Source: Krasilnikoviella flava | GTDB lineage: Bacteria; Actinomycetota; Actinomycetes; Actinomycetales; Cellulomonadaceae | DNA length: 64,000 nt | Reading direction: 5' to 3' | Assembly: GCF_900167525.1 (NCBI RefSeq) | Contig: NZ_FUZQ01000005.1 | Span: 186,001 to 250,000, forward strand | In this document: piece after piece, positions 1-64,000 of the stretch | How positions within the stretch are numbered: position 1 is the first letter of the stretch | How the letters are laid out: each line of letters opens with the position of its first letter | Notes under the pieces: model-generated | The model's database searches: none | What the model saw: only the letters and a program-made list of their open reading frames with translations | Told to the model about the DNA's origin: nothing | Position numbers and translations under genes: made by a program

Positions 1-320
1 GCCACCCGGTCGGCCGCCGCCTCGATCCCCGCGTCCCCGTCAGAACCGCCCCCGACGCCCGACCCGGCCTCCGGCGTCGGGGTGAGGAAGTCCGGGAAGT
101 ACGACGCGAACGGGGCCAGCCCCGCCAACGCCGCCACGGTCGTCGTCAGGCCCGCCTCGACGAACCGTGCCCGCACCTGGCGCCGCCACGGGTCGAACGC
201 GAGCGCCGCCTGCCGGTTCTGCAGCAGATGCAGGCTCAGCACCGTGTCCCACATGGGGTCCGGACGGCCGGGCGCACGCAACCGCGTCAGGTCCTCCGCC
301 GACAGGTCGATCGTGAGCAC
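1..320 (-). CDS. ArsR-like winged-helix transcriptional regulator, N-terminal part (runs off the window)
   Basis: Reading leftwards from GTG at 320 gives an open frame of 106 codons to the window edge. It starts VLTIDLSAEDLTRL and continues DPMWDTVLSLHLLQ, the N-terminal signature I associate with Streptomyces-type ArsR/winged-helix regulators. The DNA-binding domain would lie beyond the edge. Codon third positions are almost all G or C, and the overlapping longer frames on the other strand lack this pattern. A TAGCGT -10-like hexamer lies at 349-354 on the same strand, giving a leader of about 22 bases. Family assignment rests on recalled N-terminal similarity only. Confidence 0.6.
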   Translation of the reverse strand, partial: MLTIDLSAEDLTRLRAPGRPDPMWDTVLSLHLLQNRQAALAFDPWRRQVRARFVEAGLTTTVAALAGLAPFASYFPDFLTPTPEAGSGVGGGSDGDAGIEAAADRV

Positions 321-571
321 GCGCCACCACCCTGGTGTCCGACGACCCACGCTAGTCGTCCCCAGCACCCGGCACCCGAGTTTGCGTCCTCGTCGAATGT
401 TGACCCGCGCGGTGTCGTCGCGCCCGTCCCGCCCCTCTGCCTGTCCTGTACGGCGGCGGCGGCCCCACGGTCGCCCGGGCACCACCGGTCGGCACGGCCC
501 TGCACTCCTGGGCACATTCCTGCACACCCTGCACGACCGAGCCCGCGCCGCCCCGCACCCGAGGAGCAGCC

Positions 572-1414
572 ATGGGCCTGCACGTCGACCCCGCCGCCGT
601 CTGCCTGCTGGTCGCCGTCGCGTTCGCCGCCGGGTGGCTCGACGCCGTCGTCGGAGGCGGGGGACTGGTCCAGGTGCCCGCCCTCATGCTGGTCCTGCCG
701 GGCGCGCCGGTGGCCACCGTGCTCGGCACCAACAAGCTCGTCGCGATCACCGGCACCTCTGGCGCCGCCGTCACCTACGTCAGCCGCGTCGGCCTCGACC
801 GCCGGAGGGCGCTCGCGGCCGCCGCCCTCGGCCTGCCCACAGCCCTGGTGGGCGCCGTCACGGCGTCCCACCTACCGCGGGACGTCATCACCCTCGTCGT
901 GGCCGCCACCCTCGTGGGCGTCGGTGTGTGGGCCGTCGTCGCCCGGCCGGGGCGCGCGTCCGCCGGCACCGCTGCGGCGGAGGGCCCGCCGGGCACGGGG
1001 TGCGTGCCGCCCGCCCCGCCCGCGGCCGACGGCGTCCCCGCCAGGCGGCCCGCCCTCGTCCTCGCCGCCGGGGCGTCCGTCGTCGGCTTCTACAGCGGCG
1101 TCGTGGGCTCCGGCACCGGCGTCCTGCTCGTGGCCCTGTTCGTCTCCGCCCTCGGCACCGACTTCCTGCGCGGGTCCGCCATGGCCAAGGTCGTCAGCAT
1201 CGGCAGCGACCTCGGCGCCCTCGCCCTGTTCGGCGCGCTCGGGCACGTCCTGTGGCTGCTCGGGGCGGGCATGGCGGTCGCCAACGTCGCCGGCGGCATC
1301 GTCGGCGCCCGCACCGCCCTCGCCCGCGGCGCCGGCTTCGTCCGCGCCGTCCTGCTGCTCGTCGTCGTCGCGCTCGTGACCAAGATCGTCTGCGACCAGT
1401 GGCTCGCCGCCTGA
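572..1414 (+). CDS. TauE/SafE (TSUP) family membrane permease
   Basis: 280-residue membrane protein of the TSUP family, which exports sulfite, sulfonates or other small anions. The N-terminal half has the typical AGWLDAVVGGGGLVQVP segment followed by TNKLVAITGTSGA. The C-terminal half repeats the pattern with GFYSGVVGSGTG, as expected for the internal duplication. A roughly 25-residue low-complexity Pro/Ala/Gly linker (near residues 130-155) joins the halves. The ATG has a GAGGAG Shine-Dalgarno 5 bases upstream. It is isolated and convergent with the next gene, so the substrate cannot be inferred. Confidence 0.85.
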   Translation: MGLHVDPAAVCLLVAVAFAAGWLDAVVGGGGLVQVPALMLVLPGAPVATVLGTNKLVAITGTSGAAVTYVSRVGLDRRRALAAAALGLPTALVGAVTASHLPRDVITLVVAATLVGVGVWAVVARPGRASAGTAAAEGPPGTGCVPPAPPAADGVPARRPALVLAAGASVVGFYSGVVGSGTGVLLVALFVSALGTDFLRGSAMAKVVSIGSDLGALALFGALGHVLWLLGAGMAVANVAGGIVGARTALARGAGFVRAVLLLVVVALVTKIVCDQWLAA

Positions 1415-1458
1415 CCCGCGCCGCCTGCCCGTGCTGCGCGGCCGTGCCACCTGGACCG

Positions 1459-2295
1459 TCAGGGGGCGTGCACCGTCGGGTCGTCGCGCAGCACGTCCAG
1501 CAGCAGCGCCCGCATCGCGTCCGGCCGCTCCAGCACCGGGAGGTGCCCCGCCCAGTCCAGCACCGACAGCTCCGCCCCCGGCACCGACGCGGCCACGTGC
1601 CGGGCGCACGCGCGCAGCTGGTCCATGTCGTGCGCCCCCTCGACGACGACCGTCGGCACGTGCACCGCCCCCAGGTCGATCTCGACCGGCCGGGGGCCCG
1701 GCTCCGGCAGCCCCGCGGCGCTCGCGGCCGCGTCGGCCGCGAGCTGCACCTCGAACGCCCGCCGCTGCATGACGGTGAGCGCCTGGCGTGCGGCGTCGTC
1801 CGCGTCCGGGCCGAGCCAGGTCGTCACGTTGAGCCGCACGGCCCCCTCGACGTCGCCGGCCCCCAGCAGACGTGCTTCCTCCTCGTCGAACGCGTCGGAC
1901 GCCGCCGTGTCGGGCACGCCGGGCGCGGCGGGGCACAGCAGCACGAGCTCGCGCACGCGCCCCGGGTGGGCGGTGGCCAGCTCGAGCGCGACCTTGCCCC
2001 CGAACGACGCGCCGACGACGACGGCGTCGGCCACGCCCAGCTCGTCCAGCAGGTCGGCGAGGTCGCCCGCGTTGGTGTACTCCGTGCCGTCCACGAGCAG
2101 CGGGGAGTCGCCGTAGCCGCGCAGGTCCGGGCGGATCACGCGGAACGCGTGCGCCAGCGCGGGCGCGACGGCGTCCCACATGCGGTGGTCGGCCACCCCG
2201 GCGTGCAGCAGCAGGACGGCAGGTGCGCCGGCGTCACCGGCGACGTCGTGGGCGAGGGCCGGGAGCGGGCGGAGATCGTCCCGGGAGGCCGTCAT
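1459..2295 (-). CDS. alpha/beta-fold hydrolase
   Basis: 278-residue hydrolase. The oxyanion region is LLLHAGVADHRMW (around 28-40), the nucleophile elbow is GASFGG with Ser97, the acid is probably in EGAHDMDQL, and the catalytic His is in WAGHLPVLERP near the C-terminus. It resembles 3-oxoadipate enol-lactonase or esterase-like members, but substrate is not predictable from sequence. The ATG at 2295 follows a G-rich Shine-Dalgarno-like stretch. An in-frame extension to 2562 exists but its composition is non-coding, so the shorter start is used. Confidence 0.85.
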   Translation of the reverse strand: MTASRDDLRPLPALAHDVAGDAGAPAVLLLHAGVADHRMWDAVAPALAHAFRVIRPDLRGYGDSPLLVDGTEYTNAGDLADLLDELGVADAVVVGASFGGKVALELATAHPGRVRELVLLCPAAPGVPDTAASDAFDEEEARLLGAGDVEGAVRLNVTTWLGPDADDAARQALTVMQRRAFEVQLAADAAASAAGLPEPGPRPVEIDLGAVHVPTVVVEGAHDMDQLRACARHVAASVPGAELSVLDWAGHLPVLERPDAMRALLLDVLRDDPTVHAP

Positions 2296-2528
2296 GCCTG
2301 GCCCCCCGCGCGTGCCTCGCAGGGCGCGAGCCTGCACCGGAGGTCCTGCGGCCCGTGGTGCGGGCCTTGAATGGCCGGGGCATACCCGACGGTGGCGTTC
2401 ACCGGACCATTCTTGCAGGTGGCCGCCCCGGAGCGCCTCCGGCCCGCGCGCGGACCGAGGGCTCGACGAGCACAGACGTCCCGCACCGGGGTCCGGCGCC
2501 GCGGGAGGCACGCGATCCCGCGCGTGGC

Positions 2529-2534
2529 TACATT
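2529..2534 (+). promoter_or_regulatory. candidate -10 element for the AraC-type gene
   Basis: TACATT lies 26 bases upstream of the ATG at 2561, leaving room for a short leader with the AAGGAG Shine-Dalgarno at 2551. No convincing -35 was seen. Confidence 0.4.
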
Positions 2535-2560
2535 GGGGTCGAGCTCGCCGAAGGAGCAGC

Positions 2561-3304
2561 ATGCCGGTCGAGAGCGTTCACCGCCCATCGGACTCGCGCT
2601 ACGTCTCGCGGGTCTGGCGCGGCCGCGCGTCGGGCGCCGAGACCATGACGTCGGTCGCGACGTCGCAGTGGGAGCTGGTCTTCTGGCGGGACGGCCGCAC
2701 GACGCACGCCGCGGTCCGCGGACCCGAGACGGCGGCGACGACGGCGCGGATCGCGGGCGAGTCGGACTCGTTCGGCATCACCTTCGCGCACGGCACGACG
2801 ATGCCGCACCTGCCGGCGTCCGCCCTGGTCGACAGCGAGCTGGAGAGCCCGTGCGTCACGGCCCGCCGCTTCCTCCTGCGGGGCGAGGAGTGGCCGATCC
2901 CGCGGGTCGAGGACGCCGAGCTGCTCGTCGACCGGTTGGTCCGGGCCGGCGTGCTCGTGCGGGACCCGCTCGTCGACGAGGTGGTGTGGGGCGGGGCCGC
3001 CCGGGTGGGGTCGCGGTCGGTCCAGCGCCGCGTCGCCACGGCGACCGGGCTCACGCAGGGTGCGATCCGGCAGATCGACCGGGCCCGCACGGCCGCTGTG
3101 CTGCTCCGGGAGGGTGCCGCGCCGCTCGACGTCGTGCACGGGCTCGGATACTTCGACCAGCCGCACCTCGCCCGAGCCCTGCGCCGCTTCATCGGGCGCA
3201 CCGCGACGCAGCTCCTGCCGTCCCGCGCGGCGGCGTCGGGCACCGGCAGCATGCCCGACGCCATGTCGCTCCTGTACAAGCCGGAACACCCCTCGTCTTC
3301 CTAG
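2561..3304 (+). CDS. AraC-family transcriptional regulator
   Basis: 247 residues. The C-terminal two thirds contain the AraC double helix-turn-helix: GSRSVQRRVATATG (first helix pair) and LGYFDQPHLARALRRFIGRT (second, with the conserved FxDxxHLxRxFrrxxG pattern). The N-terminal domain is a short sensor-like domain of the type found next to alpha/beta hydrolase and reductase genes. ATG at 2561 has an AAGGAG 5 bases upstream. It lies 52 bases before two co-directional enzyme genes that it may control. Confidence 0.85.
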   Translation: MPVESVHRPSDSRYVSRVWRGRASGAETMTSVATSQWELVFWRDGRTTHAAVRGPETAATTARIAGESDSFGITFAHGTTMPHLPASALVDSELESPCVTARRFLLRGEEWPIPRVEDAELLVDRLVRAGVLVRDPLVDEVVWGGAARVGSRSVQRRVATATGLTQGAIRQIDRARTAAVLLREGAAPLDVVHGLGYFDQPHLARALRRFIGRTATQLLPSRAAASGTGSMPDAMSLLYKPEHPSSS

Positions 3305-3356
3305 CGTGGACGCGTCGCGGTTCCCGCCGCGAGCGACCGACCAGGGAGGCAGCGCC

Positions 3357-4217
3357 GTGTCCACCAGCATGACCACCAGCACCGTCAGGTCCGCCGACGG
3401 CACCACGATCGCCTGCACGACGTGGGGCTCCGGCGACCCGATCGTCATCGTCGACGGCGCGACCGCCCATCGCGCCACCACCCCCGAGAACGCCGCGACG
3501 GCCGAGCTGCTGGCCGACGAGTTCCTCGTGATCAACTACGACCGCCGCGGGCGCGGGCAGAGCGGGGACACCCCGCCCTTCGCCGTCGAGCGGGAGCTCG
3601 ACGACCTCGCGGCCGTCATCGACCAGGCCGCCGGCGGCAGCCCGGCGACCACGGTGTTCGCCTGGTCCTCCGGCGGCAACCTCGCGCTCAACGCCGCCCA
3701 GGCGGGCGTCCCGGTGGCGCGCCTCGCCCTGTTCGAGCCCAACGCCGTGGTCGACGACGGGCGGCCCCCGCTGCCCGTGGACTACGTCGAGCGGCTGGAC
3801 GACGCCGTCACCTCCGGGCGGCCCGGGGACGCCGTCGCGCTGTTCCTGACCGCGGCCGTGGGCCTGCCGCAGGAGGCGGTCGCCGGGCTGCGGCAGGACG
3901 CCGCGACGTGGTCCGCGCTCGAGGCGGTGGCGCCCACCATCGCCTACGACGGCCGCCACGTCGGCGACGCGATGTCGGGCCGGCCGCTGCGCCCGGGCCT
4001 CTGGGACCGGGTCGACGTCCCCGTGCTGGTCATGCACGGCACCGGCACCTGGCCGTTCCTCTCCTCCGCGGCCCGCGCGATCAGCGCACACCTGCCCACC
4101 GCGACCCTGCGCCCCGTGCCGGGCGAGGACCACACGACCACGCCCGAGGTGCTCGCCGCCGAGCTGCGCGCCTTCGCCTCCCACCGACACGACCAGGCCC
4201 GACCCGAGGAGAGCTGA
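3357..4217 (+). CDS. alpha/beta hydrolase
   Basis: 286-residue alpha/beta hydrolase-fold protein. The nucleophile elbow is AWSSGGNLAL and the C-terminal His is in PGEDHTTTPEV. The expected acid after strand 6 is unclear: the usual GxxD position reads MHGTGTWPF, so the triad may be degenerate or use another Asp. GTG at 3357 is chosen because GGGAGG lies 8 bases upstream; ATG at 3369 is an alternative. It ends 1 base before the next ATG, so the two are probably co-translated with the reductase gene under the upstream AraC-type regulator. Confidence 0.8.
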   Translation: MSTSMTTSTVRSADGTTIACTTWGSGDPIVIVDGATAHRATTPENAATAELLADEFLVINYDRRGRGQSGDTPPFAVERELDDLAAVIDQAAGGSPATTVFAWSSGGNLALNAAQAGVPVARLALFEPNAVVDDGRPPLPVDYVERLDDAVTSGRPGDAVALFLTAAVGLPQEAVAGLRQDAATWSALEAVAPTIAYDGRHVGDAMSGRPLRPGLWDRVDVPVLVMHGTGTWPFLSSAARAISAHLPTATLRPVPGEDHTTTPEVLAAELRAFASHRHDQARPEES

Positions 4218-4218
4218 C

Positions 4219-4782
4219 ATGGGAACGATCGTGGTCACCGAGTTCATCTCGCTGGACGGCGTCGTCGAGGCGCCGGGCGGTGAGGACTTCCGCTACCCGG
4301 ACTGGAGCTTCGAGGTCGACCGCGGCCCCGAGGGCGAACGCTTCAAGGAGACCGAGGCGCTGGGGGCCGCCGCCCTCCTGCTGGGCCGCCGCACCTACGA
4401 GGGGTTCGCCGAGGCCTGGCCGCAATACGAGGGCGAGCTCGCCGACAAGTACAACGGCATGCCGAAGTACGTCGTCTCGAGCACCCTCGGCGACCCGCGG
4501 TGGTCCGGGACGACCGTCCTGGCGGGTGACCTCGTCGACGCCGTCACCCGGCTCCGGCGGGACGTCGACGGTGAGATCTCCGTGCCCGGCAGCATCCGCC
4601 TCGTGCAGGGGCTGCTGGCACACGACCTCGTCGACGAGATCCACCTCATGACCTTCCCGGTCGTCCTCGGGCACGGCCGCACCCTGTGGCCGCCGACCCC
4701 GGACAAGACCGCGTGGCGCCTCGTCGACGCCACGACCTACGGGGACGGCGTGCTGGTCACCGTCCACCGGCGGGCGCGCTGA
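4219..4782 (+). CDS. dihydrofolate-reductase-like (RibD C-terminal domain) family protein
   Basis: 187 residues of the YyaP/YwjB-type RibD-C family, an NADPH-dependent reductase fold. The start MGTIVVTEFISLDGVVEAPGG, the LLLGRRTYEGFAEAWP segment and the LMTFPVVLGHGRTLWP motif are characteristic. Members of this family are often found beside hydrolases and helix-turn-helix regulators, and their substrates are mostly unknown. Translation is likely coupled to the gene that stops one base upstream. It is not the housekeeping folA: it is longer, has the family-specific N-terminus and lacks the classical folate-site pattern. Confidence 0.85.
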   Translation: MGTIVVTEFISLDGVVEAPGGEDFRYPDWSFEVDRGPEGERFKETEALGAAALLLGRRTYEGFAEAWPQYEGELADKYNGMPKYVVSSTLGDPRWSGTTVLAGDLVDAVTRLRRDVDGEISVPGSIRLVQGLLAHDLVDEIHLMTFPVVLGHGRTLWPPTPDKTAWRLVDATTYGDGVLVTVHRRAR

Positions 4783-4891
4783 CGGGCCACGCCGCGCGGG
4801 GCCGAGCAGGCACGCGCGACGTCCCGCCGAGCACGTGCGCGCTCGTCCGTCGCTCGCCGACCGAGGAAACGACACGCCACCGAGGAACGAC

Positions 4892-6601
4892 ATGAGCGAT
4901 CCCATGAACGACACCAGCACCCGACCGCTCCGGCGACGGACCGTCGCCGCCCTCGTCGCCGCCCTCGCCCTGCTCCTGTCCTGGGCGCCCGGGGCGACAG
5001 CCCGCCACGCGCCCGAGCCGGCGCCGGCGCGACCTCCGGGGACCACCGTCGTGCGGGTCGACTCCGGGTGGCTGCGCGGGCACGCCGACGGGGACCACGT
5101 CGCCTACTCGGGCGTGCCCTACGCGGCACCGCCCGTCGGCGAGCGCCGATGGCGTCCGCCGGCACCCCCACGGGACTGGGCCGGCACGCGGGACGCGACC
5201 GCCCCGAGCCCGCTGTGTCCCCAGGGACGGTCGAACGACCTCCGAGGGCAGGAGGACTGCCTGGTGCTCGACGTCACCGCTCCCGCCCACGCCCGTCGGG
5301 GCGACCGCCTGCCCGTGCTCGTGTGGCTGCACGGCGGGGGCCTGGACTCCGGCGGCGCCGTGCGCTTCGACGGGGCGCGGCTCGCGACCGAGGGAGGGCT
5401 GGTCGTCGTGACCGTGAACTACCGGCTCGGTGCGCTCGGGTTCCTGTCGACGTCGGAGCTGGGCCCCCACCGTGGTAACTACGGCCTCATGGACCAGGCC
5501 GCCGCGCTGCGGTGGGTGCAGCGCAACGCCGCCGCCTTCGGCGGCGACCCTGGCAGCATCACCCTCGCCGGGCAGTCGGGCGGCGCACGGTCCGTCTGCG
5601 CGCAGCTCGCCGCCCCGACGTCCCGGACGCTCTTCGACCGCGCGATCGTGCAGAGCGGCGCCTGCGCGAACCCCGTCCCGGACCGCGCCCGGGCGCAGGC
5701 GTTCGGCGACCGTGCCGTCGAGCACCTCGGCTGCACCGACGCCGACGACGTCGCTGCCTGCCTGCGCCGCAGCGACCTGCCCTCCCTCGTCGGCACCCTC
5801 GACGGCGTCGGCTACGGGCTCACCGAACACTCCGGCGACCGCCCGTGGAACCCCGTCGCGGGGACGCCGTTCCTCCCGCAGCAGCCCATCGACGCCATCC
5901 GCCGTGGCGCCGCCGCACGGGTCCCGCTCCTCATCGGCGCCACGCGCGACGAGATGCGCGGATTCGTCCACCGCGCGCAGCCCGCCCTCACCGCCGAGGG
6001 CTACCGCTCCCTCCTCGCGGAGACCTTCGGCGCCGACACCCCGGCCGTCCTGGACGCCTACCCCCTCACCGACCACGACAGCCCGACGCTGGCGCTCGCG
6101 GCCGTCCTGGGCGACCGGGGCGCACAGATCGGGGCGTGCCCGGTGCTGCGCACCGCCCGGGCCGCCGCGCCCCATCAGCCCGTCCACGTGTACGAGTTCG
6201 CCGAGGACGCGGGCCCCGACCCCGACGACGGGTTCCCCCGGGGGGCCTATCACGGCCTCGAGCTGCCGTACCTGTGGACCCTCGTCGGGGACGACCAGTA
6301 CCCGCCGCTCGGCCCCGCGCAGCGAAGGCTGTCCGCGACGATGATCGACTACTGGGCGGCGTTCGCGCGCACCGGCGACGTCAACGGACCCGGCCGGCCG
6401 CACTGGGCCCGGTTCGGGCCCGGGCAGACCGTCGTCGGGCTCTCGACCCAGGGGATCCGCCCGACCCCGTTCGCGGCCGACCACCGGTGCGACCTCTGGA
6501 CTGACGTGCACCGACCTGGACCGACCTGGACCGACATCGGCCGTCCCGGCGACCCGCCGCGCCGGCCGTCGGGCGCGGACGTCGCCCGTGGGCTTGACTG
6601 A
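4892..6601 (+). CDS. secreted type-B carboxylesterase
   Basis: 569 residues with a signal peptide (basic RPLRRR, hydrophobic VAALVAALALLLSW, cleavage near the ATA at about 35-37). Type-B carboxylesterase features are SGVPYAAPPVGERRW, EDCLVLDV (121-128), oxyanion HGGG (147-150), nucleophile GQSGGA with Ser229, Glu in ATRDEMRGF and His in YHGLELPYLW. The elbow is GQSGGA rather than the common GESAGG. ATG at 4892 has GAGG 6 bases upstream. It acts outside the membrane on esters of unknown identity. The last codons lie directly against the next gene. Confidence 0.9.
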   Translation: MSDPMNDTSTRPLRRRTVAALVAALALLLSWAPGATARHAPEPAPARPPGTTVVRVDSGWLRGHADGDHVAYSGVPYAAPPVGERRWRPPAPPRDWAGTRDATAPSPLCPQGRSNDLRGQEDCLVLDVTAPAHARRGDRLPVLVWLHGGGLDSGGAVRFDGARLATEGGLVVVTVNYRLGALGFLSTSELGPHRGNYGLMDQAAALRWVQRNAAAFGGDPGSITLAGQSGGARSVCAQLAAPTSRTLFDRAIVQSGACANPVPDRARAQAFGDRAVEHLGCTDADDVAACLRRSDLPSLVGTLDGVGYGLTEHSGDRPWNPVAGTPFLPQQPIDAIRRGAAARVPLLIGATRDEMRGFVHRAQPALTAEGYRSLLAETFGADTPAVLDAYPLTDHDSPTLALAAVLGDRGAQIGACPVLRTARAAAPHQPVHVYEFAEDAGPDPDDGFPRGAYHGLELPYLWTLVGDDQYPPLGPAQRRLSATMIDYWAAFARTGDVNGPGRPHWARFGPGQTVVGLSTQGIRPTPFAADHRCDLWTDVHRPGPTWTDIGRPGDPPRRPSGADVARGLD

Positions 6602-6605
6602 GGAC

Positions 6606-7625
6606 GTGAAGCACCTCGGGTTCCTCTCCTTCGGCCACTGGACGCCGCACCCGCAGTCCGCGACCCGCTCGGCGGCCGACGCGCTGCTGCAGTCGATCGA
6701 CCTCGCCGTCGCGGCGGAGGAGCTCGGCGCGGACGGCGCGTACTTCCGGGTGCACCACTTCGCCCGCCAGCTCGCGTCCCCGTTCCCGCTGCTCGCCGCT
6801 GTCGGCGCGCGGACGAGCAGCATCGAGATCGGCACCGCCGTCATCGACATGCGCTACGAGAACCCGCTGTCCATGGCGGAGGACGCCGGCGCCGCCGACC
6901 TGATCGCCGGCGGGCGGCTGCAGCTCGGCATCAGCCGCGGGTCGCCCGAGCAGGTGATCGACGGGTTCCGCCACTTCGGGCACGAGCCACGCCCGGGGGA
7001 GTCCGACGCCGACATGGCCCGTCGCCACACGGCCCGGTTCCTCGAGCTGCTCGACGGCGAGGGTTTCGCCGAGCCGAACCCGCGGCCCATGTTCCCCAAC
7101 CCGCCCGGGCTGCTACGCGTCGAGCCGCACTCCGACGGGCTGCGGCAGCGCATCTGGTGGGGCGCCGGCTCGCGGGCCACCGCCGAGTGGACGGCGGCCC
7201 AGGGGATGAACCTCATGAGCTCCACCCTGCTCACCGAGGACACCGGGGTGCCGTTCCACCAGCTCCAGGCCGAACAGATCCAGCGCTTTCGCGACGCCTG
7301 GGCCGTCGCGGGCCACGACGGGGAGCCCCGCGTCTCCGTGTCGCGCAGCATCTTCCCGATCACCGACGACCGCGACCGCGCCTACTTCGGCATGGAGGCC
7401 CTCAGCACCGACCAGGTCGGGGTCCTCGAGGGCGTGCGCGCCCGGTTCGGCAAGACGTACGCCGGGGAGGTCGACGACGTCGTGACGGACCTCGCGGGCG
7501 ACGAGGCCGTCGCCGCCGCGGACACCCTGCTGCTCACCGTGCCCAACCAGCTCGGCGTCGAGTACAACGCGCACGTCATCGAGAACGTCGTGCGGCACGT
7601 GGCGCCCGCCCTCGGCTGGCGCTGA
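6606..7625 (+). CDS. LLM-class flavin-dependent oxidoreductase
   Basis: About 339 residues of the luciferase-like monooxygenase class, a TIM-barrel using FMN or F420. It opens VKHLGFLSFGHWTPHPQS and carries EELGADGAYFRVHHFA, IGTAVIDMRYENPLSMAEDAG and LQLGISRGSPEQVI, all typical. GTG at 6606 is preferred because homologues I recall start at MKHLGF. GTG at 6588 is in frame and would overlap the esterase by 14 bases. Specific substrate unknown. Confidence 0.85.
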   Translation: MKHLGFLSFGHWTPHPQSATRSAADALLQSIDLAVAAEELGADGAYFRVHHFARQLASPFPLLAAVGARTSSIEIGTAVIDMRYENPLSMAEDAGAADLIAGGRLQLGISRGSPEQVIDGFRHFGHEPRPGESDADMARRHTARFLELLDGEGFAEPNPRPMFPNPPGLLRVEPHSDGLRQRIWWGAGSRATAEWTAAQGMNLMSSTLLTEDTGVPFHQLQAEQIQRFRDAWAVAGHDGEPRVSVSRSIFPITDDRDRAYFGMEALSTDQVGVLEGVRARFGKTYAGEVDDVVTDLAGDEAVAAADTLLLTVPNQLGVEYNAHVIENVVRHVAPALGWR

Positions 7626-7638
7626 GCACCGGCCCGGC

Positions 7639-7670
7639 GGCGTCGCCGTGTCCTCTCACACGGCGTCGCC
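7639..7670 (+). terminator. bidirectional intrinsic terminator hairpin
   Basis: Arms 7639-7651 and 7658-7670 pair over 13 bp with one T/T mismatch around a 6-base loop (CCTCTC). It sits between the converging flavin oxidoreductase and the small minus-strand CDS, and includes the latter's stop codon. No T-tract follows, as is usual in high-GC actinobacteria. Confidence 0.6.
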
Positions 7671-7856
7671 GGCCGGCAGGCGCAGCGCCCGGCGGACGGC
7701 GGGCCACGCGGCCTCGCCCAGGCGCCGGTCGGCGGCCTCGCTGGCGCCGCGGCGCATCGGCATCCCCGTCGACACCGGAGGCTCCCCGGGCGGCAGCACG
7801 CGGACCCCCTCCACGTCGCGCAGCCGCGCCACGCGGGCCGCTTCAGGCACGCTCAC
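7656..7856 (-). CDS. small hypothetical protein
   Basis: 66-codon frame starting at GTG 7856, overlapping the 3' end of the PPOX gene by 14 bases. Third codon positions are nearly all G or C throughout, which argues for real coding. The protein (VSVPEAARVARLRDVEG... MPMRRGASEAADRR) has no motif I recognise, no signal peptide and no membrane segment. It might be a remnant of a larger gene or a genuine small protein coupled to the PPOX gene. Confidence 0.4.
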   Translation of the reverse strand: MSVPEAARVARLRDVEGVRVLPPGEPPVSTGMPMRRGASEAADRRLGEAAWPAVRRALRLPAGDAV

Positions 7857-8292
7857 CGACCACGAGGTCCTCGACGACCGGGGGAGAGATCCGGAAGTCG
7901 CCCCAGCGCGCCCAGTGCACCGCCACACGCACCACCACGATCCCCGGGTCCGTCAGCGACGCGGCGAACCGCGGGAACGCCGCCCCGTACGCCTCCGCGC
8001 ACCGCTCCCGGTCGGCCCCGGTCGGCTCGTCCGCCAGCCCCTCGGCCTGCAGCGTCGTCCCGCCCGGGCCACCGACCACCACGGCCACCCGAGGGTCGCG
8101 CCGCAGGTTCGCGACCTTGCGCGAGCCCGCCCGGGCGTCGAAGACCAGCTCGCCCGTGGCCGTCACCGCCAGCGTCAGGTACGCCGACTGCGGTCCGCCG
8201 TCCGGGCCCAGGGTCGACACCACCCCGTCGCCCACCGCACGGACATGCTCGACCATCCGCTCCAGGGCGGCACCCGACAGCCTCGACGTCAT
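7843..8292 (-). CDS. PPOX-class (pyridoxamine 5'-phosphate oxidase-like) flavin/F420-binding protein
   Basis: 149-residue split-barrel protein. The core GDGVVSTLGPDGGPQSAYLT, LVFDARAGSRKVANLRRDPR and the C-terminal VHWARWGDFRISPP follow the PPOX/F420-dependent oxidoreductase pattern. Actinobacterial members usually bind F420 or FMN and reduce diverse substrates; the cofactor cannot be decided here. The ATG at 8292 lies 7 bases after TAGGGT (8300-8305), so the mRNA is probably leaderless. Confidence 0.85.
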   Translation of the reverse strand: MTSRLSGAALERMVEHVRAVGDGVVSTLGPDGGPQSAYLTLAVTATGELVFDARAGSRKVANLRRDPRVAVVVGGPGGTTLQAEGLADEPTGADRERCAEAYGAAFPRFAASLTDPGIVVVRVAVHWARWGDFRISPPVVEDLVVGERA

Positions 8293-8299
8293 GGACGGG

Positions 8300-8305
8300 A
8301 CCCTA
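8300..8305 (-). promoter_or_regulatory. -10 element of leaderless PPOX gene
   Basis: TAGGGT followed by 7 bases and the ATG at 8292; no Shine-Dalgarno is present. It fixes the gene start. Confidence 0.55.
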
Positions 8306-8938
8306 GCGGGCGTCGCGCACCGGGACCGGCGCCGCCTCGACCACCACCCCCAGCAGGGCTCCCACCGCCTCCTGCCGGCCCACCACGAGCACCTGGGACC
8401 ACCCGCCGGCCGACCCGCCCGAGGCCGCCACCAGCCCCGCGCGCTGCGCCGCCCACCGCCGCCAGTGGCGCGCGAACGCACGCGCCCGCACCAGCCGGCC
8501 GCGCGCCTCCTGCCCGGACAGCGCCTCCGCGCGCTCGGCGTCCACCATCACGAGCACCGGCCGCCATCCCGCCCGCCGCGCCAGGAACGCCCACCACCAC
8601 CGGCGCGCGCGCGACGTCGCCGGGTCGTGCACCACCAGGACTCCCGCACCGTCCCCGTGTGCGCCGTCCGGCGGCCCCGCCAGCACCGCCCGCGCCACAC
8701 CCGCCAGGTGCCGCGCGTGCACCACGGGCCGGTACACGGCGTACGGCACCCCGCGAGGCACGCGCCCCCGCAGGTCACGACGCGCCGCCTCGCTGTCCAG
8801 CACCCGGGCCCGGGGCAGCAGCGCCGCCACCCACGCGAGCGCCGTACTCTTGCCCGCCCCCGGCACGCCACCCACCAGCACGAACGTCGCCTCCTCGGCC
8901 GACCGCCCCGTCGTGCGCTCCCGCACCACCGCCGTCAT
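8303..8938 (-). CDS. P-loop ATPase/kinase-like protein
   Basis: 211 residues with Walker A GGVPGAGKST at 23-32, just after VLVG, as in AAA_33-type kinases that phosphorylate small molecules or nucleotides. VLVVHDPATSRARR and WRPVLVMVDAERAEALSGQ resemble the mid-domain of zeta-toxin/chloramphenicol phosphotransferase-like kinases. There is no partner antitoxin gene, so a toxin role is not supported. It ends only 10 bases before the ATG of the co-directional PPOX gene, whose -10 therefore overlaps the end of this gene. Confidence 0.65.
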   Translation of the reverse strand: MTAVVRERTTGRSAEEATFVLVGGVPGAGKSTALAWVAALLPRARVLDSEAARRDLRGRVPRGVPYAVYRPVVHARHLAGVARAVLAGPPDGAHGDGAGVLVVHDPATSRARRWWWAFLARRAGWRPVLVMVDAERAEALSGQEARGRLVRARAFARHWRRWAAQRAGLVAASGGSAGGWSQVLVVGRQEAVGALLGVVVEAAPVPVRDAR

Positions 8939-9065
8939 GCGGCGCCCTCACCCCCTCCGTACCGACATTTCCTCCGACACCCCGCCGCCCGGCGGGGCGC
9001 CCAGCGTGCCAGGCCCGCATGAGGGGCAGATGAGACCGCGCCCGCCCGGTGGCACCATGCCAGGC

Positions 9066-10142
9066 ATGGCCCGCACCAGCCCCGCCGCACCGCTCCTCGA
9101 CGCCGACCTGCCCCTCGTCGCCGCCCCCATGGCCGGGGGACCCACCACCCTCGACCTCCTCGCCGCCACCACCGACGCCGGCGCCTTCGCGTTCCTCGCC
9201 GGCGGCTACCAGACCCCCGACGCCCTCGCGGACCAGGTCCACCACGCCCGCGACCGCGGACGCCCCTTCGGCGTCAACCTCTTCGTCCCCTCCGCCGGGC
9301 CCGCCCCCGAACCCGCGACGCTCGCGGCCTACGCCCGGCAGATCGCGCCGGACGCCGCCGCGCACGACCTGTCGCTCGAGACGCTGCTCGACGCGGCACA
9401 GGGCTCCGCACCGGGATCGGCACCGGTGGCCGACGACGACGGATGGGCGGCGAAGATCGACCTGTTGCGCCGCGACCCCGTGCCCGTGGTGTCGTTCACC
9501 TTCGGGCCCCCGCCGGCGGCGGACGTCGTGGCCCTGCGCGCGGCCGGCTCGGTCGTCCTCGTCACCGTCACGACGCCGCAGGAGGCGGCCGCCGCCGAGG
9601 AGCTCGGGGCCGACGGCCTCGTGGTGCAGGGGCCGGGCGCGGGCGGTCACCACGGCACCTGGGACCCCGCCCGCGCGGTCGGCGACGAGGTGACCTCGGA
9701 CACGGTCGCGGCGGTCGTCGCGCGCTCGCACCTGGCGGTGGTCGCCGCCGGGGGAGTGGACGGCCCGTCTGCGGTCGTCCGACTGCTGCGCGCGGGGGCG
9801 CAGGCCGTCGCCGTGGGCACGCTGCTGCTGCGCACCGACGAGGCCGGCACCTCGGCGACCCACCGCGACGCCCTCGCCGACCCGCGGTACACCACCACGG
9901 CGGTGACACGCGCCTTCACGGGCCGCCCCGCCCGCGCGCTGCGCAACGGCTTCCTGGCCCGGCACGACGCGCACGCCCCCGTGGCCTACCCGCAGGTGCA
10001 CCACCTCACCCGCGAGCTGCGGCGCCGCGCGGCCGCGGCCGGCGACGCCGAGCGGCTGCACCTGTGGGCCGGCACCGGCCACCGCGCGGCCGCCACGGGA
10101 CCTGCCGCCCACGTCGTGCACGCCCTGGCCGCCGGCCTGTGA
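9066..10142 (+). CDS. nitronate monooxygenase (2-nitropropane dioxygenase family)
   Basis: 358-residue FMN TIM-barrel enzyme. Key segments are LVAAPMAGGPTT at the start, AFAFLAGGYQTPDAL, FGVNLFVP, the GADGLVVQGPGAGGHHG phosphate/His motif and the VVAAGGVDGPSAVVRLLRAGAQAVAVGT FMN-binding stretch. The catalytic His is expected in GGHHG. The start could be ATG 9057 or ATG 9066; 9066 is preferred by comparison with family N-termini. It oxidises alkyl nitronates (detoxification). Confidence 0.88.
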   Translation: MARTSPAAPLLDADLPLVAAPMAGGPTTLDLLAATTDAGAFAFLAGGYQTPDALADQVHHARDRGRPFGVNLFVPSAGPAPEPATLAAYARQIAPDAAAHDLSLETLLDAAQGSAPGSAPVADDDGWAAKIDLLRRDPVPVVSFTFGPPPAADVVALRAAGSVVLVTVTTPQEAAAAEELGADGLVVQGPGAGGHHGTWDPARAVGDEVTSDTVAAVVARSHLAVVAAGGVDGPSAVVRLLRAGAQAVAVGTLLLRTDEAGTSATHRDALADPRYTTTAVTRAFTGRPARALRNGFLARHDAHAPVAYPQVHHLTRELRRRAAAAGDAERLHLWAGTGHRAAATGPAAHVVHALAAGL

Positions 10143-10182
10143 GGCCCGCGCGCGGCGCCGCGGCCGCACCGGCCGGGTTCGC

Positions 10183-10188
10183 TAGGTT
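10183..10188 (+). promoter_or_regulatory. -10 element of leaderless GNAT gene
   Basis: TAGGTT with 6 bases to the ATG at 10195; no Shine-Dalgarno. Confidence 0.5.
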
Positions 10189-10194
10189 GCCGTC

Positions 10195-10995
10195 ATGACC
10201 GCCGACTGGGACCCGCCGACCGTGCTGCGCGCCGCCGCCGAGTGGTCGTGGGTGCCGCCCGACGCGGAGTGCGTCGTCACCGACGTCACCCTCACCCGGT
10301 GGCCCGCCTGGGCGCAGGGCCGGGTCGTGCTCACCGGGCTGGCGTCCACCCGGACGCCCGAGGACGTCCTGCGCGACGCCGTCGAACGGTCGCGCGCCTG
10401 GGGCAGCGACACCCTCGGCGTCTGGGTCTCGGCGAGCAGCATCCCCGACCTCACCGACACGCTGCTCGAGCGCGGCGCCCGCCTCGAAGACACCGTGGAC
10501 GTGCTCGCCCGCGACCTCAGCGACCCGCGCGACCAGCCGGAGGCGCCGGACGGCCGCCTCGTCGTGCGGCAGGTCGTCGACGCGGACGGGCTGCGCGACG
10601 CCGACCGCGTCGACACCGTCGTGTGGGACCAGCAGCCCCTGGACGACGACCGGCTCGCCGAGGCGGCGCGACTGCTGCCGGCCGCGGGCGGCCGGGAGGC
10701 GCGCGTCGTGGCCTACCTGGGCGAGGAGCCCGTCGCCACCGCGGGCCTCACGCTCGCCCCCGCGCCCCTGCCCGAGCTGGGCACCGTCGCCCGCCTCTGG
10801 GGCGCCGGCACCCTGCCCGACCGTCGCGGTCGCGGCGCCTACCGGGCCCTGCTCTCCGAGCGGCTCCGGCTGGCGGCCGCCGCCGGCGCGTCGCTCGCCC
10901 TCGTCAAGGGCCGCGTCAGCACCTCCGCCCGCATCCTGCGCAAGGCGGGGTTCGAGCGGTACGGCGAGGAGCACTACTACCGGCTCACGCTCTGA
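10195..10995 (+). CDS. GNAT-family N-acetyltransferase
   Basis: 266 residues. The second half holds the GNAT acetyl-CoA site: VARLWGAGTLPDRRGRGAYRALL (motif A, R/Q-x-x-G-x-G/A) and the C-terminal LVKGRVSTSARILRKAGFERYGEEHYYRL. The N-terminal 120 residues look like a degenerate duplicate GNAT fold. Start fixed by TAGGTT and the 6-base gap. Substrate unknown. Confidence 0.8.
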   Translation: MTADWDPPTVLRAAAEWSWVPPDAECVVTDVTLTRWPAWAQGRVVLTGLASTRTPEDVLRDAVERSRAWGSDTLGVWVSASSIPDLTDTLLERGARLEDTVDVLARDLSDPRDQPEAPDGRLVVRQVVDADGLRDADRVDTVVWDQQPLDDDRLAEAARLLPAAGGREARVVAYLGEEPVATAGLTLAPAPLPELGTVARLWGAGTLPDRRGRGAYRALLSERLRLAAAAGASLALVKGRVSTSARILRKAGFERYGEEHYYRLTL

Positions 10996-11035
10996 CGCCG
11001 TCGCGTCAGAGGACCGCTCGACCAGGAGGACGGAA

Positions 11036-11884
11036 GTGACAGGACCGACAGCAGGACGCTTCGACGACCGCGTGGTGCTGGTCACGGGCGGCGCGCACGG
11101 CATCGGCGCGGCGACCGTGCGGCGACTGCACGCCGAGGGCGCGACCGTGGTGGTCGCGGACCTCGACGCCGACGCGGCGCGCCGCACCGCCGAGGACCTC
11201 CCCGACGCGGGACCGCCCGCGTCCGCGGTCGCCTGCGACATCACGGACACCACGTCCGTCGAGGCCGCCGTGGCCACGACGCTCGGACGCCACGGCCACC
11301 TCGACGTCCTCGTCGGCGTGGCGGGCGGCACCGGCGTGCACCCCGGCCTCCTGGACGGGATGGACGACGCGACCTGGGCCGCCGGCCTCGACCTCAACCT
11401 GGCCGGACCCGCCCGGTGCGTCCGGGCCGCGGCCCCGCACCTGCCCCGCGGCGGCTCCGTCGTGCTGGTCGGCTCCGTGAACGGCCTGCAGGCCTTCGGC
11501 GACGAGGACTACTCCGCCGCCAAGGCCGGCCTCGTGTCCCTGGCGCAGAACCTCGCGGTGCGGCTCGGCGGACGCGGCATCCGCATCAACGTCGTCGCCC
11601 CGGGCACGATCCGCACCCGGTCCTGGGGCCAGCGGTCCGACCCCGACCGCCTCGCGGCCCTCTACCCCCTCGGCCGCATCGGCGAACCCCAGGACGTCGC
11701 CGCCTCCGTCGCGTTCCTCGCCTCCGACGACGCCGCCTGGATCACCGGCGTCACGCTGCCCGTCGACGGCGGCATCCTGGCCGGCCCCCTCGCAAGCTTC
11801 GAAGCCCTCGGGGGCGGAGGAGAGCGGCACCCGGACGACGCCGGGCACGCTGAGGACCGACCAGAGCACCGACCAGAGCACTGA
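11036..11884 (+). CDS. short-chain dehydrogenase/reductase
   Basis: 282-residue classical SDR. Cofactor site TGGAHGIG near residue 19, Asp/Asp in VVADLDAD (NAD(H) preference inferred), catalytic Ser in VLVGSVNG, catalytic Tyr-Lys in YSAAK, then LPVDGG. GTG at 11036 has AGGAGGA 7 bases upstream. The C-terminal tail (DRPEHRPEH) is unusual because it is encoded by a 12-bp tandem repeat that also contains the stop codon. Confidence 0.9.
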   Translation: MTGPTAGRFDDRVVLVTGGAHGIGAATVRRLHAEGATVVVADLDADAARRTAEDLPDAGPPASAVACDITDTTSVEAAVATTLGRHGHLDVLVGVAGGTGVHPGLLDGMDDATWAAGLDLNLAGPARCVRAAAPHLPRGGSVVLVGSVNGLQAFGDEDYSAAKAGLVSLAQNLAVRLGGRGIRINVVAPGTIRTRSWGQRSDPDRLAALYPLGRIGEPQDVAASVAFLASDDAAWITGVTLPVDGGILAGPLASFEALGGGGERHPDDAGHAEDRPEHRPEH

Positions 11885-11903
11885 CCCGAGCACTGACCCG
11901 AGC
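11856..11903. repeat. 12-bp tandem repeat, four copies, across the SDR stop codon
   Basis: Two copies of ACCGACCAGAGC are followed by two of the variant ACTGACCCGAGC. The variant's CAC-TGA supplies the stop of the SDR gene at 11882-11884; a partial fifth copy follows at 11909-11917. Confidence 0.85.
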
Positions 11904-11913
11904 ACGGCGACCA

Positions 11914-11946
11914 GAGCCGGCGGGCGCGACCCGCGCTCGCCGGCTC
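11914..11946. terminator. bidirectional terminator between SDR and glycosidase genes
   Basis: 9-bp perfect outer stem (GAGCCGGCG/CGCCGGCTC), one G/T wobble, 5-bp inner stem and a 3-base ACC loop. It lies between convergent genes ending at 11884 and 11951. Confidence 0.8.
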
Positions 11947-11950
11947 CCCG

Positions 11951-13786
11951 TCACCGCCCGGGCTTGCCCGACCCCGGCACGCGCGGCCACGCCGGGTACC
12001 GGTGACCGAACCCCAGCGGCAGCAGGACGTCACCACCGTCCGCCGTCGGCACCGCCACCGGCAGCTTCCCCCGGGTGTCGATGTCACCCGCGATCGCACG
12101 CACCACGGCCGCGTAGTTGACCACGTTGTACCCGTAGCTGTTCAGCACCGCATCCGCCCCCGGCAGCACGTTGACGTCGTACGGGTTGCGCGCCGCCACC
12201 ACGATCACCGGCCGGCCCGTCGCCGCCAACGCCTCTACCATCGCCTGCTGCGCCACGTTGCCGCTCGCGTTGTACGACGTGAAGACGACCGCGTCGGCGC
12301 TCGCGGCGGCGGCGACCGCCCGGGCCCGGTAGGCCGCGGACGGGGAGCTGCCGTTCTCGAGCTCCGTCGTCACGTCGAACCCGCGTGCGGCCAGCATCGG
12401 CGCCAGGCGCTCGGGCCAGGCCGCCCCTGCGCCGACCACCAGGACCGAGCCCTCGCCCGGCTGCAGCGGCAGCGGGCGGTCCTCGTTGCGCAGCAACGTC
12501 ATCGACCGGTCCGCGATCGTGGCCGCCGTCGCCAGGTGTGCGGGCGAGCCCACGACGTCCCCGACCTGCGACGGGTCGGCGTACGGGTCGGCGAGGATGC
12601 CGCGCTCCGCCTTCCACTCGAGGATGCGGGTCACGGACGCATCGATCCGCTCCTCGGTGATCGTCCCGTCGGCCACGGCCTGCTTCACCCCGGCCATCGA
12701 GGCGTCCACGTCGGGGGAGTTGAGCAGGATGTCGGAGCCGGCCTGGACAGCCAGCACGGACATCTCCTCCTGGGACCAGTTGTCGGTCATCGCCTCCATG
12801 TCGAGGGCGTCGGTCGTGATGATGCCGTCGAAGCCCATCTCCTCGCGCAGCAACCCGGTGAGGACGGCGGGGGAGAGGGTGCCGGGCAGCTCGGGGTCGA
12901 TCGCGTCGACGACGATGTGCGCCGTCATGATCATGTCGACCCCCGCGTCGATCGCGGCCTGGAACGGCCTCAGGTGCTTCTCCAGGGTCGCGCGGTCGTA
13001 GGTCACCTCGGGCAGCCCGTAGTGCGAGTCCGTCTCGGTGTCGCCATGCCCGGGGAAGTGCTTCGCGGTGGCGGCGATGTGCTGCTGGATCCCCTCGATC
13101 TGTGCCACCCCGAGCTTGCTCACGGTGTCCGGGTCGGCGCCCATCGAGCGGATCCCGATCACCGGGTTGTCGGGGTTGGTGTTGAGGTCGAGCACCGGGG
13201 CGAAGTCGACGTTGACGCCCATCGCCTTCAGCTCGGACCCGAGGATGTCGCCCTGCGCCCGGGCAAGGCCGGCGTCGAACGTGGCGCCGAGCGCCATGTT
13301 GCCCGGCAGCTGGGTGGCGGGCGGCCCGACGCGGGCCACGAGCCCGCCCTCCTGGTCGATGGTGACGGCGAGCGGGATGCCAGGACCGTCGTCGGCCAGC
13401 GCGGCGTCCTGCAGCCCGTTCGACAGGCCGTTGACCTGCTGCGGGGTGGCGGTGTTGCCCGACCAGGCGAAGTAGAGCACGCCGCCGAGGTCGTACTTCT
13501 GGACGACCTGCGCCGGGGTGTCCACGCCGTAGCGGGCCTGGTTGTTGGCCGCCATGGACGTGTCGTTCGCGGACGAGCCGTAGACGTGGGTCCACGTCAT
13601 CTGGCCGATCTTCTGGTCGAGCGTCATCGCCTCGACCATCGCCCCGACGTCGGCCGTCGTCGTGACGTCGACCGTCCTCGGAGCGTCGGTGTCCGCCTGG
13701 GCGGGTGCCGTGCCGGCGAACAGCAGGCCCGCGCCCGCCACCGCCGCCGTGGCGCGCACGAGGCGCCTGTCTGCTGGATCCTTCAC
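11951..13786 (-). CDS. secreted glycoside hydrolase family 3 (beta-N-acetylglucosaminidase/NagZ-like)
   Basis: 611 residues with a signal peptide (RRLVRATAAVAGAGLLFAGTAPAQA, cleavage near 31). The GH3 barrel has LPLAVTIDQEGG-like substrate strand, KHFPGHGDT (242-250) followed by DSH (253-255), the His/Asp dyad specific to the NagZ branch, and nucleophile Asp326 in ITTDALDMEAM. A C-terminal alpha/beta sandwich follows from about residue 430. It probably releases beta-linked GlcNAc or similar sugars from wall or chitin fragments outside the membrane. It ends at a shared terminator and is driven by its own promoter. Confidence 0.9.
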   Translation of the reverse strand: MKDPADRRLVRATAAVAGAGLLFAGTAPAQADTDAPRTVDVTTTADVGAMVEAMTLDQKIGQMTWTHVYGSSANDTSMAANNQARYGVDTPAQVVQKYDLGGVLYFAWSGNTATPQQVNGLSNGLQDAALADDGPGIPLAVTIDQEGGLVARVGPPATQLPGNMALGATFDAGLARAQGDILGSELKAMGVNVDFAPVLDLNTNPDNPVIGIRSMGADPDTVSKLGVAQIEGIQQHIAATAKHFPGHGDTETDSHYGLPEVTYDRATLEKHLRPFQAAIDAGVDMIMTAHIVVDAIDPELPGTLSPAVLTGLLREEMGFDGIITTDALDMEAMTDNWSQEEMSVLAVQAGSDILLNSPDVDASMAGVKQAVADGTITEERIDASVTRILEWKAERGILADPYADPSQVGDVVGSPAHLATAATIADRSMTLLRNEDRPLPLQPGEGSVLVVGAGAAWPERLAPMLAARGFDVTTELENGSSPSAAYRARAVAAAASADAVVFTSYNASGNVAQQAMVEALAATGRPVIVVAARNPYDVNVLPGADAVLNSYGYNVVNYAAVVRAIAGDIDTRGKLPVAVPTADGGDVLLPLGFGHRYPAWPRVPGSGKPGR

Positions 13787-13861
13787 GAGGTCCTCCTCGG
13801 TGTCGGACGGCGCGACGGTGCGGGACCGTGGGACGTCGTTGTCCGGGTGCGCCTGTGCTGG

Positions 13862-13890
13862 ACGCTAGGACCGTCACGGAACGACGTCAA
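13862..13890 (-). promoter_or_regulatory. sigma-70-type promoter of the GH3 gene
   Basis: TTGACG (13885-13890) and TAGCGT (13862-13867) separated by exactly 17 bases, reading towards the glycosidase start about 75 bases away. Confidence 0.65.
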
Positions 13891-13990
13891 GACTTGCCGC
13901 CGATTGCTCGACGTGGTGAAGGAAGTTTCATCTGTGCGCTGTCCGGCGGTGGATCGGGACTGTCGCCGCGAGTGGAAATGTCACTGATCG

Positions 13991-14019
13991 TTGACACGAG
14001 AAGAAATGTTGCTTAGCGT
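13991..14019 (+). promoter_or_regulatory. hipBA promoter
   Basis: TTGACA (13991-13996), 17-base spacer, TAGCGT (14014-14019). The predicted start point falls inside the adjacent palindrome, as expected for autorepression. Confidence 0.65.
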
Positions 14020-14056
14020 TGACATTCCGTCGAATGTCAACGGCGGCTGACATTCG
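14019..14056. promoter_or_regulatory. HipB operator cluster
   Basis: Perfect inverted repeat with arms TTGACATTC (14019-14027) and GAATGTCAA (14032-14040) around CGTC, then a further half-site TGACATTCG at 14048-14056. A looser copy (GAAATGTCA) lies at 13975-13983. Arrangement over the promoter suggests autoregulation by the adjacent antitoxin. Confidence 0.6.
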
Positions 14057-14081
14057 ACCGGAGGACAGGGGAGCGGAGACC

Positions 14082-14336
14082 GTGATCGTCGCGAACGCCG
14101 AGCAGCTCGGTTCGATGCTGCGCCGTGCACGCAAGGACAAGGGGATGACGCAGGCGCAGCTGGCCGCCGCCGTCGACGTCTCACGGCAGTGGGTCATCGC
14201 GGCCGAGGCCGGTGCGCCGACGGCCCGGCTCGACCTCGTCCTGGACGCGCTGCGGGCGGTCGACCTCGTCGTCGACGTCGTGCCCGACGAGCCGGACGAC
14301 GCCCTCGACGCCGTGCTGGGTCGGGCGCGTGGCTGA
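14082..14336 (+). CDS. hipB: HipB-like Xre-family antitoxin
   Basis: 84 residues, mostly one Xre helix-turn-helix: LGSMLRRARKDKGMTQAQLAAAVDVSRQWVIAAEAG. The first residues after GTG 14082 are MIVANAEQLG. The start is preferred over upstream ATG 14034 because AGGGGAG lies about 8 bases upstream and ATG 14034 lies inside the operator. In the HipBA paradigm HipB dimers bind operators and hold HipA inactive. Stop overlaps the toxin start by 8 bases. Confidence 0.85.
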   Translation: MIVANAEQLGSMLRRARKDKGMTQAQLAAAVDVSRQWVIAAEAGAPTARLDLVLDALRAVDLVVDVVPDEPDDALDAVLGRARG

Positions 14337-15732
14337 CCGCGCGGACGACCGGCACGACGTCTGGCTCGACGGGGCGCACGCGGGCACGCTGCACCGCGCC
14401 CGGGGCGGGGACGTCACGTTCGCCTACGCGGCGTCCTACCAGGCCCTGCGCGCCGCGCCGTCCTTGTCCGTGAGCATGCCCCGGCACGTCACCGAGCACG
14501 CCCCGGAGGTGACCATGCCCTGGATCGACAACCTCCTGCCGGACAACGACGCGGTGCGGGCCCGCTGGGCCGCGCAGTTCGACGAGCGCCGGCCGACGGC
14601 CTTCAACCTGCTACGGCACATGGGGGCGGATTGCGCCGGCGCCGTCCAGGTCGTGCCGGCAGGGGAGCAGCCCCAGGACGGGGCGGGCAGCACGCCCCTG
14701 GCGGAGGCCGAGATCGCCGCCCATCTGCGCGAACTGCGCGCCGACGACAGCTCGTGGGCGTTCGAGCAGCACGGCGGGCGGTTCTCCCTCGGCGGACAGC
14801 AGGGCAAGTTCGCGCTCGCCCGCGGGGCCGACGGGTCCTGGCACCAGCCCACCGGCCGTGGGGCCAGCACGCACATCTTCAAGATCGGCGTCGACGGCGT
14901 CGCGCACTCGGCGGCCGCCGAGCTCGTCACCATGCGCGCAGCACGCGCCCTCGGGCTGTCGGTCGCGTCCGTCGAGTCCGCCTGGTTCGAGGACCAGGCG
15001 GCGGTCGTGGTCGAGCGGTTCGACCGGCTCGCCGCCGACGGCAGCCGGGCGCGGCGGCTGCACCAGGAGGACATGTGCCAGGCCCTCGGGCTGTGGCGCT
15101 CCGCCAAGTACGAGTCGGACGGCGGCCCCGGCGTGCGAGACGTCGCCCAGCTCGTGGCGCGCGCCGTCGACCGTCGCGACCTCGCCCGGTCACGTGACGA
15201 CCTCGCGCGCGCCGTCGTCCTCAACTGGGTCGCCGCCGGCACGGACGCGCACGCCAAGAACCTGGCCCTCCTGCATGTCGGGGCGCGCACCGTCCTGGCG
15301 CCCCTGTACGACCTCGTGAGCGCGAGCCTCCTGTGGCCCGCCGACGAGGTCCGCTACAAGGCGCGCCTCGCCATGAAGCTCGGCGGCGAGTACCGCCTGC
15401 GGGCGCTGGGCGCACGGCACCTCGAGCGGGCGGCGGCCGACCTCGGGGTCGACGCCGTCTGGCTCGCCGACGTCGCGGTCTCGTACGCGACGGCCTGGCC
15501 CGACACCGTGCGGGACGCGGCCGCCGGCGAGCACGACCTCCTGCCCGGCGACGTCGCCGGGCAGTTCGTGGACCGCGCCGCCGCCCGTGGCGCCGACGTC
15601 GTCCGGGCGCTCAGGGTGCGAGCCGGCGGGGGAGAGGCCTCCGCCCGGCCCGGGGGCGCCACCTGGGTGCCCGCGCACGAGCGCGCCGGCCGCTCCGTCG
15701 TCGGTCACTGGAGGACGCACCCGGGCCGGTGA
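14329..15732 (+). CDS. hipA: HipA-like Ser/Thr protein kinase toxin
   Basis: 467 residues. HipA N-terminal subdomain, then SLGGQQGKFALA (glycine-rich ATP loop region), STHIFKIG, VERFDRL, catalytic-loop-like TDAHAKNLALLH with Asp306, and the metal-binding APLYDLVSA (DxD-type position). In E. coli HipA phosphorylates GltX and induces persistence; the target here is unknown. GTG 14329 overlaps hipB by 8 bases (translational coupling). The C-terminal about 50 residues beyond the kinase core are Arg/Gly/Ala-rich and poorly conserved-looking. Confidence 0.88.
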   Translation: MADRADDRHDVWLDGAHAGTLHRARGGDVTFAYAASYQALRAAPSLSVSMPRHVTEHAPEVTMPWIDNLLPDNDAVRARWAAQFDERRPTAFNLLRHMGADCAGAVQVVPAGEQPQDGAGSTPLAEAEIAAHLRELRADDSSWAFEQHGGRFSLGGQQGKFALARGADGSWHQPTGRGASTHIFKIGVDGVAHSAAAELVTMRAARALGLSVASVESAWFEDQAAVVVERFDRLAADGSRARRLHQEDMCQALGLWRSAKYESDGGPGVRDVAQLVARAVDRRDLARSRDDLARAVVLNWVAAGTDAHAKNLALLHVGARTVLAPLYDLVSASLLWPADEVRYKARLAMKLGGEYRLRALGARHLERAAADLGVDAVWLADVAVSYATAWPDTVRDAAAGEHDLLPGDVAGQFVDRAAARGADVVRALRVRAGGGEASARPGGATWVPAHERAGRSVVGHWRTHPGR

Positions 15733-15949
15733 GCACCGCATCGTGGCGATCCGCCGCGACAGGGCGCAGGCTGGGCCGGGGCGGATGTCTCGCATCGCGA
15801 AAGGCCGGGTCGGGCAGGGGAGTCACACGCGGGCTCTTCGACGTCGGCGCGCCGAGGAGGCGGCGCATGGACCTGGGTCTCGCAGCCACCCTTCTCCCGA
15901 TGGCTGTCAGCACTGGTGGCACCCCTGAACGGGTGCGACGATCAGCGAC

Positions 15950-16891
15950 GTGCCCACACACGTGAATGTCGATAACTTCGCCCGCGCCGAGACCGACCGC
16001 ATGTTCCACGACCTGCAACAGAGCGCTGGCGGGATCGGCCAGTTCCTGCATCACCGAGAGCCGGCCGCGATCGACAAGCAGACCGTGATCCGGCTGAACC
16101 GTGACACTCTCTACAGCTTCGCTGTCCTCGACGCCAGGGCGGGAGGCACGCTGACGCTCCCCGAGGCCGGCGATCGGTACCTCTCCGCGATGGTCGTGAA
16201 CGAAGATCATTTCGTCGATGCGATCTTCCACGAGCCCGGCGAGTACGAGATCACCGCTGAACGGTTCGGTACGCCCTACGTCGTCATCGCGGTCCGGATC
16301 CGCGTCGACCCGGCCGACCCCGCGGACATCGCCGCGGTCGCGGCACTGCAGGACCAGGTCTCGTTGTCGTCCGCCGCGTCGGCGACGCCGTTCGAGTACC
16401 CCGACTACGACACCGCGTCGTTCGATGAGACCCGCGACGCGCTGCTCGCGCTCGCCCGCAACCTCACCGGCTTCGACCGCATGTTCGGCGCGAAGGACGA
16501 GGTCGATCCGGTGCGCCACCTCGTCGGAACCGCGGCTGGTTGGGGTGGTCTGCCGGGTAGCGAGGCCGCGTATATCGGCATAGACCCGCGACTGCCGGTC
16601 GGCAACTACGAGCTCACGGTTACGGATGTCCCGGTCGACGGGTTCTGGTCGGTCTCCGTCTACAACGCCAAGGGCTACTTCGAGCCGAACGAGCGCGGCG
16701 CCTACACCGTCAACAACATCACCGGGGTGCGCAACCCTGACGGTTCCACGACCGTCCGATTCGGGGACTACCCGCCCGAGGTGCCGAACACGATCCCGAT
16801 CACCCCGGGCTGGAACTACCTGGTACGCCTGTACCGGCCGCGCGCCGAGATCACTGACGGTATCTGGACCTTCCCAGGCCTGGCCAGATAG
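15950..16891 (+). CDS. DUF1254/DUF1214 domain protein
   Basis: 313 residues. VNVDNFARAETDRMFHDL and KQTVIRLNRDTLYSFAVLDA are DUF1254 hallmarks; GFWSVSVYNAKGYFEPNERGAYTVNN and GWNYLVRLYRPRAEITDGIWTFP are the DUF1214 part. Function is unknown; family members are often near stress or membrane genes. Codon third positions are visibly less GC-rich than in neighbours (for example tat, gat, gtt), suggesting acquisition from another replicon. GTG 15950 lacks a Shine-Dalgarno; GTG 15962 is an alternative. Confidence 0.85.
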   Translation: MPTHVNVDNFARAETDRMFHDLQQSAGGIGQFLHHREPAAIDKQTVIRLNRDTLYSFAVLDARAGGTLTLPEAGDRYLSAMVVNEDHFVDAIFHEPGEYEITAERFGTPYVVIAVRIRVDPADPADIAAVAALQDQVSLSSAASATPFEYPDYDTASFDETRDALLALARNLTGFDRMFGAKDEVDPVRHLVGTAAGWGGLPGSEAAYIGIDPRLPVGNYELTVTDVPVDGFWSVSVYNAKGYFEPNERGAYTVNNITGVRNPDGSTTVRFGDYPPEVPNTIPITPGWNYLVRLYRPRAEITDGIWTFPGLAR

Positions 16892-16894
16892 CGA

Positions 16895-17095
16895 CCGCCT
16901 TCTTCGCCCGGCCTGGGGCCAGGTCCAGCAGCCGGGCGTGCACCCTGCCCTGGTCGTCGCGGGTCACGTCGACCATCCCGGTCAGTTCCTTGGGCTCCTT
17001 GGTGCGCCGGTCGCCGTGGTGCCAGGTGTGCTCGACGACCCCGAGTCTGGTGACCCCCGCGAACCGTGACTCGTCACCCGTGAGGCGCTCATCGT
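16895..17095 (-). pseudogene. ISL3-family transposase remnant
   Basis: About 65 codons reading DESRFAGVTRLGVVEHTWHH, then PKELTGMVDVTRDDQGRVHA and RLLDLAPGR. This matches my recollection of the region around the first catalytic Asp of ISL3 transposases, where GVDEHxWHH is usual; here the Asp reads Val. Both ends are missing, and no terminal inverted repeats were found. Confidence 0.6.
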
Positions 17096-17119
17096 GATGC
17101 GGTCGCCGCGCTCGGACGG

Positions 17120-17455
17120 CTACAGCGCGTTCGAGCGGGCGGCGGTAGCGAACTGGTCGCGGCCACCGGGGGAGTGCCACGCCTGGAGCACGCTGGTGAC
17201 CCAGTCGAACTGCGGTGTGGCCAGGACCGTTCGACGACGTGGTCCGGTTCCGGCCACTCCCTTGGCCCAGCACACGGTCATGGCGCCGAAGTGCCCGTAG
17301 TCCGGCACGTGGGGGTTGGGGCCGAAGTCAGTCAGGTCGAGCATGACCAACTCGCGGCGGTGCAGCCCGTAGGCATAGCAGACCTCGAATGCCATGGGAG
17401 TCACGCATCGCCGTCAGCCACGTCTTCAGATGCAAGAACTCGACGTCCTCGTCGA
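17120..17455 (-). pseudogene. truncated, frameshifted tyrosine integrase
   Basis: Reading leftwards: LHLKTWLTAMRDS, then after a one-base insertion in the CCC run at 17396-17398, MAFEVCYAYGLHRRELVMLD, LTDFGPNPHVPDYGHFGAM and TGPRRRTVLATPQFDWV. The YGLxRREL segment holds the first catalytic Arg of tyrosine recombinases. The C-terminal HxxR...Tyr part is absent. Confidence 0.6.
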
Positions 17456-17458
17456 CCC

Positions 17459-17860
17459 TTACGCGCCGCTGGAGTGCAACGGTTCCGTGCGCGGCAGGAT
17501 CCGGCGACGAGCGATCCGCCACCCGCTCTAGGTCCGAACGAGGGAGTCCTCGTAGACGACCGAACCCACGGTTCCGTCCGTCATGACGCCGATGCCCTTG
17601 CTCACCGCCGTGGCGTCGTCACGCCCAAGAGTCGTGACGACGATGTTGGTGACGTGGTGACCCACCGGGTTGCCGGCCCCGAGGGTCCGGCCAGCATCCG
17701 CGATCGCTGCCGGCCCGATCAGCTCGCCGCCGCCGAACGCGGTGACGTCGTACACGACGTCTGCGGTGAACACGTCGTCGAGGCGTTCGAATGCCGCCTC
17801 GTCGACGAGGTGTCCGTGGAGGTTGATCAGCTCGTGAACGAGCAGGCGGTCGTCAGACAT
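17459..17860 (-). pseudogene. SnoaL-like (NTF2 fold) gene interrupted by an amber stop
   Basis: From ATG 17860, 110 codons read MSDDRLLVHELINLHGHLVDE through GHHVTNIVVTTLGRDD to YEDSLVRT, then TAG (17528-17530). The same frame continues SGWRIARRRILPRTEP to TAA at 17459-17461. The GWRIaxRR motif is the normal C-terminal strand of SnoaL-like proteins, so the TAG interrupts an otherwise family-length (133-codon) gene. Without the last strand the fold would be incomplete. Either a recent nonsense mutation, readthrough or an assembly error is possible. Confidence 0.7.
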
Positions 17861-17950
17861 GGACCCGATCCTGCCGGGCCGGACGCCGCGATCGTCGTCG
17901 CCGCACGGGAGCCCGACGTATCGGATGCCACTCGCACCAGTCGCTAACCG

Positions 17951-17964
17951 ATAATGCACATTAT
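17951..17964. promoter_or_regulatory. AT-rich palindrome upstream of the SnoaL-like gene
   Basis: ATAATG and CATTAT separated by two bases. It stands out in a GC-rich region, about 90 bases before the minus-strand gene start; candidate operator. Confidence 0.35.
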
Positions 17965-18475
17965 GTCATTACGTGGGACGAGCCGGCCCCGGAGCCCCTC
18001 CCTCGAGGCGGTCGACCGACACGGAACGACCACTGACCGCGAGGCTCCGTCAGGTCGGTCGACAGGCGGGTCGAGCACGGCCGGTGAGCTCCCACGCTGC
18101 AGCGTTCGCTGATGCCCGGACGTCGTCCATGACGCGCTGGGCAGCTCGACGAACTGCTGGACCTCAAGGGTCGGCGTGCTGCCGCAACGTGCCTGGACGC
18201 CACCGGCGCCACACCTGGTGGCGTCGAGTCGACGACACGTCGACGACGATCCGCACCGCGCACCACGTCGCAGCGCCACCCGGCATGTGTGCGCCGGTGC
18301 AGGTGTCGACCGCGTCAGGTGGCCCCGCGTTTGCCCTATCCCCCGTTGAGGGCCGCGTAGGAGCCCATCGAGGCGCGATCCGCTGACGCTGGCAGCCGTG
18401 GCCGGTCGCTCCGTCATGCGGGCGGCGCGGCGGACGGGCTCCATGACAGCTCTCGCCACATGGCGCGCCTCGCGC
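17965..18475. other. 510 bases with no recognisable gene
   Basis: All frames over this stretch have mixed composition without the strong G/C third-position bias of neighbours. No domain, RNA or repeat was recognised. It lies within the decayed island and may be degraded coding sequence. Confidence 0.5.
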
Positions 18476-18528
18476 TAGGATAGAACGGACATAGGCCCCA
18501 AACCATTGTGTATGACACAACACAGTGG
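18476..18528. promoter_or_regulatory. orphan promoter-operator
   Basis: TAGGAT (18476-18481) is followed by nested inverted repeats: TTGTGT/ACACAA (18506-18520, 3-base centre) inside CCATTGTG/CACAGTGG (18503-18528, one mismatch). No intact gene follows closely; the next clear gene has its own promoter 170 bases on. Candidate relic of a lost regulated gene. Confidence 0.35.
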
Positions 18529-18697
18529 TCTCGCGCATCCCGGGTCGGGTGCCCCTCTCCGCCGTCTCTGCGACGTCGCCGTCGCCATCGCCGTCCCTGC
18601 CGGGACCGCTCCCCTGGTCCCGTCGCCGTCCGACGGCACCGCCGACCTCACGTCTGCCGTCGCCCTCGTCGTCGACAGCGCTGTCGGACCGGGCGTC

Positions 18698-18703
18698 TAC
18701 GGT
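18698..18703 (+). promoter_or_regulatory. -10 element of leaderless ogt gene
   Basis: TACGGT with 6 bases to the ATG at 18710. It decides the start against an upstream in-frame extension to 18506. Confidence 0.5.
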
Positions 18704-18709
18704 GAACGC

Positions 18710-19267
18710 ATGGCCACTCCCCCGGCGGGGCTCGCGTTCTGCGTCTTCCCCACGGTGATCGGGCACTGCGCCCTCGTGTGGCGCGCGCCGGGCACGATCG
18801 TGGGCTCCGCCCTCCCCCACGGGTCGGCAGACCGTACCCGCGACGCCGTCGCCCGCTGGTACCCGGCCGCCCGGGAGACCACGCCCGACGCCGTGATCGT
18901 GACCGCCATGGCGGAGGTCACGACGCTGCTGGAGTCCGGGACCGGAGACCTGTCCGGCATCGCGCTCGACCTCGACGTCGTGCCCGCCTTCGACCGCCGC
19001 GTCTACCACGTGGTGCGCATGATCCCGCCCGGGGCCACGCTCACGTACGGCGAGGTGGCGGCGCGGCTCGGGGCGCCCGGGGCCGCCCAGGCCGTGGGTC
19101 AGGCCCTCGGTCGCAATCCGTTCCCCCCGATCGTCCCGTGCCACCGCGTGCTCGCGGCGGGCAAGCAGGTCGGCGGCTTCTCCGCGCGCGGTGGCCGGCG
19201 CACCAAGCTCCGGATGCTCGAGCGGGAGGGTGTCCACCTGGAGCACCCCACCCTCTTCGACCTCTGA
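18710..19267 (+). CDS. ogt: methylated-DNA--protein-cysteine methyltransferase
   Basis: 185-residue suicide alkyltransferase that removes alkyl groups from O6-guanine. The C-terminal domain has VVRMIPPGATLTYGEVAARLG, AVGQALGRNPFPPIVPCHRVL with acceptor Cys144 in the PCHR motif, then QVGGFSARGG. The N-terminal domain is short and divergent. The frame is intact although flanked by decayed genes. Leaderless start at ATG 18710. Confidence 0.9.
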   Translation: MATPPAGLAFCVFPTVIGHCALVWRAPGTIVGSALPHGSADRTRDAVARWYPAARETTPDAVIVTAMAEVTTLLESGTGDLSGIALDLDVVPAFDRRVYHVVRMIPPGATLTYGEVAARLGAPGAAQAVGQALGRNPFPPIVPCHRVLAAGKQVGGFSARGGRRTKLRMLEREGVHLEHPTLFDL

Positions 19268-19289
19268 CCCGCCCACTCGTCGGCGCAGG

Positions 19290-19890
19290 TCAGGAGAGCC
19301 GGCCCACGCGGCTGTTGGGCTCACCCGGGCCCACCGGGACCTGCTCCCCGACGCCCGCGTCGCAGAGGGAACGCAGCGCGCGGCGCTTCGCGGTGGGCCG
19401 CCCTCCCTTGGGCGTCGCGCGCACCAGGGCGTTCGCGGGCAGGTCGTCGGCGATGGGCCGGTAGACGACGGGCATCCCCTCGCAGGTGAGGTCGCCGTAC
19501 GGGCGGCCCATGATGATCGTGTCACCCAGCCCGCGTGCGACGAGCGAGCGGCACCGCGTCGTACGCCGCGAGGGGGTGTGTGGCCGCGAGCGCCAGCTGC
19601 AGACGGACGGCGGCGAGGCGGTGGGTCTCCAGCGGTGCGCTCACGTGGTTCTCGTACAGGAAGGCTGCGTCGAGCCGCCCTCGACGAGGTCGACGTCGGG
19701 GAAGGCTCGGTCGAAGTGCTCGGCGATCGGCGGGAAGAGCCACGGGGAGAGGGTGGTGAAAAGGCCGAGGCGCAGGGTGCCCGTCAGGTCGCCGCGCGTG
19801 GCGGCCTCGACGCGGCGGATGTCCTGCAGGCTCTCCGCGATCTCCCTGGCGTGCTCGTACACTGCCGGCCCGCCGTCGCCGGCCTGGACT
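19290..19890 (-). pseudogene. LysR-family regulator remnant (substrate-binding domain in three frames)
   Basis: Three consecutive segments in different frames rebuild one LysR effector domain. The first is GDGGPAVYEHAREIAESLQD to HFDRAFPDVDLVEGG. The second is LDAAFLYENHVSAPLETHRL to HPLAAYDAVPLA. The third is SLVARGLGDTIIMGRPYGD to VRATPKGGRPTAKRRALRS. Two frameshifts (near 19680 and 19530) separate them. The N-terminal helix-turn-helix is gone, cut off at the junction with the transporter remnant. Confidence 0.7.
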
Positions 19891-20527
19891 CGGCGCGGGC
19901 CACCCTCGCTTCGTTCGGGACGCTCGCGGCGGGATACGTCGCGCGTCCGTTGGGCGCATCGTTCTGATGCTCATCGGCCTCTTCGTGCGCCCCAAGGTTG
20001 TCGAGAGCCCGTTGTTCCGCAGCTTCGACCGCGAGGCGGAGGATCGTCGGGTGCCGCTCGTGCAGGTGCTGACCCGGTCGCCGTGGGTCCTGCTCCTCGG
20101 TCGGCTCGTCGCGATGTCACAGCTGACGATCTCCGGCATGGCCAGCGTCTGGGGGCTGAGCTATGCCACCGCGCACGGCGCGGACCAGACGTTCGCGCTC
20201 AACGCCAAGGTGCTCTCGGCGGTCGCGCTCTTCGCCTGCGCCATCCTGTCGGCGCGGCTCAGCGACCGGTTCGGCCGGCGTCCCGTGATCGCCGTCGGCA
20301 TTGTCGCCGTCGCCCTGTTCGCGTACCCCCTGGTGGTGCTCGTCGCGACGGGCGAGAACGTGAGCTTCGCGGTCGCCGTGGTGGGCGGCCGGGCGATCCA
20401 GGGCATCATCCTCGGCCCGCTCGCGGCGTTCCTCGCGGAGCTGTTCCCGACGTCGGTGCGCTTCACCGGCTCCTTCCTGGCGTTCCAGGGCGCCTCCGCT
20501 ATCGGCGCCGGCTTCACCGAGGAGGCG
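19867..20527 (+). pseudogene. MFS (MHS-type) transporter remnant with internal deletion
   Basis: A short piece LDSARATLASFGTLAAGYVARPLGAS (transmembrane helix 2-3 region of metabolite:proton symporters) is joined, after a stop and frame change at about 19965, to LIGLFVRPKVVESPLFRSFD, LSARLSDRFGRRPVIAVG and FLAELFPTSVRFTGSFLAF. About 100 residues between the pieces, the N-terminus and the last helices are missing. MHS members usually import aromatic or carboxylic acids. Confidence 0.7.
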
Positions 20528-21229
20528 GCGCACGCCTCGGTCGACCGGGACCGAGCGATCCGGATCCGGGACATCCTCGGGGTGGACGACGAGTTCACGT
20601 TCGAGACGCTGTCGCAGGAGGACTGGGTCGCCCGGCGGCTCGTCGCCGACACCTTCCGCGAGCGCCGCCCACCTGTGGGTGCCGTACGGGGGGTACGGCA
20701 TGAATGCCGGGATCGCCGATGGGCTCGACCTCGCGTGGCTCCTCGGCGCCGTCGTGACGGGGTGGGCCGACGAGGCCGTCCTCGACGCGTGCGCTGCGGG
20801 CGCAGCCGCACGCCAGGAGCTCGGCGAGCTGGTGTACGACCTCAATGTGCAGCAGTTCGCCGCCACCGGGCTGAACTTCGGCTACTCGTACACCGGCTCC
20901 CCGATCATCGTTCCCGACGGCGACGCGTCTCCCTCCACGACCGGCTGGGACCGTGATACTGCCTCGTCGTCGCGGGCGGGCCCGGCGCGCTGGACGGCGG
21001 GCTGGCGGACTGGGTGGGAGCCGCCCGGTCCGCGAGGCTGCCGATCGACGTGGTCGTGGTGCCCGACGACGCTGTCCCCGACTCCTACACGACCCGGTTC
21101 GTCATCGTGCGCCAGGACCAGCACGTCACCTGGCGCGGCGACCTGCTCCCGGGCGACCCCTCGGCGCTCGCGGCCCACCCCGGCGCTGCCGGCACGAGCG
21201 GGGTGTCCGGCGTCGGCGTCGCGGCCTGA
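20527..21229 (+). pseudogene. FAD-dependent aromatic hydroxylase remnant
   Basis: Segments in three frames correspond to the C-terminal half of an FAD monooxygenase of the phenol/3-hydroxyphenylpropionate hydroxylase class. They are RIRDILGVDDEFTFETLSQED and WVARRLVADTFRER, then AAHLWVPYGGYGMNAGIADG and LDLAWLLGAVVTG, then SYTTRFVIVRQDQHVTWRGD. The FLAGD part of the second FAD motif is deleted exactly at the first frame change (near 20665). The N-terminal GxGxxG domain is absent; the transporter remnant runs straight into it. Confidence 0.7.
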
Positions 21230-21298
21230 CGTCCCCGGGCGTCGGTGGCGGAGCCGGTGGCACGACGGGGCGCGGGTGGCCGTGTCGGTGCGCCCGCC

Positions 21299-21304
21299 TA
21301 GCCT
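21299..21304 (+). promoter_or_regulatory. -10 element of leaderless recombinase gene
   Basis: TAGCCT, 6 bases before GTG 21311; no Shine-Dalgarno. Confidence 0.5.
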
Positions 21305-21310
21305 GTCGCC

Positions 21311-22414
21311 GTGGTCGCTCCTCCTCGCCTGAATCGCCTCGCCGTCGCCGAGGCCGCCGACCGCTATCTCACGTCGGTGCAGGTGGAGAGCGTCCGCGGG
21401 GTCCTCTCCCCCGCCACCGCCCGCAGCTACGAGCGCGACGTCCGGGAGTTCGCCGAGCTCGTGGGGAGCGGGCGCGTGCTCGACGACGTCACCGGGGAGG
21501 ACGTCGACGACGCGCTGGTTCGCTACCAGGCCAGCCCTGACGGCCGCTTCTCCGACCCTTCCCGCAAGGGCGCGCCGGGCCGGTCGGTGGCCACGGTCAA
21601 CCGCTTCCGGCAGTCGATCAGCAGGTTCTTCGCCCACGCCGCCCGGCAGTGCTGGGTGCAGGCGGACCCGATGCAGTGGGCGGCGCCGCCCGCCCGGTCC
21701 CGCGACCGTCTGCGGGTCGAAAGGACCGCGCTCTCCGCGTCGGCCGCCGGCGCACTCCTGCAGGCGTCCGCGGTGGCCCCTGCCGCGGGCCCGTCGCGTG
21801 CCGGGCCTGTGCGCTCGCCGCGGTCCGACCAGGCGCTCGCGCTGCGCGACCGTCTCGTCGTCGCCCTGCTCCTCGTCCTCGGTCCGCGGGTGTCGGAGCT
21901 CGCCCGCGCCGACGTCGCGGACTTCACGCGCGAGCCGGAGGAGACGCGCTGGCGCATCGTCGGCAAGGGCGGATCGATCCGCACGGTCGCGCTCTCGGCG
22001 CCGCTGGCGGCCGCGCTCGAGGAGTACCTGCGTGAGCTCCGGCCGCGCCTCGCCGACAGGCGGCCGGACGACCCCGACGCCCAGCGCGCCCTCCTGCTCA
22101 CCTGGCGCGGGCGGCGCGTCGACACCCAGACGGTACGGGCCCTCCTAGCGCGGGCGGTCGAGCGGATGCCGGCCCCCTACCGTCGTCCCGCGACGCCGCA
22201 CGCGCTGCGGCACACCACCGCCACCCTGCTCGTGGCCGAGGGCTGGGACGTCAAGGTCGTGGCCGAGCTCCTCGGGCACCGGTCGATCGCGACCACGGGC
22301 GTGTACCTGGATCGCATCGAGGGGGAGCTGGCCGCCGCGATCCGGTCGCACCCTCTCTCGGCCGGCCTCACCGCGCCCGAGGCGACCGTGGCAGGGCCTC
22401 CGCCGGGCGGGTGA
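21311..22414 (+). CDS. tyrosine recombinase/integrase
   Basis: 367 residues. An N-terminal SAM-like core-binding domain (about 15-110, ATARSYERDVREFAELVG) is followed by the catalytic domain: Arg in LVLGPRVSELARADV, Lys in IVGKGGSIRTVAL, HALRHTTATLL (HxxR), LGHRSIATTGVYLD with the second His and nucleophile Tyr. All five catalytic residues are present. It lacks the excisionase, att-flanking tRNA or phage neighbours of a typical integrase. It could be a chromosomal or orphan recombinase related to XerC/D in shape, but the insertion around residues 155-180 and the decayed neighbours argue for island origin. Confidence 0.85.
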   Translation: MVAPPRLNRLAVAEAADRYLTSVQVESVRGVLSPATARSYERDVREFAELVGSGRVLDDVTGEDVDDALVRYQASPDGRFSDPSRKGAPGRSVATVNRFRQSISRFFAHAARQCWVQADPMQWAAPPARSRDRLRVERTALSASAAGALLQASAVAPAAGPSRAGPVRSPRSDQALALRDRLVVALLLVLGPRVSELARADVADFTREPEETRWRIVGKGGSIRTVALSAPLAAALEEYLRELRPRLADRRPDDPDAQRALLLTWRGRRVDTQTVRALLARAVERMPAPYRRPATPHALRHTTATLLVAEGWDVKVVAELLGHRSIATTGVYLDRIEGELAAAIRSHPLSAGLTAPEATVAGPPPGG

Positions 22415-22464
22415 CATCACCGACGTACCCGACAGTTCGGCGAGCGGCTCGGGCGGCGCGTGGC

Positions 22465-22470
22465 TACGGT
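22465..22470 (+). promoter_or_regulatory. -10 element of leaderless phospholipase-D gene
   Basis: TACGGT, 7 bases before GTG 22478. It favours this start over in-frame GTG 22460, which lies upstream of the hexamer. Confidence 0.5.
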
Positions 22471-22477
22471 GAGGCTC

Positions 22478-23755
22478 GTGCCGCCTCGCTTCCCCCGCCT
22501 CCGCAAGCCCGTCCGTGTCCAGTTCGACTGGCCCGCCCTGCGCCGCTACGCGACCCGCGGGGCCGTTCTCGCCGCGGCGGTCCCGGTCGCCGCCGCCGCG
22601 ACGGTCATGGGCCTCGAACGCTTCCGGCGCCACCAGTACCCCCTGGACGAGCCGTTCCCGACGGCCCCGCCGTCGTCCACCGAGGTCGAGGACACCACGG
22701 CGACCCTCTACACGTACGGCGCGGACCTCTACGCGGGGATGCTCGAGGCGATCCGCGGGGCGCAGCGCGAGATCTTCCTCGAGACGTACATCTGGAAGGA
22801 CGACGAGGTCGGCCGACAGTTCAAGCAGGCTCTCGTGGAGGCGTCTGCGCGCGGGGTGAGCGTCTACGTCGTGTACGACGGGTTCGCGAACCTCGTGATC
22901 TCCCGGCGCTTCTACGACCTGCCGGGCGTGCACGTGCTGCGCTTCCCCGCGATGCGGCCGGGCCTGCTGATGCTCGACGTGCGACGTTCGGGCCGCGACC
23001 ACCGCAAGATCCTCGTCGTCGACGACGAGACCGCGTTCGTCGGCGGCTACAACATCGGCTCCCTGTACGCGACGCAGTGGCGCGACACCCACCTGCGCCT
23101 TACCGGCCCGTCGGCATGGGAGCTGCGCAACGCGTTCGTCGACTTCTGGAACCGGTGGCGCGGGCCGCACCTGCCGGTGCTGCAGGACGTCGGCTCGCCG
23201 CTGTGGCTGCCGGGGCTGCGCGCGGCGCGTAACGCGCCGTCAGAGCTCGTCTTCCCCATCCGCGGGATCTATCTCGACGCGATGGACCGGGCGTGCTCCC
23301 ACATCTACATCACGCAGGCGTACTTCATCCCGGACGAGGACATCCAGGCCGGCCTCCTCGCCGCGGCGGCACGCGGGGTGGACGTGCGGGTCCTGGTGCC
23401 GGAGCGGTCGAACCATGTGGTCGCGGACTGGCTGGCTCGGGGGCACTACTCGACGCTGCTGCGCGGCGGGGTGCGGATCTTCCTCTACCAGGGGGCGATG
23501 ATCCACGCGAAGACGGCGACGATCGACGGTCGCTGGACCACGGTCGGCACGGCCAACATCGACCGCCTGAGCCTGACCGGGAACTACGAGATCAACCTCG
23601 AGGTCGTCGACAACGGCCTGGCCGCGCAGCTCGAGGACGCGTTCCGGATGGACCAGTCGAACTCCCGCGAGCTCACGCTCGCCGAGTGGCAGCACCGGCA
23701 CCCGCTGTCGAAGGTCGCCGAGCGGCTGATGTCGCCGCTGCGCCCGCTCCTCTGA
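22478..23755 (+). CDS. phospholipase D-family protein, cardiolipin synthase-like
   Basis: About 425 residues. One hydrophobic segment (AVLAAAVPVAAAATVMGL) near the N-terminus anchors it to the membrane. Two HKD motifs are present: HRKILVVDDETAFVGGYN starting at His175 and HAKTATIDGRWTTVGTAN starting at His343. The FLETYIWKDDEVGR and YFIPDEDI segments match bacterial cardiolipin synthases. It probably transfers phosphatidyl groups between lipids. The stop lies inside a hairpin shared with the convergent MerR gene. Confidence 0.88.
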   Translation: MPPRFPRLRKPVRVQFDWPALRRYATRGAVLAAAVPVAAAATVMGLERFRRHQYPLDEPFPTAPPSSTEVEDTTATLYTYGADLYAGMLEAIRGAQREIFLETYIWKDDEVGRQFKQALVEASARGVSVYVVYDGFANLVISRRFYDLPGVHVLRFPAMRPGLLMLDVRRSGRDHRKILVVDDETAFVGGYNIGSLYATQWRDTHLRLTGPSAWELRNAFVDFWNRWRGPHLPVLQDVGSPLWLPGLRAARNAPSELVFPIRGIYLDAMDRACSHIYITQAYFIPDEDIQAGLLAAAARGVDVRVLVPERSNHVVADWLARGHYSTLLRGGVRIFLYQGAMIHAKTATIDGRWTTVGTANIDRLSLTGNYEINLEVVDNGLAAQLEDAFRMDQSNSRELTLAEWQHRHPLSKVAERLMSPLRPLL

Positions 23756-23773
23756 CCCCGCGAGCGGGGTCAG
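23752..23773. terminator. hairpin containing both convergent stop codons
   Basis: 9-bp perfect stem CTGACCCCG/CGGGGTCAG with CGAG loop. The TGA of the phospholipase gene (23753-23755) is in one arm and the TGA of the MerR gene (23770-23772, minus strand) in the other. Confidence 0.7.
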
Positions 23774-24357
23774 CCAGCGGTGCGGGCCCGCCGCCGGGCG
23801 GCGAGCTCGTCGTCCTCGTGGGGCGCGGGCTCCTCGTCGTCGAGCGACTCCGTGGGCATCTCCGAGAGCGTGCCCTCGATGTCGCGCCACACGCGTCCGA
23901 CGGCGATGCCGAACACGCCCTGGCCGCCCTGGACGAGGTCCACGACCTCGTCGGGTGACGTGCACTCGTACACGGAGGCGCCGTCGCTCATGAGCGTGAT
24001 CTGCGCCAGGTCCTCCACGCCGCGCTCGCGCAGGTGGGTGACGGCACTGCGGATCTGGTGCAGCGAGACCCCGGTGTCGAGGAGCCGCTTGACGACCTTG
24101 AGCACGAGGATGTCGCGGAAGCTGTACAGGCGGTGCGTGCCGGACCCGGTCGCGGGCCGGATGGATGGCTCGACGAGCCCCGTGCGCGCCCAGTAGTCGA
24201 GCTGGCGGTAGGTGATCCCCGCGACCCGGCATGCCGTGGTGCCGCGGTACCCGGTGGCGGCGTCCTGCTCTGTGAGGTCCTCGCCGAAGAGGAGCCCCTG
24301 GGCGCCGTGCGGCACCGAAGCACCCGTGGGGACGCTTGCCTCACCGCTGCTGTTCAC
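23770..24357 (-). CDS. MerR-family regulator (Rv1830/McdR-like)
   Basis: 195 residues. MerR helix-turn-helix CRVAGITYRQLDYWARTGLVEPSIRPATGSGTHRLYSFRDILVLKVVKRLL spans about 43-95, followed by a dimerisation helix and a domain with ECTSPDEVVDLVQGGQGVFGIAVGRV typical of the second MerR protein in the garA-ftsR-DUF151 block. Mycobacterial counterparts influence cell division and growth. GTG 24357 has AGGAGG 4 bases upstream. It has its own promoter, separate from DUF151. Confidence 0.85.
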   Translation of the reverse strand: MNSSGEASVPTGASVPHGAQGLLFGEDLTEQDAATGYRGTTACRVAGITYRQLDYWARTGLVEPSIRPATGSGTHRLYSFRDILVLKVVKRLLDTGVSLHQIRSAVTHLRERGVEDLAQITLMSDGASVYECTSPDEVVDLVQGGQGVFGIAVGRVWRDIEGTLSEMPTESLDDEEPAPHEDDELAARRRARTAG

Positions 24358-24380
24358 TGTGCCTCCTGGTGTTGGACTCC

Positions 24381-24409
24381 ACGCTAAGACGCCCCTGGGG
24401 AGCCGTCAA
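24381..24409 (-). promoter_or_regulatory. promoter of the second MerR gene
   Basis: TTGACG (24404-24409), 17-base spacer, TAGCGT (24381-24386). Both hexamers and the spacer length are identical to those of the GH3 promoter at 13862-13890. Confidence 0.65.
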
Positions 24410-24476
24410 CGACGTCGGCGTCGAGCGCGACCGCGTGTCGCGCCATCCTGACGTCCGGGGACCTCGCGCCGACCCT

Positions 24477-24549
24477 CAACTTTCGACCACGACTTGAAGG
24501 TTCGCCCCTACCGTAGCCGAGCCCGACCGTCGACCGGAGGTCGAAGGTT
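24477..24549. promoter_or_regulatory. repeated AACTTTCGACC-like motifs upstream of the MerR gene
   Basis: AACTTTCGACC (24478-24488) faces CTTGAAGGTT (24493-24502) as an imperfect inverted repeat, and GGTCGAAGGTT recurs at 24539-24549. Candidate binding sites for one of the two MerR proteins of the block. Confidence 0.35.
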
Positions 24550-24583
24550 TTCCCGGCGTGGCGCCTCCCGGGGTCTGCTGCCG

Positions 24584-25129
24584 TCAGGGCGGGACGTCGT
24601 CGGGCGGCGGCCCCGGTTCGGGCGGCCCGCCGGGCGTGGTGAAGTCCGCGGCGGTCACGTGGTCGAGGAAGTCGCGGAACTTCTCGACCTCCCGCTGCTG
24701 TTCGACGTCGACCACCTCGACCCCGGCCACGGCCACCACCTCCGCCGAGCACAGCACCGGGCTGCCGGTCCGCACGGCCAGCGCGATCGCGTCGGACGCC
24801 CGCGAGTCCAAGCGGCTGCCGTTGGACAGGACCAGCTCGGCGAAGAACACGCCGCCGTCGAGGGCGACGATCTCGACCTGCTCGAGCTCCACCCCCACGG
24901 CGCCGAGCAGGTCCCGCAACAGGTCGTGCGTCATGGGGCGGGGCGTGACGAGACCGGCCTGCGCCATCGCGATCGCCGACGCCTCCCGCGCACCGATGAC
25001 GATGGGGACGGCGAGGTTCGCGGCGGCGTCCAGCAACAGGACCACGATCTCCTGATCGTGCTGCTGCTGACGCACGCCGAGGACCTCGACCGGGACCATC
25101 GGTGCGTCGCTCGGCTCGTCGGGTTCCAC
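24584..25129 (-). CDS. DUF151 bifunctional nuclease family protein
   Basis: 181 residues. VPVEVLGVRQQQHDQEIVVLL, IVIGAREASAIAMAQAGLV and SRLDSRASDAIALAVRTGSPV are the DUF151/BFN core. Plant and bacterial homologues have been described as nucleases, but the mycobacterial one is conserved in the garA neighbourhood with unclear function. A Pro-rich tail follows. GTG 25129 is 6 bases after TACCGT, so it starts its own leaderless transcript. Confidence 0.88.
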   Translation of the reverse strand: MEPDEPSDAPMVPVEVLGVRQQQHDQEIVVLLLDAAANLAVPIVIGAREASAIAMAQAGLVTPRPMTHDLLRDLLGAVGVELEQVEIVALDGGVFFAELVLSNGSRLDSRASDAIALAVRTGSPVLCSAEVVAVAGVEVVDVEQQREVEKFRDFLDHVTAADFTTPGGPPEPGPPPDDVPP

Positions 25130-25135
25130 CGATCC

Positions 25136-25141
25136 ACGGTA
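25136..25141 (-). promoter_or_regulatory. -10 element of leaderless DUF151 gene
   Basis: TACCGT, 6 bases upstream of GTG 25129; no Shine-Dalgarno. Confidence 0.5.
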
Positions 25142-25229
25142 CGTCCGGAACGTCCCGCACGTCGCCCCCGGGGGCGAAGCGGATCAAGACCGGCCAGATG
25201 CCGGTGAAACGCCGGTCCCGGAGGTCCCG

Positions 25230-25973
25230 TCAGACGAGGTCGCCCGACCCCTGACGCACCCACGTCGAGTGCAGGCGCGCGAGCAGCTCCCCCACCTCTG
25301 CCGCCAGCTCCGCACCCTGGGCGCGCGCCGACGGGGTCTGCTGACTGCGGTACGGCGCCACGAGCTGGTCCACCAGCCCGACGTGCCGGTCCGCCGAGGC
25401 TCGCAGCGACCGCAGGTGCCGGGGCTCGATCCCGTGCTCCGCGAGGCGGACCGCGATCCGCACGACGTCGGGAGCGCCGGCGTCCAGCCGGTCGCCTCCG
25501 CGGGCCTGCAGCACGCCCGCGGAGACGAGGTCCCGCACGAAGCCGGCCGACGTGCCCGTCGCCTCCGCCACGGTCTCCGCCGTCCACCGGCGACGGGCCG
25601 TCTCGGTCACGTCACCGCCGTCGGCGAGCCGCGGCGCCGGCCCGGGGGCGGGCTCCCCCGCGTCCATCTCCGCCAGGCGCTCCTTGATGACCTTCAGCGG
25701 CAGGTACGAGTCGCGTTGTTCCGTGAGGACGAAACGCAGCCGCTCCACGTCGGCCGGGCTGTACTGGCGGTAGCCCGACGGCGTGCGCAGCGGGTCGATC
25801 AGCCCCTGGTCCTCGAGGAACCGCAGCTTGGAGTGCGAGACGGACGGGAACTCCGACCCCAGCTGGGCGAGCACGTCCGAGATCCGCATCGTCGCCTGAC
25901 GGGAGATCCCCCGCGGCCAGGGTTCGGGCGCGCCGGCCGGCTCCTCGCCGTGCGCGGCCTGCGCCGCCGTCAC
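25230..25973 (-). CDS. ftsR: MerR-family regulator, FtsR-like
   Basis: 247 residues. MRISDVLAQLGSEFPSVSHSKLRFLEDQGLIDPLRTPSGYRQYSPADVERLRFVL (about 29-83) is the distinctive FtsR/Rv1828 DNA-binding domain, with a second helical domain from about 125. In Corynebacterium FtsR activates ftsZ, and the gene sits directly after the FHA gene odhI as here after garA. ATG 25973 overlaps the garA stop by 4 bases (ATGA). Symbol assigned by synteny and motif; function in this organism is inferred. Confidence 0.8.
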   Translation of the reverse strand: MTAAQAAHGEEPAGAPEPWPRGISRQATMRISDVLAQLGSEFPSVSHSKLRFLEDQGLIDPLRTPSGYRQYSPADVERLRFVLTEQRDSYLPLKVIKERLAEMDAGEPAPGPAPRLADGGDVTETARRRWTAETVAEATGTSAGFVRDLVSAGVLQARGGDRLDAGAPDVVRIAVRLAEHGIEPRHLRSLRASADRHVGLVDQLVAPYRSQQTPSARAQGAELAAEVGELLARLHSTWVRQGSGDLV

Positions 25974-26446
25974 GACGCGGGCGCCTGCGGGTCCCGCGGC
26001 GCCTGCGGGCTGGCGTGGAACGACATGCGGAACTTACCGATCTGCACCTCGTCGCCGGTCGTCAGCGGCGTCGCGTCGATGCGCTCCCGGTTCACGTACG
26101 TGCCGTTGAGGGAGCCGATGTCGCGGACGACGAACCGGTCGCCCTCCCGGGCGAACTCCGCGTGCTTGCGCGACACGGTCACGTCGTCCAGGAAGATGTC
26201 CGCCTGCTCGCTGCGGCCCGCGACCGCACGGTCGGAGTCGAGCAGGAAGCGCTCCCCGACCGCGCCGGAGCCGTACTGCACCACCAGGAGCGCCGAGTGA
26301 CGCGGCAGCGCCGCGACGGCGGCAGCCTCCTCCGCCGTGAGCGGGATCCGGAACGCCTGCTCCTCCGCGGGCGCGCCCACGCGCCCCAGGTGCGCGGTGG
26401 TGTCCGCGGACGCCTGGTGGGGCGGAAGAGAGCGGGGGTCCGTCAT
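25970..26446 (-). CDS. garA: FHA-domain regulator of the GarA/OdhI family
   Basis: 158 residues. N-terminal ADTTAHLG aligns with the kinase-target TT motif of GarA/OdhI. The FHA domain from about residue 55 has FLLDSDRAVAGRSEQADIFL, DDVTVSRKHAEF and GSLNGTYVNRE, the phosphothreonine-binding loops. In relatives the unphosphorylated protein binds and inhibits 2-oxoglutarate dehydrogenase and controls glutamate metabolism; PknG/PknB phosphorylation relieves this. ATG 26446 has a perfect AGGAGG 4 bases upstream; in-frame extension to 26638 lacks coding bias. Confidence 0.88.
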   Translation of the reverse strand: MTDPRSLPPHQASADTTAHLGRVGAPAEEQAFRIPLTAEEAAAVAALPRHSALLVVQYGSGAVGERFLLDSDRAVAGRSEQADIFLDDVTVSRKHAEFAREGDRFVVRDIGSLNGTYVNRERIDATPLTTGDEVQIGKFRMSFHASPQAPRDPQAPAS

Positions 26447-26639
26447 CAGTCCTCCTGTGAGGTGGGGCCGGTGGGTCGGGCGACGCTGCCGGCCGGAGCG
26501 GACCCCGTTGACCCGGTGCCCACCGGTGACCACCGATGGCCGGCTGTGCGTCCGACGTGCGCCGTCGTCCGACAAACCTACCCCGACCAGGGCGCGGGCG
26601 GGAAGCCCGACGCCGGCCGTCCCGCCCCGTCGGAGCACG

Positions 26640-27971
26640 TCAGCCGTGCTCGCGCTCCGGCTGGGCGAACTCGGGGTCCTGCGGTGGCGTGACCGCCGTG
26701 ATCTTCACCTCGTCCTCGCGGGTGGTCGACGCCTCGGCGCCCGCCGTGCGCACCGTCGCCAGGGCGCCGCCGGGGATCTCCAGCGCACGGTCCATCGTCT
26801 CGGGGTCGCCGATCACGGTCCACTCGTACGGTGAGGACAGCGCGGTCCCGTCGACGACGATCGCGGCACGCTCGTCCTCGAACCAGGTGGACGTGACGAG
26901 CCGTACCCCGTTGAGCTCGACGACCTCCGCCCCCGCGTTCCGCAGCTCCTCCAGCACGTTGAACATCTGTGACGCCTTCAGCGACCCGCCCGGGTCCTGG
27001 ATCGTGACGTGCACCCCCGGACCCTGCGCCGGCAGCCGGCCCGACAGGATGCCCTCGGACTCCGCCCGCTGCTCCGCGAGCTCGAGCGCCGACCTTGCCT
27101 GCCCCGACCCGGACTCCAGCTCGTCACGCGTCGACTCCAGCCCGGACACCTCGTCGCCCAGCTGCTGCGCACGGTCCGTGACCTCGTCCAGCAGGCGCAC
27201 CAGGTCCTCCTGCCGCGCCGACGACAGCTGGTCCGACGCGGACTGCTGCACCTGGACGACGAGCGCGAACCCCAGTGCGGCACACAGCACGCCCGCGAGC
27301 ACCTGGGACCGGCTGGCCCGGGGACGCAGCGCCGCACCCAACCGGCGCCACCCGCTCGTCGGGGACGCCGTCGTGGCGGCGCTCCCGGGTTCGACGTCGG
27401 GCTCTTCGATCTCCACGGCGGCCGCGGGCTCCGCGGCCCCTTCCGTCGCGACCGGTCCGGCGTCCGTCGTCCCCGTCGTCGCGGAGGAAGCCCGGCCGCC
27501 GTCCGTGGGCCCGGGGACGGCCGGGGTCTTCGGGGACGACCCACCCTGCACCGGGGCGTGGTCCTCCGGCTCGGCCCCTCCGCCGGGGCTGGGTCGGTCG
27601 GCCTCGTCGGTGACCTCGTCCGTGGTCTCAACGGTGGGCTCATGCGCTCCCCGGGCGTCGTCCGCGGCCTGCTCGGGGTCGGCCGACGGCGTGTCCGGAA
27701 CATCGGTGTCGTCCGCCGTCGGGGCGTCGCTCTCGTGCGCCGTGTCACGGGTCGCGTCCGGGGCCCCGGACGCATCGGGTACCGGGGCCGCGTCGTCCGC
27801 GGGGGCCTCCTGGTCGTCCGCACCGTCGCCAGGCTCCTCCGGCCCCCGGGGCTCGTCGGTCGGCCCGCCGTCCACGGCGGCGTCCAGCTCCGGGACCTCC
27901 GGCGACGGCGTGCTCGGCGGCGCGTCCTCGTCGCCGGGGACGTCGGGGCGCTCGCCCGTCTGGTCGGTCAT
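26640..27971 (-). CDS. DUF881 protein with long acidic N-terminal region
   Basis: 443 residues. The first 210 or so are a disordered stretch of Asp, Glu, Pro, Thr and Ala. A basic patch (RPRASR) precedes one membrane helix (VLAGVLCAALGFALVV), a coiled coil (EDLVRLLDEVTDRAQQLGDE) and the extracytoplasmic DUF881 domain ending PPQDPEF. Counterpart of mycobacterial Rv1825 by position. Function unknown; the domain lies outside the membrane. It follows the Sbp gene with an 8-base gap. Confidence 0.85.
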   Translation of the reverse strand: MTDQTGERPDVPGDEDAPPSTPSPEVPELDAAVDGGPTDEPRGPEEPGDGADDQEAPADDAAPVPDASGAPDATRDTAHESDAPTADDTDVPDTPSADPEQAADDARGAHEPTVETTDEVTDEADRPSPGGGAEPEDHAPVQGGSSPKTPAVPGPTDGGRASSATTGTTDAGPVATEGAAEPAAAVEIEEPDVEPGSAATTASPTSGWRRLGAALRPRASRSQVLAGVLCAALGFALVVQVQQSASDQLSSARQEDLVRLLDEVTDRAQQLGDEVSGLESTRDELESGSGQARSALELAEQRAESEGILSGRLPAQGPGVHVTIQDPGGSLKASQMFNVLEELRNAGAEVVELNGVRLVTSTWFEDERAAIVVDGTALSSPYEWTVIGDPETMDRALEIPGGALATVRTAGAEASTTREDEVKITAVTPPQDPEFAQPEREHG

Positions 27972-27978
27972 CCGCCGC

Positions 27979-28311
27979 TCACGCCTTGAACAGGTGGCGG
28001 CGGATCGCCGCCGCGTTCGAGAAGATCCGGATGCCCAGCACCACCACGACCGCGGTCGACAGCTGCGCACCCACGCCCAGCTGGTCGCCGAGGAACACGA
28101 TGAACGCCGCGACCACCACGTTCGACAGGAACGACACCAGGAAGACCTTGTCGTCGAAGAGACCGTCGAGCTTGGCCCGCAGGCCCCCGAACAGGGCGTC
28201 CAGCGCGGCCACGACCGCGATCGGCAGATAGGGCTGCAGCGCCACCGGTACGGTCGGCTGCAGCACGAGACCGGCGATCACGCCGATCACGAGCCCGATC
28301 GCGGCGATCAT
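27979..28311 (-). CDS. sbp: small basic protein Sbp (DUF1290)
   Basis: 110 residues, three predicted membrane helices (IGLVIGVIAGLVL, VFLVSFLSNVVVAAFIVFL, LSTAVVVVLGIRIFSNAAAIRRH). AALDALFGGLRAKLDGLFDDKVF between helices is the DUF1290 signature. Always found between two DUF881 genes in actinobacteria. ATG 28311 overlaps the upstream DUF881 stop (ATGA). Confidence 0.9.
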   Translation of the reverse strand: MIAAIGLVIGVIAGLVLQPTVPVALQPYLPIAVVAALDALFGGLRAKLDGLFDDKVFLVSFLSNVVVAAFIVFLGDQLGVGAQLSTAVVVVLGIRIFSNAAAIRRHLFKA

Positions 28312-29237
28312 GAGCGTTCCTCCTCGGTGTCCGACGACGATGTCTCCTGCGGGTCGCTGCCCGGCGCGGACTGCCCCGCACCCGACGGCGTCGCGTAGCG
28401 CAGAGTCTGGTTCCCCACGCCCGGCAGCGACAGGTCGCTCTGCGGGGTGACGCTCGACTGGATCCCGTAGCGCGACCCCAACAGCTGCAGGTACGCCGGG
28501 GCGCCGGAGCGAGCGTACGCGGTCTGCATGTCGTCGGCGTCGCCGATCGCACGGATCACGTACGTCGGCCCCGGCAGCGGCACCAGGTCCACCAGGATGG
28601 CGTCCCCCGCGTTCCGGATCGCCGAGAGCGACGTGAGCCGCTGGTCGTCCACCGAGATCGCCTCCGCGCCCGCCGCCCACAGGGCGTTCACCACGGTCTG
28701 CACGTCCGCGTCCCGCACCCGGGCGCTCGCGTCGGGGTCGGCCTCGGACTGCGCGGCGTCACCGTCCGACAGCGACACGACCAGGCCCGGGCCCGAGACG
28801 GCGGCCGAGCCGCTCACCACGCCGTCACGCTGCAGGGTCTGCAGCAACCCCGGGTCCTCGCTGGCGAGGGCGGTGTGCTGCAGACCCTCGATCTCGTCGC
28901 TCAACGCCACCGACCGGCCCTGCAACGACTCCACCTCGGCCCGCCGGTCCACGATCTGGTTCTCCAGCACCTCGCGCGCCGCGGCGACGTCCGCCTGCGG
29001 CGCTCGCAGCTGCCGGGCCGCCGAGACCGTCAGCAGCCCCAGCAGAGCCGCGAGCAGCAGCAGGAGCACGACGGCCAGCCCTCGCCGGCGCGCGGGGTGC
29101 CCGGCTCGTGCCGCCTCCGCACGACGCTCGGCCTCCTCCGCGTACCCCGGGTCCAGAGGCTTCTCCATCACCTCGACCAGCAGGGTCATCGACTCGTCCG
29201 GGCGACGCTGCCCGGGCGCACGCACAGGGGCGGTCAC
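28308..29237 (-). CDS. DUF881 protein
   Basis: 309 residues. A cytoplasmic N-terminus of about 60 residues, one membrane helix (LAVVLLLLLAALLGLLTVSA), a coiled coil (VLENQIVDRRAEVESLQGRS) and the DUF881 domain with GPGLVVSLSDGD, NALWAAGAEAISVDDQRL and PGPTYVIRAIGD. Start GTG 29237 overlaps the pgsA-like stop as GTGA; an ATG 48 bases downstream is an alternative. Counterpart of Rv1823. Confidence 0.85.
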   Translation of the reverse strand: MTAPVRAPGQRRPDESMTLLVEVMEKPLDPGYAEEAERRAEAARAGHPARRRGLAVVLLLLLAALLGLLTVSAARQLRAPQADVAAAREVLENQIVDRRAEVESLQGRSVALSDEIEGLQHTALASEDPGLLQTLQRDGVVSGSAAVSGPGLVVSLSDGDAAQSEADPDASARVRDADVQTVVNALWAAGAEAISVDDQRLTSLSAIRNAGDAILVDLVPLPGPTYVIRAIGDADDMQTAYARSGAPAYLQLLGSRYGIQSSVTPQSDLSLPGVGNQTLRYATPSGAGQSAPGSDPQETSSSDTEEERS

Positions 29238-29824
29238 ACGGCACCCCCGGCGCTCGCGGACCCCGCCAGCTCCCGCGCCTGCCGCACGTACTGCACGCCG
29301 GCCACCCAATAGAGGCCCACGCCCCACCAGGTGAACGCCCAGCCCACGACGTGCGCGACGCCGCCGACCGCGCCCGGCACGGTCGCCAGGAGCAGCAGCG
29401 GGAACGCGTACAGGAGGGCGAAGGTCCCGGCCTTGCCCACGAGGCTCACCGGCAGCGTGCCGTACCCGTGCCGAGCGAGCAGCGGGAGCAGGCACACGAG
29501 CATCACGTCCCGCGCCACGATCACGACGAGGAGCCACAGGGGGATCACGTCACGCCAGGTCAGCACGGCCAGGGTGACGAAGATGAAGAGGCGGTCCGCC
29601 GCCGGGTCGAGCATCTGGCCCAGGCGCGTCACCTGGTGCAGCCGGCGCGCCAGCACGCCGTCGAGCCAGTCAGTGAAGCCGGAGAAGGCCAGGACGCCCA
29701 GGGCCCACACGTCCTCGCCCACCACGATCAGCACCGCGAAGACCGGCACCAGTGCCAGACGCAGCAAGCTCACCAGGTTCGGGATCGTGAAGACCCGGCT
29801 GCTGATCTCCTGGCCCTCCTGCAC
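29234..29824 (-). CDS. CDP-alcohol phosphatidyltransferase (PgsA-like)
   Basis: About 196 residues with several membrane helices. The motif DWLDGVLARRLHQVTRLGQM followed by LDPAADR matches D-x2-D-G-x2-A-R-x8-G-x3-D-x3-D, where the Asp residues bind metal and CDP-diacylglycerol. Probably makes phosphatidylglycerophosphate or a related lipid. GTG 29824 is preferred because it lies 6 bases after TAGGAT (29831-29836); GTG 29830 directly abuts that hexamer. First gene of the DUF881/Sbp operon. Confidence 0.88.
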   Translation of the reverse strand: MQEGQEISSRVFTIPNLVSLLRLALVPVFAVLIVVGEDVWALGVLAFSGFTDWLDGVLARRLHQVTRLGQMLDPAADRLFIFVTLAVLTWRDVIPLWLLVVIVARDVMLVCLLPLLARHGYGTLPVSLVGKAGTFALLYAFPLLLLATVPGAVGGVAHVVGWAFTWWGVGLYWVAGVQYVRQARELAGSASAGGAV

Positions 29825-29830
29825 GGGCAC

Positions 29831-29836
29831 ATCCTA
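29831..29836 (-). promoter_or_regulatory. -10 element of leaderless pgsA-like operon
   Basis: TAGGAT, 6 bases before GTG 29824; heads the pgsA-like/DUF881/sbp/DUF881 operon, whose genes overlap or lie 8 bases apart. Confidence 0.5.
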
Positions 29837-29903
29837 CGCACGGCCCCCGTGCTCAGTGGCCGAACTCACCGGCCCCTGCCGGACGGCACCCCGAACCGGC
29901 CGG

Positions 29904-30049
29904 TAGACTGGAGGAACCTTCGGAGTTCGTCGTGCCTCCCGCGTGTTCGTTGCGCCCCGTCTCAGACGGGGCTGGTGTGTGTCCGGGACAGAGCGACCGC
30001 GTCGCCATCTCGGCGACGCAGGACTCCTTCCCCCACCACCCACAGAACG
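29904..30049 (+). promoter_or_regulatory. structured 5' leader of the DEAD-box helicase gene
   Basis: TAGACT (29904-29909) is a candidate -10. The leader of about 130 bases contains two perfect hairpins: GCCCCGTCT/AGACGGGGC (29954-29972) and GCGTCGCC/GGCGACGC (29999-30019). No Shine-Dalgarno precedes GTG 30050. Cold-shock-type helicase mRNAs often have long structured leaders; regulation here is inferred. Confidence 0.5.
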
Positions 30050-31969
30050 GTGACCGCCTTGAGCATCCCTGACTCCACCCTGCCCACCGAGCAGACCATC
30101 TCCGAGCAGTCCGCCCCCGAGCAGACGGCCCCCACCGGTCCCACCTTCGCGGACCTCGGCCTGCCCGCCGCACTGCAGGCGGCCGTCGACGACCTCGGGT
30201 TCACCACGCCCTCGCCCATCCAGGCGCAGGCCATCCCCGAGCTCCTCGCCGGCCGCGACATCACCGGCGTCGCCCAGACCGGCACCGGCAAGACCGCCGC
30301 CTTCGGAATCCCCCTGCTCGCCGCGCTCGACCCCGACGCCGACGTCGCCGGCGGCCACGTGCAGGCCCTCGTCCTCGCCCCCACCCGCGAGCTCGCGCTC
30401 CAGGTCGCCGAGGCCGTCGAGTCCTTCGCCTCCCACCTCCCCCGGGTGCGCGTCACCTCCGTGTACGGCGGCTCCCCCTACCAGCCGCAGCAGCGCGCCC
30501 TGCGCGAGGGCGTCCACGTCGTCGTCGGCACCCCCGGCCGCGTCATGGACCACCTCGAGCGCGGTTCCATGTCGCTCGACGGCGTCAAGTTCCTCGTGCT
30601 CGACGAGGCCGACGAGATGCTGCGCATGGGCTTCGCCGAGGACGTCGAGACGATCTTCGGCCAGGCGCCCGCCGAGCGTCAGGTCGCGCTCTTCTCCGCG
30701 ACCATGCCGCCCGCGATCCGCTCCGTCGCGGCGACGCACCTCAACAACCCCGTCGCGATCGCCGTCTCCCGCCAGTCCTCCACGGTGTCGACCGTCGAGC
30801 AGAACTACGCCGTCGTGCCCTTCCGGCACAAGATCGGCTCCCTGGTGCGCGTGCTCGCCACCTCCGACGCCGACGCGACCATCGTCTTCACCCGCACCCG
30901 TAAGGACGCCGAGGAGGTGGGCGCCGCCCTGGTGGAGCGCGGCACCTCCGCCGCCACCATCTCCGGCGACGTCGCCCAGAAGGAGCGCGAGAGGATCGTC
31001 GAGCGCCTCCGCTCGGGTGCCCTCGACGTCCTCGTCGCCACCGACGTCGCCGCCCGCGGCCTCGACGTCGACCGCATCGGCCTCGTCGTCAACTTCGACA
31101 TCCCCCGCGAGGCCGAGGCCTACGTGCACCGCATCGGCCGCACCGGCCGCGCCGGCCGCACCGGCCGCGCGCTGTCGTTCGTCACCCCGCACGAGCGCGG
31201 CAAGCTCAAGCACATCGAGCGCACCATCCGTGCCTCCCTCACCGAGGTCGAGATCCCCTCGCCCCGGGACGTCTCCGCGCACCGGGCCAGCCGCCTGCTC
31301 GACGCCGTCGGCTCGCGCATCGAGGCCGGCCGTCTCGACCTGTACGCCCGGATGCTCCGCGAGCGGGTCGCCACGGCCGACGCCTCGGTCGAGGCCTCGG
31401 ACGACGCCACGGAGAGCCCCGTCGCCGCCGGGGGCGACGACGACGCCCTGCAGGTCGCGGCCGCCCTCCTGGCGCTCGCGGTCGGGGACGACGGCCCGCA
31501 GCAGCGCGCCGCCCAGGAGGAGCACGAGCGCGAGCGCGCCGAGGCGAAGGGCGGCCGCACGCGCGAGACCCACCGCGCGGAGCGCACCGAGCGCGACGGC
31601 GACCGCACCGGCCGCCACCCCCGCTCCGACCGTGACGACCGCGGGCGCGGCATCCGCCGTCCCGCCGCCGGCACGCGCTACCGGATCTCCGTCGGGCACA
31701 CCCACGGCGCGCAGCCGCGCGGCATCGTCGGGGCGCTCACGAACGAGGGCGGCCTGTCGGGCGGCGACATCGGCAAGATCGACATCTTCGGGAACTTCTC
31801 CCTGGTCGACATCAGCCGCACGCTCGACGACGCGGACATGAACCGCATCGGCCGTGCCCACGTGGCCGGCAAGGCGCTCCGCATCTCCCTCGACAAGGGC
31901 GCGCCCGAGCGCCGTGCCCCGCGCACGGAGCGCCCGCGCACCGACCGTCGTCCGGCCCGCACGGTCTGA
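30050..31969 (+). CDS. deaD: DEAD-box ATP-dependent RNA helicase (DeaD/CsdA type)
   Basis: About 639 residues. Q motif FADLGLPAALQAAVDDLGFTTPSPIQAQAIP, Walker A AQTGTGKT, PTRELALQ, DEAD box LVLDEADEML, SAT motif and the C-terminal HRIGRTGRAGRTG define the helicase core (about 30-400). A charged linker precedes a DbpA-type RNA-binding domain (YRISVGHTHGAQPRGIVGAL to GKALRISLDKG). It unwinds RNA in ribosome assembly and cold adaptation. GTG 30050 and TTG 30059 are both possible starts; a long in-frame upstream extension is not coding. Terminator follows. Confidence 0.92.
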   Translation: MTALSIPDSTLPTEQTISEQSAPEQTAPTGPTFADLGLPAALQAAVDDLGFTTPSPIQAQAIPELLAGRDITGVAQTGTGKTAAFGIPLLAALDPDADVAGGHVQALVLAPTRELALQVAEAVESFASHLPRVRVTSVYGGSPYQPQQRALREGVHVVVGTPGRVMDHLERGSMSLDGVKFLVLDEADEMLRMGFAEDVETIFGQAPAERQVALFSATMPPAIRSVAATHLNNPVAIAVSRQSSTVSTVEQNYAVVPFRHKIGSLVRVLATSDADATIVFTRTRKDAEEVGAALVERGTSAATISGDVAQKERERIVERLRSGALDVLVATDVAARGLDVDRIGLVVNFDIPREAEAYVHRIGRTGRAGRTGRALSFVTPHERGKLKHIERTIRASLTEVEIPSPRDVSAHRASRLLDAVGSRIEAGRLDLYARMLRERVATADASVEASDDATESPVAAGGDDDALQVAAALLALAVGDDGPQQRAAQEEHERERAEAKGGRTRETHRAERTERDGDRTGRHPRSDRDDRGRGIRRPAAGTRYRISVGHTHGAQPRGIVGALTNEGGLSGGDIGKIDIFGNFSLVDISRTLDDADMNRIGRAHVAGKALRISLDKGAPERRAPRTERPRTDRRPARTV

Positions 31970-32001
31970 CACCGCCCGGGGTCGAGGCCCAGGACACAGC
32001 G

Positions 32002-32031
32002 ACGCCCGCGAGCCGCACGGCTCGCGGGCGT
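32002..32031. terminator. bidirectional terminator after deaD
   Basis: 14-bp perfect stem (ACGCCCGCGAGCCG and its complement) with a 2-base CA centre, between convergent genes ending at 31969 and 32053. Confidence 0.8.
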
Positions 32032-32052
32032 TCGCGTCCCCGGATGCGCCGG

Positions 32053-32541
32053 TCAGGTGCGGTCGGGTGCCTCACCGAGGCTCACCACGAGGGCTCGCAG
32101 CCGCCGGGCCTCGGCCATGCCGCGCTCCCCGTCGGCCCGCTGGATCCCCATCACGGCGATGGTGCCGCCGTCGGCGAGATCGAGCCGCACCCACGGGTCG
32201 TTCGGGCCCATGCGCACCTCGACGACCTCGGGCCACGCGAGGGTCCTCGACCGGATGAGGTTGCGCACCCGCAGGCCCTCCGGCGAGGGCACCGCGTGCA
32301 CTCCGCCGAGGCGCCACAGGAGCCACGTGACGGCGAGGGCGAAGGCGACGAACGACGCCTTGTTCACGGCGGCGGCACCGAGCGGACCGTTCGCGGCCAG
32401 CCCCACCACCACGCTGCCCACGGCGGCGACGACCCAGACGAACCAGGCGGAGACCTGCCCCCAGAGCGGCCGGAACGTGCGGAACCGGTCGGCCGCCGGC
32501 CCGGCGCCGACGCCGTCGCGCGGCACTCGGGGGTCCCTCAT
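32053..32541 (-). CDS. membrane PH-domain-like protein
   Basis: 162 residues. Two hydrophobic helices (VSAWFVWVVAAVGSVVVGL and ASFVAFALAVTWLLWRLGG) are followed by a soluble domain RNLIRSRTLAWPEVVEVRMG and DPWVRLDLADGGTIAVMGIQ, the bacterial PH (bPH6-like) pattern common in Micrococcales. ATG 32541 with GGTGG 7 bases upstream is used; GTG 32550 is possible. Function unknown. It lies downstream of hisG on the same strand. Confidence 0.75.
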   Translation of the reverse strand: MRDPRVPRDGVGAGPAADRFRTFRPLWGQVSAWFVWVVAAVGSVVVGLAANGPLGAAAVNKASFVAFALAVTWLLWRLGGVHAVPSPEGLRVRNLIRSRTLAWPEVVEVRMGPNDPWVRLDLADGGTIAVMGIQRADGERGMAEARRLRALVVSLGEAPDRT

Positions 32542-32613
32542 GCCCACCACGCTGCCACTGTCAGTCCTCGCTCGACAGGGCGGGTGCCGGGCAGGCGGCC
32601 CGACGGCACGGTC

Positions 32614-33462
32614 TCAGAGCCGGCTGGCGTGGATGGAGGTCACGATGATGCCTCGCGCCCCCACCTCGTACAACGCGTCCATCACGCGGTTGGTCTCGCT
32701 CCGCTTGACCATCGACCGCACTGCCGCCGACTCGCCGTTGTGCAGCGGCGACACGGTCGGCGACTCGAAGCCGGGCGTCACCGCGACGGCTGCGTCGACG
32801 AGCTCGATCGGCACGTCGTAGTCCATGAGCACGTACTCGTGCGCCGTGATCACGCCCTGCAGCCGGCGCGTGAGGACATCGAGGCCGGCGGGCTCCCCCA
32901 CGTCGCTGCGGCGGATGAGCAGCGCCTCGGAGCGCAGGATCGGCTCACCGAAGACCTCGAGCCCGGCCGCGCGCAGCGTCGTGCCCGTCTCGACGACATC
33001 GGCGATGACGTCCGCCACCCCGAGGCGCACGGAGCTCTCCACCGCGCCGTCCAGGTGCACCACCGCCGCCGGCTCGATCCCCCGCTCCCGGAGATACGAA
33101 CGGACCAGGGTGTCGTACGACGACGCCACCCTGCGCCCCGCGATCTGCTCGACGTCCGTGATCGTGCCCGCGGGCGCCGCGAAGCGGAACGTGGACGCGG
33201 CGAAGCCCAGCGGGAGGTGCTCGACGGCGTCGGCCTCCGAGTCGAGCATCAGGTCCCGGCCGGTGATGCCGACGTCGACGGTGCCGGACCCCACGTAGAC
33301 CGCGACGTCACGCGGGCGCAGGAAGAAGAATTCGGCCCCGTTGTCCGGGTCGGCGAGCACGAGCTCGCGGGTGTCGCGCCGCTGGCGGTAGCCCGCCTCG
33401 CGCAGCATGTCGGAGGCCGGGACGGACAGGGATCCCTTGTTGGGGACGGCGATGCGGAGCAC
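32614..33462 (-). CDS. hisG: ATP phosphoribosyltransferase
   Basis: 282 residues, the long HisG form with a C-terminal regulatory domain that binds histidine. [11 protein letters not shown] at the start, [31 protein letters not shown] (PRPP loop) and the C-terminal [14 protein letters not shown] are diagnostic. First committed step of histidine synthesis. GTG 33462 has GAGG 8 bases upstream. It follows hisE by about 100 bases, the two making one transcription unit. Confidence 0.95.
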
Positions 33463-33564
33463 TGCGGTTACCTCGTTCTGATCAGGTCGGGGCGTGACGG
33501 GCGTCAGGGCGCGCGCAACGGACGAGCGGGGCCGCACCAGGTGGTACGGCCCCGGCCCGGGCGC

Positions 33565-33828
33565 TCACAGATGCGCGTACACGTCCTCGAGCGTCAGACC
33601 CTTGGCCAGCATGAGCACCTGCAGGTGGTACAGCAGCTGGGAGATCTCCTCCGCGGCGGCCTCGTCGGTCTCGTGCTCGGCGGCCATCCAGACCTCGGCG
33701 GCCTCTTCCACGATCTTCTTGCCGATCGCGTGCACGCCGGCGTCCAGCTCGGCCACGGTCCCCGACCCGGCGGGACGGGTGGTGGCCTTCTCGGTCAGCT
33801 CGGCGAACAGGGAGTCGAACGTCTTCAC
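33565..33828 (-). CDS. hisE: phosphoribosyl-ATP diphosphatase
   Basis: 87-residue enzyme for the second histidine step. [17 protein letters not shown] carries the metal-binding Glu pattern, then [15 protein letters not shown]. It ends [10 protein letters not shown] like most HisE. GTG 33828 is 6 bases after TAGGCT (33835-33840), so the hisE-hisG mRNA is leaderless. Confidence 0.95.
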
Positions 33829-33834
33829 CCGCCC

Positions 33835-33840
33835 AGCCTA
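33835..33840 (-). promoter_or_regulatory. -10 element of leaderless hisE-hisG unit
   Basis: TAGGCT, 6 bases before GTG 33828; no Shine-Dalgarno. Confidence 0.55.
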
Positions 33841-33970
33841 GACGCCGGGACCCGGGGTTCTGGGCAGGGTTCCGGTCCTCGGGACGGTGAGTCCCACCCG
33901 TTCAGGACGCTTGGCACACTATTTTTCCGAGAGAAGAGCAGACGAGAGAGACGGTCCCGCCCGCGCGTTC

Positions 33971-34633
33971 TCAGTGCGTGTGCGTCGATGCCAGGTCCCG
34001 CAGGGCGGCGATCTCCCCGGGGACGTCGTCCGCCCCGTAGACCGCCGAGCCCGCCACGAAGACGTTCGCCCCAGCGTCAGCGGCGCGCTCGATCGTGTCC
34101 CGCGACACTCCCCCGTCGACCTGGATCCACACGTCCAGCCCCGACTCCCCCACCGCCTGGCGGGCGCGCCGGATCTTCGGCAGCGTGCCGTCGATGAAGG
34201 ACTGACCGCCGAAGCCCGGCTCGACCGTCATGACGAGGATCATGTCGACCTCCGGCAGGAGGTCGAGGAACGGCTCCACCGGGGTCGCCGGCCGCAGCGC
34301 CACCCCCGCCCGGGCACCCAGCCGCCGCAGCTCGCGCGCGAGGCGCACCGGCGCAGCCGCGGCCTCCGCATGGAACGTCACCGACGCCGCCCCCGCCTCC
34401 GCGTACGCCGGCGCCCAGCGGTCCGGGTCGTCGATCATCAGGTGCGCGTCGAGCGGCACCGGCGACACCTGGGCGAGACGCTCGAAGATCGGCAGGCCGA
34501 GCGTGAGGTTCGGCACGAAGTGGTTGTCCATGACGTCCACGTGCGCGTAGTCGGCAGTGGCGATGGCCCCCAGGTCGCGTTCGAGGTTCGCGAAGTCGGC
34601 GGACAGGATGCTCGGGTTGATCAGCGCAGGCAT
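33971..34633 (-). CDS. rpe: ribulose-phosphate 3-epimerase
   Basis: 220-residue TIM barrel. [29 protein letters not shown] (metal ligands His/Asp), [22 protein letters not shown] and [10 protein letters not shown] are the Rpe motifs. Interconverts ribulose- and xylulose-5-phosphate in the pentose phosphate pathway. Leaderless start at ATG 34633. Its promoter overlaps that of the divergent acetyltransferase. Confidence 0.95.
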
Positions 34634-34639
34634 GCGCCC

Positions 34640-34665
34640 AGCGTAGGCGCGGCAGCCACTACGCT
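34640..34665. promoter_or_regulatory. overlapping divergent leaderless promoters of rpe and GNAT gene
   Basis: TACGCT on the minus strand (34640-34645) serves rpe and an identical TACGCT on the plus strand (34660-34665) serves the acetyltransferase gene, each 6 bases from its start codon. The rpe -35 position (about 34663-34668) falls on the other promoter's -10. Confidence 0.6.
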
Positions 34666-34671
34666 CGCCCC

Positions 34672-35214
34672 GTGCCACCGCTCCCCTCCCCCACGGGCCC
34701 GACGACGACACCGGGCCCGCTCGTGCGTGCCGCCGTCGCCGACGACCTGCCGACGATCGCCTCGATCCTCGAGCCGTACGTGACAAGCACGGCCGTCACG
34801 TTCGACGAGCAGGCCCCCGACGCCACCGCCTGGCGGCAGCGCCTCGCCGACCTCGACGCCCGCGGCCTGCCGTTCCTCGTGGCCGAGCTCGACGGCGCCG
34901 TGGTCGGGTATGCGTACGCCGCACCGTGGCGCCCCAAGGCCGCGTACCGCTACACGGTGGAGAACACGATCTACCTCGCCCCCGCCGTCCAGGGGCGAGG
35001 CGTCGGCACCCGGCTCCTCTCGGCACTGCTCGACGCGTGCGCCCTGGCCGGAGTGCGGCAGGTCGTCGCCGTCGTGGCCGACGACCCCGCCGCGGCCGGC
35101 TCGCTGCCGCTGCACCGCCGGCTGGGCTTCGAGGTGGCGGGCGTGCTGCGCGACGTCGGCGTGAAGCACGGCCGCACCGTCAGCACGATGCTGCTGCAGC
35201 GCACCCTCGCCTGA
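34672..35214 (+). CDS. GNAT acetyltransferase (phosphinothricin/methionine sulfoximine-type)
   Basis: 180 residues. [43 protein letters not shown] and the acetyl-CoA loop [18 protein letters not shown] are characteristic of the Pat/MddA branch. [32 protein letters not shown] is the typical end. Family members acetylate phosphinothricin or methionine sulfoximine. GTG 34672 is leaderless. Confidence 0.88.
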
Positions 35215-35238
35215 CCCGCGAGGCGCCGGCAGCCGGCG

Positions 35239-36789
35239 TCAGCGGGTGCGGCGCAGCAGCGTGAGGTGCATCGCGTCCGTGCCGTGCGCGTGCGGCCAGA
35301 GCTGCACGTCCAGTCCGTGCGCCCCGCCGTCGGCGGCCCCGAGGTCGAGGTCGGCGCCCGGCACGAGCACGGCCCGCACCGCAGCGCGCGCGTCCATCCG
35401 CTCGGCGTCGTCGCGACGGCGCAGCACGTCGTCCACCACCAGCCGCGTCTCCGCCAGGTGGGGCGAGCACGTCACGTAGGCCACGACGCCGCCCGGGCGC
35501 ACCGCGTCGAGCGCCGACCCCAGCAGCTCACGCTGGAGCGCGCTCAGCGTGCCCAGGTCGGCCGGGGTACGACGCCACCGGGACTCGGGACGACGACGCA
35601 GGGCACCGAGCCCGGTGCACGGTGCGTCGACCAGCACCCGGTCGTAGGCGGCCGGCTCATCCGCGCCGACCTCGCGGCCGTCGCCCGTGCGCACCCGCTC
35701 CACCACGCCCTCGGGCACGGCGCGCAGTGCCCGCTCCACCAAGCGCGCGCGGTGCGGCTGCAGCTCGTTGGCGACGAGCGAGGCGCCCCGCTCCCCCGCC
35801 AGTGCGGCGAGCAGCGCGGCCTTCCCGCCCGGACCGGCGCACAGGTCGAGCCAGCGCGCGTCGGCGCCGTCGAGCGGGGCGCCCGCGAGCGCGAGGGTCA
35901 CGAGCTGGGAGCCCTCGTCCTGCACGCCCGCCCGGGCGTCGGCGACGGCGGCCAGCCCGGCGGGGTCGCTCCCCCCGGCGAGGACGAGCGCGGTGGGAGC
36001 CCAGTGCCCCGGCTCCAGACGCACGTCGGTGTCCTCGGCCTGCTGCTGGAGCACGTCGGGCCCGGCGAGCCCTGGCCGCGCGACGAGGGTGACCCGGGGG
36101 GCGGTGTTGTCGGCGTCGAGCAGGTCGGCGATCTCGTCGGGGCTGCGTCCGTGGCCCACGAGCGCCTCCCGCAGGGCCCGCGTGATCCACACGGGGTGCG
36201 ACCCGACCGTGGCGAGCCCGGTGACGGCGTCGGGCGCCTCGTCGGTGAGGGTCGCGAGCCAGCCGTCGAGCGGAGTGCGGCCGACGGCGCGCAGGACGGC
36301 GTTGACCATCTGGGCGGGCCCGGCGCCCACGCGGTCGCGGGCGAGGGCGACCGTCTCGGAGACGGCAGCGTGGGCGGGGACCCGCATGCCCAGGACCTGG
36401 TGGGCACCGAGACGGAGGACGTCGAGCACCTCCGGGTCGAGCTGGTCGAGGGGGCGCGAGACGCAGCGCGCAAGGATCGCGTCGTAGCGGCCGCGCAGGC
36501 GCAGCGTGCCGTACGCGAGCTCGGTGGCGAACGCGGCGTCGCGGCCCGCGATGCGGCGCTCGCGCAGCAGGGGCGGCAGGACGAGGTTGGCGTACGCGTC
36601 CGAGCCGTCCACCTGTCGCAGCACGTCGTAGGCGGCGGTGCGCGCCGGGTCGGTGCGGCGGCGGCGCTCGCCGGGTGCCTGGGCGCTGCGCTGCGTCTCC
36701 CCCCGGGCGCGGGCACCGCCGCGTTGGCGGCCCTTGCTGTCGCGGTGGTCGTCCCGGCGCGGGCCGCGCTCGCGGCCGTCGGCGCTCAT
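35239..36789 (-). CDS. rsmB: 16S rRNA m5C967-type methyltransferase
   Basis: 516 residues. A basic low-complexity N-terminus (about 45 residues of Arg, Gly, Asp, Lys) precedes a NusB-like domain ([21 protein letters not shown] to NAVLRAVGR). The SAM-dependent domain has [34 protein letters not shown] (catalytic Cys) and [14 protein letters not shown] (second Cys). ATG 36789 overlaps the fmt stop (ATGA), so it is translated with fmt. Confidence 0.92.
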
Positions 36790-37760
36790 CGGGCGTCCTG
36801 CCCGAGACGCAGGTCGGCGTCCCCGGTGAACAGGCCGCGGGCGCCGCGTGCCCAGTCGGCGGCAGCCATGGGCTTCTTGCCGACGGGCTGCACCTGCCCG
36901 AGGGCGACGGCGTGCGTGGCGGTCCCGACGAGGACCTCCTTCTTGCCGGCGCGCACCTGGCCGGGGGCGAGGTCGGTGACGTCGGGGCGCGGCGTGACGG
37001 GGCCGATGCCGAGGCGGGCGCCGGGGGCGGCGTCGGGTCCGGACGTGGGCGGCAGGGTGGTCCACGCCCCCGGGGCGGGGGTGACGGCGCGCACGCGGCG
37101 GTCGACGGCGAGGGCGGGGTCGTCCCAGCGGACGCGGGCGTCGTCGGTCGTGACCTTGGGGGCGAGGGACGCGCCGTCGGCGGGCTGCGGCTGAGGGGCG
37201 AGGGTGCCGTCCTCGAGGGCGTCCAGGGTCGCGACGAGCAGGTCGGCGCCGCTGGTGGCCAGTCGGCCGAGGAGATCGCCCGAGGTGTCGCGGGGTCGGA
37301 TGGTCTCGGTGGCGGTGCCGAGCACGGGGCCGGTGTCCATGCCCTCGTCGAGCAGGAACGTGGTGGCCCCGGTGACCTCGTCGCCGGCGAGGACGGCGTG
37401 CTGCACGGGGGCGGCGCCGCGCCAGGCGGGCAGCACCGAGAAGTGGAGGTTGACCCAGCCGAGCCGGGGGATGGCGAGCACGTCGGGGCGCAGCAGGTGC
37501 CCGTAGGCGACGACGGGCGCGGCGTCGACGTCGAGCTCCCGCAGCCGGGCGAGGAACTCCTCCCCCCGCGGTCGCTCGGTGAGGACCGGGATCCCGGCCT
37601 CCTCGGCCGCGAGACGGACCGGGTTCGGCACGACGCGGCGGCCGCGCCCGGCGGGGGCGTCCGCCCGGGTCAGGACGGCGACGACCTCGTGACGGGACGC
37701 CAGGAGGACGCGCAGGGACGGGACGGCGGGTTCGGGGGTTCCGGCGAAGAGCAGGCGCAC
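36786..37760 (-). CDS. fmt: methionyl-tRNA formyltransferase
   Basis: 324 residues. [16 protein letters not shown] start, [20 protein letters not shown] catalytic signature (Asn/His), [17 protein letters not shown] and a C-terminal tRNA-binding domain. It formylates initiator Met-tRNA. GTG 37760 lies 6 bases after TACGAT (37767-37772), making the fmt-rsmB mRNA leaderless; the adjacent GTG 37763 is less well spaced. Confidence 0.95.
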
Positions 37761-37766
37761 CACCCG

Positions 37767-37772
37767 ATCGTA
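37767..37772 (-). promoter_or_regulatory. -10 element of leaderless fmt-rsmB operon
   Basis: TACGAT, 6 bases before GTG 37760. Confidence 0.5.
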
Positions 37773-37788
37773 GTCGGGCGCCGGGGGT

Positions 37789-37812
37789 CGGAGACCGGGC
37801 CGGAGACCGGGC
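37789..37812. repeat. 12-bp direct repeat, two copies
   Basis: CGGAGACCGGGC occurs twice in tandem in the gap between the HAD hydrolase stop and the fmt promoter. Confidence 0.8.
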
Positions 37813-37821
37813 CGGCCGGTG

Positions 37822-38448
37822 TCACTCCGGCGGGGCCACCGGAAGACCTCGTGCGCGCAGCGCTGTGCGCAGCGTGGGCGTGCCGGTGAAGCGGACGGCG
37901 TGGAACCCCAGGCTGGCGGCGGCGGCGACGTTGGCGGGGCTGTCGTCGACGAAGACGGCGCGGGCGGGGTCGACGTCGTGCGTGGCGGCGAGGTGCCGGA
38001 AGATCGCGGGGTCGGGCTTGGCCAGGCCCACTCGGCCGGAGACGACCACCTGCTCCATGCGCGCCGTGGCGGGCGCGGCCGTGGCGGCGTGCGCGAACAG
38101 CTCGGCGGACCAGTTGGTGAGCCCCAGGAGACGGACGTCAGCGGCGCGCAGCTCCTCGACGAGCTCCGCCGACCCCTCCACGGGGCCCGTGAGGGTGCCG
38201 TCGAAGCCGGCGACGTACTCGTCCAGGAGGAGCAGCGGATGGGGGCGATCCGTGAGGCTCGCACGGGCGTCGGCCCAACTACGGCCGGCGTCCTGGGCGT
38301 GGTTGAAGGCGGGGAAGTCGATCTCCGCCATCCAGGCGTCGACCTCCGCCCGGGAGCGCCGGGGGAACGCGCCGTACGGGTCCCAGGCGACGAGGACGTT
38401 GCCGAAGTCGTACACCACGGTGTCGACGGGCTGGCTGCTGTCGGTCAT
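37822..38448 (-). CDS. HAD-superfamily hydrolase
   Basis: 208-residue HAD-IA type phosphatase. Motif [10 protein letters not shown] has Asn in place of the usual second DxD Asp (DFGNV), as in the YihX/epoxide-hydrolase N-domain-like group. Motif II LGLTNWS, Lys in [11 protein letters not shown] (motif III) and motif [12 protein letters not shown] are present. Acts on a small phosphorylated compound such as a sugar phosphate. Its ATG overlaps the priA stop by one base. Confidence 0.88.
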
Positions 38449-40655
38449 CAGAGCATCTCCTTGGGGTCCACCTGCACACGGACGGAGCCACCCTCACGTC
38501 GCGCCGACCGCACCGCGAGGGATCCGCGCAGCTGCGCGGCGAGCTCGCCGCCCTGGGCGAGGGGGACGCGCAGCACGGTGCGCACCTGGGGTTCGAGCGT
38601 GGACGCGCGGCGCGGGTCGGCGTCGGGCTGCTCGACGGGTCCGAGGACGCTGTCGGGGCCGGCGAGGGAGAGCCGCCCCACGACGGCGTCCACCGCGCCC
38701 CGGTCGCCCGTGACCGCGGCGACGCGGACCGCGGGCGGCAGCGCGAGCTCGCGGCGCTCGACGAGCTCACGGTCGGCGAGGCCGGCGGGGTCGTAGCGCA
38801 CGAGGGCGCCGGTCGGGGCGGGCGCGGCGTCCCCGACGAGGAGCACCTGTCCCCCGGCACGGGCGGGGTGCACGAGAGCCGCGGCGGCGAGCCAGCGGTG
38901 CAGGGCCTCGGTCGCGGTGGCGAGCCCGGTGCCCGCGGTGGCCACCGCGGCGTCCAGCAGGAGCGCGACGGCGTAGCCGCCGTCCGCCACCGGTTCGGCG
39001 CCCGGGGTGGCCACGACGAGCGCCGGCTCGGGCCCGACACGGTCGAGCACTCCCCCGGGCGCCGAGGACGCGGACACGCGCACGGGGGTGCCGGCGAACG
39101 CGCGGCCGAGCTCCTCGGCGGTGCGGTCGGAGCCGACGCGGACGGCGCGCACCCGGGTGTCACCGCACTCCTCGCAGCGCCACCCGCCGGCGAGGCGGCC
39201 GCACCAGGAGCACTGGGGCGCGGATCCGGTGCGCGTCATGCCGAGGGGGCCGTGGCAGGCGCCGCAGCGTGCGGCGGTGCGGCACCGGGCGCAGGCGACG
39301 ACGGGCAGGTAGCCGGTCCGGGGCACCTGCACCAGCACGGGGCCGCGCGCGAGGCCGTCCCGGGCCGCGCGCCAGGCGGCGGTGGGCAGCCGGGCCGCCG
39401 CCCCCGGGCCTTCGGCGGCCAGCTCGACGGAGGTGAGGGCCCGGACGCGGGGCGCACGGACGCGGAGCACGTCCCGGGGGGCCGCGATCTCGCGCGCCCA
39501 CCCCGAGGCGAGCAGCGCCTGCGCCTGGACCGTGCGCCCCGGGGACGCGAGGAGGAAGGCGGCGTCCTCGAGGTCGCTGCGCAGCGCGAGCACGTCGCGG
39601 GCGTGCGGGTAGGGCGCGTGCGGCTCGGCGAGGGTGTCCTCGCCGTCCCCCCACAGCACGACGAGCCCGAGGTCGGGCACGGGCGCGAACATGGCGGCCC
39701 GTGTCCCGACCACGACGTCCGCGAGGCCGTGCCTCGCCCGCAGGAAGGCGCGGTAGCGCGGGGCTGGACCGTCGTCGGCGAGGAGCCGCACGACGTCGTC
39801 GACCCCGGCCTCGGCGAGAGCGGTGACCGTGCGCTCGACGTCGCGGGCGTCAGGGGCGACGACGAGGACGCGGCGCCCGCCCGCGACGGTCGCGCGGGCC
39901 GCCTGCGCGACGGCGGCGGCCCAGTGCGGCACGTGCGCGGGTCCGTCCCCGACCGGGGGTGCAAGGCCCGGCAGCGGGGTCCAGACGGCGCGCGGGGCCT
40001 GCCCTGCCAGGAGGTGGCGGCAGAACGCCTCGCCGCCGAGGTAGGACGCCCAGGCCGACGTGGCGCCGTCCGCGGGCGGCGTCGCGCTACCGTCGCCGGC
40101 GTCGTCCGTGGAGGGCTCGGACCCCGCGGCGGGGTCGACCGGCTCCTCCTGCGCGGCGGCCTCGGCGAGGACGGCGAGCACCTCCTTCTCGACCCGGGCG
40201 TGCCGGGGCGGCACGGCCAGCCGCAGCACGTCGGCAAGGGTGCCGGCGTACCGGTCGGCGACCGCGCGGGCGAGCCGCAGCACCGGCTCCGACAGCACGG
40301 GGTCGGCGGAGACGACCCGCTTCAAGGGCACGAGGCGGCCTTCGTGGTCGGACGTCTCCCGACGCTCCACGACGTACCCCGACACCTCCTGCGGCCCGAA
40401 CCTCGCGCGCACGCGCACCCCCGGCCGCGCGTCGTCGGACATGGGGGCGGGCACGAGGTAGTCGTACGGGCGGTCCAGGTGCGCCGGCTGCAGGTCCAGC
40501 ACCACCCGGGCGACGGGCAGCTCGTCGGCGACCGGCGTCGCCCCCAGGGCCGCCTTGCGCCCGCCGTTCCGCCGCTTCGCGCCCGACGTGCGCGGGGCGG
40601 GCACGTCGTCGAGCCCGAGCAGCGCGGGCTGCTCGGGCTCGGGGGTGTCGGTCAC
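38448..40655 (-). CDS. priA: primosomal protein PriA, helicase-motif-free actinobacterial type
   Basis: 735 residues. N-terminal DNA 3'-end-binding domain (VARVVLDLQPAHLDRPYDYLVP, RVRARFGPQEVSGYVVER) and zinc-binding Cys pairs (CARCRTAARCGACHG, CSWCGRLAGGWRCEECG) are typical. Where helicase PriA has a Walker A GxTGSGKT, this protein reads GGRRVLVVAPDARDVERTV, and the DEAH box is absent. Actinobacterial PriA proteins share this loss. It probably acts as a replication-restart loader rather than a helicase. GTG start at 40655. Confidence 0.9.
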   Translation of the reverse strand: MTDTPEPEQPALLGLDDVPAPRTSGAKRRNGGRKAALGATPVADELPVARVVLDLQPAHLDRPYDYLVPAPMSDDARPGVRVRARFGPQEVSGYVVERRETSDHEGRLVPLKRVVSADPVLSEPVLRLARAVADRYAGTLADVLRLAVPPRHARVEKEVLAVLAEAAAQEEPVDPAAGSEPSTDDAGDGSATPPADGATSAWASYLGGEAFCRHLLAGQAPRAVWTPLPGLAPPVGDGPAHVPHWAAAVAQAARATVAGGRRVLVVAPDARDVERTVTALAEAGVDDVVRLLADDGPAPRYRAFLRARHGLADVVVGTRAAMFAPVPDLGLVVLWGDGEDTLAEPHAPYPHARDVLALRSDLEDAAFLLASPGRTVQAQALLASGWAREIAAPRDVLRVRAPRVRALTSVELAAEGPGAAARLPTAAWRAARDGLARGPVLVQVPRTGYLPVVACARCRTAARCGACHGPLGMTRTGSAPQCSWCGRLAGGWRCEECGDTRVRAVRVGSDRTAEELGRAFAGTPVRVSASSAPGGVLDRVGPEPALVVATPGAEPVADGGYAVALLLDAAVATAGTGLATATEALHRWLAAAALVHPARAGGQVLLVGDAAPAPTGALVRYDPAGLADRELVERRELALPPAVRVAAVTGDRGAVDAVVGRLSLAGPDSVLGPVEQPDADPRRASTLEPQVRTVLRVPLAQGGELAAQLRGSLAVRSARREGGSVRVQVDPKEML

Positions 40656-40713
40656 GGGCTCATCCCATCATGCGCCGCCGACGGCGCGGGGCACCCGAGG
40701 CGTGCCCGCCAGG

Positions 40714-41931
40714 TCAGACGGCGGCCCGCAGGGCGTCCACGCGGTCGGTGCGCTCCCAGGTGAACCCGGGCAGGTCGCGCCCGAAGTGGCCGTAGGTGGC
40801 CGTCGCCGCGTACACGGGGCGCAGCAGGTCGAGGTCGCGGATGATCGCCGCCGGGCGCAGGTCGAAGACCGCCTCGATGGCGGCCGCGATGCGCTCCGTG
40901 GGCACGGACTCGGTGCCGAACGTCTCGACGTACAGGCCCACCGGGTGCGCCTTGCCGATCGCGTACGCCACCTGCACCTCGCAGCGGCGCGCCAGCCCGG
41001 CCGCGACCACGTTCTTCGCCACCCAGCGCATCGCGTACGCGGCGGACCGGTCGACCTTCGACGGGTCCTTGCCGGAGAACGCGCCGCCGCCGTGGCGGGC
41101 CATGCCGCCGTAGGTGTCGACGATGATCTTGCGGCCCGTGAGCCCGGCGTCGCCCTGCGGGCCGCCGACGACGAACTTGCCCGTCGGGTTGACGATGAGA
41201 CGCGCGTCCGCCGTCTCGACGCCGGTCTGCTCGGCGATCTGCGCGAGGACAGGGGCGATCACCTGATCGGCCACCTCGCGCTGCAGCTTCTCCTGCACGA
41301 TGTCGGCGTCGTGCTGGGTCGAGAGCACCACCGTGTCGATGCGCACCGGGCGGTCGCCGTCGTAGGCGACCGTCACCTGCGTCTTGCCGTCGGGGCGCAG
41401 ACCGGGCAGCTCGCCCGAGCGCCGCACGGCCGCGAGCCGCTCCGCCAGCCGGTGCGAGGTCCAGATCGGCAGGGGCATCAGCTCCGGCGTCTCGTCCGTC
41501 GCGTACCCGAACATCAGGCCCTGGTCGCCCGCCCCCTGCGCGTCCAGCGGGTCGCGCGAGATCCCCGGGCCCGACGCGTCGTCGCGGTCCTCGAGGCTCT
41601 TGTCGACGCCCTGGGCGATGTCGGGCGACTGCTGCCCGATCGACACGGACACGCCGCAGGAGTCGCCGTCGAAGCCGATCGCCGAGGAGGTGTACCCGAT
41701 CCGCCGCACGACCTCGCGCACGATCTGCGGGATCTCGACGTACGCATCCGTGGTGACCTCGCCGGCGACGTGCACGAGGCCCGTCGTCACCATCGTCTCC
41801 ACGGCGACGCGGGAACGCGGGTCCTGCGCGAGGAGCGCGTCCAGGATGGCGTCGGAGATCTGGTCGCACACCTTGTCCGGGTGGCCCTCGGTCACGGACT
41901 CGGACGTGAAGAGGCGCAGCGCATCGGTCAT
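40714..41931 (-). CDS. metK: S-adenosylmethionine synthetase
   Basis: 405 residues. [36 protein letters not shown] (metal/ATP), [20 protein letters not shown] and [22 protein letters not shown] are the MetK signatures. Makes SAM from methionine and ATP. ATG 41931 lies 7 bases after TAGGCT (41939-41944), so it is leaderless; I saw no SAM riboswitch in the 76-base gap to coaBC. Confidence 0.97.
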
Positions 41932-41938
41932 GCCGCAC

Positions 41939-41944
41939 AGCCTA
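41939..41944 (-). promoter_or_regulatory. -10 element of leaderless metK
   Basis: TAGGCT, 7 bases before ATG 41931. Confidence 0.5.
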
Positions 41945-42007
41945 CGGGCAGCAGGCCGCCTGACCAGGTCTCCGGGGCAGGGAATGTCTCACATGCTGGG
42001 GTGAATC

Positions 42008-43243
42008 TCAGATGGCGGGCAACGTCTTGGCCACGGCGTCCCAGATCGCGTCGGCGACGGCACGCTTGGTACCGGACGCCTCCGCCACGACATCCCCCTG
42101 CCCGTCGAGCACGGTGACGGCGTTGGTCGGGGCACCGAACCCGCGCCCGGCTCCCACAGCGTTGACCGCGAGGAGGTCCGCGCCCTTGCGCCGGGCCTTG
42201 CGGCGCCCGTGGTCGAGCACCGATCCGTCGGCGTCGCCCGTCTCGGCGGCGAAGCCGACGACGAGCTGCCCGGGCCGCAGCCGGTCGGCGGCCAGCTCCG
42301 CGAGCACGTCCGGGTTCTCCACGAGGGCGATCGGGTCCGGGCCCGCGCCGGGCACCTTCTTGATCTTCGCGTCGGGGACGTCCGTCGGCCGGAAGTCCGC
42401 GACGGCAGCGGCCATGACGACGACGTCCGATGCCGCGGCCGCGGCGCGCACGGCGTCCCGCAGCTCGGCGGTGGTCTCCACCGGGACGACGACGACCCCC
42501 GCGGCCAGCGCGGCGGCGCACACGGCGGCGTCGAGGTTGGCCGCCACGAGCGTCACGTCGGCGCCGCGCGCGCGGGCGGCCTCGGCCAGCGCCGCGCCCT
42601 GTCGGCCGCTGGACCGGTTGCCGATGAAGCGCACCGGGTCGATGGGCTCGCGTGTGCCGCCGGCGGACACGACGACGGTGCGGCCCGCCAGGTCGCCGTG
42701 CCGCGGGTCGCCGACGTCCGAGGCCGCGGCAGCGAGGGCCACGCGAGCGATCTCCTCCGGCTCGGGCAGCCGGCCCGGCCCGGTGTCGGCACCGGTGAGA
42801 CGACCGCTCTCCGGCTCGATCACCGTGACGCCACGTGCGCGCAGCGTCGCCACGTTGGCGCGGGTGGCGGGGTGCTCCCACATCTCGGTGTGCATCGCGG
42901 GTGCCATCACGACCGGGCACCGCGCGGTGAGGAGCGTCGAGGTGAGGAGGTCGTCGGCGCGGCCGCCCGCCGCCCGGGCGAGGAGGTCCGCCGTCGCGGG
43001 GGCGACGACCACGAGGTCGGCGCCCTGCCCGAGCGCGACGTGCGGCACGTGCGCGACGTCCTCGAACACCTCGTCCGTGACGGGCTCGCCGGACAGGGCC
43101 TCGAACGTCGGCGCGCCGACGAACCGCAGGGCCGACGCCGTCGGGATCACGCGGACCGCGTGCCCCTCCTCGCGCAGCAGGCGCAGCAGCAGCACCGCCT
43201 TGTACGCGGCGATGCCACCACTGACGCCCAGCAGGATCCTCAT
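42008..43243 (-). CDS. coaBC: bifunctional phosphopantothenoylcysteine decarboxylase/synthase
   Basis: 411 residues. CoaC half: LGVSGGIAAYKAVLLLRLL (FMN), catalytic region MAPAMHTEMWEHPAT. CoaB half from about 190: VVVSAGGTREPIDPVRFIGNRSSGRQGAALAEAA and KIKKVPG (CTP-binding Lys). Two consecutive steps of coenzyme A synthesis. Confidence 0.96.
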   Translation of the reverse strand: MRILLGVSGGIAAYKAVLLLRLLREEGHAVRVIPTASALRFVGAPTFEALSGEPVTDEVFEDVAHVPHVALGQGADLVVVAPATADLLARAAGGRADDLLTSTLLTARCPVVMAPAMHTEMWEHPATRANVATLRARGVTVIEPESGRLTGADTGPGRLPEPEEIARVALAAAASDVGDPRHGDLAGRTVVVSAGGTREPIDPVRFIGNRSSGRQGAALAEAARARGADVTLVAANLDAAVCAAALAAGVVVVPVETTAELRDAVRAAAAASDVVVMAAAVADFRPTDVPDAKIKKVPGAGPDPIALVENPDVLAELAADRLRPGQLVVGFAAETGDADGSVLDHGRRKARRKGADLLAVNAVGAGRGFGAPTNAVTVLDGQGDVVAEASGTKRAVADAIWDAVAKTLPAI

Positions 43244-43287
43244 CGCGGGTCTACTTCGTCCCGAGGGTCATCAGGCCGCAGGGGCCG

Positions 43288-43605
43288 TCAGAAGGTGATC
43301 TCGTCGCCGGGCTCGGCGACCGGCTCCGCGGCGTCCGCGGGCTTCTCCTCGACCGGCGTGGACACGAGGAGGCCGGCGTTGATCTCGCGCATGGCGATGG
43401 AGAGCGGCTTCTCCTGGTTGCGGGTCTCCACCAGCGGGCCCACGTTCTCCAGCAGGCCCTCGTTGAGCTGCGAGTAGTAGGCGTTGATCTGGCGCGCGCG
43501 CTGGGACGCGTACAGCACGAGGCCGTACTTCGAGTCGGTGCGCTCGAGCAGCTCGTCGATCGGCGGGTCGGTGATGCCGATGGGCTGGGCCACGGTTCCG
43601 GCCAT
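43288..43605 (-). CDS. rpoZ: RNA polymerase omega subunit
   Basis: 105 residues. [42 protein letters not shown] and [16 protein letters not shown] are the actinobacterial omega pattern. It stabilises the core polymerase. The acidic tail ([17 protein letters not shown]) is typical. ATG has GGAGTG upstream. Lies in the mihF-gmk-rpoZ-coaBC gene run. Confidence 0.96.
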
Positions 43606-43683
43606 GGGTCACACTCCAGACAAAGTTCGGTGACGGTGTGGGTGACGAGACGTCAGGGGGTCAGCAGCCCATCCTACCTGCGT

Positions 43684-44361
43684 TCACCCCGTGACCTGTG
43701 GCGCCGGCGACGTCACGCCCATCACGCGTGCGAGCTCGTCCGTGGCGTGCGTGACATCGCCGTTGACGATCGTCACGTCGAACTCGGGCTCCGCCGCGAG
43801 CTCGGTCCGCGCGGTGCGCAGGCGCCGCTCCCGTTCCTCGGCGTCCTCCGTGCCCCGGCCGACCAGCCGCCGCACGAGCTCGTCGAAGCTCGGCGGGGCG
43901 AGGAAGACGAACTGCGCCGCCAGGCCCCTCGACGTCACGGCCTCCCGCACCTGCCGCGCCCCCTGCAGGTCGATCTCCAGGAGCGTCGGCACACCGGCCG
44001 CGAGATGCTCCTCGACCGGCCCGCGCGGCGTGCCGTACCGGTGCCGGCCGTGCACGACCGCCCACTCGAGCATCTCGCCCTCGGCGACCATCCGGTCGAA
44101 CTCGTCGGGCGAGACGAACAGGTAGTGCACGCCGTGCACCTCGCCCGGACGTGCGGGTCGGGTCGTCGCCGAGACCGACAACCACACCTGCGGGTAGCGC
44201 GCGCGGATGTCGGCCGAGACGGTGCCCTTGCCCACGGCCGTGGGCCCGGCGAGCACGGTCAGCCGGGCCGGCACCGGCTCCGCGGCCGCGCCGACGGGGG
44301 CGGTGACGGAAGGTTCGTGCGGTGCCGGACTGCCGGCGGGTGGTGCGGAAATGTCAGCCAA
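43684..44361 (-). CDS. gmk: guanylate kinase
   Basis: P-loop GPTAVGKGT followed by [27 protein letters not shown] and [13 protein letters not shown] define Gmk (GMP to GDP). The start is uncertain. TTG 44361 overlaps the mihF stop and would be coupled, giving 225 residues with a non-conserved N-terminal tail. GTG 44274 gives a standard 196-residue enzyme with GGAG just upstream. Confidence 0.93.
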
Positions 44362-44665
44362 ACCTCTCGATGAGCGCCGAAGCCTGGTGCGGCCCGAGGC
44401 CACGGACACGGCGGGTCTCGGCGATCCCGATCTCCTCCATGATCGCCCGGGCCTTCACCTTACCGACCCCCGGGAGCGACTCGAGCAGCGAGACGACCTT
44501 GAGCTTGCCCACGACGTCGTCCTTCTGCCCCTTCTCGATCACGTCCTTGAGGGAGCCCTGGGAGTACTTCAACCGGTTCTTGATCTCCGCGCGGACGCGC
44601 CGAGCCTCGGCCGCTTTTTCCAGGGCCGCAGCACGCTGTTCCGGGGTGAGAGGGGGGAGAGCCAC
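44354..44665 (-). CDS. mihF: actinobacterial integration host factor mIHF
   Basis: 103 residues. [26 protein letters not shown] and [33 protein letters not shown], a helix-two-turns-helix type DNA-binding segment, are diagnostic. A nucleoid-associated protein essential in mycobacteria. GTG 44665 has AGGTGA 6 bases upstream. Encoded directly upstream of gmk, with which it overlaps. Confidence 0.95.
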
Positions 44666-44860
44666 GCAAGTCACCTACTCTGTCGGTCCGCTTGATGAGG
44701 AACTGCTCCCTCGAAAGTAGCCACGACCTGCGAAGGCGGCAATCCGTAGCGCGGGGCGAGTCGGCGATCGACCGGGAGGAAAGCGGCATTCGGGTCAGCA
44801 CATCGTCGCAGGTCGCGTGCGTGCGGCAAAAAGGCCTCCCCGCCCGGGTGCGTGGCAGCC

Positions 44861-44866
44861 TACGTT
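44861..44866 (+). promoter_or_regulatory. -10 element of leaderless methyltransferase gene
   Basis: TACGTT, 6 bases before ATG 44873; the in-frame GTG/ATG candidates upstream lie before this hexamer. Confidence 0.5.
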
Positions 44867-44872
44867 CGGCGC

Positions 44873-45685
44873 ATGCCGACCGACGACACCTCCGCCCGGA
44901 CCACCCCCGACAAGACCGTGGCGGACGCCGCCCACGACGGCTGGTTCCCCGAGAGCGTCGCCGCCTCCTACGACTCCTCCACCGACCGCGAGTTCGACGA
45001 GGCGGTCGTCGCGCGCACCGTCGACGTGCTCGCCGACCTCGCCGGGGACGGTGCCGCCCTCGAGCTGGCCGTCGGCACCGGTCGCGTCGCCGCGCCGCTC
45101 GCGCTGCGCGGGGTGCCGACCTCCGGCATCGAGCTCTCGCGGGCGATGGCGGCGCGCATCGCGGGCAAGCCCGGCGGCGAGCGGGTGACCGTGACCATCG
45201 GGGACATGACCCGGACCCGCGTGCCCGGGGAGTTCGCCGTCGCCTACCTCGTCTTCAACACGATCGGGAACGTCACGACGCAGGACGGGCAGGTCGACTG
45301 CTTCCGCACCGCGGCCGCACACCTGCGCCCGGGCGGGCACTTCGTCGTCGAGGTCGGTGTGCCGCCGCTGCGCAGGCTGCCGCCCGGTCAGGACACCGTG
45401 CCCTACACGGTCGCGCCCGACGGGGCGGGCGGCGGGTACGTGGGCTTCGACCGCCTCGACGTGGTGACACAAGGGTTCACCTCGAACCACGTGACCGTCG
45501 GTCCCGACGGCACAGGGCGGTTCCGCTCGCTGCCGTTCCGGTACGTGTGGCCGGCCGAGCTCGACCTCATGGCCCGTATCGCCGGGATGCGCCTGACCCA
45601 CCGGTGGGAGGACTGGGACCGCACCCCCTTCACGGCCGAGAGCGAGCGGCACGTCTCCGTCTGGCAGGTGCCGCCGGCCAGCTGA
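44873..45685 (+). CDS. SAM-dependent class I methyltransferase
   Basis: 270 residues. SVAASYDSSTDREFDEAVV precedes motif I ALELAVGTGRVAAPLALRG, the acidic end of strand 2 in SGIELSRAM, and motif IV FAVAYLVFNTIGNVTTQ. The FNTIGNVTTQDGQ segment is common in a group of small-molecule methyltransferases of unknown substrate. It sits on the plus strand inside the otherwise conserved pyrF-mihF interval and ends in a strong terminator. Confidence 0.85.
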   Translation: MPTDDTSARTTPDKTVADAAHDGWFPESVAASYDSSTDREFDEAVVARTVDVLADLAGDGAALELAVGTGRVAAPLALRGVPTSGIELSRAMAARIAGKPGGERVTVTIGDMTRTRVPGEFAVAYLVFNTIGNVTTQDGQVDCFRTAAAHLRPGGHFVVEVGVPPLRRLPPGQDTVPYTVAPDGAGGGYVGFDRLDVVTQGFTSNHVTVGPDGTGRFRSLPFRYVWPAELDLMARIAGMRLTHRWEDWDRTPFTAESERHVSVWQVPPAS

Positions 45686-45704
45686 CGGGCGCGCCCGCGC
45701 GCGG

Positions 45705-45750
45705 ACGAGCAGGAGGGCCGCACCCGGTCGGGTGCGGCCCTCCTGCTCGT
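45705..45750. terminator. strong bidirectional terminator between methyltransferase and pyrF
   Basis: 21-bp perfect stem (arms 45705-45725 and 45730-45750) around a GGTC loop, between convergent stops at 45685 and 45773. It also terminates the pyr operon on the minus strand. Confidence 0.9.
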
Positions 45751-45772
45751 GCCCTCTGCTCGTGCCCTGTCC

Positions 45773-46641
45773 TCAGGCTCGCAGCGCAGCCCGCGCGTCC
45801 GCGGCGGCGGCGGCCGCGGCGGCACGGAGCCCGTCGGCGTCCGGGCCCGCAGCGAGGACGCCGCGGGACGACGACGCCAGGACGTGACGGCGCGCGGCGC
45901 CGAAGACCGCGGCGAGCTCCCGCTCCCCCGCGCCCTGCGCGCCCACGCCCGGGGCGAGCAGCGGGCCGTTGACCGCCACGAGGTCCGTGCCGGTCTCGAG
46001 CGCGGCGTCCCCGACGGTGGCGCCCACGACGAGGCCGACCGAGCCCATCGGCTCCGCCCCCGCATTCAGCACCGCCGCCTGCGCGGCGACCGCGGCGGCG
46101 ACGCTCACGCCGTCGGGCCCGACGGCGTGCTGCACCTCGTGCCCCTCCTTGTTGGACGTGAGGCACAGCACGAAGATCCCCCGGCCCGTGCGCGCGGCGA
46201 GCTCGGCCGCGGGCGCGAGCGAGCCGAAGCCCAGGTACGGCGACACCGTCACGGCGTCCCCGGCGAGCGGCGAGCCGTCCGCCAGGAAGGCGTCCGCGTA
46301 CGCGCCCATCGTCGAGCCGATGTCGCCGCGCTTGGCGTCGACGACCGTCAGCGTGCCCACGGCGCGGGACGCGGCGATCACGTCCTCCAGCGCGGCGACG
46401 CCGGCCGACCCGTGTCGCTCGAAGAACGCAGCCTGCGGCTTGAACGCCGCCACCCGCCCACCGAGCGCGTCCACGACGCGCAGCCCGAACTCCCGCACCC
46501 CGGCGGCATCGTCGCCCAGCCCCCACGCGTCGAGCAGCGACGCGTGGGGGTCGATGCCCACGCACAGGGGCCCGTGGGCGTCCATGGCCGCCGCGAGCCG
46601 CGCGCCGAACGGCACCCGGCCCCCCGCGGCCCGCGGCGCGC

Positions 46642-46645
<4 letters not shown>
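45773..46645 (-). CDS. pyrF: orotidine 5'-phosphate decarboxylase
   Basis: 290 residues of the type 2 OMP decarboxylase family. [24 protein letters not shown] and the catalytic [21 protein letters not shown] are clear, followed by [10 protein letters not shown]. Last step of UMP synthesis. ATG 46645 overlaps the carB stop (ATGA). Confidence 0.95.
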
Positions 46646-50015
<3,370 letters not shown>

Positions 50016-50016
<1 letters not shown>

Positions 50017-51314
50017 CAGTTCTCCTTCTCGCCGGCGAGGGCGTGGATCGCCTCGGCGGGGACGGTCACGGGCTCACGGGTGGTCATGAGCTCGACGAAG
50101 CGGTCGAACAGGTAGGCGCTGTCGTGCGGGCCGGCGGCGGCCTCGGGGTGGTACTGCACGGAGAAGGCGGGCACGTCGAGCGCCGTCAGCCCTTCGACCA
50201 CGCGGTCGTTGAGGCCCACGTGCGACACGATGACGCGTCCGTACGCGCGCCCGTCGGTGCGCTCGGCGTCGTACGGGGCGGTGGACACCGCGTCGACGGG
50301 GGCGTCGACGGCGAACCCGTGGTTGTGCGCCGTGACCTCGACCTTGTTCGTCGTGCGGTCCATCACGGGCTGGTTGATGCCGCGGTGGCCGTACCCGAGC
50401 TTGTAGGTGCCGTAGCCGAGGGCCCGGCCCAGCAGCTGGTTGCCGAAGCAGATGCCGAAGAACGGGATCCCCCGGTCCAGCACGCCCCGCAGGAGCTCGA
50501 TCTCGTGGCCGGCCGACGACGGGTCGCCGGGGCCGTTGGAGAAGAACACGCCGGCGGGCGAACCGTCGACGGGCAGCAGGGCCTCGACGTCGTCGATCGT
50601 CGCGGACTGCGGCACCACGTGCACGCGCACCCCTCGCTCGGCGAGCCGGGCCGGCGTCATCGCCTTGATCCCGAGGTCGACCGCGACGACGGTCGCGACC
50701 GGCTCCGCGCCGGCGAACGTGCCGGCCGGCTCGACGACGTAGGCCTCCGTGGTCGTCACCTCCGGCGCCAGGTTGGCCCCGGCCATGGCCGGGGACGCCT
50801 GCACCTGCGCGACCAGCTCCGCGACCGGGCGCGCCAGCCCGTCGCGCACGAGCGCGTCGCCGGAGAAGACGCCGGCGCGCATGACGCCGAGCTCGCGCAG
50901 GTGGCGGGTGAGCTTGCGGGTGTCGACCTCGCTGATGCCCACGACGCCCTGGGCGACGAGCTCGTCCTCGAGGGACCGGTCGGCGCGCCAGGAGGACACG
51001 CGGCGGGCGGGGTCGCGCAGCACGTAGCCGGAGACCCAGATCTTGCCCGACTCCGGGTCCTCGTCGTTGACGCCCGTGTTGCCCACGTGGGGCGCCGTCA
51101 TCACGACGATCTGCCGGTGGTACGAGGGGTCGGTGAGGGTCTCCTGGTAGCCGGTCATGCCGGTGGAGAAGACGATCTCGCCGAAGGTCGCCCCGCGGGC
51201 GCCGTAGGCGCGTCCGCGGGCGACCGTGCCGTCCTCGAGGACGAGGAGCGCCACGTCGGCGGCGGGAGCCGCGGCGGCGCTCGGGGCGGTGCTGGGGAGG
51301 GAGCTGGAGGTCAC
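50016..51314 (-). CDS. carA: carbamoyl-phosphate synthase small subunit
   Basis: 432 residues. [42 protein letters not shown] opens the N-domain. The glutaminase site is [17 protein letters not shown] (Cys) with [12 protein letters not shown] (His/Glu). Supplies ammonia to CarB. GTG 51314 overlaps the previous stop (GTGA). Confidence 0.97.
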
Positions 51315-51853
51315 TGCTCGTCCTTCGGTGCGGGGGCGGAGGTCATGAGGTGGCGCACGGCGTCGACCAGGCGGGAGCGGTCGGGCGCGTGGCGCGTGCG
51401 CAGGCCGGTGTCGAGGGCGACCGCGGGCACGCCGTCCGCCTCCGGGTCCTCCCAGGTGACGACGACCAGGCCGTCGGCGCCGACGTACTTGCCGGCCATG
51501 CCGGGGGCGAGGCCGACGCCGCGCAGCGCGGCCACCGGCGCGAACACGTCGGGTGCGCCGTCACGCTCGACCAGGACGCCGGCGTCGTGCACGGACACGT
51601 GGGCGGTGGAGCGGTCCCCGAGGTGGTGCGCGCCGACGCGGGCCAGCCAGTCGCCCGCGAGGGTCGAGGAGACGTAGGTGGCGTCGAGAGGGCCCAGGCG
51701 CAGGGCGCCGAGCTCCTCGGGCACGGCGGGCGGGACGGGCACCGTGTCGCGGGTGCGGGCGGCGAGCCGGCGCCGGCCGGTGAGGATCACGAGCAGCAGC
51801 AGGACGCCGATCACGACCCATATCCCCACCGCGACGGGCATGGGCAGGTTCAT
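51311..51853 (-). CDS. membrane-anchored PH-like protein of the pyr operon
   Basis: 180 residues. One N-terminal helix ([18 protein letters not shown]), a basic patch (RRRLAAR), then a soluble domain with [20 protein letters not shown] and [24 protein letters not shown] gene of this kind lies between pyrC and carA in many actinobacteria (Rv1382 position). Its link to pyrimidine synthesis is unknown. Overlaps both neighbours by 4 bases. Confidence 0.82.
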
Positions 51854-53199
51854 CGCACGCCTCCGCCCACGGCGGTCGATCCCGTCGGGGCCTGCACCGG
51901 GGCGCCGTCGAGGACGGTCGCGCGCCCGCGCAGGAAGGTCGCGACGACGCGCCCGGGCAGCTCACGGCCGGCGAACGGCGTGTTGCCGCTCGCCGTAGCC
52001 TGCGCCCGGCCGTCCACGGTGCGGGTCGCGGCGGGGTCGACGAGCGTGAGGTTGGCCGGCTCGCCGACGGCGACCGGACGTCCCTGCGTGCCGTCGATCC
52101 GCCCGATCCGCGCGGGGTTGGCGGACAGGACGCGCGCGACGTCGGACCAGGTCAGGCGGCCGGTGTCGACCATCGTGGACTGCACGACCGACAGGGCCGT
52201 CTCCAGCCCGGTCATGCCGAACGCGGCGGCGCCCCACTCGCAGTCCTTGTCCTCGCGGGTGTGCGGAGCATGGTCGGTGGCGACGATGTCGATGGTCCCG
52301 TCGGCGAGGCCCTCGCGCACGGCCTCCACGTCGGCGGCCGTGCGCAGCGGCGGGTTCACCTTGAACGTCGGGTCGTAGGTGCGCGCCAGCTCGTCCGTGA
52401 GGATCAGGTGGTGCGGCGTCACCTCGGCGGTGACGTCGATGCCGCGGCCCTTGGCCCAGCGGACGATCTCCACCGACCCGGCGGTCGACAGGTGGCACAC
52501 GTGCAGGCGCGAGCCGACGTGCTCGGCGAGCAGCACGTCGCGGGCGATGATCGCCTCCTCGGCGACCGCGGGCCAGCCGGCCAGGCCGATCTCCGCCGAG
52601 ACGACGCCCTCGTTCATCTGGGCGCCCTCGGTGAGGCGCGGTTCCTGCGCGTGCTGCGCGACGACGCCGTCGAACGCCTTGACGTACTCCAGCGCGCGGC
52701 GCATGAGGATCGGGTCGTGCACGCACTTGCCGTCGTCGGAGAAGACGCGCACGTGGGCGGCCGAGTCGGCCATCGCGCCGAGCTCCGCGAGGCGCTCCCC
52801 GCCCAGGCCGACCGTCACCGCGCCGACCGGGTGCACGTCCACCCAGCCCGCCTCCTGGCCGAGGCGCCAGACCTGCTCGACGACGCCCGCGGTGTCCGCG
52901 ACCGGCGACGTGTTCGCCATGGCGTGCACGGCGGTGAAGCCGCCCGCGGCCGCGGCACGCGTGCCGGACGCGACCGTCTCGGCGTCCTCGCGGCCCGGCT
53001 CGCGCAGGTGGGTGTGCAGGTCGACCAGGCCGGGCAGCAGCACGTACCCGTCGGCGGCGACCTCGACGACGTCCGACCCGTCCGGCACGTCGGCCGTCCC
53101 GGGAGCGGCGATCTGGGTGATCACGCCGTCCGCGAGGACGACGTCGGCGGGCTCGCCGCCCAGGGGTCGGGGTCCGCGGAGTACATAGGTGGTGGTCAC
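51850..53199 (-). CDS. pyrC: dihydroorotase
   Basis: 449-residue class I amidohydrolase. [22 protein letters not shown] holds the HxH metal site, [13 protein letters not shown] and EVTPHHLIL further His ligands, and [17 protein letters not shown] the catalytic Asp. Third step of UMP synthesis. GTG 53199 overlaps the pyrB stop (GTGA); long upstream in-frame extension is non-coding. Confidence 0.96.
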
Positions 53200-54203
53200 A
53201 GGGCGGTCCCTTCGGTGGCGGGCGTGGTGGAGCCGGACAGCAGCAGGTAGAGCGCGGCCATGCGCACCGCGACCCCGTTCGCGACCTGCTCCACGATGAC
53301 GGCGCGGTCGGAGTCCGCCGCCTCGGCGGAGATCTCCAGACCCCGGTTCATCGGTCCGGGATGCATGACGATCGAGTGCGCCGGCAGCACGGCCAAGCGG
53401 CGGGCGTCGAGGCCGAAGTAGCGGGTGTACTCCAGCGGGCTCGGGAAGAACGCGCCCGCGCCGCCTGACATCCGCTCGCGCTGCACCCGCAGCATCATCA
53501 CGGCGTCGGGCTGCCAGTCGGCGAGGGTGGCGTCCAGGTCGTAGGACGTGCGGCACGGCCAGGCCTCGACCCCGATCGGGAGCAGCGTGGGCGGCGCGAC
53601 CAGCGTCACCTCCGCGCCGAGCGTGCGCAACAGCCACACGTTCGCCCGCGCGACGCGCGAGTGCAGGACGTCGCCCACGATCGCGACCTTGACGCCGACA
53701 AGGTCCGCACCGACGCCGTCGTCCCCGCCGCGGCGCAGGCCGCCGCCGTGGCCGCCGAGGTGCCGGCGGATCGTGTACGCATCGAGCAGCGCCTGCGTCG
53801 GGTGCATGTGGGTGCCGTCGCCGGCGTTGAGCACTGCCGCATCGAGCCAGCCCGCGTGCGCGAGCTGGTAGGGGGCACCCGACGCCCAGTGGCGCACCAC
53901 CACGGCGTCGGCCCCCATGGCGTGCAGGGTGAGCGCCGTGTCCTTGAGGGACTCGCCCTTGGAGACGCTCGACCCCTTGGCCGAGAAGTTGATGACGTCC
54001 GCCGACAGCCGCTTGGCGGCCGTCTCGAACGAGATGCGGGTGCGGGTGGAGTCCTCGAAGAAGAGGTTGACCACGGTGCGGCCGCGCAGCGTCGGGAGCT
54101 TCTTGATCTCGCGGGACTGCGTCGCGGCCATCTGCGCGGCGGTGTCCAGGAGCTCGATCGCCTCGTCCTTGGCGAGGTCGGCGGTGGAGAGCAGGTGCTT
54201 CAT
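53196..54203 (-). CDS. pyrB: aspartate carbamoyltransferase
   Basis: 335 residues. [21 protein letters not shown] (carbamoyl-phosphate loop), [20 protein letters not shown] and [18 protein letters not shown] are diagnostic. A Gly-rich insert of about 20 residues ([16 protein letters not shown]) lies after the HPTQALLD helix. ATG 54203 overlaps the pyrR stop (ATGA). Confidence 0.96.
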
Positions 54204-54829
54204 CGCTCGCCCCCCTCGCCCGGGACGACAGCTCCGGGCTCGCGCCCGCTGATCACCACAGCGTCGGTGCCGTCGACCTCCGCGAGCAGCACGCGCACGC
54301 GCTCGCTCTGCGCGGTGGGGAGGTTCTTGCCGACGAAGTCCGGGCGGATGGGCAGCTCGCGGTGGCCCCGGTCCACGAGGCACGCGAGGCGCACGGCCTG
54401 CGGCCGGCCGAGATCACCGATGGCGTCGAGCGCCGCGCGGATCGTCCGTCCGGAGAAGAGGACGTCGTCGACGAGGACGAGGGTCTTGCCCTCGATCCCC
54501 GCGGCGGGCAGCCGGGTGACGCCGACGGCGCGGGTGGGCTGACGACGCAGGTCGTCGCGGTACATGGTGACGTCGAGCTCGCCGAGGTCGCGCTCGGGGT
54601 CGAACGCCGGGTCGATGCTCGCGAGCCGCTGCGCGAGGCGGGCGGCGAGAGTGACCCCGCGGGTGGGGATGCCGAGCAGGACGACGTCCTGGGCACCCTT
54701 GGCGCGCTCGACGATCTCGTGCGCGATGCGGGTGAGGGCGCGGGCGACGTCGCTCGCGCCGAGCACGACGGTCCCCTCGGGGACGTCGCGCGGGTCAGGT
54801 GTTCCGGGCATACCGGTGCCAGCAGTCAC
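54200..54829 (-). CDS. pyrR: pyrimidine operon regulator PyrR
   Basis: 209 residues. PRTase core: [35 protein letters not shown] and the PRPP loop [22 protein letters not shown]. In Bacillus it binds UMP and a pyr mRNA hairpin; mycobacterial PyrR represses translation. GTG 54829 is chosen over ATG 54811 because GGAGG lies exactly 6 bases upstream. First gene of a seven-gene operon. Confidence 0.93.
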
Positions 54830-54838
54830 TGGCGACCT

Positions 54839-54869
54839 CCTTCTCCGCCTCACGGGACGGTGTTAAAGG
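54839..54869 (-). promoter_or_regulatory. PyrR-binding RNA hairpin overlapping the pyrR Shine-Dalgarno
   Basis: In the mRNA sense the element begins CCTTTAACACCG, has loop TCCCGTGAGG and ends CGGAGAAGG. CCG/CGG and CCTT/AAGG pair; the loop contains CCGTGA, matching the CNGNGA PyrR-loop consensus. The 3' strand runs into the AAGGAGG ribosome-binding site 6 bases before GTG 54829. Confidence 0.75.
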
Positions 54870-54934
54870 GTGTCTGTCGTCGATCCCGACGCCCCGTGAA
54901 CCGGTGTCCAGAGGTGCCGTTACCGACATCGCCC

Positions 54935-54940
54935 ACTGTA
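54935..54940 (-). promoter_or_regulatory. -10 element of the pyr operon promoter
   Basis: TACAGT on the minus strand, about 105 bases upstream of pyrR, leaving a leader that includes the PyrR hairpin. No clear -35. Confidence 0.4.
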
Positions 54941-55022
54941 TCCCGTGCGCGCCGTCGGGCCCGAAGGGCTGCTCACGATGCGGGCGCGGCGTGCGTCACA
55001 TCCCCGCCACGCCCCCGACGCA

Positions 55023-55074
55023 GCACAGGCGGCTGCCCGCGCACCCGGCCGGGTGTGCGGGCAGCCGCCTGTGC
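55023..55074. terminator. terminator downstream of nusB
   Basis: 18-bp perfect outer stem (55023-55040 with 55057-55074) continued by a wobble pair and the CACCC/GGGTG inner stem around GGCC. It separates efp-nusB from the pyr operon promoter. Confidence 0.9.
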
Positions 55075-55096
55075 GGTGAGCCGGTGCGGAGCAGCG

Positions 55097-55513
55097 TCAG
55101 ATCAGCAGCGTCGGCTTGATGTCGACGAGGCGACCCAGGAGGCCGTTGACGAACGACGGCGAGTCGTCCGTCGAGAGCTGGCCTGCGAGGTCGACCGCCT
55201 CGTCCACCGCGACGGCGTCGGGGACGTCGTCGTTGTACAGCAGCTCCCAGGTGCCGATGCGCAGCAGCGCGCGGTCGACCGCGGGCATGCGGTCCACCGT
55301 CCACCCCTGCGAGTAGGTGGCCAGCAGCTCGTCGATCCGCTCGCGGTGCGTGACGACACCCTCGACGAGGTCGACCGTGTACTGCGGCACCGCCGCCTCG
55401 GTGTGCGGCTCGATCACGCGGTCGGCGACCAGCACCTGCGGGTCCAGCCCGCGCTGCTCCGCCTCGAAGAGGATGTCGACGGCGCGCTTGCGCGCCTTGG
55501 TCCGTGCGCCCAT
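55097..55513 (-). CDS. nusB: transcription antitermination factor NusB
   Basis: 138 residues. ARTKARKRAVDILFEAEQRG, DRMPAVDRALLRIGTWELLY and DVPDAVAVDEAVDLAGQLSTDDSPSFVNGLLG are the NusB fold motifs. Acts with NusE on boxA of rRNA transcripts. It follows efp with a 13-base gap. Confidence 0.96.
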   Translation of the reverse strand: MGARTKARKRAVDILFEAEQRGLDPQVLVADRVIEPHTEAAVPQYTVDLVEGVVTHRERIDELLATYSQGWTVDRMPAVDRALLRIGTWELLYNDDVPDAVAVDEAVDLAGQLSTDDSPSFVNGLLGRLVDIKPTLLI

Positions 55514-55526
55514 GTCAGCGGGCCCG

Positions 55527-56090
55527 TCAGTCGTTCACGCGGCCGAGGTACGACCCGTCACGCGTGTCGACCTTGACCTTGGTGCCCTGCTCGAGGAACA
55601 GCGGGACCTGGATCTCCGCGCCCGTCTCGAGGGTGGCGGGCTTGGTGCCGCCGGTGGAACGGTCGCCCTGCAGGCCCGGCTCCGTGTAGGTGATCTCGAG
55701 GACCACGGACGACGGGAGCTCGACGTACAGCGGGGTGCCGTCGTTCGACGCGACCATGATGTTCATGCCCTCGAGCATGTAGTTGCTCGCGTCGCCGACC
55801 GTGGCGGCGGGCACGGTGATCTGGTCGTAGGTGTCGGTGTCCATGAACACGTAGTCGGCGCCGTCCATGTACAGGTACTGGAAGTCGCGACGGTCCACGC
55901 TCGCGGTCTCGACCTTGGTGCCCGCGTTGAAGGTCTTGTCGACGACCTTGCCCGACAGGACGTTCTTCATCTTGGTGCGGACGAACGCGCCACCCTTGCC
56001 CGGCTTGACGTGCTGGAACTCGATGATCGTCCAGAGCTGACCGTCGATGCGGAGCACGGTGCCGTTCTTGATGTCGTTGGAGGTAGCCAC
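55527..56090 (-). CDS. efp: elongation factor P
   Basis: 187 residues, family length. [37 protein letters not shown] with the modifiable Lys tip region PGKGGA, and the C-terminal [12 protein letters not shown] are diagnostic. Relieves ribosome stalling at polyproline. GTG 56090 is used; the coding bias stops upstream of it. Confidence 0.97.
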
Positions 56091-56164
56091 GATTCTTGTT
56101 CGTCCTCGGGGTCGGGGTACGGAGCAGATGTCGACGTTCCGGGCCGCAGAGGGCCCGGGACATT

Positions 56165-56542
56165 CTACAGCGCCCCGAGCAGCGTGTGTCCCGCGATACC
56201 GAGCGCCGCCGACCACGCGAGCGACGCCAGCGTGCCGACCACGAACCGCTCGCTGGCGACGGGGTGCTCGCGCAGCTCCGGGAACCGCCCGAGCCCCTTC
56301 ACCGCGACGACCACGGCGACGCCCTCCGGGTAGCCGGCGAGCAGGGACCCCGTGACGCACAGCCGCTCGAGCAGCCCGATCCAGGTACCCCCGCGCAGGA
56401 CGGCCACCGCCTCGGCCGCGACCTGCGGCTCGCGCTCCGCGTGCCGCAACACCCACGGGACGAGCCCGGCGCCGCCACCCACGCTCGCCGCGAGCCCCAC
56501 GACCCAGACCGCGACATCTGCCGCCACCGCCGCGAAGCTCAT
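56165..56542 (-). CDS. small membrane protein paired with SatD-like gene
   Basis: 125 residues with three or four hydrophobic segments ([85 protein letters not shown]). [33 protein letters not shown] and [11 protein letters not shown] resemble the integral membrane partner that accompanies SatD-family proteins in Firmicutes. ATG 56542 overlaps the SatD-like stop (ATGA). Role unknown. Confidence 0.65.
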
Positions 56543-57288
56543 CGTCCCCGCTCCTCCCCGACGTCCCGCGACCCGTCGCCGGCCGCACCGTCCCTCTCGT
56601 CCACACCGTCCGCGTCGTCCGCGTCGTCCATGTCGTCATCGCTCACCGGCTCCGCCCCCGCAGCGCGAAGGAGCCGGGCCGCCAGCGGACGGACCGCCGC
56701 ATCCTCGGCCCACAGGGCCGCTCGCAGCCGCTGGCTCACCGCCTGCTCGCTCACCCTCAGCACCGCCGCCGACGCGCGCTGCGGGGCGGGGCCCCGCTGA
56801 GCGACGAGCGTATCCACCGCCTCCCACCCGGCCGGGGATCGGCGCGCGACGACTGCCCCCAACAGGTGCAGCAGCGCCTGCGCGTCGGCGGCGACCGTGG
56901 CTCGCGGCTCCTCGTCCGGGCCCACCACGGCGACGGGCACGCTCCCCCGCCCACGCCGCCTCGCCCGCTCAACGGCGGTCCGCGCCCGGACGAACGCCGG
57001 CCCAGACGCCGCCCGCGACGCGGCCGGGAGCGGCCGGACGACGCCGCCGAGGCCGATCCCGACGGACCAGCCGCCGTCCCGCACGAGTTCGAGCACCAGG
57101 TCGACGGTGAGCGCGGCGCCGTCGTCGGTGGCGTCGAGCACCCCCTGGACCTCGTCGCCGACCGTGCGGTCGAACGGGAGCACGACCCCCGGCCGCGCGG
57201 CCGACCGTGCGGCGACGATCGCGAGGGCCTCGGGCACGCGGTCGACACCGCGCCGGCTCCCTCGCTGGTCCGCTGTCACGACGATCAT
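56539..57288 (-). CDS. SatD-like protein
   Basis: 249 residues. [22 protein letters not shown] and [16 protein letters not shown] follow the SatD pattern, where an N-terminal nucleotide-cyclase-like fold is suspected; [14 protein letters not shown] continues it. [18 protein letters not shown] (about 178-195) looks like a helix-turn-helix. A very acidic tail ([18 protein letters not shown]) ends the protein. S. mutans satD is in an acid-tolerance operon; function otherwise unclear. Leaderless start. Confidence 0.65.
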
Positions 57289-57294
57289 CGCTCA

Positions 57295-57300
57295 AGGCTA
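57295..57300 (-). promoter_or_regulatory. -10 element of leaderless SatD-like operon
   Basis: TAGCCT, 6 bases before ATG 57288. Confidence 0.5.
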
Positions 57301-57372
57301 GACGCTTGTGATGCCCAATTCAACGCTCCGCCCTTGCTTTTCCTCAAGGCCTCACGCTGGACGGTGCGCTCT

Positions 57373-57819
57373 TCAGCTCTGCAGCTTGTGCTTCAGCGCG
57401 CTCAGGGCCAGTCGGTAGGAGTCGAAGCCAAAGCCGGCGACCGTCCCCGTCGCGATCCCGGCGACCACCGAGTAGTGCCGGAACGACTCCCGCGAGGCCG
57501 GGTTCGACAGATGCACCTCGACCAGCAGCAGACCCGACGTCGTGACCTGCGCGGCCGCGTCGCGCAGGGCGTAGCTGTAGTGGGTGAACGCCGCCGGGTT
57601 CAGGACGACGTGCGCGCGGGCGTCGACCGCCTCGTGCAGCCAGCCCACGAGCTCGGACTCGTCGTCCGTCTGGCGCACGTCGACCGTGACACCCAGCTCG
57701 CTCCCCCAGACCGCGGCCTCGCGCTCGAGGTCGGCCATGGACGCGTGGCCGTAGATCTCGGGCTCGCGCACGCCGAGCCGACCGAGGTTGGGACCGTTGA
57801 GGACGAGGACGTGAGTCAT
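57373..57819 (-). CDS. aroQ: type II 3-dehydroquinate dehydratase
   Basis: 148 residues. VLNGPNLGRLGVREPEIYGH (active-site loop with Arg and Tyr), RQTDDESELVGWLHEA, LNPAAFTHYSYALRDAA and VEVHLSNPASRE (catalytic His) are diagnostic. Third step of the shikimate pathway. Leaderless start at ATG 57819. Confidence 0.95.
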   Translation of the reverse strand: MTHVLVLNGPNLGRLGVREPEIYGHASMADLEREAAVWGSELGVTVDVRQTDDESELVGWLHEAVDARAHVVLNPAAFTHYSYALRDAAAQVTTSGLLLVEVHLSNPASRESFRHYSVVAGIATGTVAGFGFDSYRLALSALKHKLQS

Positions 57820-57825
57820 GGCCCG

Positions 57826-57831
57826 AGGGTA
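57826..57831 (-). promoter_or_regulatory. -10 element of leaderless aroQ
   Basis: TACCCT, 6 bases before ATG 57819. Confidence 0.5.
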
Positions 57832-57914
57832 CGGCGGCACCCGCGCCGGCGTCCCCGGCGTCCGCCCCGCCGGCCATGCCGGGCCGCGCCGGACGAGACC
57901 GCCCTGGCCGCCTC

Positions 57915-58394
57915 CTACTCCGGCTCGTCGACGAGCAGCCGGCGCGGACCGGGGCCGTCGTGGCCGAGCGCGTCGTGGGGGTTGGCCAGCACGCACCGGC
58001 TCAGGGACAGGCACCCGCAACCGATGCAGTCGGTGAGGTCGTCGCGCAGGCGCTCGAGCTGCTCGATCCGCGCGTCGAGGTCCGTGCGCCAGGCCTTGGA
58101 CAGGCGTTCCCAGTCGCGGACGTTCGGCGCGCGGTCGGCGGGCAGGGTCCCGAGCGCCTCGGCGATCCGCGCGAGCGGGATCCCGACCCGCTGCGAGACC
58201 CGGATGAACGACACCCGGCGCAGGACGTCGCGCCGGTACCGGCGCTGGTTGCCCGACGTGCGACGGCTGGCGATGAGCCCGCGCCGCTCGTAGAAGTGGA
58301 GCGCGGAAACGGCGACGCCGCTGCGCGCGGCCACCTCCCCCACGGTGAGCTCGACGTGGTCCCACGCGACCCTCTCGGGCGCCTGCTCCGGCAC
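57915..58394 (-). CDS. soxR: redox-sensing [2Fe-2S] regulator SoxR
   Basis: 159-residue MerR-family protein. Helix-turn-helix [24 protein letters not shown], dimerisation helix, and the SoxR cluster [12 protein letters not shown] with Cys123, 126, 128 and 134. In actinobacteria SoxR responds to redox-active metabolites and controls a few reductases or exporters rather than soxS. It is divergent from a quinone-reductase-like gene and shares its operator. Confidence 0.95.
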
Positions 58395-58418
58395 GGTGCT
58401 CGTCCTTCCGTCGACCTA

Positions 58419-58449
58419 TTGACCTGAACCATAGTTCAGGTCCCAGCAT
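58419..58449 (+). promoter_or_regulatory. SoxR operator and target promoter
   Basis: Palindrome GACCTGAAC/GTTCAGGTC with CATA centre (58421-58442), lying between TTGACC (58419-58424) and CAGCAT (58444-58449). The 19-base spacing is the long spacer typical of MerR/SoxR-activated promoters. The target's ATG is at 58456, so the transcript is leaderless. Confidence 0.8.
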
Positions 58450-58455
58450 GGCGGC

Positions 58456-59466
58456 ATGGACGCCATCCGCCACCACAGCTTCGGCCCGCCCGAGACCCTC
58501 GTCCTCGAGCAGGTCCCCGACCCCGAACCCGGTCCGGGCCAGGTGCTCGTCGCCGCCCGCGCGCACGGCGTGCACCTGCTGGACACCACGCTGCGCCGCG
58601 GCGAGGACTCCGGCCCGTTGCCGCTGCCCGCACTGCCTGCGATCCCCGGGCGCGAGGTCGCCGGCACGGTGGTCGCCGTCGGACCGGACGTCGACGGGTC
58701 GTGGCTCGGCGCCCGGGTCGCCGCACACCTCGGCGCCATCCCGGACGGCGGCGGGTACGCGCGCCTCGCCGCCGCGCCGGTGGGGTCGCTGCACCGGCTG
58801 CCCGAGCGGCTCGGCCTCGCGGAGGCCGTCGCCATGATCGGCACCGGCCGGATGGCCCTCATGACGCTGGAGGTCGCGCAGCCGGGCCCCGACGACGTCG
58901 TCGTGCTCACCGCCGCAGCCGGCGGGCTCGGCTCCCTGTTCGTGCAGTCGGCCCTCGGCGCCGGCGCACGCGTGCTCGCGCTGGCCGGCGGACCGCGCAA
59001 GGTCCGGGCCGTGCGCGGGCTCGTGCCCGACGCCGGGCACCGGGTCGCCGTCGTCGACGTGGACGCACCCGGCTGGCCTGCCGACGCACGCACCGCGCTC
59101 GGTCGGCTGCACGCCGGCGCCGCGACCATCCTGATCGACGGCGTCGGCGGTGAGCTGGGCGCCGAGGCGGCCGCGCTGCTCGGCCCCGGCGGGCGGCTCG
59201 TCGTGCAGGGCTGGGCGTCGGGACTCCCCAACCCCGTGGCCGCGAGCGCCGTCACACCGGACGGCGACCCGGTCGAGGTGCGCGCCGTCGTCGGCCCGGG
59301 CGGGCCGCGGTTCGGCGACCTGCGCGAGTACCAGCGCCGGGCCCTGGAGCGTGCCGCGTCGGGCTCGTGGCGGGTCCTGACCCACCGGGTGGCGTTCGCG
59401 GAGGCCGCCAGGGCGCACCGGGAGCTCGAGGAGCGCCGCACGGTGGGCAAGGTCGTCCTCGGGTGA
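58456..59466 (+). CDS. zinc-type alcohol dehydrogenase-like/NADPH:quinone reductase family protein
   Basis: 336-residue MDR protein without structural zinc Cys. RHHSFGPPETLVLEQVPDPEPGPGQVLV, PALPAIPGREVAGTVVAVG and the nucleotide site LTAAAGGLGSLFVQSALGAGARVLAL are typical. Family members reduce quinones or enoyl compounds with NADPH. The SoxR-type promoter directly upstream identifies it as a likely SoxR target. Confidence 0.9.
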   Translation: MDAIRHHSFGPPETLVLEQVPDPEPGPGQVLVAARAHGVHLLDTTLRRGEDSGPLPLPALPAIPGREVAGTVVAVGPDVDGSWLGARVAAHLGAIPDGGGYARLAAAPVGSLHRLPERLGLAEAVAMIGTGRMALMTLEVAQPGPDDVVVLTAAAGGLGSLFVQSALGAGARVLALAGGPRKVRAVRGLVPDAGHRVAVVDVDAPGWPADARTALGRLHAGAATILIDGVGGELGAEAAALLGPGGRLVVQGWASGLPNPVAASAVTPDGDPVEVRAVVGPGGPRFGDLREYQRRALERAASGSWRVLTHRVAFAEAARAHRELEERRTVGKVVLG

Positions 59467-59494
59467 CCGCCGTCGCAGGTGCCGGGCGCGGACC

Positions 59495-59521
59495 GGTCAC
59501 GAATGCTCTCGCATTCCCGTC
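59495..59521 (+). promoter_or_regulatory. ECF41-type promoter of the FAD oxidase gene
   Basis: GGTCACG (59495-59501), 16 bases, CGTC (59518-59521). Same layout as the sigma gene's own promoter at 61466-61492 and close to the TGTCACA/CGTC consensus I recall for ECF41. The spacer contains a GAATGC/GCATTC palindrome (59501-59516). Confidence 0.55.
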
Positions 59522-59559
59522 GGGTGTACGGGATGCTGCCGATGAGGACGGCGTCCCGG

Positions 59560-59591
59560 CACGGTCCACCTGAGACACGGTCCACCTGAGA
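59560..59591. repeat. 16-bp tandem direct repeat in the leader of the FAD oxidase gene
   Basis: CACGGTCCACCTGAGA occurs twice without a gap, about 90-120 bases upstream of the ATG at 59681 and downstream of the ECF41-type promoter. Confidence 0.8.
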
Positions 59592-59680
59592 GCAGCACCC
59601 GCACGTCCGCACGCACCGGGCCTGCACGTCGGCCCGCACCCCACCCCCCTGCACGGTCGTCCCCCCGACGAGGAGCCCCG

Positions 59681-61081
59681 ATGTCCCTGTCCTCGAATCC
59701 CCACACGTCCTCCGTCTCACCCGCCGGGCTGCGCGCCGCGCTCGGCGAGTCCTCGCCCGTCGTCACCCCCCAGGACGAGGGCTACGCCGCCGCCCGGGCG
59801 ATCGAGCCCGGCGGCGTCGACCACCGCCCCGCGGCCGTCGTGCGCCCGGCCGACACCCAGGGTGTGGCCCGCGCCGTGCACCTCGCTCACGACGCGGGGG
59901 CCGAGGTGTCCGTACGGGCGGGCGGGCACTCGGTGTTCGGCCTGGGCGCCGCCGACGGCGCCGTCACGCTCGACCTGCGCGGCCTGGACGGCATCGAGCT
60001 CGACGTCGACGGGCGGACCGCCTGGGCCGGCGGCGGCATCACGGCGGGAGCGTACTCGCGCGCCGCCGGCGAGCACGGCCTCGCGACCCCGTTCGGCGAC
60101 ACCGGCACGGTGGGCGTCGGCGGCATCACGCTGGGCGGCGGGGTCGGGCTGCTCTCGCGCTCCCTCGGCATGACCATCGACAGCCTGCTCGGCGCCGAGG
60201 TCGTCACCGCCGACGGCCAGGTGGTCCTCACGGACGCCGACCGCGAGCCCGACCTGTTCTGGGCGTTGCGCGGCGGAGGCGGGAACTTCGGTGTCGTGAC
60301 CCGGTTCCGCTTCGCCCTGCACGAGGTGTCGCAGGTGGTGGGCGGGGTGCTCCTCATGCCGGCCACCGCGGCGAGCATCGCCGGCGTCGTCGCGGCGGCC
60401 GACGCCGCCCCGGCCGGGCTGACCGTCATCGCCATGGTGATGACGGCGCCGCCGATGCCGATGGTCCCCGCCGAGTGGCACGGGCGCGTGGTCGTGATGG
60501 CCAACACCTGCTGGTCCGGCCCGCTCGACGAGGCCGACACGGCCCTCGCGCCCCTGCGCGACGTCGCCGCCCGCGCGGGCGGCGCGCTGCTCGACGGCCT
60601 GCGGACCGCGCCCTACTCCACCCTGCTGGAGGGCGGGCCGCCCGGCGGGCCGGTCGTTGCGACGGGGCGCACGTTCTTCGCCGACGGCGTCGACGAGGCA
60701 GCGGCCGCGCACCTGCTGGAGCAGCTGCAGAGCTCCGACGCGATGATGCGCGCGGCGCAGCTGCGCGTGCTGGGCGGCGCGGTGGCGGACGTCCCTTCGG
60801 ACGCGACGGCGTACGCGCACCGCGCCGCTCGCGTCGTCGGCAACGTCGCGGCCGTGGCGCCGGACGCGGCGACCGCCCGCGGCTACCGCCCCTGGGTGGA
60901 TGCGCTGGCCGACCGGCTGCGCGGCGGCGACGGCGCGTACGTGAACTTCAGCCTCGACGGCGGCCTCGACACCGCGCGGGCCGCCTACCCGGGCGCCACG
61001 TGGGACCGGCTGCGCGCGGTCAAGCGGCGCTGGGACCCGCAGAACCTGTTCCGCGGCAACGTCAACGTGCCTCCCGCCTAG
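59681..61081 (+). CDS. FAD-linked (BBE-type) oxidoreductase
   Basis: 466 residues of the VAO/berberine-bridge family. VSVRAGGHSVFGLG carries the His that links FAD covalently; GVGGITLGGGVGLLSRSLG lacks the second (Cys) link. RGGGGNFGVVTRFRF, and YVNFSLDGG with the C-terminal WDPQNLFRGNVNVPP, are typical. Oxidises sugars, alkaloids or related alcohols with oxygen. ATG 59681 has AGGAG 5 bases upstream. Confidence 0.9.
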   Translation: MSLSSNPHTSSVSPAGLRAALGESSPVVTPQDEGYAAARAIEPGGVDHRPAAVVRPADTQGVARAVHLAHDAGAEVSVRAGGHSVFGLGAADGAVTLDLRGLDGIELDVDGRTAWAGGGITAGAYSRAAGEHGLATPFGDTGTVGVGGITLGGGVGLLSRSLGMTIDSLLGAEVVTADGQVVLTDADREPDLFWALRGGGGNFGVVTRFRFALHEVSQVVGGVLLMPATAASIAGVVAAADAAPAGLTVIAMVMTAPPMPMVPAEWHGRVVVMANTCWSGPLDEADTALAPLRDVAARAGGALLDGLRTAPYSTLLEGGPPGGPVVATGRTFFADGVDEAAAAHLLEQLQSSDAMMRAAQLRVLGGAVADVPSDATAYAHRAARVVGNVAAVAPDAATARGYRPWVDALADRLRGGDGAYVNFSLDGGLDTARAAYPGATWDRLRAVKRRWDPQNLFRGNVNVPPA

Positions 61082-61091
61082 CCGGCGGTCG

Positions 61092-61445
61092 TCAGCGCGC
61101 CCGCGCGTCGATCTCGTCGCGGCGGGCCGCCACGATCCGGTCGAGGACGTCGTCGGGCAGGGGCGAGTCGGGCTGGAAGGAGACGGACCCCTTGGTGGTG
61201 CGGAAGCCCTGCAGCTCGTCCGCGAGCGCCGTGATCACGTCCGGGCTGAACGGGTAGACGCCCAGGTGCGTGCGGGTCACCATCACGCTCACCAGGGGGC
61301 TGCCGCGGTAGCGCAGGGCGGGCATGCCGTAGCTGCGCCCCTCCTCGACGCCGGGCACGAGCGCGCGGGCGCGTTCGTACACGCGCGCCACCGCGTCGCG
61401 TTCCGGCCCGGACAGGGTGGTCAGGTAGTCCTCGACGTCTCCCAC
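61092..61445 (-). CDS. DUF1801/YdhG-like protein
   Basis: 117 residues. VEDYLTTLSGPERDAVARVYERARALVPGVEEGRSYGMPALRYRGSPLVSV, HLGVYPFSPDVI and TTKGSVSFQPDSPLPDDVLDRIV are the DUF1801 (YdhG-like) pattern, relatives of which include a Bacillus iron chaperone. GTG 61445 is used. It is divergent from the sigma gene and ends 10 bases from the FAD oxidase stop. Confidence 0.8.
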   Translation of the reverse strand: MGDVEDYLTTLSGPERDAVARVYERARALVPGVEEGRSYGMPALRYRGSPLVSVMVTRTHLGVYPFSPDVITALADELQGFRTTKGSVSFQPDSPLPDDVLDRIVAARRDEIDARAR

Positions 61446-61465
61446 CGACCCATCGTGCGTCCCGA

Positions 61466-61492
61466 CGTCACGTCGCGCCACGCCGCGTCGTC
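61466..61492 (+). promoter_or_regulatory. ECF41-type autoregulatory promoter
   Basis: CGTCACG (61466-61472), 16 bases, CGTC (61489-61492), 43 bases before the sigma factor ATG. Confidence 0.5.
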
Positions 61493-61534
61493 GGAGTACG
61501 GGGCGGAGAGCCCGCCCCGCGGAAGGATGGCAGC

Positions 61535-62590
61535 ATGCGACGCACGGACAGCCCCGCACGCCGACGCCCCGCGCGTGCGACGGAGGCGACCACCGACCTC
61601 GAGGACCTGCGCCGCGTCGCGTTCGGCGCCGCCTACCGCATGCTCGGCAGCGTCACGGAGGCCGAGGACGTCGCGCAGGAGGCCATGCTGCGCGTCGCCC
61701 CCGTGGGGGTCGTCGACGCGGCGGTCGTGAATCCGGCCGCGTACACCACGACGGTGGCGACGCGGATCGCGCTGGACGTGCTGCGCTCGGCACGGGTGCG
61801 GCGCGAGTCGTACGTGGGCGAGTGGGTGCCCGAGCCCCTCGTGGGCGACGTCGTGGCCGCGGGGTCGGCGGGCCGGGAGGCCGCCGCGCACGCGGAGCTG
61901 GCCGACGACCTGTCGACGGCGTTCCTCGTGCTGCTGGAGACCCTGACGCCGGCCGAGCGGGCGGCGTTCCTGCTGCACGACGTGTTCGGCTACCCGCACC
62001 GCGAGTCGGCGCAGGTGATCGGCACGACGGAGCTGGCGGCCCGGCAGCTCGCGTCGCGGGCCCGGCGCAGGGTCGCGGCCCGGCAGGACGCTGCGGCGGA
62101 GGGCCGGGCGGTCCGGCCCGACCCGCACGCCCAGGAGCTGGTGCGGCGGTTCATCGCGGCGACCGAGGAGGGCGACGTCGATGCCCTGGTGGAGCTGCTC
62201 GCGGACGACGTGGCGCTCACCGGCGACAGCGGGGGCAACGTCCCGGTGGGGCTGGCGGTGTCGCGCCCGGTCTCGGGGAACGTGGCGGTCGCCCGGCTGC
62301 TGTCGGGGTTCGCCCGCCGGTCCGCGCCGGCGCGCATCGAGGCAGCCGTGGTCAACGGCGGGCCGGGCATGATCGCGTACGCCGACGCGTCCGTGGGCGG
62401 CGGCGTCATCGGCACGTACGCCCTGCAGGTCGCGGACGGCCGCATCACACGGATCGACGGGGTCATCAACCCGGAGAAGCTGCGACACCTGGCGCCGCTG
62501 GCCGACCTGGAGGCCGTGGCCGCCGCGCTCAAGGGCGCGGGGCGGCGCCGTCGGGCCGCGCAGGCTCCCGACGTCCCACCGTCACCTTGA
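61535..62590 (+). CDS. ECF41/SigJ-type sigma factor with fused SnoaL domain
   Basis: 351 residues. Region 2 RVAFGAAYRMLGSVTEAEDVAQEAML (about 28-53), region 4 LVLLETLTPAERAAFLLHDVFGYPHRESAQVIG, then a SnoaL-like regulatory domain (RRFIAATEEGDVDALVELLADDVALTGDSGG) ending with VINPEKLRHL, the NPxKL motif of ECF41. The C-terminal domain controls activity in cis instead of an anti-sigma factor. ATG 61535 has GGAAGG 8 bases upstream. Overlaps the MFS gene tail-to-tail by 62 bases. Confidence 0.93.
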   Translation: MRRTDSPARRRPARATEATTDLEDLRRVAFGAAYRMLGSVTEAEDVAQEAMLRVAPVGVVDAAVVNPAAYTTTVATRIALDVLRSARVRRESYVGEWVPEPLVGDVVAAGSAGREAAAHAELADDLSTAFLVLLETLTPAERAAFLLHDVFGYPHRESAQVIGTTELAARQLASRARRRVAARQDAAAEGRAVRPDPHAQELVRRFIAATEEGDVDALVELLADDVALTGDSGGNVPVGLAVSRPVSGNVAVARLLSGFARRSAPARIEAAVVNGGPGMIAYADASVGGGVIGTYALQVADGRITRIDGVINPEKLRHLAPLADLEAVAAALKGAGRRRRAAQAPDVPPSP

Positions 62591-63995
62591 GCATGAGCAG
62601 CAGGCCGGCGAGGATCACCGCGACGATGCCGAGCGTGCCCCAGATGGTGGCGCCCGTGAGGGCGACCAGGAGCGTCCACATCGACGGGGCGAGGAACGAC
62701 ACCGCGCGGCCGGTCGTCGCGTAGAGGCCGAAGATCTCCGACTCGCGACCGACCGGGGCGACCCGGGCGAGCAGCGAGCGGGACGCCGCCTGCGCGGGGC
62801 CGACGAAGCACGTGAGGGCGAGGCCGGCCGCCCAGAACACGGCCGGCCCGAGCGGGTGCAGCCCCACCACGAGCAGGCCGCAGACCACGAGGCCGCTCAG
62901 GGCGCCGACGATGACCGCCCGCGGGCCGAACCGGTCATCGAGCCGCCCGGCGAGGATCGTGCTCAGGCCGGCGAGCAGGTTGGCGGCGATGCCGAACACC
63001 ATCACGGCGTTGTCGCCGAACCGGAACGACACCGCGGCGATGACGGCGCCGAAGGTGAAGACGGCGGACAGCCCGTCGCGGTAGACGGCGCTCGCGAGCA
63101 GGAACCAGAACGTGGGCCGCTCGTGCCGGTAGAGGGCCCGGACGTCGCGCACGAGGACGGCGTACCCGGCGAAGAAACCGACCCGCGGGCGGTCGGTCGC
63201 GGGCGGGGCCTCGGGCACGTAGCGGAACAGCGGCCAGGCGAACGCGACGGCCCACAGGGCGCAGCCGAGGGCGATCACCCGGTAGGCGAGCCCGTCGTCG
63301 GTGGGCATGCCCCACCAGTCGAACGTCGTCGCGACCACGACGGCCACGAGCGCGACGATCCCGCCCAGGTATCCGAGCCCCCAGCCGAGGCCGGACACCC
63401 GGCCGACGGTGGCCCGCGTGGAGACCTGCACGAGCATGGCGTTGTAGTTCACGCCCGCGATCTCGCTCGCGACGCTGCCGAGGGAGACGAGGGCCGCGCC
63501 CAGCACGAACCACGCCGGGTCCGCGCGGACCGCGAACAGGGCGGCCATGCAGGCGACCATCAGCAGGGTCGCGCCGCCCACCCACGCCTTGCGGCGGCCC
63601 TCGACGTCGGCGCGGCGCCCCAGCACGGGCGCGAGCGCGGCGACGAGGAGGCCACCGATCGTGATCCACAGTCCCAGCCCGCTCGTGAGGCCGGCGAGGG
63701 CTCGCTCGTGCACCGGGTCCGTCGCCGGGAGGGCCGCCACCTCGGCCTGCAGGAAGTCGTCGCTGGTGAGGTACAGCGCCGTGAAGACGAACGTGACGAT
63801 CACCGTGTTGAACGGCTGCGTCGCCCAGTCCCACATCGCCCAGGAGACCACCTGACGTCGCGGCACCGGTGCCGCGGCGGCGGCCGGCGGCGTCGCGTCG
63901 TCGTGCCGGGAGCCGTGCGGCTGCGGGGTGCCGGGGGCGGCATGGGTGCCGGCACGGTGTCCGGTGGGGTCCGGCACTGCCGGGCGGTCGCTCAT
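62529..63995 (-). CDS. MFS transporter (UMF1/Atg22-like)
   Basis: 488 residues. A Pro/Ala/His-rich N-terminus of about 45 residues precedes twelve predicted helices. WAMWDWATQPFNTVIVTFVFTALYL, the loop APVLGRRADVEGRRKAWV and the VGPAQAASRSLLARVAPVGRESEIFGLYA segment are the UMF1/Atg22 family pattern. It probably exports amino acids or other small molecules. ATG 63995 is near the window edge. Its last 20 codons lie opposite the end of the sigma gene. Confidence 0.9.
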   Translation of the reverse strand: MSDRPAVPDPTGHRAGTHAAPGTPQPHGSRHDDATPPAAAAAPVPRRQVVSWAMWDWATQPFNTVIVTFVFTALYLTSDDFLQAEVAALPATDPVHERALAGLTSGLGLWITIGGLLVAALAPVLGRRADVEGRRKAWVGGATLLMVACMAALFAVRADPAWFVLGAALVSLGSVASEIAGVNYNAMLVQVSTRATVGRVSGLGWGLGYLGGIVALVAVVVATTFDWWGMPTDDGLAYRVIALGCALWAVAFAWPLFRYVPEAPPATDRPRVGFFAGYAVLVRDVRALYRHERPTFWFLLASAVYRDGLSAVFTFGAVIAAVSFRFGDNAVMVFGIAANLLAGLSTILAGRLDDRFGPRAVIVGALSGLVVCGLLVVGLHPLGPAVFWAAGLALTCFVGPAQAASRSLLARVAPVGRESEIFGLYATTGRAVSFLAPSMWTLLVALTGATIWGTLGIVAVILAGLLLMLKVTVGRREPARPDGAAPRP

Positions 63996-64000
63996 GAGGC

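Follow-up and report, generated by a model that had tools for sequence, protein, structure and literature searches.

Matching predicted promoters at an ECF41-type sigma factor gene and a neighbouring FAD oxidase gene in Krasilnikoviella flava

We analysed a 64,000-nucleotide stretch of the genome of the soil actinobacterium Krasilnikoviella flava (hereafter the window; contig NZ_FUZQ01000005.1, positions 186,001 to 250,000) and find a gene for a SnoaL-bearing ECF41 sigma factor that, judging from comparison among relatives, in all likelihood activates both its own gene and a neighbouring FAD oxidase gene through matching GTCAC[AG]-N16-CGTC promoters. In the mechanism that we propose, the fused SnoaL domain would stand in for an anti-sigma factor, and on arrival of a signal RNA polymerase carrying this sigma factor would initiate at GTCAC[AG]-N16-CGTC. 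Initiation before the sigma factor's own gene would provide positive feedback, while initiation before the FAD oxidase gene, which starts 1.85 kb upstream of the sigma gene start, would serve a target of the COE type. We infer the reading of both sites by this sigma factor from their sequence and conservation, and activation through the SnoaL domain by analogy with the Bacillus licheniformis and Rhodobacter sphaeroides members studied by others. The features of the locus, in window coordinates, are as follows.

57915..58394, minus strand: soxR, redox-sensing MerR-family regulator gene (TIGR01950 SoxR)
58419..58449, plus strand: putative SoxR-type promoter TTGACC-N19-CAGCAT between soxR and qor (perfect 8-base dyad)
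58456..59466, plus strand: qor, quinone-oxidoreductase-like gene that heads the array here (ADH_N, ADH_zinc_N_2)
59495..59521, plus strand: predicted ECF41-type promoter of the oxidase gene, GGTCACG-N16-CGTC (sequence; N16 site in relatives)
59530..59567, plus strand: conserved block where the oxidase mRNA is predicted to begin (alignment of oxidase orthologues)
59681..61081, plus strand: FAD_binding_4/BBE oxidase gene, predicted COE-type target (Pfam FAD_binding_4 4.2e-27, BBE 7.4e-08)
61092..61445, minus strand: DUF1801 gene between the oxidase and sigma genes (PF08818 5.5e-08)
61466..61492, plus strand: predicted ECF41-type promoter of the sigma gene, CGTCACG-N16-CGTC (sequence; N16 site in relatives)
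61535..62590, plus strand: ECF41-group (SigJ-like) sigma factor gene with fused SnoaL_2 (Sigma70_r2, Sigma70_r4_2, SnoaL_2)
about 62141-62452, plus strand: SnoaL_2 domain match within the sigma gene (Pfam)

The sigma factor and the FAD oxidase

By its domains, nearest solved structure and linker, the gene at 61535 is an ECF41/SigJ-like sigma factor gene, in agreement with the first-pass annotation, which had named it an ECF41 factor. A Pfam scan of its product finds regions 2 and 4 (Sigma70_r2, Sigma70_r4_2) followed by a SnoaL-like C-terminal extension (SnoaL_2). The protein scores 282.5 bits against the NF007214 SigJ profile, above the cut-off of 271, and 262.3 against the SigX4 profile, under the cut-off of 323.25; its best match among solved structures is SigJ (PDB 5xe7, 5.8e-51, residues 18-322). 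We take DGGGR and NPDKL to be the names of conserved motifs of the ECF41 extension, and the complete homologues aligned carry GDSGGN/GDGGGN (or K) and NP[ED]KL there; the accessible text of one review did not contain the name NPDKL. The sigma2-sigma4 linker reads WVPEP in this protein and that of G010, WIPEP in G013 and WLPEP in the remaining complete homologues aligned, WLPEP being described as an ECF41 trait in the available text of the founding paper (PMC3426412). No anti-sigma gene was found beside the sigma gene among the neighbours scanned, which encode the DUF1801 protein, an MFS protein and the oxidase. The DUF1801 gene, which intervenes in five of ten sigma-bearing loci (counting a fragmentary one, G005), is an optional member of the locus and no target of the sigma factor.

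The closest solved relatives of the oxidase are EncM (2.2e-80) and then the mitomycin radical oxidase (6.2e-48), both of which resemble it over the whole length and share the flavin-linking histidine of the GGHS motif. The histidine is kept, but all 13 orthologues aligned have a valine at the position that corresponds to Thr139 of EncM, a numbering based on variant structures. According to the accessible part of the literature, the T139V variant of EncM acquired oxidase activity (PMC7662398). The valine thus makes ordinary oxidase chemistry more likely for this enzyme, on sequence grounds, than flavin-N5-oxide chemistry.

Upstream of the oxidase gene, the spacer of the predicted promoter contains GAATGC-TCTC-GCATTC (59501-59516), an inverted repeat with arms of 6 bases and a loop of 4, which the first-pass annotation had offered as a binding site for a second regulator. 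The repeat is physically there, but it is confined to one of nine oxidase upstream regions and is missing even from the nearest relative, whose oxidase is 84% identical, leaving an operator function barely credible. The adjoining block at 59530..59567 can be aligned in most oxidase orthologues, three without a syntenic sigma gene among them. A small open reading frame was considered for this block and rejected, as the frame opened by its ATG ends at varying stops and keeps no constant phase with the oxidase gene, all three phases being found. A search of 57000-64000 against Rfam gave no match at E up to 1, and a 28-base version of the block, allowing at most 3 mismatches and too strict for more diverged copies, was found in 2 of 118 related genomes.

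Conservation of the two promoter sites

The first-pass annotation had reported one bipartite motif with identical spacing before both genes, and the N16 sites indeed lie at 59495-59521 and 61466-61492, with 159 bases between the former and the oxidase ATG (59681) and 42 bases between the latter and the sigma ATG (61535). In their -35 elements, GGTCACG and CGTCACG, the first and last bases deviate from TGTCACA. By number alone these matches are unexceptional: GTCACR-N15..18-CGTC occurs 6 times in the window, where shuffled sequence gives 7.23 on average and at least 6 in 71 of 100 shuffles, and the 4.85-Mb genome holds 143 matches at N16, compared with 144 for N13 and 124 for N19; these spacings share one codon phase. 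The bare pattern thus occurs at chance frequency in both window and genome, with no enrichment of N16. Any regulon must therefore be small, and the case for the two sites rests on conservation instead. Chance frequency was the outcome on which the first-pass annotation would have given up its promoters; it does hold for the bare pattern, and is outweighed by the conservation described below.

We compared 18 genomes of the genus, probably Isoptericola to judge by the closest named loci, those of Isoptericola sp. 4D.3 and I. luteus, and one genome from another genus of the family (G020). A sigma orthologue (at least 71% identity) is present in ten of the 18 genus genomes, an oxidase orthologue (at least 58%) occurs without it in three (G007, G008 and G011), and five lack both, so that the two genes co-occur with p = 0.007 in a Fisher test that ignores relatedness. 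A 46% sigma homologue found elsewhere in G007 and G008 was excluded from the orthologue count. G020 has the oxidase without a syntenic sigma gene. This gives 13 complete oxidase loci, nine with a syntenic sigma gene and four without (G007, G008, G011 and G020). The G005 locus is split by a broken assembly, with the oxidase, DUF1801 and first part of the sigma gene on one contig, whose sequence diverges after that part, and the remainder on another.

In all nine complete sigma-bearing loci the oxidase precedes the sigma gene on the same strand, and GTCAC[AG]-N16-CGTC stands within 200 bases upstream of the sigma gene in every one, as well as in the G005 fragment. In the 320 bases preceding the oxidase the same pattern is found in eight of the nine, the sole exception, G004, having a spacing of N19 rather than N16. 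Across the same 320 bases the N16 site was found in none of the four complete loci without a syntenic sigma gene. Since the oxidase site is confined to loci with the syntenic sigma gene, both sites are very probably promoters of that sigma factor, and this central claim of the first-pass annotation gains support. When the spacing is varied from 8 to 25, none of the 17 values other than 16 places the motif in more than 2 regions, and 2000 dinucleotide shuffles of each set (oxidase and sigma) matched at most 2 regions. That both matches are accidents of a GC-rich genome agrees with the counts of the bare pattern, but is very improbable given 9/9 and 8/9 occurrences at a single spacing. The spacers have diverged between genomes (means of 0.81 and 0.99 bits), which argues that the sites are more than mere copies from recent ancestry; these spacer values alone are informative, the motif columns lying near 2 bits by construction as the sequences were chosen with the pattern. 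The genomes share ancestry, and the conservation counts are to be read as non-independent trials. We further note that G011 has what appears by eye to be a decayed promoter at the same place.

Reading of the sites by another ECF41-type sigma factor, instead of or besides the neighbour, can also be envisaged, as this genome has three SigJ-type matches, the other two on contigs C10 and C2, and the promoter classes are similar. The oxidase site nevertheless tracks the neighbouring sigma gene (8/9 against 0/4), though G007 and G008 have their 46% homologue elsewhere, and we regard such a reading as improbable. Beyond these orthologues the motif is found more sparsely. It was absent upstream of all four sigma homologues of 46-48% identity in the genus, and a relaxed form lies within 300 bases upstream of 5 of 16 sigma homologues of the order (44-60% identity, L103-L118). 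One genome from a different family of the same order (G047) has an oxidase gene followed directly on the same strand by a sigma gene, with GGTCACA-N16-CGTC upstream of the oxidase and no motif upstream of the sigma gene; a divergent pair in that genome showed no motif. The genome of the window and G013 each contain one more ECF41-type/FAD-oxidase pair, arranged divergently, in which GGTCACA-N16-TGTC faces the oxidase. In the nine genomes that two of our searches have in common, a FAD_binding_4-type oxidase is found no farther than 1 kb from 6 of the 18 ECF41-type sigma matches.

A gene array with soxR and a putative SoxR-type promoter around the pair

The oxidase and sigma genes belong to a larger array, which in its fullest form runs aroQ, soxR, a SoxR-type box, the quinone oxidoreductase gene and a drug-type MFS exporter gene (its family assigned from the G014 copy), followed by an ECF41 promoter, the oxidase, an optional DUF1801 gene, a second ECF41 promoter, the sigma gene and an MFS gene. 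SoxR here scores 226.6 bits against TIGR01950 (cut-off 116.9), and the qor product scores 105.4 bits against the TIGR02824 PIG3 family, under the cut-off of 296.8. Of the 13 complete loci, 6 have soxR, 7 a full-length qor and 8 the exporter, which the locus of this genome lacks.

We take the 19-base spacing of the MerR family together with the SoxR half-site to mark 58419-58449 as SoxR-type, and on the basis of the adjoining soxR gene and the SoxR consensus we treat it as a putative SoxR-type promoter. With this box between soxR and qor as internal reference, a TTGACC-N19 box with SoxR-like half-sites precedes the oxidase in 12 of the 13 complete loci (G015 excepted), as the single such match in each; that of G006 is weak, with 4 mismatches of 16. 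All four loci without a syntenic sigma gene retain the box, which in G007 and G008 lies directly upstream of the oxidase, and in G006 the SoxR-type and ECF41 promoters stand side by side.

Heading the array in these 12 loci and immediately preceding the oxidase in G007 and G008, the box would fit a scheme in which most oxidase transcripts start at the SoxR-type promoter upstream of qor and read through, the ECF41 site being a minor or conditional internal promoter. We hold this to be rather unlikely, as 214 bases separate qor from the oxidase in this genome and the ECF41 site is retained in eight of nine sigma-bearing loci, while a site without use would be expected to decay, which seemingly happened in G011. 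Expression from the ECF41 site remains our preferred reading, and we tentatively suggest, at less than even confidence, that the oxidase is a junction of two inputs, SoxR acting from the head of the array and ECF41 at an internal promoter, with a compound of the redox-active, quinone-like class sensed by SoxR, or a product of it, as the ECF41 signal and the SoxR-type promoter alone serving loci without the syntenic sigma gene.

The array with its soxR gene, SoxR-type promoter, quinone oxidoreductase and exporter (8 of 13 complete loci), and likewise the similarity of the oxidase to EncM and the mitomycin radical oxidase, hint that the ECF41 signal here might be a redox-active or quinone-like compound. 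In the accessible text of the founding paper the ECF41 signal is termed unknown (PMC3426412), and the locus, with the pair and its promoters inside an array headed by SoxR, offers a testable hint at what ECF41 factors sense. If redox cyclers induce the sigma factor, they would supply a candidate ligand class for the SnoaL domain; otherwise the locus adds one more clean case of an ECF41 unit paired with a flavin oxidase. A general linkage of SoxR and ECF41 was considered and rejected: in a sigma search over the 48 SoxR-positive of 149 genomes, the two lie within 10 kb in 3 of the 32 genomes with both, all three from this genus.

Comparison with known systems

The closest solved relative of the sigma factor by sequence, M. 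tuberculosis SigJ (PDB 5xe7), has the same domain order, whereas organism and gene neighbourhood differ. For the head of the array the nearest parallel is the SoxR regulon of S. coelicolor, in which, by the available text, a putative quinone oxidoreductase gene is among those activated by SoxR (PMC4146615). In both, a SoxR-type box stands upstream of a quinone oxidoreductase gene, with redox enzymes as targets; unlike that regulon, the array here also includes an ECF41 unit with an internal promoter, and its SoxR box is predicted. The accessible portions of the open-licence literature on ECF41/SigJ, SoxR and Isoptericola sigma factors (including PMC8999054 and PMC9205884) yielded no description of this locus.

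The ECF41 COE loci described by Wecke et al. (2012; PMC3426412, cited here from the accessible parts of its text) match the locus most fully. Both combine sigma2-sigma4 and a SnoaL extension with a WLPEP-type linker, show no anti-sigma gene alongside, carry GTCAC-N16-CGTC promoters and place a FAD_binding_4 oxidoreductase upstream on the same strand. In that work TGTCACA-N16-CGTC was found upstream of COE and ECF41 genes and tested in two organisms, the COE motif being defined as TGTCACA-N16+/-1-CGTC; the oxidase here has GGTCACG-N16-CGTC, a partial -35 match, before it. The first-pass annotation had seen no usual COE partner nearby and proposed a berberine-bridge-type oxidase as a new kind of target. 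A FAD_binding_4 oxidase in fact adjoins, and COE oxidoreductases explicitly take in FAD_binding_2/3/4 (PMC3426412), so the claim of a new target type falls while that of the promoters stands.

Two differences from the published loci concern the promoters. The -35 element is GGTCACG or CGTCACG here against TGTCACA there. The COE-then-ECF order accounts for 107 of 373 ECF41 loci; in 97 of these the motif precedes the COE gene, and the available Table 4 lists none for the ECF gene (PMC3426412), an absence that describes the usual trait of this order rather than strictly defining it; the present locus has the motif at both genes, with or without the intervening DUF1801 gene. Sequence comparison thus gives good support to a predicted autoregulated ECF41 unit in which the partner is a FAD oxidase; the arrangement is of a known type and shows a small departure in promoter layout.

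A predicted SoxR-type promoter upstream of the oxidase

58419-58449 (+): predicted SoxR-type promoter containing a perfect dyad; soxR lies on one side of it and the quinone-oxidoreductase-like gene on the other

A box comparable to this predicted promoter lies upstream of the FAD_binding_4/BBE oxidase gene in twelve of the thirteen complete loci. In the compared genome G001 (locus L128), the order is SoxR-type box, a remnant of the quinone-oxidoreductase-like gene matched over residues 1-70 alone, and the oxidase. The persistence of this remnant between box and oxidase points to loss of both the quinone-oxidoreductase-like gene and the drug-type MFS exporter gene in the G001 lineage.

A conserved block at the predicted oxidase mRNA 5' end

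59530-59567 (+): conserved block of ~40 bases where the oxidase mRNA is predicted to begin, from the alignment of oxidase orthologues

The block, with a consensus near GGGANGCTGNCGATGAG...CGGCACGGTCC, can be aligned across most oxidase orthologues, including three that have no ECF41 sigma gene following on the same strand (G007, G011 and G020, the last from another genus of the family). It had no match in an Rfam search of 57000-64000 (E up to 1), and any reading frame inside it is inconsistent among the aligned orthologues. At the G007 and G011 loci (L121 and L123), the sigma gene's place after the oxidase is taken by an epimerase-like gene (Pfam PF01370) and a gene of the TetR family.

Related neighbourhoods elsewhere

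L130:3001-5371: paralogous divergent pair of an ECF41-type sigma gene and a FAD_binding_4 oxidase gene, on contig C2 of the same genome
L124:2337-5755: second SoxR-ECF41 neighbourhood in G007, all genes on one strand

Within the divergent pair, GGTCACA-N16-TGTC is directed toward the oxidase gene. The G007 neighbourhood consists of soxR, a Pyr_redox_2 oxidoreductase gene, an ECF41 sigma gene and an NmrA/NAD-binding gene, in that order.
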